Below, piece after piece: positions 1-64,000 of a DNA stretch of 64,000 nucleotides. Position numbers and translations under genes: made by a program. A model generated the notes under the pieces. The model saw only the letters and a program-made list of their open reading frames with translations, made no database searches and was not told the origin of the DNA. Each line of letters begins with the position of its first letter. The first letter of the stretch is position 1. Source of the stretch: Branchiostoma floridae. Taxonomy: Eukaryota; Chordata; Leptocardii; Amphioxiformes; Branchiostomatidae. The stretch spans positions 7,771,626 through 7,835,625 of the forward strand of contig NC_049995.1 of NCBI RefSeq assembly GCF_000003815.2. Reading direction: 5' to 3'.

Positions 1-544
1 TACCGACTGTCAAGCTCCTTTGACCCTTTACTGACTTAGGTTTTGGGTCATTACAACTTGAGAAGGATCAGAGGACTGATCGAAAGCTTGTTGGTAAGCG
101 CTTTATTTTGTGTACGGATATAAAGTCTTAAAAATTGTATCATTTATTGTAGGTTATTCATTTTATTCATAACGTCCACCTTTATTCGGCACAGCAATAT
201 AATTCTTTAAATGTGCATATACTATTTTAACAATTGTTACCAACTGTTTTTTAAGAATGTAATTACACGGCAGTACAATTCAGGGTCTTACTGACCCTGC
301 TACCTGTATCGTGTAGTCTGATAAGAAAATAAACCATTATGATGATGATGATGATGTTCATGCCCAAAGGGTAATTGCCAAGACATACATGTGAAGGTAC
401 AAAAAAACAGACTCTGTTGTAGGGGTGAGTACAGTTTTCTTCTGTAGTGACCTTCCTTATCTCAATCAACTTACAATGTACATCCAGATAGGTTGATATT
501 GTAAGCTGTACATGTAAGTAAAAATTATGTAAGAAATATGTAGT
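1..544. other. Non-coding sequence left of the acyl-CoA oxidase exon
   Basis: AT-rich sequence without a recognisable exon, RNA gene or mobile element. It should be intron of the acyl-CoA oxidase gene, because the next coding exon of that gene is not found between position 1 and the exon ending at 872. A short GATGATGATG run sits near 340-356. Confidence 0.5.
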
Positions 545-790
545 AGCCATTGATCTAAATTTGCATAAATGTACATAATTATGCATGATTATGCATGAGG
601 TTCAAAGGATAAGTATAGTTATGCATTAAGTTCTAACATTTATTTATAATCCATGGCAAGTTACAAGGATTAATTGTTATGCATAATTCATGAAAATCTA
701 TGCATAAGCATGCATATCATTTGAACCTTATGTATAATTATGCATAACTGTAAATAAAACTTTATGCATAATTATGTACAGTTTTGCAAA
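545..790. repeat. AT-rich palindromic TTATGCATAA-type repeats
   Basis: A 250-bp stretch dominated by interspersed copies of ATGCATAATTATG and TTATGCATAA, each self-complementary. It lies in the oxidase intron. It could be a degenerate tandem repeat or the core of an AT-rich MITE; no clear terminal repeats or target duplication are visible. Confidence 0.55.
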
Positions 791-871
791 TCAAAATTAA
801 TCCCAAAGGGGTTGTTATACACTGTATTAATATTTCATCCTTGAAACAAGGTAACAGAAGAAACTCATTAC

Positions 872-3800
872 CCTTGAGTATTTCATGAGCATGTTGTCTC
901 GCGGGATCCTGACGTTGTCGAAGCGTAGAAACCCGTTATCGTTCCCAGCATACCCAAACTTGGGGCCGATGTCACCTACAGTCACTCCTGGCATTCAATT
1001 AACAGAACATATAGAATAAATCATCTTTTGACTTATCTTTCTATTCGTTTGGAAGGATTGACATGCATGTAACAGGTAACTATCATATTTTCAAGATGTC
1101 AACTCAGAAACAGACTTTAAGTTAATCAGAATATGATATCAATTGAATTATCATATAGCCAGACAATGTTGATCAATCAGAAGCTTCTGTAGCATGTTTT
1201 GTTCTAAAAAAATCTGACCAAACTACCTGAAAATGCATTACAAAATAAAAATCATTTTAAGACAGAAAATCGCTTTGCTCACTTGGTAATTTTATTCCTT
1301 AATTTCAGCAATTGACCAGGCCTTCTGACACCATATACATGTACACCTTGGGGTGGGTCATAAACCCCAAATTAAACTTAATGGTAGGTAATCTTCATGA
1401 TCCGACCAGGAAGAAGATAAAATGTGGTCCACAAGTAAATAAACAAACAAACGTACCAGGCAGAGGTTTGTGGTCTTGGAGATTGCGGATCTGCACCATG
1501 AAGGGATGGGGGCCGTAAGACTTGCCGTGGATGTACAGCTGAGCCATCAGGACACAGTAGTTGGACGTCTTTCCCACTGGATAAGGTGCATCAACATTAA
1601 AACATAAAAATCAACAGATCTTGCAGGTTTACAAGTGGCTTACGGTATGGGAGCATATTCAAAAGCACAAATATTTTGGTAAACTGTAAGCAACGGGATA
1701 AAATTTAGAAATGGTTGGATGTTTGAGACAGCATCCTCTTTCTTTCATCAGTGACTGGAATAACATCTGGATCAGCTTTTAAAACATGACTCTGAATTGA
1801 TCTGTTAATGATGTGAATATACTTCTGAGATGGTTCCATACAAGACAAAGACAATATTTTATGCTAATAATTCAATTAGCTCCTGTTGTTTGAGTACAGA
1901 AGGTGTTGTTGTTTTGTGTTTTGTGGGGGTGGTAGGGCAAGTTCCCAAGTACCGGAAAGTTCTACTAGTAAGCCTCTTTTCCGGTTGATGGTTCCTGTTG
2001 TATTTTCTCTCATATATTGCCTAACTCCCCGTTTGAACCTGTCACAAGGACTGAGTCCTAGCTGAAAACAAAAGGCTCAACCCCTGAGGCTTTGCCAAAA
2101 ACTCACAGCATCCTGGCCACCACTTGGTTCCTGTGGGGGTGGGGGTGTTGAGGACAAACTCCTGGGTCTGGGGGTCATAGGTTGATGTTGTCTCCAGGCC
2201 TCTGAGGAAGGTTCCTGAAGATATGGACGAATGAAAATGAAGATTAAAAACATGAAATTTTAATTAACAGACAACAACCTTCTGTAACAACTTGTACATT
2301 TTGAAAACCGAAGCAATGTAACGCCAGTTCACCTTTATCCGTAGGGTGACCTATATCCGTTGCTTTCGAAAAACGGGTAGTTTAGGGGTATCAAGTCGAC
2401 GGACGACAGTTTCAAACTACAATATTTGAACATATTATAACTCAGGGCTCGAAATTCATTTTTGGGATTAGGTGCTCTGGTGCACCCAGCTTGAAAAATT
2501 GGGTGCACCAAAAAATTTTCGGCTGCACGGCTTAAATTTAAGTTATTACCTATTAATAAAACTTAGTTACAAGTTATCAAATTCTTAAACAAGTACCATG
2601 ACAGAGATTTTCATTATCTTTCTAACACTTAGATGTCAAAAATATGATGTATACTAGTGCACTTTGATATCTTTAGATACAGGAACCTAAGAAAATATTT
2701 GGGTGCACCCTGTGTGCAAGTACCACAGTATCGTCAGTTTGACTGAAAGAGTTAAAGATATCTCACCATGCCCCATCTCAGTCTGTGCGTATGTTCCGAT
2801 GATAGCGTAGTTCTCCGCCATCTTGAGCCACTTCGCTTTCTGTTCGGCCGTCGCCTGTCCTCGCAGTGTGGGCAGGAACATGCTGGTGTGAAGTCCGAAT
2901 GGTCCTGACATGCTTTTAAACACTCCATTGCTGTAAAATGCAGAGAACTTATTAACTGTTGGTTACTTACTACTGTAAATGCATTTAAATTTGCGGAGAT
3001 TTAATTTCGCGGTAGTGGGAAAAGGGACTTTTCGTGGTGGATTTAAGTTCGCGGTAACACAATAGACTGCAGTCTAATACCACGATAGAAAAACATTAAT
3101 CCACCGCGAACATTTCTGCATTTACAGTAGTTTTTTACTTCAATGTATGCTGAGAACGTTGTTTTCATACATAAGGCCACACCAGTTTTATTTCTTGCTT
3201 CTCAGATTCACCTGTCCATTTTTTTTATTTACCCCCCAAAAATTGAAGTCCAGAGGTAAAATAATACAGGTTTTGCTATCACAAACCTGTAGATATCACC
3301 ATTCAGAGCCGCATACACATCATTTCAACAATGCCTTTTATTCAGAACATTAGTAACAAATCAAATAAGGGATTGTATAAAATGTGCCATTTAACTCCTC
3401 AGACTGTTTTTTTATTTTGGCGTTATTTAAGCTGTATATCTTCACCCAAGACCTTTTGAAAAAAAAAGTTATTTTTTTTCCAACCTGTTGATATGTGTGT
3501 GTTACATGAATTACTTGGTTGCTTGTGTACTTTGGTTTTATACAGTCTTAAATGGCCAAACAACATCAGGGCTCAAAATACTGGGTGCATGTGCACCCAG
3601 GTGCACCCAAAATTGGAGATGTGCACCCAATTATTTTCTGTGGGTGCACAGGGTGCACCCAAATATTTTCTGATTTCTATGTATGTAAAGATATCAAAGT
3701 ATACTAGTATACATCATTCTTGACATCTAAGTGTTAGAAAGATAATAAAAATGTCTGCCATGGTACTTGTTTCAGAATTTGATAGCTTGTGACTAAGTTT

Positions 3801-6572
3801 TATGATTAGGTTGTTACTTAAATTCAAGTTGTGCACCCAAAAACTTTTTGGTGCACCCAATTTTTTAAGCAGGGTGCACCAGTGCACCTAATCCCAAAAA
3901 TGAATTTCGAGCCCTGGACATAAATATTTACTAGTTGTAGTTGCCCATATCCTCCGGTGAAACAAGCCCAAGTTCCTTCTGTTTCTGAACTACCAGGATG
4001 CTCTTCTTCAGCTGGGTCTCATACTGCTGTTCTCTCGACATGAAGTTCAAGTCTTCATGTTGGAAGTCAGGGTCATCCAGGGCAAGGGACACTGAAAAAA
4101 AAAAAGATAATAAATTAGGGTTAGCAAAGGGTAAGGCCTAGGAAAAAAAATGTTGTGTTTCCTGTTTCCCTACCTACCCTAAAAAAACCTGCCGACCCTA
4201 GACTTTTTTTGGGGGTGGGCAGTGGAGTCACATAGCTTCCACTTAGAATTTTTATTCAGCCTGCTTCCTATTGAAGTAAAACACTGCTTGTCCTGTCTAA
4301 TGAAGGATAAATGTATCTATCACGCACAAAATTAAAGTTTGACATTAAAAGACAAGTGTCCTCATGCATTTCAGTTTACTTTGTTCAACTGTATTGAAAT
4401 ATGTATCACTAGAGTTTTGGCCAGCCTAAAAAAGAATACAAGAAAAAGAAAGATAATCCCTACCTACCGACCCTAATTTTTTCAGGGCTGAAACAGGAAA
4501 CACAACATTTTTTTTCCTAGGCCTAGTGAAAATCTTTTTAGTACAGGGTACAGGGCAAAGAATATGCTTATTCTTCATTGAGGGTGTTTGTATGTTTTTC
4601 CGATTGAGGTACATTTGTATAAGCAAGCTATTTTACTGTAAATGCATTACTAAGTATATTAGTTTATTGCAAAGTTTAGTGGTTGTTTTAAATTTGCAGT
4701 ATTTGCACCCCTCCTTCACCATAAAAAAAAGGGTCAATGCCTGTCTGCCTGCTCATCTGTCGAATCAACAGGAGAATTAAAAAAAAGGGCCATATACTGT
4801 AGTCACAAACTGTAATGGAAAACTATTTGAACATTCTGTAGGTTGTAACGTTACCCTATAAAAAATGAAACAAAATTTCTTTTTCGTATTTCCAGTAATC
4901 TTTACTGTATCGAAGCTAGTTACCTTCTTGTGGCCCGTTAACTAGTAGTATAGAAATTCTCATAGGCTGAAGTGAAAACTGTGTTCCGCTATCTTATACA
5001 TTTCTTCTTTTTTTTCTGCACAACTTTTGCATTGAAATTTGAAACCATAATATGATATATTACAATAACACCCTTGATTAGAATAAAACATTTGAGATAT
5101 CATGCCCAGTTCCTGACGGTCCATCACAATTTAGTGGTTCAACCTATGAGAGAACAGTAAATTAAGTGCTTCAACCAATGGGACAGTGGCTGTTTATAAT
5201 TACAGTCAAACCTGTATTAGCGGCCACCTTTGCATAGCGGCCACCTGCCCATAGTGGCCACTTTTTGTCGGTCCCTTGGATTCGTAATGATTAAGAAATA
5301 GGCTTAGCGGCCACCTGCCCAACGCGGCCGCGGCCACACGATTTCCGGTCCCGCAGGTACAAAAACACTGCCGATTACGGCCACGCGGACCGCTGATCTA
5401 TGTTTCGGCACGCGTTCGGCCATATACAGCGGCCGTATCGTCACCCTACGCCGGATTTAAAACCTCTTTAATTCATTTTCAAAACAAAACTTCGTAAACT
5501 GGCGCTACCCATACCCGCTGACAAACGAGGTCATATAAGGTCAATAGACGACACCAATATTACGGAGGTGAATTGTGGTAAAGTTACGATCTAATACACT
5601 ATCGCTTATGTTAATTTACATCTCAAAAACGTTCAAAATAAATTGTTACAAAGACAAAATGATATGAACTTCAGGCTATGGCGGATTCTATTCTTACATT
5701 TATTGAAAGATAAGTCTAAAATGACGAGACTTTTCTTGTGAGGAACACATTAGCATAATGGGCGAATCTGACGTGTGAACGCGAGCGGGAACACACGGAC
5801 GGCGAAGTATCAAAGGATACAAGACGAAAGATCAAAGAAATATGACGATACCGGTCTCTTCAGACAATATCAACTGTAGAACATTTAAAACTTTTTATAG
5901 CTTTTGTTTTCTTAATACATATAGTGTAAAAACCATTGCAGTACATGTTCAGTACTGTATTATGTAAATAAAGATCAGTGGGTACTATTACCATGTGTAA
6001 CTTATTGCTTGTGGTCAATTAATTAGCATATTCTCTATAGTGGCCACCTCTCTATAGTGGCCAATTTTGACCAGTCCCTTGAGTGGCCGCTATAGACAGG
6101 TTTGACTGTAGTTTTTAGGTTTCATTTTGCACTTGGCAGGTGGGCGAAGCTTTATATAGCACGTAGTGGGGTCAACGACCTAAAGCACAATGACCTGCCA
6201 TTCACATAATTGTGTAACTCAGCTCGTGGATAGCCAATCTTAGCACAAAAGAAATGTAAAACTTCGTTAAACTAAAATAATAATAATCTCACACTTATTG
6301 TGATTCAATCTTTCCTGCTATTTCAGTTGGTAACTCTGCAGTAACGTTACAAGATCTTTGAAGTTTTACAACTTTTGCCAACAACTTATCCCAGTTCCAA
6401 CACGGCTTTTTGGAAGACAACGAACGATTCAAAAGGGTGAATAACTCTTACCGACTTCTCTCCTCCTTCTAACTCTGTCAGGACCGCCGTACAAGAAGTT
6501 AACGATCTTCTCGGGGTCAAAACTGGCTCCATCTCTCTCCTTTTTCAGGTCAGGATTCATTTTCGCAGCCAT
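872..6572 (-). CDS. ACOX1: Peroxisomal acyl-CoA oxidase, N-terminal part (gene runs off the left edge)
   Basis: Acyl-CoA oxidases carry out the first, FAD-dependent and H2O2-producing step of peroxisomal fatty-acid beta-oxidation. Six coding exons read on the minus strand: 6572-6452, 4091-3932, 2930-2767, 2214-2107, 1576-1457 and 987-872. They join in consistent phase to 263 codons. The start [18 protein letters not shown] corresponds to the MNPDLRRERDSASF start of vertebrate ACOX1; an internal Met four residues on is the equivalent of the human start. Family hallmarks follow in order: [17 protein letters not shown], then [26 protein letters not shown] (acyl-CoA oxidase signature), [27 protein letters not shown] and [12 protein letters not shown]. 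About 400 residues including the FAD/C-terminal half and any peroxisomal targeting tail lie left of position 1. The introns are loaded with mobile elements. ACOX1 rather than ACOX2/3 is inferred from the N-terminal wording. Confidence 0.93.
1035..1110. repeat. Short dispersed repeat matching 38.60-38.66 kb
   Basis: The string around GGAAGGATTGACAT followed by TTTTCAAGATGTCAAC is repeated at about 38,600-38,655, next to a tRNA-headed SINE. It is probably a fragment of the tail of that SINE family. Confidence 0.4.
2321..2440 (+). mobile_element. Half copy of the TTCACCTTTATCCG MITE
   Basis: Begins with the same terminus as the full copy at 22,399-22,624 (AGTTCACCTTTATCCG, then GGGTGACCTATATCCG, then a stretch ending CAATATTT). 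The second half is missing; a CAGGGCTCGAAAT-ended element starts at 2,443 exactly where the similarity stops. Confidence 0.6.
2443..2720 (-). mobile_element. CAGGGCTCGAAAT-ended non-autonomous element, truncated
   Basis: Starts CAGGGCTCGAAATTC and contains many copies of GGTGCACCC/GGGTGCACC. It is an inverted relative of the complete copy at 3,567-3,916, sharing the internal AAGATAATAAAAAT-like and ACATCTAAGTGTTAGAAAG segments in opposite orientation. It stops at about 2,720, 47 bp from the end of the oxidase exon at 2,767. Termini of this form suggest the hAT superfamily. Confidence 0.65.
3567..3916 (+). mobile_element. Complete 350-bp CAGGGCTC-ended MITE (hAT-like)
   Basis: Terminal inverted repeats read CAGGGCTCAAAAT on the left and CAGGGCTCGAAAT (reverse complement) on the right. 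The subterminal zones are clusters of GGTGCACCC motifs in both orientations. It carries no coding capacity. It lies 16 bp from the donor of the oxidase exon that ends at 3,932. No convincing 8-bp target duplication is visible. Confidence 0.7.
4134..4525 (+). mobile_element. AGGCCTAGGAAAAAAAATGT-ended MITE
   Basis: About 390 bp flanked by inverted repeats of roughly 30 bp (AGGCCTAGGAAAAAAAATG, then TTGTGTTTCCTGTTTC). A second full copy in the opposite orientation occurs at 28,286-28,670 inside the SLC17 gene, sharing the interior. The left end is only about 40 bp from the acceptor of the oxidase exon 3,932-4,091. Confidence 0.75.
5201..6110. mobile_element. Pogo/Tigger-like non-autonomous DNA transposon with TA flanks
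   Basis: Terminal inverted repeats TACAGTCAAACCTGT at both ends are followed by AGCGGCCAC/AGTGGCCAC subterminal repeats. The element is bounded by TA dinucleotides as expected for a Tc1/mariner/pogo TA target duplication. The interior (910 bp total) has no transposase-sized ORF. It sits in the first coding intron of the acyl-CoA oxidase gene. Assignment to pogo/Tigger rests on the CAGTCAAACCTG-type terminus and TA target. Confidence 0.75.
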
Positions 6573-7125
6573 TTGCAAGCCAGGGGTCAGGGCACTTGGT
6601 GAAAGGTCAGCACAGTAGTGCCACCTTGCGAAATTTACACGAACTGTTTCTGCCCAACTTAGAACTTCTGCATCGAAACTCTTACTTCTTTCTTTGTGTT
6701 TTAGTGATTTCAACAACTTTTGTTGTGGTGTATAAGGGCAGTGCCCATCTCCGTTCCCATAGCCCTTTGGCCACACAGGATTGTGCACAACTATAATAGT
6801 CTTTTAAAACATTCATTATACGAATTCAAGTGCTGAGTGCTAGGCAATTAGTCTATATTCTACATGAAAATGATAACTAATATTTGAGTTATGGACATTC
6901 GTCCAAATAAATTCCACAAATAAAGGAATAGCAGACAAATTTAAACGAAGGTTTATTGATGACCATGGAGCTTTTTGACACAATGTATCGCCTAAAACCT
7001 GTATTGCCCACCAAATGTGAGGTATCACCATAATCTGAACATGTTTTCACTATCTTATCTATTCTACATAAATAAATATAGGGTGACAAAGACTGCAGGA
7101 AATAAAAGAAAATCAGAAATATGTT

Positions 7126-7225
7126 TAATCTCCAAGCAGATGCCTGGTTGAAATATTTTCAGGCTTCCGGGCTTTTCTGTCCGAGAACTTTACAATCTTC
7201 CTCTCAACATCTGCTTGGAAATTAG
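7126..7225. mobile_element. Short AATCTCCAAGCAGAT MITE
   Basis: A 100-bp element with ends TAATCTCCAAGCAGATG and CATCTGCTTGGAAATTA. A longer relative with the same termini lies at 10,013-10,180. It is in the spacer between the oxidase and ZNF706 genes. Confidence 0.65.
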
Positions 7226-8305
7226 CGTTATGTAAATTTGCATTCACTACACTGTAGGTAAAAATTTGAGGTCATTTGCATACACGGGAAGACTTAAAAA
7301 CTGGTACATGCTAATATTTGCCTTTCCCAAAAATGAATTGCTCTTTGAACTTCTCCGCTTGACTGTAACTATGCACTTTGGTGGGCTTTGGTGCAAACAA
7401 CGACCATGGGAAAAAATTAACACATCTCTTTAGTACAGTTGGAATACATTACTTTCTTCCCCTCCAAGAAACTTCTTAAAATAGTAACATTTAGATTAAA
7501 CTTAGAAGGAAACACCAGAAAATCTTGCATATAATTGTATAGCTAGGTTACTGCCGAGCTTATATGCTATGGCTTGAAATACTAAGAGGTGCCTCACAAT
7601 GATGTTCCATGTACAATGGTACTAGTAGTATGTTTTGCAAGCATGATTTGCATAAAATTTGCATTTACAGTTGGTGATTTGCATATCATCTCCATATTGC
7701 CTGTTGATATCAGTTGTTCAGTATAGATGACTCAATTTGAAGTACATGTATCAATCTCTTTTGACATATGTGAAGTGAATATAAACTTGAAAGTGTGAAA
7801 AAGGTTTTTTTAACTGTTTCTATTTCCACAGGGACTGCAAGAAACTTTGAAATTGCCAAGAAATTGCCATAAAATCTTAACTTTTAAAGACACGTGCAAG
7901 ACAAAGGTACAGAATCTGTATTGTTTTAAGCCAGTTTGACGAGACATGCTAACAGATGTAGAAGTTTTCTTATACTAACTCTGATCCTCTAACATCCTAT
8001 GATACAGTATAACTCTTGATGTTAGTGAATCAATGTTTGTAACCTAAAGGGCTAACTCCCCCTAAAGTGTCTTGAATAGTATGGCCCATTGCACAGAAAA
8101 ATATAGACTTTATTTGTGGAACGTTCCATGTCGGTGAGCTGAAGGGGTGAAAGCCCAGAGGTACTGCAGGTTGGCCTGGAGGGTAAGAAAATTGAACATC
8201 AAAATTTGTGAGTTTGGAGAAAATGGTATTATTCATAGAAGTATTTCTTTTGCGATTCATTACCATAACCATATTCTTGTTTAAGCTGCCTTACAAATAA
8301 TTCAT
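7226..8305. other. Intergenic or 3' UTR sequence without recognised features
   Basis: AT-rich sequence downstream of ZNF706. A TTTATT (AATAAA on the minus strand) at about 8,109 could serve ZNF706 polyadenylation, which would put the minisatellite at 8.3-8.9 kb in its 3' UTR. No exon or RNA gene is supported. Confidence 0.4.
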
Positions 8306-8309
8306 TTAT

Positions 8310-8915
8310 GATATAATGAATGCAAACATTCCAGGAGACTAACTTAAGAAACATAAACATCTGTGTGATACCTGCTAAAGTCACATCATGACGTGAACAT
8401 CTGACTTGGTGCATGATACACTCATGCTAGTCACACAAACATTTGCAAGAGACTAAGTCACATCACTGACAACAAATAACTGACATCTGTGTGAAACCAT
8501 GTCACATGAACCCATGTGATACCATGTCATGTGATACCCACTTAAAGTTACATGGGCAGATTAAGTCACATGAACATGTGTCAGACCAATTAAGTCATAA
8601 TAACATCTGTGTCAGACCAATTAAGTCACATGAACATCTGTAAGAGATCAAGCCACATGAACATCTGTCTGACATCAAGTCACATCAACATATATGTGAT
8701 ACCTACTAAGTCACATCAGCATCTGTGTGAGACCAACTAAGTCACATCAACATCTGTGTGATATCAAGATACATGAACAATGTCATCTGTGTGAGACCAA
8801 CTAAGTCAAATGAACATTTGTGTGAGACCAACTTAGTCACAACATCTTTATGAGACCAATTAAGTCATAACATCTGTGTGATACCCATGTAATTCACATG
8901 AACATCGGTGTGAGA
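8310..8915. repeat. Degenerate AAGTCACAT-GAACATCTGTGTGAGACC minisatellite
   Basis: Some 15 or more imperfect units of about 30-40 bp are built on AAGTCACATGAACATCTG and TGTGAGACCAACTAAG. The array ends about 10 bp downstream of the ZNF706 stop codon (8,926), so it probably lies in that gene's 3' UTR or immediate flank. Confidence 0.75.
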
Positions 8916-8925
8916 CCTACCTGTT

Positions 8926-10355
8926 TTATGCTGCTACGTTTTTGATCTCCTCTGGCATAGGTGCCTTGGGATGTTTGCTCTCAAAGTGCTGTTTGTAGGT
9001 CTTAGGGTCCGGCATCTGGGTCTGGCAAGGAGAGAGAAAAACTCAGTCATTACAAAGCATTCACACCACCACACTTATCGAAAAGAGTAGGGGTTCTTCC
9101 CGATGTGAGTGGTTAAAATAAATATGTCCGGATATGGATATGGAACTTGTAGTTGTACTCTCCAGTGAAAATCTGCCTTGAGGCAGTTTACCGGGTATGC
9201 AATACAAACAAACAAAAATGTAAGTTGGGAACAAATATCCTTGATGAGAAGAGATAATACATCATCATGAACACAAGTACCTAGCTCCGGCTAGAGGTGG
9301 CCCTTGGATAGGACGTTATATAGAGGTCCTGTGTTTGAGGAGAACCACTCCTCAAGCATGTTAAAGAACCCACCACACTCATCGAAGAGAGTAGGGGTCC
9401 TTCCATGTGTAAATGGATTAAAACGTACTGGCCTAACTAAATGAGTAAATAGGGCAGGGAATTTTCAGAGCAGCCTTTATAACCTCTGCTTTGCCTAATG
9501 AGTCAGTTAGTTGAGCTTGCCTGAACTTGATGTTTGTAACTTAAGCCATGTTGATTTGATTATATGGATGACATCCTCTGGAAATAAAAAAACCTGATGC
9601 GAGCATGCGAATAAAAAAAAAAGTTTGACAAGACTCACTAGGAAGTTGCCTTTATTTTGAAATCAAAGTGGTCAGGAACTGAAGGTTGAACTAAACACAC
9701 AGAATAAAGTATACCAAACAATAGATTCATCATTTTTATTCCTTCAGATATTCTTTGACCATGTAATATTCTGTGACATTAGTATACTTTTTGTAGTATT
9801 TATTATTGCAATCCACGGCATATTTTGAAGCTGCTTTGTAGTAAATTGTACAATTTAGAATATGGTTGAAAACTTTTATTTTATTTTGGAATTGACCAAA
9901 AATTGATGCGCGCACGGATATCATCCAAATAATCAAATTAACATGGCCTTAGGGAGAAGAGATGCTGCTAGAGTGAGCGTTAATAAAAGAAGTGGCCAAT
10001 GAGGCATTTCATTAATCTCCAAGCAGATTCTACAATGGCATAAGATAGTACCAAACTGGCCAAGGAGTGTAGTCAGTCAAGAGGTGTCTATTTGCCCGGT
10101 AGCGAAACTCACACCCGGCTTCATTCCTCTGTCAGCTTTTGATACTATCTTATGCTACCGTAGGATCTGCTTGGAGATTAGCCTTTCATGTCGCAAACTC
10201 ATTTTAAAAAGTCCACATACTTTGCACACCACACACTGGTAGATGAGCGCCTTCCCCGCCGCAGACTTCTGATCATGCCCCTGCTGTTTCTTCATCTTGG
10301 CTTGTTTCTCTGCATTCTTCTTCTGTGACTGGATCTTCTGGTGACCACGCGCCAT
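8926..10355 (-). CDS. ZNF706: ZNF706-like small zinc-finger protein, complete
   Basis: Two coding exons (10,355-10,221 and 9,021-8,926) join in phase 0 to a 76-residue protein, the length of vertebrate ZNF706. The N-terminus MARGHQKIQSQKKNAEKQ is the basic SERF/4F5-type region, followed by GHDQKSAAGKALIYQC. A single C2H2 finger follows: CVVCKTQMPDPKTYKQHFE then SKHP, and the protein ends PEEIKNVAA. Vertebrate ZNF706 is a small nuclear protein implicated in transcriptional repression; that role is from the family. The acceptor CCCCCTGCAG lies just upstream of the start codon (exon from 10,357), so the 5' UTR is spliced. A matching donor lies near 12.2 kb. Confidence 0.95.
9066..9440 (+). mobile_element. 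Two SINE body fragments in tandem
   Basis: The segments 9,066-9,190 and 9,280-9,440 both contain the string around ATCGAAAAGAGTAGGGG, TTCCCGATGTGAGTGG. The second also contains TAGGACGTTATATAGAGGTC and AAAGAACCCACCACAC. These match, in the opposite orientation, the body of the tRNA-headed SINE at 38.6-38.9 kb. No Pol III head is visible here. Both are in the ZNF706 coding intron. Confidence 0.6.
9547..9945. mobile_element. CCATGTTRATTTGATTAT MITE
   Basis: Inverted termini of about 30 bp: CCATGTTGATTTGATTATAT, GGATGACATCC on the left and the reverse complement CCATGTTAATTTGATTATTT, GGATGATATCC on the right. Fragments of the same family (GAGGATGTCATCCA) occur at 17.75-17.89, 21.58-21.84, 35.64-36.26 and 59.07-59.15 kb. 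It has no coding capacity. Confidence 0.7.
10013..10180. mobile_element. 168-bp AATCTCCAAGCAGAT MITE
   Basis: The ends TAATCTCCAAGCAGATT and AGGATCTGCTTGGAGATTA extend into an imperfect inverted repeat (GCATAAGATAGTA against TACTATCTTATGC), so the element can fold into a hairpin. It is in the ZNF706 intron, 40 bp from the exon end at 10,221. Confidence 0.75.
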
Positions 10356-10404
10356 GGCTGCAGGGGGTCGGACAGGACTGGACTGGACTGGGGGAAAACT
10401 GGAG

Positions 10405-10470
10405 TGGGTACAGAAAGGAGTGGGTACAGAAAATTCAGGTACAGAAAATTCAGGTACAGAAAATTCAGGT
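10405..10470 (+). repeat. Short tandem repeat GTACAGAAAATTCAG
   Basis: Three to four units of about 16 bp, immediately upstream of the ZNF706 coding exon in its 5' intron. Confidence 0.7.
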
Positions 10471-10479
10471 CAGGCTTTT

Positions 10480-12190
10480 AGGTAAGATGTCTGTATCTGT
10501 ATCTGTACTAGTATCTATATAGCCGGTATAACCGCCCTTCGGCGTAACACACCAGCTTCGCAGGCACGCGGTGCGGCAGCAGCTGGTTATATTACACTGA
10601 ACGATCCGTCACACCTAACTTCTGCACATCTATCTGCAAGCGTTCTTGAAAACTATCCAGAGAAGATGCCTCTACTGTGCTTGGTGATAACAAGTTCCAC
10701 TCTACGATAGTTCTGGGAAAATACGAAGATTTTATAATATAGGGAGTCTAAATTTATTGGTGAGTCACGGTAAGTGACTATAGTAGGGGGTCCAAATTTC
10801 TTGGTATTCTAAGACAAGCGCGTCCAGATGACGCCTTGACGCGTGCCTGGCTAAAAGCCTGATTCAGGTACAGGTACATTTGTACAGTCCAGGTGCAGAG
10901 GATCAGGTCCAGACCTGAACCTGAAGCTAATTATCTGTGAAAACTTGTGAATGGGCAATACTCAAAACAATGGTGCATTTAGCTACAACTGAATCTGTTT
11001 GGTGAAGTATCCAGCTTTCACTGATGTTTTAAAATCCTAACCAAGTAATGTTAACATTATATAACAGTCAACACTAACTGCCTCTGTTTTAGACCAAGTT
11101 TGACTGTAGAAACCTGGTAAAAATAACTATCAACTCTCCTCTACTTCACTCTTGTTCTTTTCTTGGATCTGTAAGCCCCAAAACACATGAACGTCTGCCG
11201 GTATAATCTGTTCATTTTCGATAGTCCAGCATCTGCTCTACTAATTTTTTTTAGGTCCATTTTTTTTCTGGACCGGTCCAACAAGAAAAAAAAGGGTTTC
11301 ATACCAGGTAAGAAATAGCATTATCTGATTCTAACTAGTCAAGTGTCAGGCTTCTTTCATATTTTTTTTCCTGACAAAAATTAGATTGAACTTTTATATA
11401 CAGATCCGTATCTCGATGGAACGATTTGCACTGTAAATAATTGCACTGTGAAGTGTAAAGTTTTTTGTATGTGTTACGTGTACGTTATGTCATGTGTGAA
11501 CTTTTATGTCCAGGAAGACTAGCGGTGTACCATCTTGTATCACAGCTAATGGACGAATAAAGCCAATTGCTTGTAAATTTTGTACTCAGTTATAAATAAA
11601 TATTATACAATTAATGTAATGCTTTTCAATCTTATGTATCACAACTCTCAAGTCTCGAACATTCTATGCAGGAAGTTGAAACAAAAGATTTCAAAACTGA
11701 GCCATTTCAAGTATGAGCAGATTATAACTTCTACATGAAAAAATTGCGTGTAGTTATGCAATATTTCACACCATATTGAAAATGTAAACGTATGCAAATT
11801 TATTTTTGCCTTGTTCCGTTCCTTTCTCTAGCGATACATTAGAGTAGGGTACCGGTAGAGTAGAAACTAGAATTTAGGCTGGTATGAAAATGAATTTCTT
11901 TGTCATAATAACATATCAAGTTTGAATTTTATTATGGAATATTAGATTACCCAACTATGAATAATTAACACTCAGTCTCTTATCAACTCGAGACGACCAA
12001 AAATTATGACCAACGATTTCCATTAAAGTTCGACGTTTTTGAGTCTAAAAATAACGTAGAGAATAATTTTCTTCAAATAACCATGATTTTCATGGTTTCT
12101 AAATTCAAGAGAGAGTAAATGAAGATTGTTTTCTAACAGAAAAGTCGAGAAAAAATGACAAAATTGGAGCAAAAATGACAAAACTGTACT
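10480..12190. other. Intron or intergenic sequence without recognised features
   Basis: Probably the 5' intron of ZNF706. I see no open reading frame with homology, no RNA gene and no complete mobile element. The strings ACTGTAAATAATTGCACTG and AATAAAGCCAATTGC near 11,430-11,570 may be a retroelement 3' end. Confidence 0.4.
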
Positions 12191-12197
12191 CACCAAC

Positions 12198-12255
12198 TGG
12201 GCTTCGACCGGAAGTAACACGCGGGTCAGAGGTTACCCTCCCGGGAGATAATAAA
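12198..12255 (-). promoter_or_regulatory. Probable ZNF706 first (5' UTR) exon and core promoter
   Basis: On the minus strand the sequence reads ACCTCTGACCCGCGTG, then TTACTTCCGGTCGAAGCC, then CAGTTG followed by the donor GTGAGTACAG. ACTTCCGG is an ETS-family site typical of housekeeping core promoters. The orphan donor pairs with the acceptor just upstream of the ZNF706 start codon at 10,358-10,360. Inferred from splice signals only. Confidence 0.45.
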
Positions 12256-12672
12256 AAACGTAATACCCCGAAATACCAAGTAATACCACGAATTACCAGG
12301 TTAAACATCACGGAACTCAAACATTATGTGCGCATATGTGTTCCCTATATATACAAACCAAACATTTTGTAGTTTATAGGCCCAAAAATTATATTTTCGC
12401 CAAAGAATTCCGCTAGCAAACCACCGCGCGTCGCACGGCATGATATTTCGTGGTATTACGTCTTTTAGCATCTCCCCTGCCCGTCATGCACCACTTCAAC
12501 TTTCGTGCGCTATTATTTCATCTAGCGGTTCAAAATATTATTGCACCTGTAACACGAACCGCCGCATTAATATCATCAGTCTTGTGAGCAAATATTCACG
12601 ACATAAGTTACGCTATATCATATATATCGTTAGATTAGAACAATACAATGCAAATTGTGTCTTTCACTCGAC

Positions 12673-12678
12673 TTTATT
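12673..12678 (-). terminator. Polyadenylation signal AATAAA (unit 1 gene)
   Basis: TTTATT on the plus strand, within CGACTTTATTTTGA, is conserved at the equivalent place in unit 2 (15,269-15,274). It would give a 3' UTR of about 750 bp. Confidence 0.5.
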
Positions 12679-13436
12679 TTGAGCAAAGAAAACTGCAAAA
12701 ATTGAAGTGCATGCCTCGTTCGATTTGAGATATTTTGATTATAAATACAAACAGTTGTAAACTTATTATATATTAACATTAAGAGTTGCGTCAGTTTGCT
12801 TTAACAATAGTATTTACATGGCATCCGTGCGTTAAACAGGTGTTGTAGCATATGGTTGCTTTCTACGAGTGGTGCGTGATTTAGTATGGAGTCTGGTCTT
12901 GCTCGGCGCTTCAAACGGTCGCTGATTCCGGGCTAAATGCGCAACGAATTTGTTTCTGTGTAGAAATTGTCCATGATTTTGGCATGAAATTATGAGGATC
13001 GACCATTAACAATATTGAACTACTTTTTAAATTACTACTAGTGATAGTCAGTCCTCCTTCCGTGTTGGCCCACGTTCTTTTCGAACTTCGATGTTTCTTC
13101 TTACGGTGAACACATTGTTTTGGCTCGAGCTCTTCCATCACCCTCACATACAACGCTGAATGTGAACGTCCATCACAATTAGCAGATCAACCAATGAAAG
13201 CATGGCAAATAGGGACTCGGCCAATGATAGAGCGACAGTGTCGCAATATCAGTCATGTTTCGTCCAACACTGTCCCGGCGAGACTTTTCTCCTTTCTGTT
13301 TCGTTCTTGGGATGACAACTTTCTCCTGGTCGAACCCGCTTAGGCTATCTGGCGGGACAGACGACGATTTCTCCTGTACGTGGTCACGTTGTGTCCCGGT
13401 CCGGTCTTCAGTCGCCAAACAAATCATCTTGTCCCC

Positions 13437-14142
13437 TCATTCCCAGTCCATGGGCGTTTCGTCTTCTGACGACGACTTAGGAAACTGCAGCTGCCAGGTC
13501 AAGAACTCGGAATAAACGCTTGTCTGCCAATCCATGGGTTCGGGCTGTTGTACATATGGATGGAAAATGACAGGGGGCGCTACTGTGTAGAGATTGTGGA
13601 ATTTAGAGACAGGTGGGGTTGTTGAACGGAATGGATCTGGGTAGTGTGGGGGGTGGAGCCTTGGATCAAGACACTGAGAAATGTGCCTTTTCGTTGAGCC
13701 ATTGTTGACTGGCAAGCGTCTCTTCTTTGCCATGGAATCTCTACCATCCTGTATGATAAACATAATGAAAATATGGCTTATAACGCAACGCAAAATGGAA
13801 GACTGTTTACCTATTGTTACCAGTCCTACTTTACTCACTTTGTCAGACAACCGAGTTGCCATGAAGAAAACTGAAATAATGTACTTTTATATGTTTACCA
13901 TGGAAACAGTACAATCAAAACAATAATAATAACGATTATAAACAGCAATAGTTAATTGACAGCTTAGAAATGGTTACTCTTAATCTGGGCCGAGAGAAAA
14001 TATCTTAAGAAACAATCTTCATCCATAGTTCTATAGTTCCAGTGAACACTGGCAGCGTACCGACTTTCAAATGTGAACACATTTTACTTACCATAAAGGT
14101 TTCCCTGTGAATTGCATCGGTACGAGCCCGTTTGATAGCCAT
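13437..14142 (-). CDS. Unrecognised 120-residue basic/proline-rich protein, copy A
   Basis: Two exons, 14,142-14,092 (17 codons, MAIKRARTDAIHRETFM, donor GTAAGT) and 13,748-13,437, join in phase 0. I do not recognise the family. Visible features are two basic clusters (KRAR near residue 4, AKKRRLP near 24) that resemble nuclear localisation signals. A proline-rich middle follows (HPPHYPDPFRSTTPP). Two PMDW motifs are present, PEPMDWQ in the middle and PMDWE at the very C-terminus, the latter preceded by an acidic SSSEDET stretch. The copy at 16 kb has the same exon lengths (51 and 312 bp) and conserves these motifs. The conservation of frame, length and splice sites argues that both copies are real genes. 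A nuclear adaptor-like role would be speculation. Confidence 0.75.
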
Positions 14143-14659
14143 ATCTAAAAAGATGTGTGACGATATTTCACTCGTTAATTTCGCGGACACAATAAGTTTT
14201 CTAGCACAGCGAGAAATTCACTGTAAACAGTGATTTGTTATCGCAAATGCTACTAGTGGTAGTAATGCTGCACTATGGCAACGACGATGGCAAAGAAACG
14301 CACGTGTTCTAACTTACCGGAATTATTACGTTTGATGTGAAATAAAACAAATCAAATCTAAATTACTGTAAGAACATTTGGCCTTTCCAAAACAGTTCAG
14401 AAATATTCTGTTTAATCATCAATATGCGTAATTTGTATGAAATAAGTGGGTGAAAATTGCATCGTTACCTTGTCGCGGTCTTTTTCTATTGTTGGTAATA
14501 GAACAAGTCGTGGTCTAGAAGGGTATGGTAGAATTGTTCTAGAACAACACAAACCGTGTTTCGATTTTTGTCGAGAATTAGGCGGAGAGATCTACCGGTA
14601 TATATTTTGTAAATGTTAGCGAATGTAGATCCCATTACAATGTCTATCACACCATTCAC

Positions 14660-15045
14660 ACCTATTTGTCATTGAAAAAAGCTGTTCACCTTTATTATGC
14701 AATACTAGCACTCCCGTGGAAGCCAGGGTTTCCCTTTGATTGGTGTATTGGAATATTCGTTAATGAATTATGCACACTTACTTTAAACACATCTATTTTA
14801 CTGCGTCCAAAGAGGTTGAAATCATTTTGTAACCTCATTGCTGTCCTTGGTGCTGAATTAACAGGCCATACGAGAACAGGCCTTCTTCTATTCTTCGTTT
14901 ATAGCCGAAGATACCCTTTAAGGGCAGCGAAACTTCCTTTGGGTTTAAACTCCCCGGAGCGCTAATATGAGATCGGTGGGCTGACTGTCTAGGGCCCCCG
15001 AATAAACTCGCTAACTGCCCGATACTGTCTGGCACCCAGGGTAAG
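14660..15045. mobile_element. Degenerate MITE relics between the duplicated units
   Basis: The segment GGGCCCCCGAATAAACTCGC, TAACTGCC is related to the terminus of the MITE at 39,862-39,997. It is followed by TGTCTGGCACCCAGGGTA, which matches the terminus of the element at 23,311-23,558. No intact element remains. Confidence 0.45.
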
Positions 15046-15268
15046 CCGAAAAGAAAACTATTGTATTGGTCCCGTTAACTTCACAAAACCCACTCATTCA
15101 GAAAAAGGTGATACACCTCACTGCTTCCAAACAAAAGGTCAAACCCCAAAAGCATAGAACGTAGTTTATAGCAGTAATTATGCACAGCCTAAGTAACACT
15201 ATATCATATATATCGTTAGATTATAACAATACAATACAAACATGTGACTTTAATGAATTCACCCCGAC

Positions 15269-15274
15269 TTTATT
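15269..15274 (-). terminator. Polyadenylation signal AATAAA (unit 2 gene)
   Basis: Equivalent of the unit 1 signal, in CGACTTTATTTTGA. Conserved position supports function. Confidence 0.5.
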
Positions 15275-16009
15275 TTGATCATGAGCAAAAAACACTACAA
15301 AAAGTGCTTGCCACGTGCGTTCGAGTCGAGATGTTTTGATTAACGTTATATATACAAACAGTTGTACTCAGCTATATCAAAAGTTATAGCACTAACGCTC
15401 TTTGATGCGTCAACTTGCTTTGACAATACACTACATGACATCCGTGCATTGAACAGATGACACTACATATGGTTGCCTCTTACGACTGAAGTGTACTTTG
15501 GTATGCAGTACGGTCTTGTACGCTCTCTCAGTAAGTTCGCTTCCCACCTCGCTGATTTCTGGCTAAGTGCGGTACGGATTGTTTAGAAAGTTGCCGTGAA
15601 AATATAGGGATCAACCATGAACTGAGTTCAGCTAGTTTTTCAATTACTTCCTGCGTCCGTTTGGCCATACGTTGCGTTCGAACTTTGAAGTTCGCTTTTA
15701 CGCTGACACTTTGTTTGGTTCACGTACGATCCTGAATGTCCATCACAATTATCAGTTCAACCAATGGAGGCATGGCAATAAACGACTCGACCAATGAATG
15801 TGAGGCAGCTCACACCACTGTCTTTGAGGCGTCAGCTGTGTCACAATTTCTGTCCTGTTTAGTCCAAGGCTGTGTGAAACTCGTCTGCTCTCTGCTTTTC
15901 TTGGAGTGACAACTTCTTCGTTCCTGGGCTGACTGGCGGGACAGACCACGGTTTCTTGTAGTCACGTTGTGTCTTGGTCTTCAAACACCAAACAAATCAT
16001 CTTGTTCCC

Positions 16010-16645
16010 TCATTCCCAGTCCATGGGTGTTTCTTCTTCTGACGACGACTGAGGAAATTGCCAGGTCACGTACTCTGCATAAACGCTCGTCTGCCAATCC
16101 ATTGGTTCTGGCTGTTGTACATATGGATGGAATATGAAAGGGGGCGCTGCTGTGTAGGGAATGATATTGTGGAATTTAGAGACAGGTGGGGTTGTTGAAC
16201 GGAATGGATCTGGGTAGTGTGGGGGGTGGAGCCTTGGGTCCAAGGACTGGGAAATGTGCCTTTTCGTTGAGCCATTGTTGACCGGCAAGCGTCTCTTCTT
16301 TGCCATGAAATCTCTCACATCCTGTATAATAAACATAATGATAACAAGGTTTACTCAAAGCAACGCAAGGGAAAACGGAAGGCCCTTCGACGCCCACGTG
16401 AAATAAGGTGACGATTGAGAAAGCAGGGTACATTCAGACAGGCGGTTTCGCCGTTGGATGTCCCTGCGCAGGAGGATGACCAACGGTAACTCTGAATTGA
16501 AGAAAATATCTTGAAAAAGTTATCCTCGTCATAGTTTCATCATGACAACGAACGCTAGCGTACCGACTTTCAAATTTTAAAGCATTTTACTTACCATAAA
16601 GGAGTTCGCGTGTACTTCGTTTGTTCGGGCACGTTTGTTGGCCAT
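16010..16645 (-). CDS. Unrecognised 120-residue basic/proline-rich protein, copy B
   Basis: Exons 16,645-16,595 (MANKRARTNEVHANSFM, donor GTAAGT) and 16,321-16,010 join in phase 0. The protein shares KRAR, AKKRRLPVNNGSTKRHIS, HPPHYPDPFRSTTPP, PYVQQPEPMDWQTSVY and the terminal ETPMDWE with copy A. It differs mainly in exon 1 and around residues 70-80 and 95-105, where compensating indels keep the total at 120. The paralogue structure points to selection on the nuclear-signal-like clusters and the two PMDW motifs. Function unknown. Confidence 0.75.
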
Positions 16646-17164
16646 GTTTCACTCGGTGATTTCGCGGATAGAGCACTAAGTAAGCTTTTCTGACACAGCG
16701 AGAAATTCACTACCACAGTGATTTGTTATCGCAAGTGTTACTAGTAGTAGTGATGCTGCACTATGGCAACGACGATGGCAAAGAAACGCACGTGTTCTAA
16801 AACTTATTCCGATTGATTGCGTTTGATGTAAAATGAATACATTAAATCTACATTACTGGAAGAATATTTGACCCCCCAAGAAATAACAGGTAAGAAATAT
16901 TCTATTCAATCCTTGATATGCGTGGTTTGAGTTGTAGAAAAAAAATTGCATCATTACATCTTGGCGTTCTTCTGCTGTTACTCGTACTAGAACAACTCGT
17001 GGCCGAGGAGGGCACGTGGTAAAATTGTTCTGGAACAACAGAAGTCAAAATTCAGTAGCCTTTCTATATATAGCTTTCTATATATAGCCATCCATATCAA
17101 GCTTAATCATTGGGCTGTGGTACGTTAGATGTAAACTAGACTGTATGTTACAACTAGAACGTGG

Positions 17165-17330
17165 TGGGTTCTTTTAACTTGCTCGAGGTGTGACTGTTCT
17201 CAAACACGGGAATTCCATCTATCGTCTTATCTGAGGGACGGCCCTAACCAAAGCTAGGTACTCATTTATACCTGAGTGAGAAAAGTGGCGTTACGTGCCT
17301 TTATCAAGGCTAAAATGGCAGAATTTCAAA
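17165..17330 (-). mobile_element. SINE body fragment
   Basis: Contains TTCTTTTAACTTGCTCGAGG, CTCAAACACGGGAATTCC, TCTGAGGGACGGCCCTAACC and GTGCCTTTATCAAGGC in the same order as the SINE at 38.6-38.9 kb (minus orientation). The tRNA-like head is missing. Confidence 0.6.
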
Positions 17331-17339
17331 CCGGAACCT

Positions 17340-18267
17340 CTGAGTTCTGAAGCTGTTGTTGCTGTTACGTCCCGGGACCTGTCCTTGGTGCTGATCTCCG
17401 TTCTACGTATGTAATACACTTTCTGGGCTTTCGGCTTCCGCCCGGAACCACCAAATGCAATACATGTATGCTGTGTCTAATACTGGTCACAAAGAAAAAC
17501 TATTCTTAGCTTTAAAGAAAAAATATTTGGGATTTGGACCCCGAAATTGAAAATATTCTAGAAAACAAAACTTTCATGTTACAGCTTTTTTTTTGGCATA
17601 CTAGTATTTGCATCACTTCAAATCCCCCTTGTTTGTGAATCGCGTAAGAACAAGCTGCACATGGTATCCTGAGTGAGAAACAGCATCTCAAACCAGACCC
17701 TTCTATTGTAACCAAAGCAACAACATGCTGGTTACCGGTAGGTCATCATTTCTGTTCTTTTACATCTTCTTCGAAGCTTCTTTGACTTTATTTGGAATTC
17801 ACTTTTGCATTCTATGACATTAGTATCAATTTTCTAAACGAAAACTGATGTGTGCAGATATCATCCATATATATTATGAATTAGCATGTAAAAGCTGAAG
17901 TGCAACAACATTAATGTTAATGTCTAGAGTATTTTCTTCTTTTTTTTTTACAAAAACTAATTAGTGCAGCCTCACATCATCATAGCATCTGATTCAGTTG
18001 TAACATTAGGCTGGTAAGCATTGGAAATGATACACAGTCAAACTTGCTAACCATTCAAGTATGCTTTATTATTGCACATTTACTATGACCACTTTGAGGA
18101 AGCTGAATTGATTTTTTTTCAGTAAAGGTATCATTTAGCCCACAATGTATTGTTGTCGTTGGTCTTGTTCACATTGTAGTGTCCAGTAGCACATAAGTCA
18201 GCAAGGTTGTGAAGCCTTCCCTTTATCATGCTTGAGGTATCCTTTTTTGTAGACTTACAGAGGGGCA
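17340..18267. other. Intergenic spacer with repeat fragments
   Basis: No gene seen. Positions 17,750-17,890 carry a fragment of the CCATGTTRATTTG MITE (GATATCATCCATATA). Positions 18,165-18,215 resemble 34,705-34,760 (TGTAGT, then CAGTAGCACATAAGTCAGCAA), probably a dispersed retroelement piece. Confidence 0.4.
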
Positions 18268-18367
18268 NNNNNNNNNNNNNNNNNNNNNNNNNNNNNNNNN
18301 NNNNNNNNNNNNNNNNNNNNNNNNNNNNNNNNNNNNNNNNNNNNNNNNNNNNNNNNNNNNNNNNNNN
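18268..18367. other. Assembly gap of 100 N
   Basis: One hundred consecutive N, the size usually used for a gap of unknown length. Confidence 0.98.
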
Positions 18368-18799
18368 CACAAACACTGCTCAGGAATACACAATGTATAT
18401 ACATATATTAAGTACAGACATTTCCAAGCATATTGTACAAATGATCAAGTACGTCTTGTTCAAATTGAAGACTTAGTCTAGTCTGCAAATTGTAATTTTT
18501 GTTGACAGCAACTTTGTTTGTTATTGAGAAGTTTATTACCAGATTTGTACATTCTAACTTGTGATCTGGTGTGCAATTTTTTCGTCAAAGTCTGAAATAT
18601 CCTAAAACCTCTCCATCCCTCTTCTGGCAAGATTTTGCAACAAAGCGTAAATTTTTGTTTACTGTATAGTTCACCTACTTTTCTCAGTAATGTAATTCTC
18701 ATATAAATATAGTGGTTGAGAGAAAAATTTGATGAATTAGATTTTTTTTTAAACAGGTGTATCAATTTAATGATAATCTATTGGTAATACATTAGACAT

Positions 18800-21700
18800 C
18801 TAGGCATTATGATCGTGTGCTATAAAGCCATATGTTCTTGGATCTACATGCTCCTCATTTACAACCAGTCTCTCCCTATCTTCATCCAATGGAGCGGCCC
18901 GCTTTGCTTCTGATTGGCTCATAGCCCATGATTGGACTGTACCATCTCCCATCAGTACGTAGGTTATGGTGCCAAAAGCGTTGATTCCTGCTGTGATGTA
19001 GAACACGATCTGCCATTGATGCTTGCGAGTTATCCAGGTTTTCTGGGGAAAGAATTGTTGGCTGTAAATTGGATGTTTATTGACAAAAAATTGATAAAAC
19101 CTAAATCCAACCTATCCATACATACCTCCATGCATGCATGCAAATACTAGGTATTTTGAACCTGTACCTAATTGATTTTCATGGTACACCTATGATCTAT
19201 CCATCCCTCCATCCATCCCTCTCTCCCTCCATCCCTCCCTCCCTCCATCCATCCCTCCATCCATCCATCCCTCCATCTATCTCTTAGCTCTATATAAGTG
19301 TCAGTTCCTGATGTTCCTTACCGCATTTTGGGTGAGTATCCCCACCACTGCAGGTCCAGCAAAGCCCGGAATGGTGGCAACACAGTTAGATATCCCCATC
19401 AGTACACCTGCATACCTGTAAGAGGTTCAATAACAAGTCATGACAATTACAAGTGCTCAGGTTGTTAAGGTATAAGGAGTTTTGCCTGATATTGAAAAGA
19501 TCATATACTGTAACTGCATTTAAGTTTGCAGGGATTTATTTTTGGGTTCACAGATGGTTTTGGGTTTGCGGTGAGGAGATCACTAGGAATATACAACCAC
19601 TGTGGACATCTCTGCATCTACAGAAGTATAGTCTGTCCTGTTTTAATGATAATATTAAGCAGTGCAGCCTTCCCTTTGGTGTTCCCCTACCTTGGTGCGA
19701 TATCCAGATGATTGACATTAAACCCAGACATGCACAGTCCCCCCATCGCCACCGAGAATGTCAGGAACACGATGGCCAGCACCTGTTGGCTGCAGTTCAC
19801 GTATCCCGTGGCAACCATGAAGATACCTGGCAACACCAAACCTGGGGGGAAACGCAGAGAACAGTTGTTATTATCAATGCAATATGTAAAGAGGCAATGT
19901 GGTCTTGTGGTTAGGCTTCTTTACATAGAAAAGGTTTGGGGTTCGAATCCATCACAACCATGTGTATACATTTGTATGTTAGTTTAGGCTCCAATGTTCT
20001 TCTGAAAGGAAATTTACACTATAATCAATCACTTGAGGAAATGACTAACTGTTTCAACAGTTAGTCATTTACCTGAGTCAAGTTTAAAAACTGTTACTTA
20101 GTTTTGGTAAAGGGATGTTCCTGAAATGGCATGTTAAGTGGGACAACCATATGTATATTAGTTTAGTACTAAAAAAAAACAACCTGTCAGAACATGAGAT
20201 TCGTCGCCTTCATACATTTTCGTGAATGACTACATACTAATGACCTTGAACCCATGCCAGAATGCTGGGACCCCGACATGCTGCCTTTATACACTTGCTG
20301 AAGCTTCCAGTCTACCAACAGTCGTTACCAAACACGGTCAACAACAACAAACTGCATCAAACTGTCAAAACCCAGGACATCTGGACCATAAAATTTCTGT
20401 TCAGACGCTAAAAAAGCTGTCACCAACCAGATGTCTGCTGTGCCAATGAAAATCTAGAAAAAACTGTGTATAAAACGAACTTTTGTGCGTCCTTACCGCC
20501 ACAGTTGAAGACCTTCCTGACAGCTGTGGTACTGAGGAACTTGTTCTCTCGGAGGAAGTCTGCCAGCTGGCCTCCAAATATGATGACCAGCCAGATACAC
20601 AAGTAAGGTACAGCTGACAGGAACCCGGCCTGGAGATGGTAACATGAAGCATTGGATTTATGCCTATTTCACAATGCTTAAAGATGGCTTAAATATGCAT
20701 GTGCTACTTTAGATGCTTTAAATGAATGCAACATTTATCACTCACTCAGTTAAAAGTTTAAAAAAGTTAAAGTTGCTTGTATATCTGTACAGATGCTTAG
20801 GGGTGGCCCCCATCTCCAATTTGGGTAGCCCTTGGGCCACACATTTGTGCAAGTCACTACAGCAGGGGGCTGGTCCGCTGGTAGTGATGTGTGTTTAACT
20901 TCCATACTCTTCCTCATTAGTGCTGAGAGCTAAGCAGAGAAAGCAGCATGTACCATCTTTAGAGTCTTTGGTATGACTCAGCCGGGGATCGAACTTAAGA
21001 CCTACCGAATGCAAGGCAAGCACTCTACCTACTCGGCCATTGCACCGGTAGCAGTAGGGAAAAATTCATTTAAACTTGCTTAAAAGTAGCTTATGTGCCA
21101 ACTAAGGCTTTATGGTTAGTGAAAAGATACCCTAAATGTAGTTTCTAAGCAAGACTAAATATTCCAGCGATGAGGAAAAGAACACATCTTCATCCAACCA
21201 TCTTTCATTGACGTATGCAACTGGCTATAAAGGAGAGTTTCAACTTAGATCATGTCCTAGACCCAGGACTTTATAATTTCATCTGTGTTAGATCAAACAG
21301 TAGAATCCCCTTCATGTACGTCTAGGTAGATCAGTAAGGGGAGTATAGTTACTGATAATGTACAAAACTATACTTTACAAACCCACTTGTGTGAGATCAA
21401 ACAGTAGAATCTCCTTCATGTATGTAGGCAGGTCGGTGAGGAGAGTGTAGAAGCCCCAGTTGTTGCTGAAGTGAGACAGAACGATCGCCCAGACTGGTGC
21501 AGAGGTCGCAAAGGTCAACCACGGGATGGATTCATTCTGCGAAGGCATGAAAGTTGGTTAACATGAAGAAATAGTACCAAAATGGAAAAATACTTGTGTT
21601 GTAGGATAATGATTGTAGAAGTGACACTAGCGAGATAGCCTTGACAGTCACTGTTGTTAAAGAGGTGAAACTATATGTAGTTGGATAACATGATACCATG

Positions 21701-24700
21701 TTTCAATTCTTGTCACAATGTTTATGGTGTGTATTAAGTAACATTTAGCCATCTTGTTTTTGTACCCATCTTGTTTTTTTGCCTTGTCTCACTATTTCTG
21801 TAGTCTGCAGAGGATGTCATCCACGAAATGTACTTGCTGTGGCCTAAAGCTAAGGGCACAACCCGCCGTACATGCAATTTGTCTGTATGTTTATTTTTAG
21901 GCCACGTCCGCCACGTATTTCTGAAAACATTCAGGCTGTACAAGGCATGTGCGTCGCCTGTACTGGCACGTACGGGGGCGAATCCGCAGCCCGATGGCAC
22001 AAAGTTTTGCCTGACAGAAAGTTCTACGCCAGACTACGGCGTGTCTGCGTGCTCCAAAATCCAATGGATTTCCTACGAGTTTGTACGGAGGCGGTACTTA
22101 TCACTTACAGATCCCAAAAGACTGCCCACGTTTCGGCACGTAGACAGCACGTATTTGCACCTACGGCAGGTTGTGCCCATAGCTTAAGAGGAACAGCTCC
22201 TACTACACCAGTACCTTGCCGGTGGTCCCCTCCCTCCTGAGTTCCCCCTGTATGTATTCCCTCTCCACGTAGGATATCCGTGGATGTTCCTCGGGCGTGT
22301 TGTGAACCATCAGCATCCATATAACAAACCACAAACAGCCGAGAGCACCTGGGAGAAGAGGTGTATACAAAATGTACATGAAGGAACAACAAGTAAACCT
22401 AGTGACAAGTTCACCTTTATCCGTGGGGTAACCTATATTCGCTGTATTAAAACCAGGGGGTATTTAGGGATATCAAGTGGATGGACAGTGGTTTGAAAGT
22501 GCAATATTTCTAAAATACAGCTTGTTTACCAATTTAAAACCACTGTCCGTCACATTGACATCCCTAAATACCCAGTCTTTTTAAACAGCGGATAAAGGTT
22601 ACCCCGCAGACAAAGGTGAACTAGTGTTAAACTGACATTTGAAGGTGCTGTTAATGATACATTTAAAGCCAGTCAGACCATTCTCCGCATCCAAGATGTC
22701 CTGGTAGACATCTGAAATTTGGAGGTACGTTCTCTACCTTTAATAAACAGTCACCGTTAGAAAAAAATTGATATCGATAGTAACTGTAAACATACGTGAC
22801 TGATGAACCTCTTCAACGAAAGTCAGTCTTGCGGTCAAAAAAATTAGTTGCACAACTTTCACAGCAACATTCAAGTTACTTTCTTAGAATGCAAAAATAG
22901 CTACAGAGGATGGACGAAATAGATCATACAATGAATGAAGGAATTTCAAAGTAAATGTATAATCAAGACTAGACTATGATGTCAAATGTTAAACATGTCT
23001 ACGTCTTACCAAATGCGTAGAAGACAGAAGGCCATCCAAAGTGGTCACACAACAGTCCTGAGATGGGCAGGGAGAACACTGTCCCGAGGTGGGCACCTGG
23101 AACATGTGTGGAACATGTGTGGAACATGTATGGAACATGTGTGGAACATGTGTGGAACACAAGGCATTTCATCATCTCTCCTTAACCACCAAATATAAAT
23201 CAAGTATTCTAATGAAAAACCCTCCATGTCATTTATATCTATTAGATGAAAAGTGTCATCTAGAAGTTGAATTTCTTGGGTCTGTTGTAAAAAGATGCAA
23301 ATATGTGCAATACCCTGGGTGCCAGACCAATCATGCAAGCAGGCAGCTGGTTTCTTCCATAGTATGCCTGCCGAACTACATTTAGCATGCTTGTTTTGCC
23401 GAAGGGAGTTTAAGTCGGCCTTATTGCTAAGCCAGGGCTTGCCAAAATTTGCTCAGGCTTAAATCCCAGATTGCTTAATTCAACATTGGCAGGTCTACTG
23501 TCTTGAGCCACTTAAGAAACCGGCTGCTGGTCCGGTATGTAGTCTGGTAACCAGGGTACGGATGTGCCATCAGCAGGACATAACCTGTACCCACCTGAGT
23601 AAGTGATGGTGACCAGTTTACTCCTCTCTATAGGAGGAGCCCAGCTCTTCCACATGGCATGCATGGCTGGGAACGTCACACCCTGGGGGGAGGGGGGTGG
23701 GGGTAATGTGAAATAATGATAAGTTAATGTTAGAACAGCTCATGATCAGATTTTTGCCAAGAAAAAGGAGCAACCCATACTCTTCTTCATAAGCATGTTG
23801 CATAGGGTTAACCCAAAGATATCAAACAGCCACTAATGCTTCGAGGGTCTCCATGTCCTTTTATAGGCTATTTCAATTCACCGTTAACATAGCTGGCCCA
23901 TTCTGATTCAAAATTCCTGATAAACATATTGTATATTGCGTTGCAAGCATCCCCCATGCAGACCCTCTGCTTTGTCACAAGTTTGTTTGTTTAATTGCGA
24001 TCTCCATTAGTGTACATCATAAAATCATGCCACTACTCTTCCTGGAGTCATGATAATAAGAATAAATGAAATACATGAAATGAAAAAGAAACAACTTAAC
24101 ATCAAAAGCGGATAATTAGCGTAAAATAATAAGCAGAGGTCAGAGGTCAAAATAAAGAAGTGATCATACATAACGAATAATGAATAGCAGAAGAAGTTAA
24201 CTTAATTGATTGAAACGCAAACCAATCAAAAGTGTACTAATAACACAACATAAATATAGAACTTAGATATACTGAAATATAAAATTATTACCACCATGTG
24301 CTCAGGGGTTGCCTTTTGTCTCGTGTTTTCGCAAGCTCTTTTATCCTAGATTTGAACTCAATGTTGTTGTATGATGTCGTTGTGTTTGGCAATGTGTTAT
24401 AGGTTTTGATGCATCTGTAGCCAAACGTCCTTGTTTTAGCGTTTGTTTTGGGTTTTGATTGAGTGAATGCTCCTCTAGTAGACAGCCTCGTGTGATGCTC
24501 ATGTGTGGATTGAATTGTTTGTAATTGCTTGAAGATGCATTGGGGTTGCCTTTCCTTAACAATTTTGTGGAATGTACATACAGTATTTGTGAAGAGTCTT
24601 TCTTTAACGGTTTGCCACTTTAACTGCATGTGTAGGTCTTCCAGGTTGGTGTCAAAGGGTTTGTTTGTGGCCAGGCGAGCAGCGTGATTTTGGATTACCT

Positions 24701-27700
24701 GAAGATTATCTATGTGTGTTTGTGGTGTGGAGGATAGTAGTGCTGAGCCGTAGTCAATGTGTGATAAAACCAGGGTTTGAATAACAGATCTTAATGTACT
24801 TTTTGTGAAGTACTTCCTGTGTCGTCTTATTGTGGCTAGTATGCCTGCCATTTTCTTCTTCGTTTTATCGATATGCGGTGCCCATGTGAGACGTTGGTCT
24901 ATAGTGAGACCTAACAGTTCAGCCTGTTCTACATGTGTAATGTCGGTTGTGATAGTGATACGCTAAGAGTTGAACATGCTTTACTTTTTTCACAATACAA
25001 TATACAATATACAATAGCTTACAGTGATACAATGTATATGGTTATTACTGTTGTACTGAGGTCACTAATGTTAAGTGCCAAATGGCAGGTGCTCTATGCC
25101 AGGTTGCGATTTAGCTGCACGTATAATGTATAAGCCCCGACTTCATAGAGAGTAGCTATAGTCAGCTCATATAATAACAAATTAATGATAACATAACTAT
25201 CAGCCATGAAAAAAGTGTCATGTTAATGTTTTAATAACCAGATATAAACCAACCTCCCCGAGCCCCTGTATGACTCGTACAGCGATGAAGAGATACTTGT
25301 TTGCTCTGGCTGCGACCGGTGTGACCAGAGTGAAGAGAGCTGTACACAGGATACCCAGCCCAAACACTGGCTTCCCACCATACCTCCCTGTGGAACACAT
25401 ACAGTAATGTTTATCAGTAACCCAGCCCAAACACTGGCTTCCCACCGTACCTCCCTGTGGAACACATACAGTAATGTTTATCAGTAACCCAGGAAAACAC
25501 TGGCTTCCCACCATACCTCCCTGTGGAACACATACAGTAATGTTTATCAGTAACCCAGCCCAAACACTGGCTTCCCACTGTACCTCCCTGTGGAACACAT
25601 ACAGTAATGTTTATCAGTAACCCAGCCCAAACACTGGCTTCCCACTGTACCTCCCTGTGGAACACATACAGTAATGTTTGTCAGTAACCCAGCCCAAACA
25701 CAGTGGCTTCCCACCATACCTCCATGTGGAACACATACAGTAATGTTTATCAGTAACCCAGCCCAAAGACTGGCTTCCCACTGCAGGGCTCGAAGTTAAC
25801 TATGTCCCGATGTCCCGAGACCACTAAAATTTAGGCCGGGACAACTGAAAAATCTTTTTGGGACACTTTTGGGACAATAGGAAAACGAATCAACATCAGA
25901 ATGTCCGATCTCCCCGCGGCAGGCTTTTAGCTAGCAATGCGTACAGCCGTACAATGTACGGCCTTCGCTAAAAAAATCGCAAAATGTACGCCCTGTTTTT
26001 TGGATATAAGCCTTTGGTACGCCCTTATTTTCCCCCGGAAACTTCGCTCGAAGTTCAAATTCGCCGATTCCGGCGCACCGAGCCGCCATTTTGGGTGATT
26101 CTACCTCAAGTCTCGCGCAATCTCGCACTCACTCACATCTCGCGAATCGCGAGAGTCACACCCCATTGGCCATTTCGGCGTGACGTAGCGCGCCCAGGGG
26201 CCATTATTGGTGGAATATCTGATATCCCCGCTGTTTTCGCGGGAAAAATCACGCAGGGAAGCGTAAAAACTTTGATTTGTTTACGAAAACTCGTCGAATG
26301 CCTGAAGTCATTGGTGATAAGTACATGTATAGGATTTTTTTGGAGGTTTTTTTTGCTTGTTTGTCGGTGGAATGTGGGAAAAATAACAGCTAATGTGACG
26401 ATGACATACTGGGGAGGGGGGCGGTGTCGGCACTGAATTCGTAGAAAATGTTGAACGGAGGTCGCGATTTTTTCACGGTAACTTGAGATATTACTTTTGT
26501 TGCAGTCTTTAGTTTTAAAATATTGATAAATGGATGTTGTTTGTTGAGAAAATTTCGCTTAATTTGCCCTTGGAACACATCTTTTCTGCTATATATTTTC
26601 AATGAATTAAATGTTTGTACACATTTTTCTGTACTGTGTAAAGTTACAACGGTGATGTTACAGGCTACAAGTAACTTTTCAGTGCATTTATTTTCAGCTA
26701 TGTTCTTAACAGAGTAGATACACAAAAGAAATATAAGATGTACCTGGCAGTCCTGGCTACACTTTCTCCTCTGTTGGTTTGCAGATTTTCTTGTAGACTT
26801 CTTTAGCTTGCTGTTGTTATATATGTAACAGTCAAGTTTCACCTTTAGCTGTAATGTTAATTTACTCTCCCTGATTGTATGTATTAACTCATGAAACATT
26901 TTATTGTAAGGAATCAGTGTTATATTACTTGAAAATTACCTCATGTATTCTTTAAGCCATACCCACCTCAAATCAAGAACACATACCTCCCATTCTCAGG
27001 ACAAAAGTAGTTTTGCAGCAAAGACAAAAATTTGGCTATATTCTACTTCAAAATGCAGGAAATAGCATTTCAGAGGCTTTAAATTTCAAAATTTTCCGGG
27101 GGAAGATACCCCCGGACCCCCCTACAATGCTCGCGCCTTCGGCGCTCATCGCGCGGCTCTGCCGCGCAGTGCGGAAAGTACAACACATTACAGATATACA
27201 CCCTAAAAAAATTCCTAGCTAAAAGCCTACCCCGCGGTTGTCAGGCGTGCGTACTCTGACTTACAGTTGTTGTAATACATAATTTCTGAAAATAGGGTTG
27301 GGACAGTCCATCCTCACTTCGGGACAGTTGAAATTTATTTTTGGGACAATGCGGGACAGTAGGGAAAAAAGTTAAGTTTGAGGCCTGCCACTGTACCTCC
27401 CTGTGGAACACATACAGTAATGTTTATCAGTAACCCAGCCCAAACACTGGCTTACCACCGTACCTCCCTGTGGAACACATACAGTAATGTTTATCAGTAA
27501 CCCAGCCCAAACACTGGCTTACCACCATACCTCCCTGTGGAACACATACAGTAATGTTTATCAGTAACCCAGCCCAAACACTGGCTTACCACCATACCTC
27601 CCTGTGGAACACATACAGTAATGTTTATCAGTAACCCAGCCCAAACACTGGCTTACCACCATACCTCCCTGTGGAACACATACAGTAATGTTTATCAGTA

Positions 27701-29912
27701 ACCCAGCCCAAACACTGGCTTACCACCATACCTCCCTGTGGAACACATACAGTAATGTTTATCAGTAACCCAGCCCAAACACTGGCTTACCACCATACCT
27801 CCCTGTGGAACACATACAGTAATGTTTGTCAGTAACCCAGCCCAAACACAGTGGCTTCCCACCATACCTCCATGTGGAACACATACAGTTAGGTTTATCA
27901 GTAACCCAGCCCTAACACTGGCTTCCCACCTCCCTGTAGAAGTTGGGTGACCGTGTCAATGAAGGTTAGACATCCAGGTAGTAAGATATGCCGAAAAGCA
28001 GTTACTCAAGCAACTGGATATGATTTTGGAAATTTTCAGTCATCATTTCAGACACCATCCAGTCAGTGTCTTTCGTCAGTGACACTGAGGAAGGCTGTTT
28101 GAAAATTGCCCTTTCACCTACCTGCAAGAAAGCCCCCTGGGATCTGTGTGACGATGTAGCCGTAGAAGAAAGCTCCCAGGATGATACTCTGTTCACCGGA
28201 GTCCCATCCAAACTCTCCGGGCTGCAAACAACAGAAACAGGACAATCAGAGATGGCAGACTTCACTCCCTTACCCATACTGATATTGGGCCTAGGAAAAA
28301 CAAGGTTGTACTTCCTGTCCTGAAATTAGGATGAGGGTCCATTATAGGTAGGGATGATCTTTTTTCTTGTAATCTTTTTAGGCTGGCGAAAACTGTAGAT
28401 GACAATACAGTTGAACAAAGTAAAATGAAATGCATGAGGACACTACTAGTAAGTGTCTTTCAATGCTTGCATATTGTGCATAATAAAATTTAGATGCATT
28501 TAACCTTTATTTGATAGGACAAGCCGTGTTCTTATTTCAATAGGAAGCAGGCGGAATAAAAATTCTAACTGGAAGCTATGTGACGCCACTGCCCACCCCA
28601 AGTGAGGGTTGACACCAGGTTTTTCTATGGTAGGGAAACAGAAAACACAACATTTTTTCCTAGGCCTAATATCAATATGCTGTTGTGATTGTGCATACCT
28701 TGTCTTGGCCTGTGGTGTTCGTGTTCGGCACACAGTCTTCGGATCCGTTCAGCGCAGCTTTCTGGGTGTGGTTCACCATGGCGACCATGGCGACACTCAG
28801 GTTGACCCTCATGCCGTACGCGCTGAAGAAACCGAACGAGCCGAGAACGGCCAGGAGGTATCGTGTAGAGGTCCATACGGGCACTGGGAGGAAAGGCACA
28901 CATACTTATATTGTAATTTTCACATGTATCAAGAAGCTTTTATCAAGCTTCTTGGTCACAATTTTGCACAAATGACATAAGCTTAGCTTAAAGGTATGTA
29001 TTGCCATATCTGAGCGATCAAAACAAAGTCACTGTTTTTTAGACATAAAATACTTAGTTTAAAGGTATGTATTGCCATATCTGAGCGATCAAAACACTAT
29101 GTCACTGTTTTTATTATATTTTTCCACATTATACGTCGAGTCTACGTACCTTATAGACTAATACACTGCATGGAGCAACTTTCACAATGTATGAATGTGA
29201 CTTTGTTGTGTATGCCACTTAAGCAAATATTTCACAGCTTGTCCAACTTTCTGACGAACCAAGGATCTTCAACGTGAAACATTAATTGCATATGAAATGT
29301 GATAAAATAATGTGAATGTGTTGCATGCATACATTTACTACAAATGTCAATATAGTAAAAGAAATTTAAGAATAGTTTTGGGCCAAAATTTTACGACGCA
29401 TAACTTAACCAACATTTGTGTAACGCCTGGGTCCGACGTCTGGGTCAATATATAAGTTATTATAACTAACTTAGTAAAACCGGTTTATGTGGTCACGGTG
29501 GTTACAGTACTGTATTTCAAACACTCAGGCCAATACTGGTGGTCTACGATGAAAATATCCTATGCCTAGCAAGGCTCTAACATCACATTGTTGCACATAA
29601 CAGTCCATCAGTTTTTCTTAAGCTTATCCAAACTTCCAGGCTGCAAACACCGGTTGCAACAGAACTGTTGGACACAGTCCAAACCGCTGCACGCCCCCCT
29701 CCCCACTTCACTTCCGGGATCCGGATACGTAATGGTCAGTTCCAAAATAAGACGCAGGACGCGTGCCAAGTTTTCAACACAATTGATATCTACTATCCAG
29801 AAAGGGGGATGTCTGTGACTTGTCCAGGCAACGCAAAAGATACGGGAGGAAAGTTCTTACCTTTCTCTCCAGACTTTTTAGGCCGGAATGCGGACGAGCT
29901 TGCCCCGTCCAT
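18800..29912 (-). CDS. Sialin/VGLUT-family (SLC17) anion transporter, complete, 12 exons
   Basis: SLC17 proteins are 12-helix MFS transporters for organic anions; sialin exports sialic acid from lysosomes. Exons: 29,912-29,861; 28,883-28,699; 28,221-28,122; 25,387-25,254; 23,682-23,595; 23,096-23,010; 22,348-22,215; 21,536-21,387; 20,629-20,497; 19,841-19,691; 19,415-19,322; 19,042-18,800. All phases agree, giving 516 residues (sialin is 495). Hallmarks: [16 protein letters not shown] in TM1; an NHT/NGS/NTT glycosylated-type loop; [72 protein letters not shown]; a polar tail ending FIAHDHNA. These are closest to SLC17A5. The start MDGASSS is chosen because only that frame joins exon 2 in phase. 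The N-terminus lacks the dileucine DxxLL seen in human sialin, so lysosomal targeting is uncertain. Confidence 0.94.
19195..19285 (+). repeat. CCAT/CCCT simple repeat
   Basis: Interrupted CCATCCATCCCTCCAT microsatellite in the SLC17 intron between the last two exons. Confidence 0.9.
19885..19965 (+). mobile_element. tRNA-like SINE head
   Basis: GTGGTCTTGTGGTTAGGCT resembles a Pol III A box and GGGGTTCGAATCCATC a B box, spaced as in a tRNA without a folded acceptor stem. A SINE head in the SLC17 intron is more likely than a functional tRNA gene. Confidence 0.6.
20785..21055 (-). mobile_element. tRNA-derived SINE
   Basis: On the minus strand the 5' end reads CAATGGCCGAGTAGGTAGAG (A box), then CTTAAGTTCGATCCCCGGC (B box), followed by a body ending in GGGTGGCCCCCATCTCC-type sequence. 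It lies in an SLC17 intron. Confidence 0.75.
21285..21352 (-). pseudogene. Broken duplicate of an SLC17 exon end
   Basis: This segment repeats the 3' part of the exon at 21,536-21,387 (the part encoding [15 protein letters not shown]) some 95 bp downstream of it. A two-base insertion after CCTA shifts the frame into TGA, so it cannot be spliced productively as an alternative exon end. It lies in the following intron. Confidence 0.75.
21580..21842. mobile_element. Copy of the GAGGATGTCATCCA-ended repeat family
   Basis: ACTTGTGTTGTAGGATAATG, TTGTAGAAGTGACACT and, at the right, AGTCTGCAGAGGATGTCATC match a similar segment at 35,900-36,255 in the same order. Related to the CCATGTTRATTTG MITE. 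Confidence 0.6.
21844..22190. mobile_element. AAGCTAAGGGCACAAC MITE
   Basis: About 345 bp with inverted ends TAAAGCTAAGGGCACAACC, CGCCGTAC and (reverse complement) TAAGCTATGGGCACAACC, TGCCGTAG. The ORFs across it are not recognised as genes. It abuts the SLC17 exon ending at 22,215. Confidence 0.7.
22399..22624. mobile_element. Palindromic TTCACCTTTATCCG MITE, full copy
   Basis: Ends AGTTCACCTTTATCCGTGG, GGTAACCTATATTCGCTGT and the near-perfect inverted counterpart at the right; the inner ACCACTGTCCGTC against GATGGACAGTGGT extends the palindrome. Further copies: 2,321-2,440 (half), 31,490-31,636 and 36,290-36,350 (half). Confidence 0.8.
23098..23161 (+). repeat. 11-bp minisatellite TGGAACATGTG at an exon edge
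   Basis: Six units start directly at the splice acceptor of the SLC17 exon 23,096-23,010. On the coding strand they read CACATGTTCCA repeatedly, so the terminal unit TTCCAG supplies the acceptor while the others read TTCCAC or TTCCAT. Confidence 0.85.
23311..23558. mobile_element. TACCCTGG-ended MITE
   Basis: Ends TACCCTGGGTGCCAGACC and GTCTGGTAACCAGGGTA with TA at both borders; 248 bp without coding capacity, in an SLC17 intron. Confidence 0.65.
23985..24960 (-). mobile_element. 5'-truncated non-LTR retrotransposon (CR1-like reverse transcriptase C-terminus)
   Basis: The ORF at 24,851-24,288 and its upstream continuation encode the C-terminal end of a non-LTR reverse transcriptase. It contains [20 protein letters not shown], then [20 protein letters not shown], then [17 protein letters not shown], then a lysine-rich tail ending TWW and a stop. 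The 3' sequence to about 23,985 contains GACTCCAGGAAGAGTAG and ends GATCGCAATTAAACAAACAAAC, typical of a CR1-type 3' end. The catalytic YADD part and everything upstream are absent (dead-on-arrival insertion in an SLC17 intron). Confidence 0.85.
25361..25783 (-). repeat. 67-bp tandem array copying the SLC17 exon acceptor, block 1
   Basis: About six units of 66-69 bp follow the 5' edge of the exon at 25,387-25,254. On the coding strand each unit contains an intronic stretch ending TTCCACAG, then the first 30 or so exon bases (GGAGGTATGGTGGGAAGC, CAGTGTTTGGGCTGG). Only the innermost unit continues into the full exon. The array therefore offers a ladder of identical acceptors. It is interrupted at 25,784 by a 1.6-kb element and resumes at 27,388. 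Confidence 0.9.
25784..27387. mobile_element. 1.6-kb TIR element (hAT-like ends) inserted in the tandem array
   Basis: Left end CAGGGCTCGAAGTTAACTAT, right end (reverse complement) CAGGCCTCAAACTTAACTT. It is bordered by the direct repeat CCACTG at 25,778-25,783 and 27,388-27,393; the uninterrupted repeat unit reads CCCACTGTACC, so this is a target duplication of at least 6 bp. A nested inverted pair lies inside (CGGCAGGCTTTTAGCTAG at 25,917-25,934 and CTAGCTAAAAGCCTACC at 27,217-27,233), along with many GGGACA/TGTCCC motifs. ORFs of up to 169 codons inside match nothing I know. Confidence 0.75.
27388..27940 (-). repeat. 67-bp tandem array copying the SLC17 exon acceptor, block 2
   Basis: Continuation of block 1 with about eight units. 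Most units here carry the variant GGTGGTAAGCC where the exon has GGTGGGAAGCC, creating a GGTAAG donor-like site 12 bases after each CACAG acceptor. The block ends with a degenerate unit at about 27,940. Confidence 0.88.
28286..28670 (-). mobile_element. AGGCCTAGGAAAAAAAATGT-ended MITE, second copy
   Basis: Inverted copy of the element at 4,134-4,525, sharing termini and interior (CATGCATTTCA, AATGCATGAGGACAC, GAAGCAGGCGGAATAAAAATT). It lies in an SLC17 intron 29 bp from the exon ending at 28,699. Confidence 0.75.
28983..29115 (+). repeat. Direct duplication of about 65 bp
   Basis: TTAAAGGTATGTATTGCCAT, ATCTGAGCGATCAAAACA and TCACTGTTTTT occur twice in succession in the first SLC17 coding intron. 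Confidence 0.85.
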
Positions 29913-30225
29913 TTGTTTTTGAGACTCATGTGACGTTCGGTCTTGTGACCACTGAAAGTGCGACTGCGTTTCTTGCAAAACTCGGTAGGTGACGCACCTG
30001 ACTGGTTAACTTCAGAACCACCTGTTCAAACAAAAGAATGTACACAATGTATACGAATTCTTCATACGTATCGTACAGCGGTAGGTTTAGCAGCCAATCA
30101 ATGAGGCAATATCAAATGTGCTACCAAGCGCAATTTCCCAAACTTTTTGTGCTGAGATCGTAGTTAAAAAAGTATACCAACGTTAGCAGTTATCCAAGGA
30201 CGTTTAACGTAATATAACAGTTAAT

Positions 30226-31483
30226 CACTCGGCACAAAAAGTTTGGAATATCAACTTTGGTATGTCATATTTCCGTTATTTATGCATCGATTTCAATGTG
30301 TTATATATCAATAGAAAGCTTGTGTGATTTTCTTTCCTATGGTATCAAACTAATTCTGATTGTAAACACATGAAACGAGCACAAGGCCTGCTTACGTGCG
30401 TGGGTCACGAAAAAAAAGTGCCCAAATTCCCCTACTTCTGTTCAACACTGCATCATCCTGTTGATATTGGCGCGTGTGTCACTGGTTCAATCAATCCTCT
30501 TTTCACCTCACATTTGGTATACGGAACAAACAAGGTTTTAGTACACTTGAGTAGAGTTCATCTGCCCTTTCGATAGTTGGATGGCAGAATCAAAGCGTGG
30601 ATGCGGCAAGGAGAACCGCACGCTGACTAGGCAAGAGTAACTTTCGGCATTTGGTGGTGGAGGCAGCGTCATGGTGTGGGGCGGTATTAACCACCATAGG
30701 AAAAACAAGACTCGTCATCATTCCAGGCAAATTAATGTGGTGACATATAGGGACACCATTCTCCATCCAGGAGCAACATTCTACCTCTTCAATATTGGAC
30801 CAAATACCATTCTGCAAGATTACAACAGTCAACACCAGTCCACAGAGAGCAAGGACCATTGGATGTTGGAATAGCCTTCCTACAGCTTATGGCTAGCACT
30901 CGATTGATCACCTCTTGCCATGGTTCAGATTTTTTGCTTGAATAAAGAGTAATTATAGTAGCTTTGATTGACATGTCCTGTTTATTCAACTTGCCTTCAT
31001 TCACAAGTCAATACTGACGGAAGAAAATGAGCAGAATGGAGTGATTGACTTTAGTAGCGTAATTTTGGCACTTTATCTTTAGGACCCCCTGTACGTAAGC
31101 GGGCCTAGTCCTCGTTCCGTGAATTTACACTCATAAAATACTCCACTCAGATATGTTAAAAAGAAACTTGGATGTTCTGTATACCAAACATTAGGTGATA
31201 AAAGGATTGATTGAATCATTGTCACCCGCGGTCATAACAACAGCTGAACCGGACGATACAGTTTTGAACAGAAACGGGGGAATTTGGGCACTTTTTTTTC
31301 GTGACCCACTCACGTTAGCAGGCCTAGTGTATGTTCCATGAGTTAACAATGATAATGAGTTTGATACCATTGGAAAGAAAACCATGCAAGCTTTCTATAG
31401 ATATATAATATATTGAAATTGATGCAGAAACAACATAAATATGATCAACCGAAGTTGATATTCCAAACTTTTTGTGCTGAGTG
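30226..31483 (+). mobile_element. Tc1/mariner element with long TIRs and a decayed transposase
   Basis: Inverted ends of about 230 bp: CACTCGGCACAAAAAGTTTG, GAATATCAACTT on the left, and CACTCAGCACAAAAAGTTTG reverse-complemented on the right. Inner matches include TTTTTTTCGTGACCCAC and CCAAATTCCCC. Between them, 30,640-30,960 retains transposase-like GGGSVMVWGGI, then RDTILHPGATFYLFN, then LQD-NSQH, in shifted frames, as in the Tc1 catalytic core. A solo copy of the terminus (CCCAAACTTTTTGTGCTGAG) lies just outside at about 30,135. Confidence 0.75.
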
Positions 31484-31489
31484 TATATA

Positions 31490-31636
31490 GCGCCAGTACA
31501 CCTTTATCCACAGGGTAACCTACAATCGTTGTTTTTAAAACGATGTTAGTGATATCAACTCCATGGATCCCTGAATTAGATACCCTGTAAGCAACGGATA
31601 TAGGTTACCCTGCGGATAAAGGAAAACTAGCGTTAC
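31490..31636. mobile_element. TTCACCTTTATCCG MITE, short copy
   Basis: CAGTACACCTTTATCCACAG, GGTAACCTACAATCG on the left and GGATATAGGTTACCCTGCGG, ATAAAGG on the right; 147 bp, immediately next to the Tc1/mariner end. Confidence 0.7.
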
Positions 31637-31929
31637 TTGGTGAAATGACAATCCCAGTTTAGGATGCATGCTCGAATATTTATATGTGAGACTAGAAATC
31701 ACAAAAAGCAACACTATTGAATTGTATATACGCATTTGGAAGGAAAATTGAACCTGCCAAGTGTGACGTTACTTGTAGCCAATAACAACAAAAATCAACA
31801 ACAACCGGGAGATAAAATGCTATGACATTAACACGAAATCAAACATGAGTAAAGACTGGGTTTTGGTCATGGTAAATGAATATTTTGTGTGCTGAAAGTT
31901 TAGAGTTTGTATTTTGTAGTCGCCAAAAG

Positions 31930-33295
31930 CGGACACTTAGCTGGTCGATCACAAACAATTTTTACCTTTGCCAGAATGGCTAAGGTTATGTTTTGGGCTT
32001 GTGAGTCTGTGTGTGTGTCTGTGTGTCTGTTAACAGCATAACTCAAGAAGTCTTGGATGGATCCCGATAATATTTGGTAGGTGGGTAGGGGTCTGGAAAA
32101 CGAAGGTCAAGTTCGATAATGGGCCCCCTAGCGGCTTGCTAAGGTACTGCAGCAGAACCTCAATTTTTGATATCTCGTGTTCTGGACATGCTGTGATCAT
32201 GATTTTTGAGTGGTAGATAGCCCTCGAGGCAGAGAGTAAGTGCTGTGAGTTTGGGCTCCCTAGCGGCTTTTTTTGGAACTGCAGGCGCCGGTTTCCTTTC
32301 AAACTTTGGATGAGAATAACTCTACAACGTGTTGACGGATCGTCATGATTTTTGGTATGTAGATAGAATGAGTGATGACTTACATAATGGTATACTAAAT
32401 ATGCAAATCAGCAGCTAATTTGCATAATTAATGAGGAAAAATTATAAATCCACTACATTCCATGATAGGACTTTCAAACTTGTCACATATGTAGCTGGGA
32501 AGGAGAGAAATGTCGACAGATATCAATTATGCAAATGATGACCTCATTTGCATAATTAATGAGAAAATATGAACATGTTGACGGATCATCATGTTTTTTT
32601 GTATGTAGGTAGCGTAAGTGAAGACCTACATAATGAGATAACAATTATGCAAATCAACAGCTAATTTGCATAATTAATGAGGATATTTCATAAATTCACT
32701 ACATTCCATGATAGGGCTTTAAAACTTGTCACATATGTAGCTGAGAAAGAGAGAAATGTCAATACATATTTATCATGCAAATGATGATCTCATTTGCATA
32801 ATTAATGAGAAAATATTAATGTGTTGACGGATCGTCATGATTTTCGGCATGTAGATAGCCTAAATGAAGACTTATATAATGTGATACTTATTATGCAAGT
32901 TAACAGCTAATTTGCATAATTGATTAGGAAAAGTTCATAAATCCACTGCATTCCATTATAGTACTTTCATCAAAGTTGTCACATATGTAACTGAGAAAGA
33001 GGGAAGAGAGTAAGAGGTGTATTTAAAGACTTTGAAAGAGAATAAGTCAAGAATGGATCAAAGGATCATCATGATTTTTGGTATGCTGATAGCTTAAGTA
33101 ATGCTTGATACAATTTGATATCAATTAATTATAAATTGGGATCTAATTTGCATAATAAATGCCGAAATTTTATAAACCAACTCCAAGCATTTAATTATAA
33201 AGAAAATGAAATGAGTAACGCATTTGTCTACAGACATCATTCTACATAACAAACCTGGTTTATTTGGCAAAGGTATGTGTTCGTGGAACTCTAGT
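31930..33295 (+). mobile_element. Dispersed repeat with 245-bp internal tandem units, complete copy
   Basis: Starts TTTTTACCTTTGCCAGAATG, GCTAAGGTTATG, continues with TGTGTGTCTGTGTG, then two CTAGCGGCTT-type blocks. It then carries three to four units of about 247 bp beginning GTTGACGGATCGTCATGATT (32,330; 32,577; 32,824; a weaker one at 33,050), each with paired TTTGCATAATTAATGAG. It ends GGCAAAGGTATGTGTTCGTG, GAACTCTAGTT. Partial copies: 42,560-43,060 and 56,400-57,240 (reverse) and 58,195-58,350 (right end). No coding capacity; superfamily not recognised. Confidence 0.75.
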
Positions 33296-33299
33296 TACC

Positions 33300-34436
33300 A
33301 CTACGTTGTACGAGTAGTTCTTAAATATGCATGTCTTTGAGAACACTTTATAAAAGATATAGTTTGCAAGTGTCAATAAAAAATTGATGTTTTACAGTTG
33401 TGAACCGAGCGGGTGTTGAGGACGCCCAGCACCGGTAGTCAATACCCCAAGGACCGCTCTAACTCACCCGGATGAGAATTTGATTGCATTTGGCACACAA
33501 GAGGTGTTATTTCCTCCAGACCTTTCTTAACTTTTATGATTGAGGGAAATGGGTGATATAACGGTTACCCGAATAAGAGGACATCCTAAATCTTTCAATT
33601 TTTCTTACCTCGTTTGATATACAACTAGAGAGCCCAAACATAGGTCGCGTCTTTGCAACCATAAGCTAGACCTATCTAACAACAAAAAATCGTGACCATA
33701 GCGTCCCCAGCACGAGCTATCAAAACATAGAAACCTGCTACGCTCAAAATCTAATCATTTGGAGGGTGTCATCAACACCTACAGACCTTCCATATATGAA
33801 GACAATCCGTACAGGCATTCTCAAGCTTTTCTTTTTGAGACTGTCATTTTTGTACCCATTGGACTAACGTTATATTCATCTTGTTTATATATGACAATGC
33901 TTTCGCCTTGTTAGATTTATTACTGCTTGACAATATCAACCTTGCATGTATGATGTCTATATTTGGGGATGCATTTTAGCAGAAACACATACCTACAGTG
34001 TGAAGGTTGCAAAGGACGACAGGTAGACTTTTACCTTTTAAGGTTAAAACTTAAAAGTTTCTTACTTTGTTTTGGTGTCTTGATATCGAATCATAACATT
34101 ATGATCTATATGTACTGTGACTTAGCAATATAGTGTCTTATGTGACGTGTTTTAGATTGTTACATGTTGAAGGAGTTTTATGTTGACTTAAGTTTATTTT
34201 GATCCACAATTAGCTTTTTACCGCAGCTATTCTTGTAAAACATAATGATAATGCAAACACTTAAAAGTATTTGTTTATGGTATATAATACTTTATAAGTC
34301 ATTTTATGAATATCATAATGATAATCAAGTCAAAGAGTAGCACCCGTTCAGTTCCCAAAACATTGTTCAAGAAACATGGACATGTCCCCACGTATACACA
34401 CGTCGAAAGAAGCGAGAAGAAGTTGTCTCAGTTATA
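33300..34436. other. Intergenic sequence without recognised features
   Basis: AT-rich spacer between the SLC17 and protease genes. No exon, RNA gene or element with recognisable termini. The GC-richer AGCGGGTGTTGAGGACGCCC at 33,408-33,427 is unexplained. Confidence 0.4.
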
Positions 34437-34440
34437 ACCT

Positions 34441-34643
34441 AGCTTAGGCTTACATTTCCAAAGCGGGGCCAGGCCGGAATGTTTTAAGAAACGACAAATT
34501 AAAATGTATGGCTAGAAATATACATAAACCATGCCCACGAATCTTATTTTGACATTTGTGTATTTTTGATGTACTTTATATAATTCTTTTTTCTCCCGAA
34601 AGCTGCCCGGTCGGGCCTCAGTTTGGAAATGTGACCTAAGCTT
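34441..34643. mobile_element. AGCTTAGGCTTACATTTCCAAA MITE
   Basis: Ends AGCTTAGGCTTACATTTCC, AAAGCGGGGCC on the left and the reverse complement AAGCTTAGGTCACATTTCC, AAACTGAGGCC on the right; 203 bp. Related ends (GGCCGGGCCCTGGTTTGGAA) occur at 36,370-36,670 and 39,330-39,380. Confidence 0.7.
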
Positions 34644-34927
34644 TAGTACAGCACTTTTGTCTACTATGTACGTATTGTTGCTTGTACTGCCCTGTATTCA
34701 TTCAGACCTTTGTAGTACCTAGTGGCACATAGGGCAGCAAATTTCCTTGCCGTTCCAGTAGCAAGGTAGATTTTATGCGGTGCGTAGCACCGGCTATGAG
34801 ACAGGAGAAGCGGTTCTTTCAACCCTTCGTTTGGTTTGCATGCATGGATGCATGCATGGATGCATGAATCGGTCAATTTAACCAAACCCTTCTAATAGCC
34901 CTTCTATACGCTCTATTGCGTAATCGA

Positions 34928-35022
34928 GCCAGCGTGGCCGAGCGGTCTTCAGCACGGTACCTATTGGAGCAGTTTGCTTCTCCAGCCGTAGATCGTGGGT
35001 GCGAAACCCACTTGCTAAAATG
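34928..35022 (+). other. tRNA-Leu/Ser-like sequence (pseudogene or SINE head)
   Basis: GCCAGCGTGGCCGAGCGGTC is a good Pol III A box with D-arm, and GTGGGTGCGAAACCCAC a T-arm hairpin with a T-to-G change in the B box; the spacing fits a long-variable-arm (class II) tRNA. The 3' heptamer TTGCTAA does not pair with the 5' GCCAGCG, so it is not a functional tRNA. A tRNA pseudogene or SINE head is likelier. Confidence 0.6.
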
Positions 35023-35144
35023 TTTTTTCTTTGTTAGACAAATCTCATGTAGTTTTTTTTAATAGAAGAAAGACCAATTCAGTAATTCAATGTCTAAAAA
35101 CTCTTTTTTTTTTGTGATTTTGTTTAACATCCAGGCTTTTTCCA

Positions 35145-35340
35145 AAATACGCACCGGCCAGCTTTTTTCAGAAGCTTTCTTGTTTCACAGGAAGGGGTTT
35201 CTAAACTGTCGCGTCTAACAAGCTCATGGCACCTCCTCGAATATGAGATCCCAGTTTTACGTCCCTCCCGGAAGATGGAAGCAGGAGTTCAACTGTGAGA
35301 CTGCTACCAGTTGAGCCACACGGACACCTGTTATACTTTC
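35145..35340 (-). mobile_element. SINE with tRNA-like head and GGGACGTAAA body
   Basis: On the minus strand: GTGTGGCTCAACTGGTAGCA (A box), CACAGTTGAACTCCTGC (B box), then the body CTTCCGGGAGGGACGTAAAA, CTGGGATCTCATATTCGAGG, AGGTGCC. The body matches the 5S-headed SINE at 57.4-57.6 kb. Confidence 0.7.
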
Positions 35341-35639
35341 CTATATATTCTTGTTATATGTTTACGATACGATAGACGATATGTGCCAAGACCTTCGACG
35401 CTTGAATGTGCAATAAAGATCTTTTAATTTTATTCATTCATTATAAAACAATCATCCTCTCGTCTGGAAATTGAGCACCTCTCGTCACAAGAGTGCCATA
35501 AAGCCGTAAGTGGGACTCAGGTAAGGTCCTCCGACTGCTTATAACCGGTTTTGGAGTACCAACATCTGCTCCTGTTCTCAACCGTGCAATAAAGTCATAA
35601 GGAGTTTACTGTATGAAGGTGATAGGGTTTTTTTATAAT

Positions 35640-36260
35640 GTAAAGGTCGCGGCCTTGTGTAGGTAAAAGGTAATATTCAAGCAGATGTTGGGCTGGCACG
35701 TTGTATAATTTCTGGCTGCATGCCCCATATCAATGTAAAAGTCAACCAGACCTATTTGAGGTTTAGTTAAAGGTGTCACTATCACAAGGCGACAGCAAGT
35801 AAATTTTATGGATGACATCAGCGCGCGCATTAAATTTCGCCTGATTTCAGAAAAAAAAACAAGAATTTTTTTCTTCTTCAGGGATGGTCATCATGACAAT
35901 TAAGTACCAAAATGAGTAAATATGTTGTGTTGTAGCCTAATAATTGTACTTGTAGAAGTGACACTTGCGAAGTACCCAGGACATAGTTGTAGAAAAGAAA
36001 CTTATTGGATAGTTGTAAAAGTGACAGCAATTTGGAAGCTATGAGTGTGGTTACCAACTTTGTTGGTGATACCAGTCTAACACACTAGTGTCACTTTTAC
36101 CACACCAGTACATGTCTTGAATACAGGAATGAATGCCTTGTTGGCTCTGATGATTTTTGAAAATGTAGCCATCTTTTTTTTTAATCCATTTTTTTCGCCC
36201 TATCGCACTATTTTTGCAGTCTGCAGAGGATGTCATCCATAAAATTTATTTGCTGTGGCC
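35640..36260. mobile_element. GAGGATGTCATCCA family copies
   Basis: Contains TTTTATGGATGACATCAGCG at 35,806-35,825 and AGTCTGCAGAGGATGTCATC near 36,218. The right part parallels 21,580-21,842. It is probably two nested or adjacent partial copies. Confidence 0.5.
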
Positions 36261-36289
36261 CAAATGAAGACATTGGAAAAAAGGGAAAT

Positions 36290-36670
36290 ACGGGAATTCC
36301 CTAAATACCTAAAAACAGCGGATATAGGCTACCTCGCGGATAAAGGTCAACGAGCAGGGCAATATTTCCAAACCCATGCTCGACCGGGCAGTACGTTTGC
36401 AAGGACGAGAAAACATTAAAAGATTAGTCATGAGGATAATTTGTGTACATTTCTTGTGTATATTCGCTTCGAGTTTCTTTCCTAGATCAGCCCGACCGGG
36501 CTCCGGTTTGGAAAGATAACCTTGGTATCAAGGTCACATTTAGAGCAATAGGCAAAAGAATACGCAAAAATTATTAGTCATTTTCATAATGTGTGCACAT
36601 TTCTTGACATACTTTAACTTGCTTTCCCGCAAATAATCCGGCCGGGCCCTGGTTTGGAAATTCACCCCAA
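36290..36670. mobile_element. MITE fragments upstream of the protease promoter
   Basis: 36,290-36,350 holds a half copy of the TTCACCTTTATCCG MITE (AACAGCGGATATAGG). 36,370-36,670 has repeated GACCGGGC/GGCCGGGCCCTGGTTTGGAA ends of the 34,441 family around AT-rich interiors. Confidence 0.55.
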
Positions 36671-36950
36671 GACAGGTTAGTGACAACTTTATGTTGGGGA
36701 TAGATCAGTTAACGTTACTTTCAACGTTAGCCTCCTGTTCATGAGAAAAGAATCACTATACATTTAGTCAACACGCCCAGGATTATTTCGAGGAAACATC
36801 TTCAGAATTAAAACAATTAAACTCAAGAGGCCATCCTAGATCCTCGAAAAGGAACTAAAACAGGACGTCGTAAAAATCTTGAAGTAATTCATCAAAATTT
36901 CTTATCAGAGGCGCTAGCAAACGTTACGTAAGAATTGCCCCCGCGAATCC

Positions 36951-36958
36951 TTTATAAG
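36951..36958 (+). promoter_or_regulatory. TATA box of the chymotrypsin-like gene
   Basis: TTTATAAG lies 73 bp upstream of the start codon at 37,031, leaving room for a transcription start near 36,980 and a 50-base leader. A TATA element is usual for abundant digestive protease genes. Confidence 0.65.
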
Positions 36959-37030
36959 TGCGGCCCGGTCGAGGCTTCGGTACTTTCTTCCATCGAGCGT
37001 TGTCTTACACGTCCTTGGAACACAACAAGC

Positions 37031-40000
37031 ATGAAGGTTTTCGTAGCTCTTGCGGCATTGCTGGCTGTGGCCAATGGTAAGTCATGCAAACTTCATATCA
37101 TTACCTTCGTGTAGAAAGTTTTTTTTACAGGTTTGCGATAGCAGAACCTGTATCGTTTTTGTTGGCGTCCTTGGGCGCCGCCATATTTTTCAGTGTGTTT
37201 GAACGTTTGTGTTGTTGTCTCTTCCCGAAGGTGTAACTGGAGACTGGTAGGATGCAAAGGTCGACTTGAAGGTCGAAATGGTTTCTCGGTAGGCTAGCAG
37301 GAAGTGACAGAACATTTTCCATATGCTAGTCACGAAGGTTTTGTTTTTGTGGTGTCTGGATGTTTGTGTTCTTGTCCCTTCCCGAAGTTGCAATCGGAGA
37401 CTTGTAGGATGTAAATGTCGACTTGGAGGTAAACATGTTTTTCCCGCATGCGGGGTGTCAGGAATTGGGCTGCGCACCAGGCGTACCTGGGCTGGCTATT
37501 ACGTCAGGCTTCTCAGATACCCTCATTCATAGCTCCAATTCTTCTTTCACTTGCAAACACTACTTTTTGGGCGAGTCTAATGCTATAGTATTGTGTGCGA
37601 GTACCTTGACACAAGGCTAGAGGGAGAACATTATGCATTTTTATTTCAGAAATGTTGCCTTTCTAGTTTCATTTAGTTCACTTTCGGTACTCCGTTTCTT
37701 GCTACAGGATGCGGTCAGCAGGCCATCCAACCACGTACCATGGGCATGACTCGCGTGGTCAACGGGGAGAACGCGGCTGCACACAGCTGGCCGTGGCAGG
37801 TAAGGCCCGGTCACATCCATCGTGCGATCCCAAACTGATGGAAGTCTCGGGATAGTCGTGAATGGGTCGCGCGAAATCTATATGTCTTTTTACCGAAAAG
37901 GCTGTCTAAGATCCTTATCAATGGCTGGTTCGCACGACGACCCACAACGAATAAGACTGTGAACCACTGATAAGTTACTTATCTAAAGTATGCAGCCTAT
38001 ATTAGTAACTGTTATTCTTCGCTATAGTATAGCTCAATAAAGACGAAAAGTTCTAGAGCCGATAACTCTACTTTTGAGTGATACTTTCCATCACATCAAA
38101 AGTGGATGATATCTGAATCGTCTGAACGTTAACATTATGCAAACAATTGCTTTCTTGAATAACCTGTGTATTGTGTACGTCTATGTTACCGGGATGTCTT
38201 AACTACACTCTGTGCTTTTGTTGTCAGGTGTCGCTGCAAACCTCCAGCACCTGGCACTACTGTGGCGGAGTTCTGATCAGTGATCAGTGGGTTCTGTCTG
38301 CCGCTCATTGCTACCAATCCGAGTCAGTTTCATTCTCATTCTTTCAGTCTAAGTTGTCTTGCCTTAGTTGCTTCATGTCTGTTTATATGGTGTTTAAGGA
38401 TACAAGCCGAATCACGTGTATCACCTCTTGAGGGGCTCGTATGTTTTGCCAAGAAATATAGATGGTGAGTGACCAGCACGTCCAGGTCTGTCCTGCGACT
38501 TGCTACATAATGTAATAGAATACTCTACAGGGCGTCTGCTACGTTCACAGTTGCCATGGTGACAGCCGCCTGGTCCAGGTCATTGAGATTTACCACGTTT
38601 ATGGAAGGATTGACATAACTAGGTGACTATCACCTTTTCAAGATGTCAACCCGGAGACCAGATTGTAAGGTTTGATCCACTCACACCGGGAAGTTCCCCT
38701 ACTCTTTTCGACAAGTGAGGCGGGTTCTTTAATGTGCGTGGGGTGTGGCTCTCCCCGAACACGGTACCTCAATTTAACGTCCTATCCGAGCGACGGCCCT
38801 AGTCGAAGGTAGGTGTAAAAGCCGTGTAAAGTGCCTTTCCCAAGGGCATAAGATCGGTGCCACGGCAGGGTTCGAACTCGAGATCCTGACCCAAACACGC
38901 TGCAGCTGCGCCACGCGACCTCACAGTTTTAGACTGACCCTAGTTGTTTACAGAGGAAGGGGAAGAGAAATAAGATAAAAAACGATGTTTACCTTCCACG
39001 TAGGTAAACATTATCACATGTTGATTGTTGATAACCTCTGAACTTTGACCCGACAGCTACTCGACACACAGCGTCATCCTGGGTGAGCACGATCGCAGCT
39101 CCGGCAGTGAGGACATCCAGGTCATCCCCATCGAGCAGGAGATTATGCACGAGCGCTACAGCTCCAGGGTAAGGGGAGGTTTCTTTTCTTACAGGTCAGA
39201 CGCTGGTCATTCAATATACATCCTTTGAACAAAAAGGACTAGACAAAGTACAGCTGAGAAAGTTAATAAGTCAACTTTCTGACGAGATCTGCAGGCAAAT
39301 ATACCGTCATATGATCAAAAAGCCTCAATGAAAAATAGCCTTGCCGGGCCCCGGTTGGGACATGTGGCGTCAGCCTAAGCTTCGAATTCAGCATTGGTAA
39401 CCGAGTGCTGAGAGGATTTCCGCACTGGAAAATGAATGCTGAGACAAGGTTCAGCACTGGAATACCAGTGCTGAGGGAGCTTCAGCACTGGAACTTGAGA
39501 GCCAATCAGCACTGGAAAACCAGTGCTGAACTTCAGCACCGGGCGTCCAGTGCTGCGGCCTCTTTGACCATAGTGCGGAAGGCGAAGTTTTCGTAGACTT
39601 GTAAAACAGTAACTGTTATTCTCCAATTTAAATCCAACAGACCATCGAGAATGACATCATGTTGGTGAAGCTGTCCAGGCCCGCTGTCCTTGGTGATCAC
39701 GTGAGCGTGGCGTGCCTGCCGGAGCAGGGCGAGACTCACCACGACGTCGGCGGGACCTGCTAGATCACCGGCTGGGGCCGCACCAGTGGAACCGGTAAGT
39801 TGTTGTTGTTGTTGTTGTTGTTCAGCTTGTAGCACCTACCCTGGGAGCTAGACTGGATCTGGTAGCTAGCGAGTTTATTCCGCGGGGTCCCAAGGAGGTC
39901 AGACGGTCGACCTCATGGGCGCTCCGAGGAGCCTCATTCAGGCTCAAGTCGGCGGGCTGTCTGCCTTGGGGCCCCGTGGAATAAACTCGCTAGCTACACA

Positions 40001-40954
40001 AACACTTCTGGGATGGAGTGTATCTGGTATGGATCACCATCTGAACTCACAACCAGACTTAGTACCACGTACCAAAATCCCTGTCGCTAACACCCCCCTC
40101 CCCCATTCTTCAGCTGATGGCGCAATGGTCCTCCAGCAGGCCAACCTCCCCCTGAGGACCGACTCCCAGTGCGGCAGCTCCTGGGGCAGGAACTACGACT
40201 CCACCAGCATGCTATGTGCCGGACTCAACGGCTCCGGTGGATGCATGGTAAGGCTTCAGCCTGCGTCACAATTCAAGCTAACGTCGCCCGAATTTTTAGG
40301 TCGGATGGAACTCGCCTAATTTCAAAATAACCCGTTCGACGACCATTTTTTTCGCTGAAATTTTCCCCATCACAAATTGGACCGGCTTTTCACTGCAGGA
40401 AGTTTGAGTCAGGGTCCCCATTGGTCGAATCCCAAAACCACTTCGACCAATCACAATCAGTCTGATAGCGTCTATCTGATTGGTCTTTCCTACTCTTTTA
40501 AACATAGGATATTGGGGTTTTCTTTCCCACAGTCAGTAAAATCTCACCTGCTAACGTTTCGATGCCTTCTAACTGGAGCACTGCTTCTCGCCGCTACATG
40601 TAGGTGGCGCTTTTACTGCGAGAATACAACCCCCAACGTGGTTAAGTTTGTATCCCCCTCGTCCCGGTTCAACACTGTGGTTGATTTTTTTTCCAGACTG
40701 CCTTCTTGATCCAACGGATTCACCTGTTGTCTTTTCTGTTTATTACATTGAACCTTTTCATTGAAGACTTTATTCTTTTCATTCACTAGGGAGACTCTGG
40801 CGGCCCGTTCGTCTGTGAGAGGAACGGTGCGTACGACATTGTTGGTCTAGTGTCCTGGGGCTCCAGCTCCTGCAGCACTTCCTACCCAACAGTCTTCGCC
40901 AAGGTGTCCGCCTACAGGGACTGGATCGAGCAGAGGACCGGACTCACCTTCTGA
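37031..40954 (+). CDS. Chymotrypsin/elastase-like serine protease, seven exons, one in-frame stop
   Basis: Secreted S1A endopeptidase, probably digestive. Exons 37,031-37,076; 37,708-37,799; 38,228-38,322; 39,057-39,168; 39,641-39,794; 40,114-40,247; 40,790-40,954, all in phase (265 residues, family length). Signal peptide [16 protein letters not shown]; propeptide from CGQQ to the activation site TR/VVNG; catalytic His in SAAHC, Asp in ENDIMLVKL, Ser in GDSGGP. The S1 pocket has Gly at 189 and SWGSS at 214-218, so a hydrophobic P1 preference is likely, with Thr at 226 as in elastases. TAG at 39,761-39,763 replaces the Trp codon of the conserved CWITGWG, ending translation at residue 155 before the catalytic Ser. 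The splice sites and remaining frame are intact, so an assembly error, null allele or young pseudogene are all possible. Confidence 0.93.
37120..37470 (+). repeat. Two diverged tandem repeats in protease intron 1
   Basis: GTTTGTGTTGTTGTCTCTTC, CCGAAGG, GGAGACTGGTAGGATGCAAA, GGTCGACTTG recurs about 180 bp later with changes. The leading ACAGGTTTGCGATAGCAGAA, CCTGTATCG also occurs at 60,032-60,060 (ACAGGTTTGCGACAGCAAAG), marking a dispersed family. Confidence 0.65.
38600..38928 (-). mobile_element. tRNA-headed SINE with GACGTTAAA body, near full length
   Basis: Minus strand: CGTGGCGCAGCTGCAGCG (A box), CTCGAGTTCGAACCCTGCC (B box), CCTTGGGAAAGGCACTTTAC, GATAGGACGTTAAATTGAGG, TACCGTGTTCGGGGAG, AAAGAACCCGCC, then a tail with GTCAAT-type sequence. 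It lies in the protease intron between the His and Asp exons. Relatives at 9.1-9.4 and 17.2-17.3 kb. Confidence 0.8.
39388..39556. repeat. Palindromic CAGCACTGGAATACCAGTGCTG repeats
   Basis: Four to five spaced copies of an inverted motif (TTCAGCACTGGAA, then CCAGTGCTGA), each able to form a short hairpin, in the intron before the Asp exon. The AGTGCTGA half-sites recur every 30-40 bp. Confidence 0.75.
39862..39997. mobile_element. 136-bp GTAGCTAGCGAGTTTATTCC MITE
   Basis: Inverted ends GTAGCTAGCGAGTTTATTCC, GCGGGGTCCCAAGG and their reverse complement at the right, enclosing GACCTCATGGGCGCTCCGAG. It is 68 bp downstream of the protease exon ending at 39,794. A decayed relative lies near 14.98 kb. 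Confidence 0.8.
40418..40487 (+). repeat. Intronic copy of the protease 3' UTR segment
   Basis: CCATTGGTCGAATCCCAAAA, CCACTTCGACCAATCACAAT, CAGTCTGATAGCGTC matches 40,977-41,045, just after the stop codon, with few differences. The local duplication brings CCAAT/ATTGG motifs into the last intron. Confidence 0.8.
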
Positions 40955-41102
40955 TTGGTCCACTGAAGCCGGGTCGCCATTGGTCGAATTTCAAAATCTC
41001 TTCGACCAATCACAACCAGTTTGGTAGCGTCGATCTGATTGGTTGAATTGGTCCGGTTCTTGCCGGATCGATACAAACAGTGACGCTGTCTGCATTTCGC
41101 TC

Positions 41103-41108
41103 AATAAA
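41103..41108 (+). terminator. Polyadenylation signal of the chymotrypsin-like gene
   Basis: AATAAA 149 bp after the stop codon, in CTCAATAAAGCG. Confidence 0.7.
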
Positions 41109-41257
41109 GCGAATGACCCGTCTGAAAAACATTGTGTCTGTCGCTTCTTTGTTTCATGCACGTTCGTTACAGGTGATACGAACATGTTGCGCCAGAAATT
41201 CAGAATACGAATCATTGTAGTCTGGTAGTATATACATGTACAAAATCCCATTTCGAT

Positions 41258-41460
41258 GTTATGAAGGAGACAGAGAGGAAGAGAAAGACAGATAGAGAGA
41301 AAGGGTGAGAGAGAGAACAAATGAGTCTGTTCGTATGTGTGTGCGCGCGCGTTTCATTTGTGTGTATGTGTGATCTTGTGTGTGCGCGCGTTTGTGTGTA
41401 CACGTGTATGTATGTGTGTGCGCGCGCGCGTGTGTCATGTGTGTTATGTGTGTCAAATTC
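41258..41460 (+). repeat. GA-rich then GT/GCGC-rich simple repeat
   Basis: AGAGAGAAAG-type sequence followed by TGTGTGCGCGCG and TGTGTATGTG runs. The ORFs across it on both strands are low complexity. Confidence 0.9.
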
Positions 41461-41469
41461 ATATACAAT

Positions 41470-42180
41470 ATTATTTCTCTTTCCATTTTAGCACAGAAAA
41501 GCAGACATTACAAATGAACCGTTGTTATCTGAATGCTTTATAATTTCAAATAAAACGGCGCTAGATTCTGACACATGAGACTTATTGAGACATACATGGG
41601 TAGTTCTGACAAAGCATGTACCAACGTCAACCATCTAAACCATCTAAAATCTATCAGGGTTACTAGTATTCCTTTGAGAATCGGGAAATATTGTATAAGA
41701 TCAAGAATAAGAAGAGAAGCAGTGGTAAACTTGTCGGTATCTGGAAGAAATGAACACCTACTGCAAACAGTGTGTAAGTCAGTCAGTCAGTCAGTCAACA
41801 ACTGGCAAAGTTCTCAAAATATTTTAATGTGAAGTATGGGGGGCTTCCAAGGCAAAAGTTATCGGTCTTTGATCTGAAAATACAGTCTATAATAAGCGTT
41901 AAAACGAAATAATCTGGTTAAAACGGCACAAGAACAAGCCGCGCTAGGATTCCTTAAATATTGTAACCCCAAAAATTAGGCCGTGATCCAGCCAGCAACC
42001 CTTTTGGGTCGAGTAATGTTCAATACCTTATGATTACGGCCGCACACAAAAAAGTCATAGTAAACCACGTAACAACTCATTTCCGATCGGGTCGGGGACT
42101 TTTCTGTACTGGTACCCACCCCTAGCATGCAGTCTAAGTTTTTTTTTCATAGATTGAATGTTACAAAGGATTTATAATTC
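41470..42180. other. Spacer between convergent genes
   Basis: Lies between the plus-strand protease and the 3' end of the minus-strand Roco gene. A (CAGT)n run is at 41,777-41,797. No gene seen. Confidence 0.45.
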
Positions 42181-42183
42181 TTT

Positions 42184-45100
42184 TTATTTGTCTTCATCAT
42201 GGCTAACGCCCCTGTTGACGTTTGCGGTCATCACGGCGACAGCATCCAGACGACCGAGAAGCTCCAGACCTTCCGTGATCTTTCTCGCGGCTTCAAACTT
42301 ATCCACCTAGTATTGATACAAGGAAAATTTTAGGAAGGTCATTATCACATCCGACAAAAGAAGAGACCAAAAATGTCCCATGTCTAGTTCGGAGCGAACC
42401 TTAATCGTAAACACACCCAAATAAACAAAGTCGAAGAATTCACAGAAATGTCTATAGCTAGTCAACAGACCTACTGATATATCTACTAGTAAGTATAAGA
42501 ATAGGTTTTTATATACCGATGGTCTCTTTCTCGATTCAATATGTTGCACGTTCAGAAAGGCCTATGAATGGAGAGTTTTATGAAATTTCCTCATTGATTA
42601 TGCAAATTAGATTCGGATTTGCATAACTACATCTAATTATTTCAAACATCACAAGTTATCTACATAGAAATCATAACGACTTCCCAGCCCTTTTTGAGTC
42701 ATTCTCTTTCAAATTGTAAAACTAACCTGGCTCCTGAGGTTAGAAAAATCCACCAGGGACCCGCCAGGGACCCGCCAGGGACCCAAACCTACACCACTTA
42801 GTCTCAGTCTTTACCACTCAAAAATCACGAGCATAGCATGTCAAGAACTCCAGATATCAACACAGGAATTTCTACTTCAGTTACGTAACAAGTCGCTAGA
42901 AATTTGATAATTTCACGGTGTTATCGGGACCTACCAATTACACATACCAATTACACATACCAACTATCAAATTCCATCCATCCATTCAGGCCTTCTAGGG
43001 TTATGCTGTTATTCCCCCTCCTACACACTATACCAAAAACATGCATAACCTTTTCACGGAGGTAAATGTAATTTGACAGTGAAGACTCACCTTGGTTCCA
43101 TAGTCGATGAGAAGCGCCATTGTTGGACTTTCCGTCCGTTGGAAGTTGAGGATCTCCGTCACTCCGTAGCCCAGATGATCGGCGAGACCCTTCCAGTCGT
43201 TCCCGAGGACTCGCGGGGGGTCCAGCAGGAGGGCGAGCTGCTGGATGTGGGAGTACTGCAGCTGGGTCTGAGGGCGGGACCTGCGGCTCACTAGGGGAAA
43301 CGTACAGCAGCATACTTAGTACTGAATGAAACACATTAGTTACGCAAATGAGGTCCCTATTTACACTAAGTGAGCTGCTGAATGTGGGAGAACTGCAGCT
43401 AGGACTGAGGGCGGGACCTGCGGCTCACTGAGTGAAAAGTACAGCAATATACTGAACGATACACATAAATTACGCAAATAAGGTCCTTATTTACATATGG
43501 CGAGCTGCTGCATGTGAGAGTACTGCAGCTGGGTCTGAGGATGGGGCCTGCGGTCCTCTACGGGAAAAGTACAGCAATATACTTAGTTTAGCACATCAAT
43601 TACGCAAATAAGGTACTTATTTACATAAAGCGAGCTGCTGGATGTGGGAGCCCGAGGACGGAACCTGTGGCTTACTAGGTGAAAAGTACAGCAGTATACT
43701 AAACGAAACACATTGATTACGCAAAGAATGTCTTTATTTACATAAAGAGAGCTTTTCATGGAGATAACAAGAAAAAATTGTACAGGACGTACCTGCAGTA
43801 CTCATTGCCCGCGCGACCTGGTGCTCTCGTCCGCAACACAGGAACATCAGAGGGTGGCTCTCATTCGGGAACATCTCCCCACTTCCTGCTAACTTCAGCA
43901 CGTGGATTCTCTCTGGTTCTGTGTAGTCCGAATGTGGTGCCTCGAAGGGACAGCAGACTCCACTGGTGTAGGACATGTTCGGGAAATCCCTGCGCCGAAT
44001 GGCCTCAAGGATGTCGTGTAGCATCCCAAGCAGGTCAAAAGGATTGCTTCCTGTTGCTGACGTCACAGTTATCTTCAGAACGTTTTGGTCAGGCGCTGGT
44101 CTCATCGGCTCAATGGTGAACCAGAAACGGTTGGCCACGTTGAAGCACCCCACGTTTCGGAAGACATGGGTGCGCGTGTGCGTTTTCTCCTTCACCTTAC
44201 ACAAGGCGAGGCACCTTGCGACGACTCTGGTGTACACGACGTCGGGGTTGAAGGTCTCAAAGTCGATGTAAAAGATTTGATCATCGTCGCCGTGCCGTTC
44301 CGAAAGGCTGCGATGCAGCTTGGGGTTGTATTCTGGTAGCCGGCTAGGTACAAGATATGTTGTGTGACCAGGGTCACAGTCGGCCTCCTCTCCTAACGGA
44401 CACAGCATGTCGTAAGCAACAAGCAGCTTCAGCAGTACGGAGGGCTCGTCGATGTTGAGTTGGGCAACCGCGCTATGGATGAAGTCGGAGCGAACGATTC
44501 CCTTCTTTTCGAGCAGAGTCAGATGTTCGACATACTTGGGCATCCCAATGTGAGTCGGTTGTGGACAGGTTATCTTGGCCATGGCATCCACAAGAAGCTG
44601 TGGGTCCAACACAACGTAGTTCTTCAAGGTTTCATCATTTCCTTGGTAGATGATGTCACCAGCCTGGTCGAAAGTCGTCAGTACATCGTAGAATTCTTCT
44701 TCGTTTTCCAGGCCAATTTGAGAACACTCTTGTCGTAGGTTATCCAAGGAAATGATGGGTTTTTCTGTACGCTTCATGACTTCTAAGAACTTCAGCCATC
44801 TGATGGGAAGTTGCCTGCGTACGTAGTTGGCTTGCTGAGTCATGGTCCATATGGCGTCGCGTAGACAGATCATGTCCTCATCAACGGGCTTCGAGTTCTC
44901 GACGGGAAACAAGGGCGTGTGGTCGGCATTTAGAACAAGCAGGGAAGAAAAGCAGGTTGATCTGTACAGGTTCTTAGAGAGAAACGTGGCGACATCTTGC
45001 CTTTGGAGTGAAGTCACGCTGTCTCGGTGTGTTCCCACCAGAAACACTGCGCAGTCCTCACTACTGGCGTGAGTCTTCACAGAATGAAGCCAAAACAGTA

Positions 45101-48100
45101 GGCGTTCCAGCGTTCTGTTCTGATTTCGGACAGCTTCAACCAGACTGAACACGAGTAAGTACACTGCCTCGTGGGCGAGGAAGATGTGGTGCATACTGTA
45201 GTACTCCTCGTCACCAGCGAAGTCCATCAACGTCAGGTTCGTTGGGAACGACTGCGCCCCATTTTCTTTCTCTCGCATGGACTCGTCGATCAGTGTGACA
45301 GGAATGCTCAAGTAGTATTGGTAGTACTGGTAGCATTCTATAAGCAATAGTGCCATAGCAGTAAAGACAGCAACGTAAGAAATATTGTCAGCGGGTGTCA
45401 GGTGCCATCCAGCAGCGAGACCGAAACACAGAGAGAGTAGCACGCCTCCAAAGACCTCACCACAGCATTTCAGGTACAGATGTCGGACTGGCACCATCGC
45501 CGACAAAGCACGACCTGTTACCAGACCAAAGCAGGTTCCAAACCCCGCGCAAAAGCCGGAGTATAGCATAAGGACGGTTTCCGGTATACGATTGAAAGTA
45601 CTCAGAGCAATAATGACAATAAAGAGGGACAGATAGGTTTTACCAGAGAACTGTCACTGTGCGAAAGGGTGTGATTTCCGGACAAAGTCGGAGTTGACAT
45701 ATTTTTGGACATGCTAAATATTCGGACTGTGTCCGGGCACGATGTTCAATATTTCCCATATCTGGAAATATCATGAGTCAGGAATTGTCTTGTTATGTAT
45801 CCGGACAAATAAGACTTTCCTGCTTTTCAAGATACGCGCCATTGACGTTTCTTGCCTCCGAATACGTGATATGTTCTACATTCTTTACATATCCAAGGTC
45901 CATATATTTCGATAAGGAATGCCCGGACAAATTAGGAGTTTGCACGAAGCATGATGTGCATTATTTCTGGGCCATTGTCATATGACATTTTCAATTCATT
46001 ATGTCTCAGAATATCATGAGTCATGAAATGTTTCAGCACATGCCCGGACGGATAGAATTTCCCGTTCTTCCGAATACGTGTCAGGGACGTTTCATGTTTT
46101 CGAATTCATACTATTTTCTTTTCTTTCCATTTACGAGACATATCCGCGACAGATATTCCATGGATTAGTTTTAGGACAGATTCGAAGTTAGCATATTCTG
46201 ACCGTTACCGATAAAGGTATTCTATACGTGAATTGTGAATCGGTGATTGTTTTATTGCGCATCTGAACAAATAAGACTGCATTTTTTTGCCGAAATTTTC
46301 GCTCCTTCCGAATTCATATTCCGTTCCATTTACGACAGATGTCCAAAACAGAAACATTCCAGAGATCAGTTTTCGGACAACTTAATGGTTAACAAATTAC
46401 TTTTCTTGTCATACATGAATCTGAGATTGTTTTGTTGGGTATCCTTAAAAAGGTTTCCTATCTTGTCAAATACACGTCATTAACGTTTTTGCTTCTGTAT
46501 ATTATTCTACAACGAGTATGCCCGATGTCAATGTATGTTTACACTTTAATTTTCTGGTAATTGAAGCTTAAGCTTCCATATACATGTGCAAATATACTGA
46601 CATCGACATTTACAATCAAATGACACAGAAAGTAATCTTTGCGATGGTAACAATTATGAGTCAAGTATTATTGTTTCTTTGCATATCCGGACAATATCTT
46701 GAACAAAGTTCAGTCAAAACACTCCACCCCAGCGGTGCAGTTTGGGATAGGTCCATATCCGGACAATATCATGAATAAAGTTCAGTCAAAACACTCCACC
46801 CCAGCGGTGCAGTTTGGGATAGGTCCATATCCGGACAATATCTTGAACAAAGTTCAGTCAAAACACTCCACCCCAGCGGTGCAGTTTGGGAAAGGTCCAT
46901 ATCCGGACAATATCTTGAACAAAGTTCAGTCAAAACACTCCACCCCAGCGGTGCAGTTTGGGATAGGTCCATATCCGGACAATATCTTGAACAAAGTTCA
47001 GTCAAAACACTCCACCCCAGCGGTGCAGTTTGGGATAGGTCCATATCTGGACAATATCTTGAACAAAGTTCAGTCAAAACACTCCACCCCAGCGGTGCAG
47101 TTTGGGATAGGTCCATATCCGGACAATATCTTGAACAAAGTTCAGTCAAAACACTCCACCCCAGCGGTGTAGTTTGGGATAGGTCCATATCGGGACAATA
47201 TCTTGAAAAAGTTCAGTCAAAACACTCCACCCCAGCGGTGTAGTTTGGGATAGGTCCATATCCGGACAATATCATGACAAAAAGTCACTCATGATATTGA
47301 ATACCAGCGTTGCTGTGTGGGAATGGTCCATATCCGGACAATATCACGAGGCAACTTTACTCGTAAAGCGGTTATGCAAGCTGTGCAAAGTGCCGAGCAG
47401 ACCAGTACGTTGGCATGTCAACGGTGCGCCTACTGGGGCAGTCGTTGCAGATAACAGCCTACACCGCGCCACAGCGTTTGCTGCTGTGTACAACTTTGAA
47501 ACTGGTAAGTACATGATGCATTTATTCACAAAAATAATGCACAATACCACGTGTTTCCGTGAAACAGGCATGATGGATGACACTAACTTGCTTGGAACCA
47601 TCTGGAGGAGTCCTTAGGTAACAAGACTATATTAGGAAGTCACATGACTTGACTAGACCAATAGTAGACCAGCTGGTGACAGCAGTTAGGTTTGAAACTA
47701 GATTTGAATCTCAGCCGCTGCCGCTAGCCGCTACCGGACCAAGAAGTGAGTAGTGTAGCTCTCTAGTACATAGATTGTATATACATAGCAGTTACCGTTC
47801 TTAGTTCCGTATATGTCTGTCAGCAATGTCTGTTATCCCTTCCTAGTGTTTTGTGTATTTAATGATTAGTAGTGTGATCTCTTTGTAAAGATTGTTGTAT
47901 GATAGATCACTTCTCTTTCAGCTGGAACCCCGCGTGTCATCCCCGGCTTGTTTACAAATTGCCCGTTCCATAGTTAGTTAAATTCTCATATTATTTTGTG
48001 CTGTATGTGCCGTAACGGCTGCTTCTAAACTTTCCTGTCCTGTTGTTTTGGCTGGCTAAATCTTTAATAGAACCAAGGAGAAACTGTAATCTCCTCACTA

Positions 48101-51100
48101 GTACCAATGTGATTGTGTGCATATAAAATTCCATTCGTTCTCTGGGGGTCCTTATAAAAAAGCGAGAATCTATTGTACAGTAACAGACCGACTTGTTTAA
48201 CTTGTATATTATAATTACACTATGTCAATGCGGCATTTATGTTCACATTCCTGTACTATACATGTATGTAGTTATAGATCTTAGACGAGTCATTGTATTG
48301 ATTGACTTATCACCGTTGCCTTACAATTGTACCATGTACAAATGTCGTGCAATAAAGTTCATTCATTCATTATCATGTGCCATCTGTGTGGCCCGCGCCC
48401 TTTGATGATAGCCGACTCCAGATTCCTGCCTTTGTCCCCGTCTTGTCCTGCTGTGATTTTTATGGCCGTGTTGTTTGAATAATTTTACATGTACCGTTCA
48501 TGGGTTCGGGGCAGTTACTAGCCGTTTTTTTTCCATTCCAGCCGCTGAGCCTCTGTTTCCCAATCGCCTGTCCTGCCATGCCGACGACCGAGGCCTACCT
48601 CCTGGTAACACTTACGACAATCTGTGCCCGTAACCGTTGTATCCTGCCAGAACTGTTTCTACTCTGAAGACGGACGGTGCCTGGACTATGCAATGGAGCG
48701 GACTGTCCTCGAGACGTGCCGTCGATATTGCGGGGTCTTGCCAGAGCATCTTCCGTCGCCAATGATCGTCCACTACCACAAAGACGCAGAAGAGGGCGCC
48801 CCGGACGATGATTCCAGATTCCCAATGATATCAAGCACGTCACCGGAACGTACTGCGCCTGCGCAAACCCTGGTAGTTTGGGGCTTGGTTTGGTCAACGT
48901 TGCATTAAAATCCCGCTTGTTGCACAGTATATGTTAGAGACATGGTTTCGTGTAAAACGTACACGGAGTTTTACGCTTATATACGCACGTACTTTCTTAA
49001 ATGCGGCCCTTTAGTAAACCGGGAGTTTAGCATGTCTATACTTTTCGCGCAGGCGCAGTACGTTCCGGTGACGTGCTATGATATCACAATGGAATGAACT
49101 CTCGCGAGATCTCCACTCGCGTGAGTTTATGACATGTGATATAACTCCCCCTCTATTCACAAGTGAATCATGAGCCGCACGAACAGGACGTTGCCAAGCA
49201 GAGCTCCTGTAGCGCGGTACCAGCCATGTGCAAGCCGGTGACATCTTTTACTTCTGGGAACGTATCTTGCCGGCAGCAAAGGACTGAGTAGTTTCCTTTG
49301 GCGTTAGTGTCACTAACCTAGAAGGTACGCAGTATTGCCTTGCCGCCTTATGGCGTGTTCTGGAATTTTCGTTTGGCGGTCTGTTTCCCGCGCTTTGGCG
49401 GGACAGTGTTCTCAGTGCAGAGACATTTTGCTGTCTGAATTTCGTTTTATTATTCTGTGAATTTGTTTGCTCACCTTTCCTAAGGCGTGCAGCTTGTGTT
49501 TTAGAGCATATTCGAGTTTTCAAATGTTCCTTCTGATACTCGTGTCATTTATGAGTGGAATTTGCATCTGTATGTGGAGCGCACGTGTTCGGGTGCGCAG
49601 GTGAGATTGATTCAACTTAGCGTGGTTAACTTGGCTTCGGATGCATTGTGATTTCCTTGTTTGTTTGTTTTTTCGCATGAGTTAGGTATTCAGACAAGGC
49701 TGTATCACCACCAGGACTGCCGTAATCCTTGTTTTCTCGCGCAAGGAGCCTAATGGAGCAGAACAACACTGAACTAATCACCGAGGGCCTGGAGGAGCAC
49801 CTGACATTCCTCCCCTGACGACAGTAGTGGTTAAACTTATTACTGACACCGCTGTGGGTGAGTTAAGCCATTTTTTGGAAACTTTGGGCAGTCGTCAAAG
49901 TGGTGGTCAGTGTTTTTCTGTGTGTGCCGAAGCGCCATGTTTCGGGTAGAGTTGCCTGATTGGGCTGCTCTCGTTTTAGCAGTGTTGCTTGTCTGTTTTA
50001 CCGTACAATTTTGCCATGGTTTTCTGTGCTAGGCCAGCATTTCTGCAATCTGTGGAGCAGTCAACAGCCCGGAAAGTGGTTGGACCAGGCTCAAAGACTT
50101 CATTACTCGGGCAGTAGTCAACAATTTGCAGCGGTGATTCCAAGTTGACTGTGATATCCTTTCTGAAAGTGTTTGTTTTTGCACTTCAGGTTGTCGGACA
50201 GTCTGTACGCTAGTAAGAGATCTTTTAACCGTCGTGAACTCGTGATGTTTCTGTTTTCTCAGTAATTTTTGCCGCGATGACGTAACATGTGATGTGCCCT
50301 TCTTCCAGTTTACCAGCTCCTGTCATGCTGATCGGCGGGGCGCAGTTCGGGGCGGGTCGCAGGTCTGCACTAAACCGGCGTTCTCTCCACCACAGCCCCT
50401 GTCGGGCTGATCGGCGGGGAGCAGTTCGGCACTAACCCGGCGTTCTTTCCTCCCCAGCTCCTGTCAGGCTGACTAGCGGGGAGCAGTTCGGCACTAACCC
50501 GGCGTTCTCTCCTCCCCAGCTCCTGTCAGGCTGACTAGCGGGGAGCAGTTCGGCACTAACCCGGCGTTCTCTCCTCCCCAGCTCCTGTCAGGCTGATCGG
50601 CGGGGCGCAGTTCGGCACTAACCCGGCGTTCTCTCCTCCCCAGCTCCTGTCAGGCGGACTGGCGGGGCGCAGATCGTTACTAACCCGGCGTTCTTTCCTC
50701 CCCAGCTCCTGTCAGGCTGATCANNNNNNNNNNNNNNNNNNNNNNNNNNNNNNNNNNNNNNNNNNNNNNNNNNNNNNNNNNNNNNNNNNNNNNNNNNNNN
50801 NNNNNNNNNNNNNNNNNNNNNNNNNNNNNNNNNNNNNNNNNNNNNNNNNNNNNNNNNNNNNNNNNNNNNNNNNNNNNNNNNNNNNNNNNNNNNNNNNNNN
50901 NNNNNNNNNNNNNNNNNNNNNNNNNNNNNNNNNAGCAGCACCGTCGGACGGTGTGGTACAGTAATTTGTGTTTATTGTATTTGCTGTTGGACAGCGGCAC
51001 CGTCGGACGGTTTGGTACAGTAATTGTTGCATATTGTATTTGCTGTCGGACAGCGGGCACCGTTGGACGGTGTGGTACAGTACATACATCGTGTATGTTG

Positions 51101-54100
51101 TATTTGCTGTTGGACAGCGGCACCGTCGGACGGTTTGGTACAGTAAATTGTGGCATATTGTATTTGCTGTCGGACAGCGGGCACCGTTGGACGGTGTGGT
51201 ACAGTACATACATCGTGTATGTTGTATTTGCTGTTGGACAGCGGCACCGTCGGACGGTTTGGTACAGTAAATTGTTGCATATTGTATTTGCTGTCGGACA
51301 GCGGGCACCGTTGGACGGTGTGGTACGGTACATACATCGTGTATGTTGTATTTGCTGTTGGACAGCGGCACCGTCGGACGGTTTGGTACAGTAAATTGTT
51401 GCATATTGTATTTGCTGTCGGACAGCGGGCACCGTTGGACGGTGTGGTACAGTACATACATCCTGTATGTTGTATTTGCTGTGGGACAGCGGCACCGTCG
51501 GACGGTTTGGTACAGTAATTGTTGCATATTGTATTTGCTGTCGGACAGCGGGCACCGTTGGACGGTGTGGTACAGTACATACATCGTGTATGTTGTATTT
51601 GCTGTTGGACAGCGGCACCGTCGGACGGTTTGGTACAATAATTGTTGCATATTGTATTTGCTGTCAGACAGCGGGCACCGTTGAACGGTGTGGTACAGTA
51701 CTTTGTTGTATATTGCATTTGCTGTCGGACAGCGTGGCCGCCGGACGGTGTGGTATAGTATATGACTGTATGTTGTATTTCCTGTTGGACAGCGGCACCG
51801 TTGGACGGTGTGGTACAGTACATGGTTGTATATTGTATTCGCTGTCGGACAGCAGCACTGTAGGACGGTGTGGTACAGTACATACATGGTTGTATGTTGT
51901 ATTCGCTGTTGGACAGCGGACTCCGTCGGACGGTGTAGTACAGTACATGGTTGTATGTTGTATTCGCTGTTGGACAGCGGCACCGCCGGACGGTGTGGCA
52001 CGGTACATACATGGTTGTATGTTGTATACGCCGTTGGACAGCGGCACCGTTGGGCGGTGTAGTACAAGTACATGGTTGTATGTTGTATTCGCTGTTGGAC
52101 GGTGTGGTACAGTACTTTGTTGTATCTGGTATTTGTGGTTGGACAGCGGCACCGTTGGAGGGAGTGGTGCAGTATATGACTGTATGTTGTATTTGCTGTT
52201 GGACAGCGGCACCGTCGGACGGTGGGGTGCAGTACATGGTTGTATATTGTACTCGCTGTGGAACAACGGCACCGGTGGACGGTGTGGTGAGATTGTTGGA
52301 CAATCGTGTAGAGAATTCGTTGTTGGACAGCGGGGTGCGTCAGACGGTATAGTGGATTTTCGCTGTAAGACAACGGGCGCCGGTGGACGGTAATCGTAAC
52401 TTTGTTTGATTTGAGTCGGTGTTTCATTTGATATGACGACAGGTTGTTGGACAACCTCAGATTTTGTTTGGTTTGTTGCATGGTTGGTGAACAAATCCAT
52501 GGTAGGTAACAAACCGTACGGTAGTACAGTGAAGACCTACCTTGTTGGACAGGTCAGAAGTAAAGGTCAAAGGAATGGAGGACACAATGGGAACAATGGA
52601 ACTTCGTTTGTCACAATTAGATTGTGACCTTGGACGACATGCAATTTTCGATAAGGTCCGCAGCGTCTGCACGGTAATGTTGGATGGTGATTTTACCGTT
52701 GACTGAACCGGTGTTTGCGTTTCTTGTTATGCAAGTTTGGAATAAAGACAAAGATCTTGACGAGTTTCTCGTGTCACATTCCTTCCTACCATTGGATTTT
52801 CTGTGTTCCTGTTTATTGGCTACCTTTAGCTGGCCTAGTTCTCACTCGTGGACCGTGTTCAGCTCCCTTAAGCTGTTGCCACCCATACTGGCTTCGGCCT
52901 GGTGGTCCGGGAAGCGAGTGGGGCCTGTCCAGACTGAAATACATAGAACTGTGCGTAAAGGTCGACAGTTACAGGTTAGATACGGAGCAAGCATTGTGGT
53001 GATAGCTTTCTCTGCAGCTGGAATATTGTTCTTGTATACGCAGAGAAATCAATGTTTGATTTCCAACACGACGCAGGATGAGTTGAACTACTGTAAACCT
53101 GGGAGAGGTTGGTCTCAGGTAATCTCTAAGGGTTCTCTATCTAATCGGACTGGTCGTCGACCATTCCGCTGAGTTCGGATTGGACAGGTCCCACTCGAGC
53201 CGGACCTTAGGCGCCCAAGGAACTTAGCTGAGAACCAGGGATCAATCTGCATTCCTGAGGAACACCTAAAGACTGATGACTGTGATAGTCTTACACCCAC
53301 CCTGTTGATAACAACAAGCATGCGCAGCAGACCATAGGGGATGCTGCTGTGTTGTCAAGGTGGCTTAATGCATACGTAGAGGGTTTTGTACGGAAAGGCA
53401 CAGAGGTGAGGGAGTAAATATAAGGGATTGGGGTAATGAAGACAATAAGGATTGGGAAAAGGGAATGGAGAAGAATAAGGATTGGGAGAGGATTAAATGA
53501 AGGGAAATGTAGGAACTTAAATTAGGGGAATAATGGCACTCGGGAGAAGCGGGTGCCGAGGTCTTCTCACCCCAGTCCTTAACTCTCCACTGAGGCAACG
53601 TGAGTGGGAATATATTATGATTCCCAATGATATCACAATGGAATGAACTCTCGCGAGATCTCCACTCGCGTGAGTTTATGACATGTGATATAACTCCCCC
53701 TCTATTCACAAGTGAATCATGAGCCGGACGGGAGGGACACAGCCTAGCAAGAGTAGACTAGTCTAGCTACAGTCCACGGTCAGAGGCAATGTAGGTTTCT
53801 AGCGTAGCCGTTTTTCACCAGAGGGATATCTCCGATCTGTGTGGATTATCCAAAGCTCCGAAGTTATATGCAACTACTACCCTACATGCGCTAGATGTTT
53901 GTGTACTGCAGGGACCAGAGTACACGAACAACCAAAGCAAGTAGTCAACTGGTTGTCCCAAAGCCTAAGCGAGAGACCTTCAGAAGATCAATAGCCTACC
54001 GTGGGCCCAATGTCTGGAACAGCCTACCGCCAGACACAAAGAGTGTATGGCTCTTTCTCATGTGGTACAGCAGTCGGAATAAAACCGAGTGTCAGTCATT

Positions 54101-57100
54101 TGGTACTTTGTGTAATAATAGTTGCCATATCATGTACAATTGTCGGGCAATAAAGTTCTGTTCAAGTGTAGGTGTCTTTTCTGTGTTATATCTGAACAAC
54201 AGAGCGCAACACATGATATCAAGTTTCGGAGCAATTCTTCACCTTTTCTGCTGAAGAGGATATTAGTAGATGGGGGGAGCACGGGAAAGAAGTGCAGTCA
54301 AATTTTTAGCCCCCCCACCCACCCACCCCCTAAGTATTTTACGGGTAAGCATGGAATCTCGGATTCCACGATGCCTCGGTCTTCTCACCCCAGTCCTTAA
54401 CTCTCCACTGAGGCAACGTGAGTGGGAATATATTATCAGTCAACACGATACGGACTTATAGAGGACTTGAAAATGGACTGTCGTACTGATTTCGTAATGA
54501 CATTTTTATCCTACGAATATTGATTGTATGGTTTATAACGTTAGACTTGTGTCGGATACTGTACATTTGATATTGTACATTTAAACTGATCAGTTTTGTT
54601 ATGATGTTATTGACTTGGGCTTGATATTATTGGATCTGACAGTGAACTGTTTAACTTTGGCTTCACTCGAGCTTCACTTTTTGTGAAGACCAATGAGGTT
54701 GTAGTGAGCTAAAACTTCCTTGGTAAGACTAAGAGACAAATGCATATTGATTTGCCCCTTGACGTTAACATGATCTGTTCCTCCACATAATGTATTTGTT
54801 GTGATACTTGTGTCATCTGATTTATACAGGAAAGTCTTTGAAAAGCTTTCACAAAATGTAGCCTTACCGAGTTAGCATTTTCGGGGTTAAAACGGACAGG
54901 AAACGCTAAATATTAGGTATTTAGCATGATCGTAAAGTTACTGGATATTCTGAAATAATGTGTTGTATTGTTCCTATGATGTTTCAGTATATCTTAAGTT
55001 TATGCAACCTTTCCGGGGCGTAATAGCCCCGAACGCGCTCAGAAAATATGAAATATTCGGAACGTGTTTTGTCTCCAAAGAGTCCTAGAACGTTCCATTA
55101 CTTGAAATCCGGATATGCGACATGATTATATGGTCCCATTCTTGACTCCTGAAATTATCCGGATTAATACGAAATATTCGGAACGTGATTTGTATCCAAA
55201 GAGTCCGAACACGTTCCATTACTGGAAATCCGGATATGAGACGTAATTATTTGGTCCCGTTCCGGACTTCTGAAATTATCCGGATATATACGAAATATTC
55301 GGAACGTGGTTTGTCTCCAAAGAGTCCGAAAACGTTCCATTACTGGAAATCCGGATATGAGGCAGGAATTAAATGGTCCCGTTCCGGACTCCAGAAATTT
55401 TCCGAAAACGCAGGGGAGTCATGTCAGATTTCGTCCGGATATTGTCCGGATATATCCAGAAACGGTCCCGATCCGGATGTATACAAACATAGAAACGTCC
55501 GGAAATGACACCCTTTCGCACAGTGTATAGGCATGTTGGAAGTCGGTGAGCAAGGAGGCCCCAGTACTGGTAAGTTATAACTCCAGTGGAAAGTCCCGCG
55601 GTAACCAGAGCGTTTGAAACAATCATGTCAAGGTCTGTTCCTAGTTCCGACATAAACCAGGTCCAGGACAAAGCTCGAACACTGAACACTTGAGAAGGAG
55701 AAGACATTAGACAAAGAACGATGCTCATCATTGGTCGAAAACCAAAACCCAAGGAAGCCGCCAGAGGGATGCAAACAAGTGCAAAGCACAGGCCAAGGAA
55801 AGGAAAACATGCTATCCGTCCGAAAACACGCAGACACTCCTGCGACATGGTTTTCAAGGCGAGTGGTGAAACTAAGCAACTTCTAAAAATAAGCGCAACT
55901 GTCATGCCTGTTCCCGTTCTGGTTGCTGTCATCAGATCAGTTACACAAGCCATGAAGACTATGAGAGAAATGAGAGCATAAGCATATCCTAGATTGAGCA
56001 TCAAGAAGACGGCGATGAACTCAACCAACGGAAGAAAGCAAAAGAAAAGAACGTCAAGCGCGACGGCATAAGACATTTTTCCCTCCGTTCCAAAATCTTG
56101 CTGGACTTTACTTTGCCCCGTCATCATAGCAGTGTACCAAGCCGCTCTCCTCTCATACTCGGACTCACGGCGCTGGGCTGGGCTGTGCCAGTGATGGTCT
56201 ATGTCCTTTGTTTCCACCATCTTGGCTTGAATGCCCTCGGTTTTCTCCTGGTTGGGGTCAAAAGGTTCTCCCGTCAGACGCTTCTTCAGACTCGTCTTAC
56301 CCTGCCGAGCATCTCCAAGAAACAGCACCTGTATCAGAAAAATACTAATAAACTAGAGTTCCACGACCCCATACCTTCGCCAAATGATTCTAACCTTTAC
56401 AACTGCTGTATCAATTGTTTGTTATTGATTATGCAAATAAGATTCTCATTTGCATAAATTATATTACTTGATCATCTTCTCCACCAAACAATGGGACATA
56501 CACAATCTATGTAAAAAACGTTTTTAGCACATTTTCTGATAATTTATGCAAATTAGGTAATCATTTGCATAATCAATGTTCAATGATGTTCACCTGTATA
56601 TAACTTGCAAATGCCACAAGTAAAAACTTCCCGTCATTTGCCACAATGCCATTATAGCATTTCCTCATTAATTATGCAAATTAGGTCTTTATTTTGCATA
56701 ACATATCTATCAACATTCTTCTCTTTCTCAGTTACAAATGCCACACGTTGCAATGGAACGGAACGTGTTTTGACGATTTCCTAATTAATTATGCAAATTA
56801 GATTCTGATTTGCATAATTGATACGTAATTATATGAAGCATCACTTAAGCTATGTACATACCAAAAATCATGACAATCCGTCAACTCCTTCTTGAGTTAT
56901 TCCCTTTCAAAATCTGACACTAAACCTGCCCTGCAGTTCCAAAACAAGCCGCTAGGGGGTCCAAACCTATACCTCTTACTCTCGGCATCAAGAGCTATCC
57001 ACCACTTAAAAATCATTGCCGCAGCATGTCCAGAACTCGAAATATCAAACCAGGAAGTTACGCTGCAGTACCATAACTGGCCACTAGGGGGCCACAAATC

Positions 57101-57897
57101 TAATCGTTTTTAGATTTTAACAAGACCTACCTACATACCGAATATTATTACAATCCATCCAGGCGTTATCATGGTCTTCTACAGACATAGAAACAAACAT
57201 ACACACATACACACGCTACCCAAAATATAACCTTCTCGGCGAAGGTAACAAATGGTAACAATGGTAATTTGTCAAACGTGAAGGCTCCTGAGACGTTTAC
57301 AGCACTTGGCGTTATTTCGGTTTTCGTGACAATAATCATCAGGTGTATTTTGCCAGCCAGTAGGTTACATTATGAGTAATGAGGCTGTTTAACGTGATCG
57401 AGGCACCTCCTCGAGCACGGGACCCCGTTTACGTCCCTCCCGGAAGACGATTTTCGTGGAAAGCTTCGTGAGGCTACAGCAATCCGGTCGTCGTTGGTTG
57501 GTCCCCCCCCCCCCTCTCCAAGAACTGACCGGACAGTCGCGTTGCTTAACTTCTGAGATCGACGGATCGGGTGTACCAACGCGCCACGCGGCCCGACGGT
57601 AATGGCGCCTGCAAAATGGCGGAATGTTGACAGTCGGGAGCCCTCATCTTTGAGATATTACTCAGAATTCCTGTCGCATGCGCATGCGTAGTCGAATCTG
57701 CGAAAGACCTTTTACAACAGGATGAATATGATGAATGATATGTTTCTCACCTTTCCCCGGTTGATGGGAAGCTTGCCGTGTATCCTGCCGTACCGGTACG
57801 TGAGATAGGCGGCCTTGATCTTGTCTTCATCCACGTACACACTGCCCGGCACGGGAGCGCCGTCTGCCATGCGGGACTTCCCCCACACCTTCCCCAT
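42184..57897 (-). CDS. Roc-COR GTPase with a membrane-spanning insert in Roc and a C-terminal death domain
   Basis: Coding exons 57,897-57,751; 56,328-55,522; 45,650-43,793; 43,290-43,091; 42,306-42,184 join in phase to about 1,043 residues. The Roc G1 loop is FLGDARQGKTSL (about 54-63), switch-like KTEGI (78-82), G3 TLMDFAGDEEYY (near 461) and G4 LVGTHRD (near 525). A hydrophobic block with 8-10 likely membrane helices separates G2 from G3 where Roc normally has a short hairpin. The COR domain follows (RWLKFLEVM, FDQAGDIIY, VVLDPQLLVDAM, GIVRSDFI, YLVPSRLPEY), then a Cys-containing tail (CCPF, LCCG). Exons 4-5 encode a death domain (VLGNDWKGLADHLGYGVTEI, ARKITEGLELLGRLDAVAVM). Roco proteins are dimeric GTPase scaffolds; signalling from a membrane through a death-fold partner is inference. 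Intron 2 (55,521-45,651) coincides with a transposon, using weak splice sites (GTGCGA, TGACAG). Upstream exons may exist right of 57,897, as CTGCTGTCAG precedes the first ATG. Confidence 0.85.
42560..43060 (-). mobile_element. Partial copy of the AT-rich dispersed repeat
   Basis: Contains TCCTCATTGATTATGCAAAT, CCACCAGGGACCCGCCAGGG and ends with GCATAACCTTTTCACGGAGG, TAAA, the reverse of the left terminus at 31,950. It fills most of the last Roco intron. Confidence 0.6.
43232..43700 (-). repeat. About 130-bp tandem array copying the death-domain exon acceptor
   Basis: Four copies (around 43,240, 43,375, 43,505 and 43,634) of GCTGCTGGATGTGGGAGTAC, TGCAGCTGGGTCTGAG, each followed by the exon edge and acceptor. 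On the coding strand each keeps a CAG or TAG at the exon border (CTAG/TGAGCCGCAGG, CTCAG/TGAGCCGC, GTAG/AGGACCGC, CTAG/TAAGCCAC) with AT-rich intron sequence between. Only the last, 43,290, continues into the complete exon. Confidence 0.85.
46687..47280 (+). repeat. 72-bp tandem minisatellite
   Basis: About eight units starting CCGGACAATATCTTGAACAA, then AGTTCAGTCAAAACACTCC, then ACCCCAGCGGTGCAGTTTGG. The period is a multiple of three, so frames stay open on both strands without coding meaning. It is within the CACTG element. Confidence 0.95.
47300..48540. other. Interior of the CACTG element, weak coding hint
   Basis: On the plus strand 47,345-47,502 is open (RLCKLCKVPSRPVRWHVN, then NGAPTGAVVADNS, NSLHRATAFAAVYNFET) and ends at a consensus donor CTG/GTAAGT. 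The rest is AT-rich; GTGCAATAAAGTTCATTCAT at 48,346-48,366 looks like a retroelement 3' end. I do not recognise the protein. Confidence 0.35.
48542..48823 (+). CDS. Hypothetical cysteine-rich exon inside the CACTG element
   Basis: A strong acceptor (TTTTTTTTCCATTCCAG) at 48,541 opens a segment that, joined to the donor at 47,503, would read ETAAEPLFPNRLSCHADDRG and then stop. After a one-base shift a second open segment encodes VSCQNCFYSEDGRCLDYAM, TVLETCRRYCGVLPEHLPSP. The Cys spacing and codon-like composition look protein-coding, but the frame break near 48,630 and the lack of a recognised family leave it unsure. Possible captured or decayed host gene, or a transposon-encoded protein. Confidence 0.35.
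48834..49077. mobile_element. 244-bp MITE with 9-bp target duplication
   Basis: Near-perfect inverted ends of about 33 bp (AGCACGTCACCGGAACGTAC, TGCGCCTGCGC). Flanked by ATGATATCA on both sides (48,825-48,833 and 49,078-49,086). An empty version of the site, with one ATGATATCA, is at 53,627-53,635. A 9-bp duplication is typical of Mutator-like elements. The ends contain a CRE-like TGACGTG/CACGTCA and an NRF1-like GCGCCTGCGC. Confidence 0.88.
49087..49190 (+). repeat. Direct repeat matching 53,636-53,735
   Basis: CAATGGAATGAACTCTCGCG, AGATCTCCACTCGCGTGAGT, TTATGACATGTGATATAACT, CCCCCTCTATTCACAAGTGA is nearly identical in both places, so part of the element interior is duplicated. Confidence 0.9.
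49200..50285. other. Interior of the CACTG element, nothing recognised
   Basis: No exon, terminal repeat or RNA gene is supported. Short ORFs on both strands lack family features. Confidence 0.4.
50290..50723 (+). repeat. 60-62-bp GC-rich minisatellite
   Basis: Units of GCTCCTGTCAGGCTGACTAG, CGGGGAGCAGTTCGGCACTA, ACCCGGCGTTCTCTCCTCCC start near 50,457, 50,517, 50,579, 50,641 and 50,703. The array runs into the assembly gap. Confidence 0.95.
50724..50933. other. Assembly gap of 210 N
   Basis: N run between two different tandem arrays; the array lengths are therefore underestimated. Open frames that cross it are artefacts. Confidence 0.98.
50934..52400 (+). repeat. Higher-order minisatellite (60 + 64 bp dimer, then monomers)
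   Basis: The monomer is built on GGACAGCGGCACCGTCGGAC, GGTTTGGTACAGTA, TATTGTATTTGCTGT. From about 50,990 to 51,690 two monomer types alternate with a 124-bp period (repeats of GCACCGTCGGACGGTTTGG near 50,996, 51,119, 51,243, 51,367, 51,491, 51,614). From 51,690 to 52,400 the monomers are single and increasingly diverged. Long frames on both strands (up to 586 codons) are a by-product. Confidence 0.95.
52410..53560. other. Interior of the CACTG element, one hydrophobic ORF
   Basis: 52,684-53,172 on the plus strand is open for 162 codons with hydrophobic stretches (LDFLCSCLLATFSW, SIVVIAFSAAGILFLY). No family recognised and no splice context; probably chance. Confidence 0.3.
53565..53735 (+). 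repeat. Repeats shared with 49.08-49.19 kb and 54.37-54.44 kb
   Basis: GGTCTTCTCACCCCAGTCCT, TAACTCTCCACTGAGGCAAC, GTGAGTGGGAATATATTAT recurs at 54,372-54,437. The following ATTCCCAATGATATCACAAT, GGAATGAACTCTCGCG is the empty-site counterpart of the MITE insertion at 48,834. Confidence 0.9.
53885..54165 (+). mobile_element. Non-LTR retrotransposon 3' fragment
   Basis: The frame from 53,895 reads YCRDQSTRTTKASSQLVVPK, then ETFRRSIAYRGPNVWNSLPP. The SIAYRGPNVWNSLPP motif is typical of the extreme C-terminus of non-LTR ORF2 proteins. The 3' end GTCGGGCAATAAAGTTCTGT resembles the one at 48,346-48,366. Confidence 0.75.
55040..55400 (+). repeat. 121-bp subterminal tandem repeat of the CACTG element
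   Basis: Three units (about 55,048, 55,169, 55,290) of GAAATATTCGGAACGTGTTT, TGTCTCCAAAGAGTCC, GAACGTTCCATTACTGGAAA, TCCGGATATGAG. GAACGTTC is palindromic. The units lie just inside the right terminus. Confidence 0.93.
56400..57240 (-). mobile_element. Reverse copy of the AT-rich dispersed repeat
   Basis: Successive TTATGCAAATTAG / TTTGCATAA pairs, CCGCTAGGGGGTCC and CCACTAGGGGGCC blocks, CATACACACATACACACG, and the terminus AAAATATAACCTTCTCGGCG, AAGGTAAC. It is the mirror of the copy at 31.9-33.3 kb and fills Roco intron 1. Confidence 0.75.
57385..57600 (-). mobile_element. 5S rRNA-headed SINE
   Basis: On the minus strand the head reads ACACCCGATCCGTCGATCTC, AGAAGTTAAGCAACGCGACT, GTCCGGTCAGTTCTTGGA, a clear derivative of 5S rRNA (CCCGATCTCGTCTGATCTCG, GAAGCTAAGCAGGGTCG, TGGTTAGTACTTGGATGGGA) including its internal promoter region. 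The body CTTCCGGGAGGGACGTAAAC, GGGGTCCCGTGCTCGAGGAG, GTGCC follows; the same body occurs behind a tRNA head at 35.15-35.34 kb. Confidence 0.8.
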
Positions 57898-57904
57898 GAC
57901 TGAC

Positions 57905-59870
57905 AGCAGGGCTGGATATGTACAATGTGTATGTTACTAAGGGCAACAAGCTTGTGGTACAAAAAGTAGTGTTCTTCTGTAGTTCTGTTACTGACGAGAA
58001 AGAGAACTACTGTATTCTACTTATAGAAGTAAATGGTCCAGAAATCATAACATTAAACAAGAGTTAGTTGACCATGCAATATCTAGTCCCTTTTTTAAAC
58101 TGGTAGGTAGTGTCCGCACCAAGACTAATGATTACATTTTGGGCCCCCTTGTAAGTCTTCTCAAAAGCTCTCAAAATTTTATGGAGGTATGAGGTTGTCA
58201 AACTCTACTTGATAAGAGTTTGAGTGACTTTATTAAATAACATATGAAATAAAATGTAATCAGTAACAATCTTTCGTCTTCAGATATCATTCTACATGCC
58301 AAACCTGATTTGTTTGGCGAAGGTATGTGTTTGTGGAACTCTAGTTGTATTTGCTAGGTATCATCCAAAGGTACTAGGTCCTTAAATTTGTCTGATAACA
58401 AATTTCCAGTTAAACAAACACTCTTATTTGTGCATGGTATATCCCACGGCCAGGCTAACACTGCCAGAACACAAGGCAAGTGTAACCTGACCCTATAGCT
58501 AGCTATCCCTTATCAGCAACGCAACCTATAACTCACCAAGCAGATGTTAGTGGGGGAAGATTGTCACCAAACTGCCCCTGCATGTTCCTACGGCGGTTAC
58601 CCTTGGTCGTGCTTGATTGTTACTCTACGGATTAAAATCAGTGTTACCTCTTCACGCGGTTTACATAAAGTCCAGTATTGGTGCCTTAGATAATGAGAAA
58701 TCATTTATTCATGAATTTCCGCTTCCCATTCACTAAGGGGAACTGCAAGCGGCACATTATGCAGAGTCAGGTAGCTCACGTGATGGTATAGTTAACGCGT
58801 GACTTGTATTAGTTACGACATGAAACGAGATGTAGATATTTCAGATCCTAAAATTGGTAATATATTTTATGATCTTTTATGGTTGTCAGGGGTTCTGCTC
58901 ACAGGGTAAGGGGGTACATGGTCAGCGCATGGGACCACAGCGCACTTGTTCTCCTTTTTAAGCAAAAATGGCAATAAAAACATGATTCAAATAGCGACGA
59001 TTGTCTCTACAGTGATACTAAATGTGAGTATAAGACAGACCAGTATTAGGAAAGAATGGACTAGATGCAGCATTTTTTGCTGGATTTTTTTTCGCCCTCG
59101 CGCATTAGTCTTGGGTTACCAGAGGATGTCATCCATAAAATTAAGCATGTCCTTAACACCATCTGAACGGCCACGGAACAGCATACAGACATTTCCCAGA
59201 ACAATCTAAAAAGTCAACATGGACGATTGACATAGCTGGGTACGTCTAAATTTGACTACTAGTAGTAATAAGTGAATATACTACAGATCTCACAACCTTA
59301 TAAAAGTATAATACAGTGAAAAAAAAAGTTTTCAAAAAAATGCCATACTATCTACTCATAACAACTAATGGAGGTGCAGTTCTTTTAACGTAAAACTGGT
59401 CAAACGTCAGCCTGGAGAAGCAATATGCAAACTGAAAACTCAGCTGAACAAAGACACATCTGTGGTCATCTGACAAGTCGACACACAGGATCAACATGTA
59501 GGTACCTGTTAACGTGGGTAAAGACCGGCATTCCACAAGGAAGCAAGTCAACATACAGTTCCGCAAGTCGAGTGTACATGTCAACGTATGACGTTACATA
59601 ACGACGAAACATCAACTTCAGACAACTAGAACAATGATACAGCTGTCATACAAATCAACACACAAGATAAACATCATACCTATGCTAGCACGCAGCTTAC
59701 ACTACATCGGGCTGCTACGTCGAGAGTAGAGACCGCCTCCACCCGGAAGTTTCCGACGATCAAAAGCAAAAGAGGAACAATATGTCTGACCTTCGTGATA
59801 CGTCATGCACATTCGTATTCAACAAGAGTTCGGAGACGTAGACCTTATCCCTCAATGAAATATTCATATA
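57905..59870. other. Spacer upstream of the first recognised Roco exon
   Basis: Contains the right terminus of the AT-rich repeat (58,195-58,350, ending GGAACTCTAGTT) and a GAGGATGTCATCCA fragment at 59,113-59,126. CCACCCGGAAGTTTCC at 59,738-59,753 includes an ETS-like site and may be part of a promoter, but no 5' exon could be proven. Confidence 0.4.
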
Positions 59871-59884
59871 TTGTGTAAATTTCC

Positions 59885-60015
59885 TTATATTCCACTCCAC
59901 CATACCGTAGGTATGGGAGTGAAACATATTGTATATTTCGCTCCAACATACCGTATGTATGTGAGAGTGAAATATGGTGCATATTTCAATCCACCATACT
60001 GCAAGCATGGGAGTA
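59885..60015. repeat. Inverted/tandem repeat around CATACCGTAGGTATG
   Basis: Three units of about 57 bp with TATTCCACTCCACCATACC, GTAGGTATGGGAGTGAAA. Each unit is itself palindromic (CATACCG-GTATG) and could fold as a hairpin. Confidence 0.7.
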
Positions 60016-60664
60016 AAATGTATTCTTTTCACAGGTTTGCGACAGCAAAGTTTGTATTGTTTTAATCGGCATCCATGGGTGACGCCATGTTGGCTCTGAC
60101 GTCAACGAAGGCCATCTTATTTTTTGGTGGGGATGGCGTCAACAGCGTGTTGTTGTTGCCTCGTCGAAAGGAAATGGACGGCAGCAATGAAGTGTTAGCC
60201 TGGTGTATGATATGACAGTGTATTGAGGTGTGATGGATATGTTGATTTTAATGTGGAATTAAAAAATGAAATTTAAGTTATATGGTGATGGTGTTGCTTG
60301 GATGGTGCCCTCAAAATATAGATGAACTACTCAGCGTGATTTTGATGACATGCATACATCAGTGTTTTTTGGCCGTGGAGATGATTTTGACGCATTTTCT
60401 ATATCTAGATTTTGAGAATTTTTGCAGTATACTCCATATTCCATCCTGTAAAATGTAGATATTTTTGGTAAAAGTGCTCGTGTCTTTTAGTCCCGAGCAG
60501 GATGAATCATGCTTACCATTTACAACTGTAGGGTAAGACGTAAAAGTTTTTGGTGTTGTAATCTGCAAAAGTAACTCAATTATTTAGTGTTTGAAAAGTT
60601 GAGACTATAAAAAAACACGCGTTTGTCAAGGAAAAGACAGACTCAAGCTTGTTTGCTTACCAAT

Positions 60665-60670
60665 TTTATT
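60665..60670 (-). terminator. Polyadenylation signal of the second protease
   Basis: AATAAA on the minus strand (CAATTTTATTG on plus), about 145 bp after the stop codon. Confidence 0.55.
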
Positions 60671-60812
60671 GAATAACTGACACTCGACGTAGCTGCTCAA
60701 TAGCTGGTGATTGGTCAGGAAAAGAAGCTAGGCAACCAATCAGCTAGACGACGCCTTATAAAGCTTCGTGAAGGAGGTTGAGATTCAACCAATGAGAGAA
60801 CAGCAGACGATT

Positions 60813-63654
<2,842 letters not shown>

Positions 63655-63684
63655 CTGGAAAAATACCAGTTATCGTTTATGAAC

Positions 63685-64000
63685 GAATGAATGAATAAAG
63701 ACCTTTATTGTACACTTTTACCCAAACGAGCTAAGTACAGGTCACTTCAAAGGCAAAGCATACAATCATATAAAAATAATACTTCGGCTTCTTTTCACTT
63801 CTTGGTAATGGTGAAAATGTATATATACATACGTAGGACTGCATGGATTTAGCTATAATCGGTTTGTTAAAACGCATGAGGAATATAGATTTGTTAGTGC
63901 TACTCATATGTCTAAGGCGAGGAACTATAATTTCAAGCGAAGTGATATCAAGAACGGAAATTGATATAATGATCTTTATTTGCATGTTCCTGCCCATGTG
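63685..64000 (-). mobile_element. Possible non-LTR retroelement 3' end
   Basis: On the minus strand the sequence runs AAGAAGCCGAAGTATTATTT, TTATATGATTGTATGC and ends ACAATAAAGGTCTTTATTCA, TTCATTC. That is a polyadenylation signal followed by short ATTC repeats, as in many CR1-like 3' tails. The coding part is beyond the window. Confidence 0.45.

Follow-up and report, generated by a model that had tools for sequence, protein, structure and literature searches.

The question raised by this locus is whether a Roc GTPase domain can carry a membrane domain inside its own fold. The window, the 64,000-nucleotide stretch of the Branchiostoma floridae genome analysed here, holds on its minus strand a gene with the P-loop GDARQGKTS at position 56316, KTEGI at 56244, DFAGDEEYY at 45221 and THRD at 45029. 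In the joined model, 378 residues separate KTEGI from DFAGD, in line with the preliminary description, which had given about 380. The hydrophobic block reported between them was recovered, with a length of about 290 residues rather than about 310.

Domain content of the window gene

The predicted domains were recovered in Pfam profile searches (Table 1). Roc (PF08477) was matched in two parts, the first half at positions 2-46 (E = 2.1e-6) and the second at positions 47-119 (E = 8.1e-9). The COR-A match (5.2e-13) was above the cut-off and the COR-B match (0.0026) under its own. Death (PF00531) was matched with E = 1.1e-8 in the exon at 43.3 kb, which was 39% identical to the Death exon of the related locus C15a. 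It had been taken as the end of the protein. However, the exon covers 55 of the 86 profile positions, the first part of the domain, and is followed by a GT donor. Nothing significant for the missing second half of Death was found elsewhere in the window. The putative first coding exon gave no Pfam match; its end is similar to the stretch preceding the P-loop at the related loci C18 and C12. The splice joins are predicted.

Table 1. Features of the gene and of the element within it, in window coordinates.
Feature	Position	Strand	Basis
Putative first coding exon (MGKVWGK...KLPINRGK); GT donor; in-frame join to Roc exon	57751..57897	-	by eye
Roc exon, part 1: beta1, P-loop, switch I, beta2, linker, predicted helices 1 to about 6	55526..56328	-	Roc PF08477 match, paralogue alignment, hydropathy
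DNA transposon within coding exon	45655..55525		inverted repeats, target duplication
Exon, part 2: predicted helices about 7 to 10, linker, beta3 as far as DFAGD	45221..45654	-	
Roc second half: DFAGDEEYY (G3), THRD (G4), to about the COR start	44807..45221	-	PF08477
COR domain; GT donor at exon end (by eye)	43793..44807	-	COR-A and COR-B, Pfam
Death exon; AG acceptor and GT donor (by eye); phase fits exon B	43091..43290	-	PF00531

A transposon in the coding exon

The gene had been read as two separate exons with an intron at 55.5-45.7 kb. Instead, one exon was found that is cut by a transposon; the intron was rejected on the basis of inverted repeats at both ends, multiple copies of these ends and 3-bp duplications. 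The element is 9,871 bp long, with 29-bp terminal inverted repeats containing one mismatch. Its 3-bp target duplication, ATA/ACA, also has one mismatch, and the duplications were perfect in all six other copies read. Each end was present in at least 40 places, the window's included (40 scored of 69 and 78 candidates), and the ends were 95-100% identical among the copies scored. CACTA-type DNA transposons are defined by CACT-ended inverted repeats and a 3-bp target duplication, and both were found here. Pfam gave no transposase match in the eight frames scanned within the element. The element is a young DNA transposon inside a once continuous exon.

With a transposon in its coding exon, the window copy may therefore be broken. 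The chances are even that it is an allele killed by the insertion, with the paralogues alone working, a question apart from the function of the family. The insertion hits coding sequence, the element is young, translation continued past the break runs into a stop after about 50 codons and a second, uninterrupted copy was not found in genome searches. On the other hand, as judged by eye, the element would be spliced out in frame (PTCLYT-FSGKTY) with a GT that lies slightly within one of its ends as donor and an AG at the opposite end as acceptor, and the remaining frame is open.

A family of twelve loci

Twelve related loci were found in the genome, the window gene included. Eight paralogues on four contigs (C1, C8, C12 and C15a to C15e) have a single open frame of 934-981 codons comprising both Roc halves, the insert and COR. 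A ninth, C15f, showed the same order across an N gap, and this repeated order is therefore not due to chance. The concern that the hydrophobic block might be intronic or frameshifted in all relatives was removed by the open frame through it in the eight paralogues. It is thus very improbable that two genes, a retained intron or an assembly join mimic the insert. The window halves lie 9.9 kb apart, C2 has a frame change, N runs occur within the inserts of C18 and C15f, and the frame of C15d departs from the other members close to the COR end. However, P-loop, insert, DFAGD and COR are contained in single frames of the eight paralogues, by which the two-gene and retained-intron artefacts were rejected, and the insert showed Ka/Ks values of 0.23-0.47 in five older pairs.

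Roc was matched in all eight paralogues scanned with Pfam. COR-A was matched at E <= 1 in seven of them, with a best value of 6e-5; the two seen in detail were under the cut-off. C12 lacked a Pfam COR match, yet it was 37% identical to C1 over the second Roc half and COR. At least 147 Roc matches were present in the genome (150 of 370 candidates scored), and eleven ordinary Roco genes were read in sequence for comparison, including the near-copies L051 and L061, the former with an N gap at the P-loop. Split Roc matches elsewhere in the genome may conceal introns or inserts. The G1-G3 spacing was 383-407 residues in the ten readable family members, whereas it was 46-51 residues in ten ordinary Roco genes of the same genome. 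Since Roco proteins normally have a contiguous G domain of limited size, the family represents a variant architecture. In a tree built on columns outside the insert, the twelve loci grouped together (100/100) against eleven ordinary Roco rows. The insert was apparently gained once, in the ancestor of the family. As read from sequence, it is highly probable that Roc is split at the interswitch by a hydrophobic insert and followed by COR and by nearby death-fold or caspase exons.

Among 586 stretches of prokaryotic contigs, no relative was confirmed with two peptide patterns from outside the insert, which is a weak negative. Upstream of the C1, C2 and C15 genes, about 130 bp of sequence are conserved, and no open frame crosses this block in the five loci shown.

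Position and properties of the insert

In the alignment of the eight-paralogue profile to the structure 4wnr, profile positions 3-42 corresponded to residues 38-77 of the chain and positions 402-453 to residues 85-136. About 360 profile columns fall where 4wnr has seven residues, at the beta2-beta3 (interswitch) turn. This agrees with the earlier placement of the insert between Roc strands 2 and 3. The same profile was also aligned to LRRK2. In averaged hydropathy, the insert showed about ten peaks, matching the 8-10 helices of the preliminary description at the level of prediction. GRAVY values of the insert were 0.90-1.13 in nine of nine members. The C12 insert was 20% identical to that of C1, with hydrophobicity retained. 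At 2 kcal/mol, a free-energy scan of eight members other than the window protein predicted only 5-9 helices per member within the insert, along with 0-2 segments elsewhere. One segment of COR reached a hydropathy peak of 1.82, equal to several insert peaks. AF2 on two window pieces, run with no alignment, gave mean pLDDT values of 40 and 48 and was uninformative.

Lysine and arginine (K/R) counts were 5.0 and 3.6 in the two end linkers and 5.3 in the loop between peaks 8 and 9, compared with 0.9 or less in four measurable loops placed on the far side, a distribution that fits an even number of helices with both ends in the cytosol. The positive-inside rule is followed in part: two loops assigned to the cytosol had K/R counts of only 0.6, and the first linker held as many D/E (5.2) as K/R. 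Several transmembrane helices, about ten, are predicted.

The open frames and insert Ka/Ks values of 0.23-0.94 over nine pairs indicate that the insert is coding. The highest value, for C15a/C15d, is also compatible with relaxed constraint. In all nine pairs, the insert exceeded the second Roc half (0.14-0.43), suggesting a receptor-like pattern in which the switch and COR are conserved and the membrane part is variable. Fast evolution would also suit a loosely constrained anchor, the insert being the fastest evolving large part. The helices would then merely tether an ordinary Roco death-fold switch, with regulators acting on Roc-COR and the bundle sensing nothing; membrane association has been recurrently observed for LRRK2 (PMC4104024). 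This explanation is rather unlikely, since a single helix or a lipid would be sufficient for anchoring, and it would be a high price for an anchor to keep an insert with ten peaks within the switch, as every readable member does.

A less likely explanation still is a regulated transporter, channel or scramblase in which Roc gates transport by the bundle, with the death fold as reporter. A G domain is combined with a transporter in FeoB, a bundle of 8-10 helices is similar in size to transporters, and both of its ends are attached to the G domain. However, the insert had no credible match in Pfam (best E 0.19) or among solved structures (best E 1.1). Only 13 of 339 insert columns were invariant, two of them polar, and the insert halves showed no likeness to each other (hhalign probability 0.3%). 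Matches of the insert alone to three Pfam families (E 0.19-1.9, one member each) and a match to a membrane-bound toxin-antitoxin family in one of eight paralogues (E 0.18) were taken as chance. Genome searches for a stand-alone membrane module with the C1 and C12 inserts gave family loci only (10 and 1 matches, respectively). As the C12 insert found only itself, very divergent stand-alone copies would be missed.

G-domain motifs and death-fold exons

The aspartate of the G4 motif TKxD/THxD serves in guanine recognition. It was present in the window gene, C18, C12 and C15e and absent from the other eight loci. The residue following DxxG was Asp in 12 of 12. Together, these features make GTP switching doubtful for many members.

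Death exons were located downstream on the same strand at ten of the twelve loci, identified by Pfam in the window and at C15a and by similarity at the others. A CARD exon was detected downstream of C12 (Pfam, E = 1.5e-12), bringing the loci with a Death or CARD exon downstream on the same strand to 11 of 12. Caspase exons (E = 9.5e-9 and 5.1e-19) followed one of the twelve loci. On a speculative reading, C18 might link a membrane sensor to a caspase by way of the GTPase within a single chain. The CARD and caspase exons at relatives strengthen the idea, already put forward in the preliminary description, of a putative GTPase switch coupled to a membrane module and a death-fold output.

Comparison with known systems

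Roco proteins (LRRK1/2, MFHAS1/MASL1, DAPK1 and prokaryotic Roco) have Roc and COR, P-loop and DxxG in common with the lancelet family. THRD in some lancelet members and the alignment of the profile to LRRK2 and prokaryotic Roc structures add to the likeness. In contrast, the lancelet family has a long hydrophobic insert inside Roc, the invariant Asp after DxxG is a further difference, and LRR or kinase matches were absent from the lancelet frames scanned. KAP P-loop NTPases, such as Kidins220/ARMS and PifA, form another P-loop class. As the title of Aravind et al. 2004 (cited in PMC8195603) has it, they reportedly have transmembrane segments inserted within the P-loop NTPase domain. The lancelet proteins differ in that their G domain is Ras-like and is accompanied by COR and a death fold, and KAP was absent from the Pfam matches up to E = 1 of the window gene and paralogues. 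In FeoB, atlastins and mitofusins, too, a single chain holds both a G domain and transmembrane helices. Their helices lie outside the G domain, whereas those of the lancelet family are predicted inside it.

Brown-algal ROCO proteins form multi-gene families with ROC domains of up to 467 aa, one carrying a non-conserved inserted sequence (PMC11378527), and the C-terminal parts of most Ectocarpus ROCO proteins resemble other ROCO or transmembrane proteins (PMC4104024). In the parts of these two reports consulted, none is described with a membrane domain inside Roc. TLR and MyD88-like proteins of Aplysia carry Roc-COR (PMC9334734), and amphioxus has TNFR-caspase and LRR-caspase hybrids, in which caspase is fused to receptor parts (PMC2575513). 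As far as the consulted parts of both reports describe them, the parts of these proteins are separate domains and the GTPase is uninterrupted. Among the literature matches listed, no title or abstract opening described membrane helices that interrupt a Roc or Ras-like domain.

Proposed mechanism and significance

The preferred reading, with a probability of roughly 0.6, is a membrane-embedded Roco switch with death-fold output. It assigns putative roles in nucleotide (GTP) binding, membrane insertion, sensing and death signalling. The family would consist of integral-membrane Roco proteins in which a bundle of about ten (8-10) helices is inserted at the tip of the beta2-beta3 (interswitch) hairpin, the element connecting switch I with switch II. 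The two halves of Roc would be cytosolic and are predicted to fold together as one Roc beneath the membrane. COR, which follows, would mediate dimerisation, as it does in other members of the Roco family; Roc-COR has been described as a dimeric switch (PMC4104024). A ligand, lipid or membrane disturbance would alter the bundle, which would pull the interswitch hairpin via two linkers of about 35-45 residues each. The hairpin might shift as in the 'interswitch toggle' described for Arf (PMC3012027) and alter the nucleotide state; in members lacking the G4 aspartate, only the Roc-COR conformation would be altered. The dimer would then expose its C-terminal Death or CARD, or an attached caspase, and caspase-type effectors would be recruited or activated.

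The interswitch toggle is a feature of the Arf family, and we know of no evidence that a Roc performs it. The toggle taken alone is somewhat short of an even chance, and a membrane sensor that shifts the hairpin and recruits caspase machinery is put forward just as tentatively. Still more speculative is a new class of receptor, an integral-membrane G protein whose sensor bundle would itself form the interswitch loop. Events in the membrane would then act on the switch with no receptor or exchange factor in between, and Death, CARD and caspase outputs would be interchangeable.

Ras-like switches are usually viewed as soluble domains acted on from outside by membranes or receptors. In this family, the part of the switch that moves contains a predicted membrane domain. 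If this is true, receptor, exchange factor and GTPase would be combined in one chain. The state of the membrane would thereby be linked directly to caspase-type death. The family would also provide a natural tool for studying interswitch movement in Roc, which in the Parkinson's protein LRRK2 is the GTPase domain.

Results

In the 513-Mb genome (431 contigs), where the window occupies C17:7771626-7835625, searches with window pieces and the second half of the gene on contig C1 revealed eleven further loci, located on C1, C8, C12, C18 and C2 and, as six tandem loci (C15a-f), on C15. A single open frame of 934-981 codons spanned the P-loop, insert, DFAGD, G4, G5 and COR in eight of them (C1, C8, C12 and C15a-e); the C15d frame diverged from the other members close to the end of COR. 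The C15f frame was open as well, with 426 N within, C2 showed a frame shift inside the insert and C18 held 100 N inside it. Because eight paralogues carry all parts in one open frame, the hydrophobic block is exonic, and the alternative of an intronic block, or one frameshifted in all relatives, was discarded. The G1-to-G3 distance was 383-407 residues in the ten family members readable there (C15f measured across its N gap) and 46-51 residues in ten ordinary Roco genes taken from this genome as controls. Joining the two window frames gave 378 residues from KTEGI to DFAGD, in agreement with the approximately 380 of the preliminary description.

A profile of eight paralogues was aligned to 4wnr, which we take to be a prokaryotic Roc-COR structure. 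Profile positions 3-42 matched chain positions 38-77, and positions 402-453 matched 85-136. The LRRK2 alignment to the profile began at residue 1386, immediately ahead of the LRRK2 DFAGR. These two alignments place approximately 360 columns in the strand 2-strand 3 turn that links switch I with switch II, which is the insertion point proposed earlier.

Features of the window gene and its paralogues (window coordinates unless a contig or extracted locus is named)
Feature	Position	Strand	Remarks
Frame with first Roc half	56352-55516	minus	Pfam
CACTA-like DNA transposon, 9,871 bp	45655-55525		29-bp inverted repeats at ends, one mismatch
Frame with second Roc half and COR	45650-43734	minus	Pfam
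Partial repeats of Death-exon start	~43370-43680		WIN 15025, 15149, 15273
Death-domain exon, downstream of COR	43290-43091	minus	Pfam
CARD exon of C12	L041:6627-6944		1.5e-12
Caspase exons of C18	C18:10463k-10469k (L044, L063)		Peptidase_C14, 9.5e-9 and 5.1e-19
Second Death-like stretch	C15:12.97-13.01 Mb; C2:0.67 Mb		behind C15a, C15c and C2

The intron previously assumed between the two Roc-half exons gave way to a young transposon within one exon. The element starts with CACTGTGCGAAAGGGTGT and ends with the reverse complement of CACTGTGCGAAAGGGTGT. Each end was scored in 40 places, window included, with identities of 99-100% and 95-100%; in most places the match began at the terminal repeat or a few bases off. 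Counted from the scored places, 21 pairs of ends lay 3.6-4.1 kb apart and four pairs 2.7-6.9 kb apart. Target duplications of 3 bp were perfect in all six other copies read and appeared as ATA/ACA in the window, where removal of one duplication restored the frame (TCL-QFSGKT). Terminal repeats, near-identical copies, duplications and restored frame together identify the gap as a recent insertion into a single predicted exon. The window copy also carried tandem arrays (72-bp x9, 62-bp x6, 124-bp x11 and 121-bp x3) and an N run. In-frame splicing could also remove the element, from a GT just within one of its ends to an AG at the opposite end, so the window gene may survive the insertion.

The insert core had a GRAVY of 0.90-1.13 in nine members, and the remainder of the protein -0.20 to -0.50. 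Hydropathy averaged over six groups gave 11 maxima in the insert, two of them only seven residues apart; with the close pair counted as one, ten helices were predicted. One COR segment reached 1.82, and a hydropathy peak is therefore no proof of a helix by itself. An energy scan of eight members gave 5-9 helices for each. The 8-10 helices suggested beforehand stand as an honest range. Both end linkers and the loop joining peaks 8 and 9 had Lys/Arg counts of 5.0, 3.6 and 5.3, compared with at most 0.9 in far-side loops. Two other loops assigned to the near side held just 0.6, and acidic residues were as numerous as basic ones in the first linker. The charges lean towards an even helix count with both ends cytosolic. 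No credible match to the insert was found among Pfam families or solved structures, nor any credible stand-alone copy in the same genome.

G1 was intact in all twelve members (first frames read for C2 and C18). The residue after DxxG was Asp throughout the family and Gln, His or Asn in the controls. The G4 Asp was kept in four of twelve, including the window gene (THRD). Nucleotide binding may be loose or absent in some members. The other eight (THSK, THSS, THTN, THKN) lack the guanine-specifying aspartate and so could be pseudo-GTPases or depend on a different nucleotide.

A downstream Death exon was present in ten of twelve loci (window gene, C1, C8, C2 and C15a-f), assigned by Pfam for the window and C15a. 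The partial repeats near the window exon were spaced approximately 124 bp apart, and one contained a stop codon. C12 carried a CARD exon in place of the Death exon; the 9 kb read there gave no match to Death. C18 was followed, on its own strand, by two exons of a caspase domain with GT-AG sites. The first lies approximately 1 kb past COR, and a one-chain receptor-GTPase-caspase is possible. The second, degenerate Death-like stretch behind C15a, C15c and C2 was ICAQIVTLIDTKHNPTELVVAMF; matches to it in L046 and L048 duplicate these hits, since the extracted loci overlap.

In a tree built on columns from shortly before G3 into COR, all twelve loci fell on one side of a branch (support 100/100) against 11 ordinary Roco rows. 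Among these controls, one spanned 23% of the columns and two were near-copies, and the meeting of long branches calls for caution. The simplest interpretation is that the insert arose once. Ka/Ks over nine pairs was 0.23-0.94 for the insert, 0.14-0.43 for the second Roc half and 0.23-0.45 for COR, and the insert exceeded the second Roc half in every pair. These ratios point to an insert that is fast-evolving yet constrained overall, a pattern shared with receptors; relaxed constraint in young copies is a possible alternative.

Discussion

By Roc and COR, the family belongs to the Roco proteins and not to the KAP NTPases, whose reported helices within a P-loop domain are the nearest precedent. 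The limited literature searched held no account of helices set within a Roc or Ras-like domain. Arf-family proteins shift their interswitch strands by two residues, a movement proposed to let the N-terminus and the nucleotide communicate front to back (PMC3012027). By sequence, the predicted membrane domain forms the interswitch loop of Roc. The bundle would detect something and move the interswitch hairpin, COR would form the dimer, and a death fold or caspase would act as effector. The bundle could also be an anchor or a gated transporter. Death, CARD and caspase outputs are all parts of the apoptosis toolkit, and receptor-caspase hybrids are described in amphioxus (PMC2575513). A predicted membrane domain inside Roc is an architecture that should surprise the specialist.
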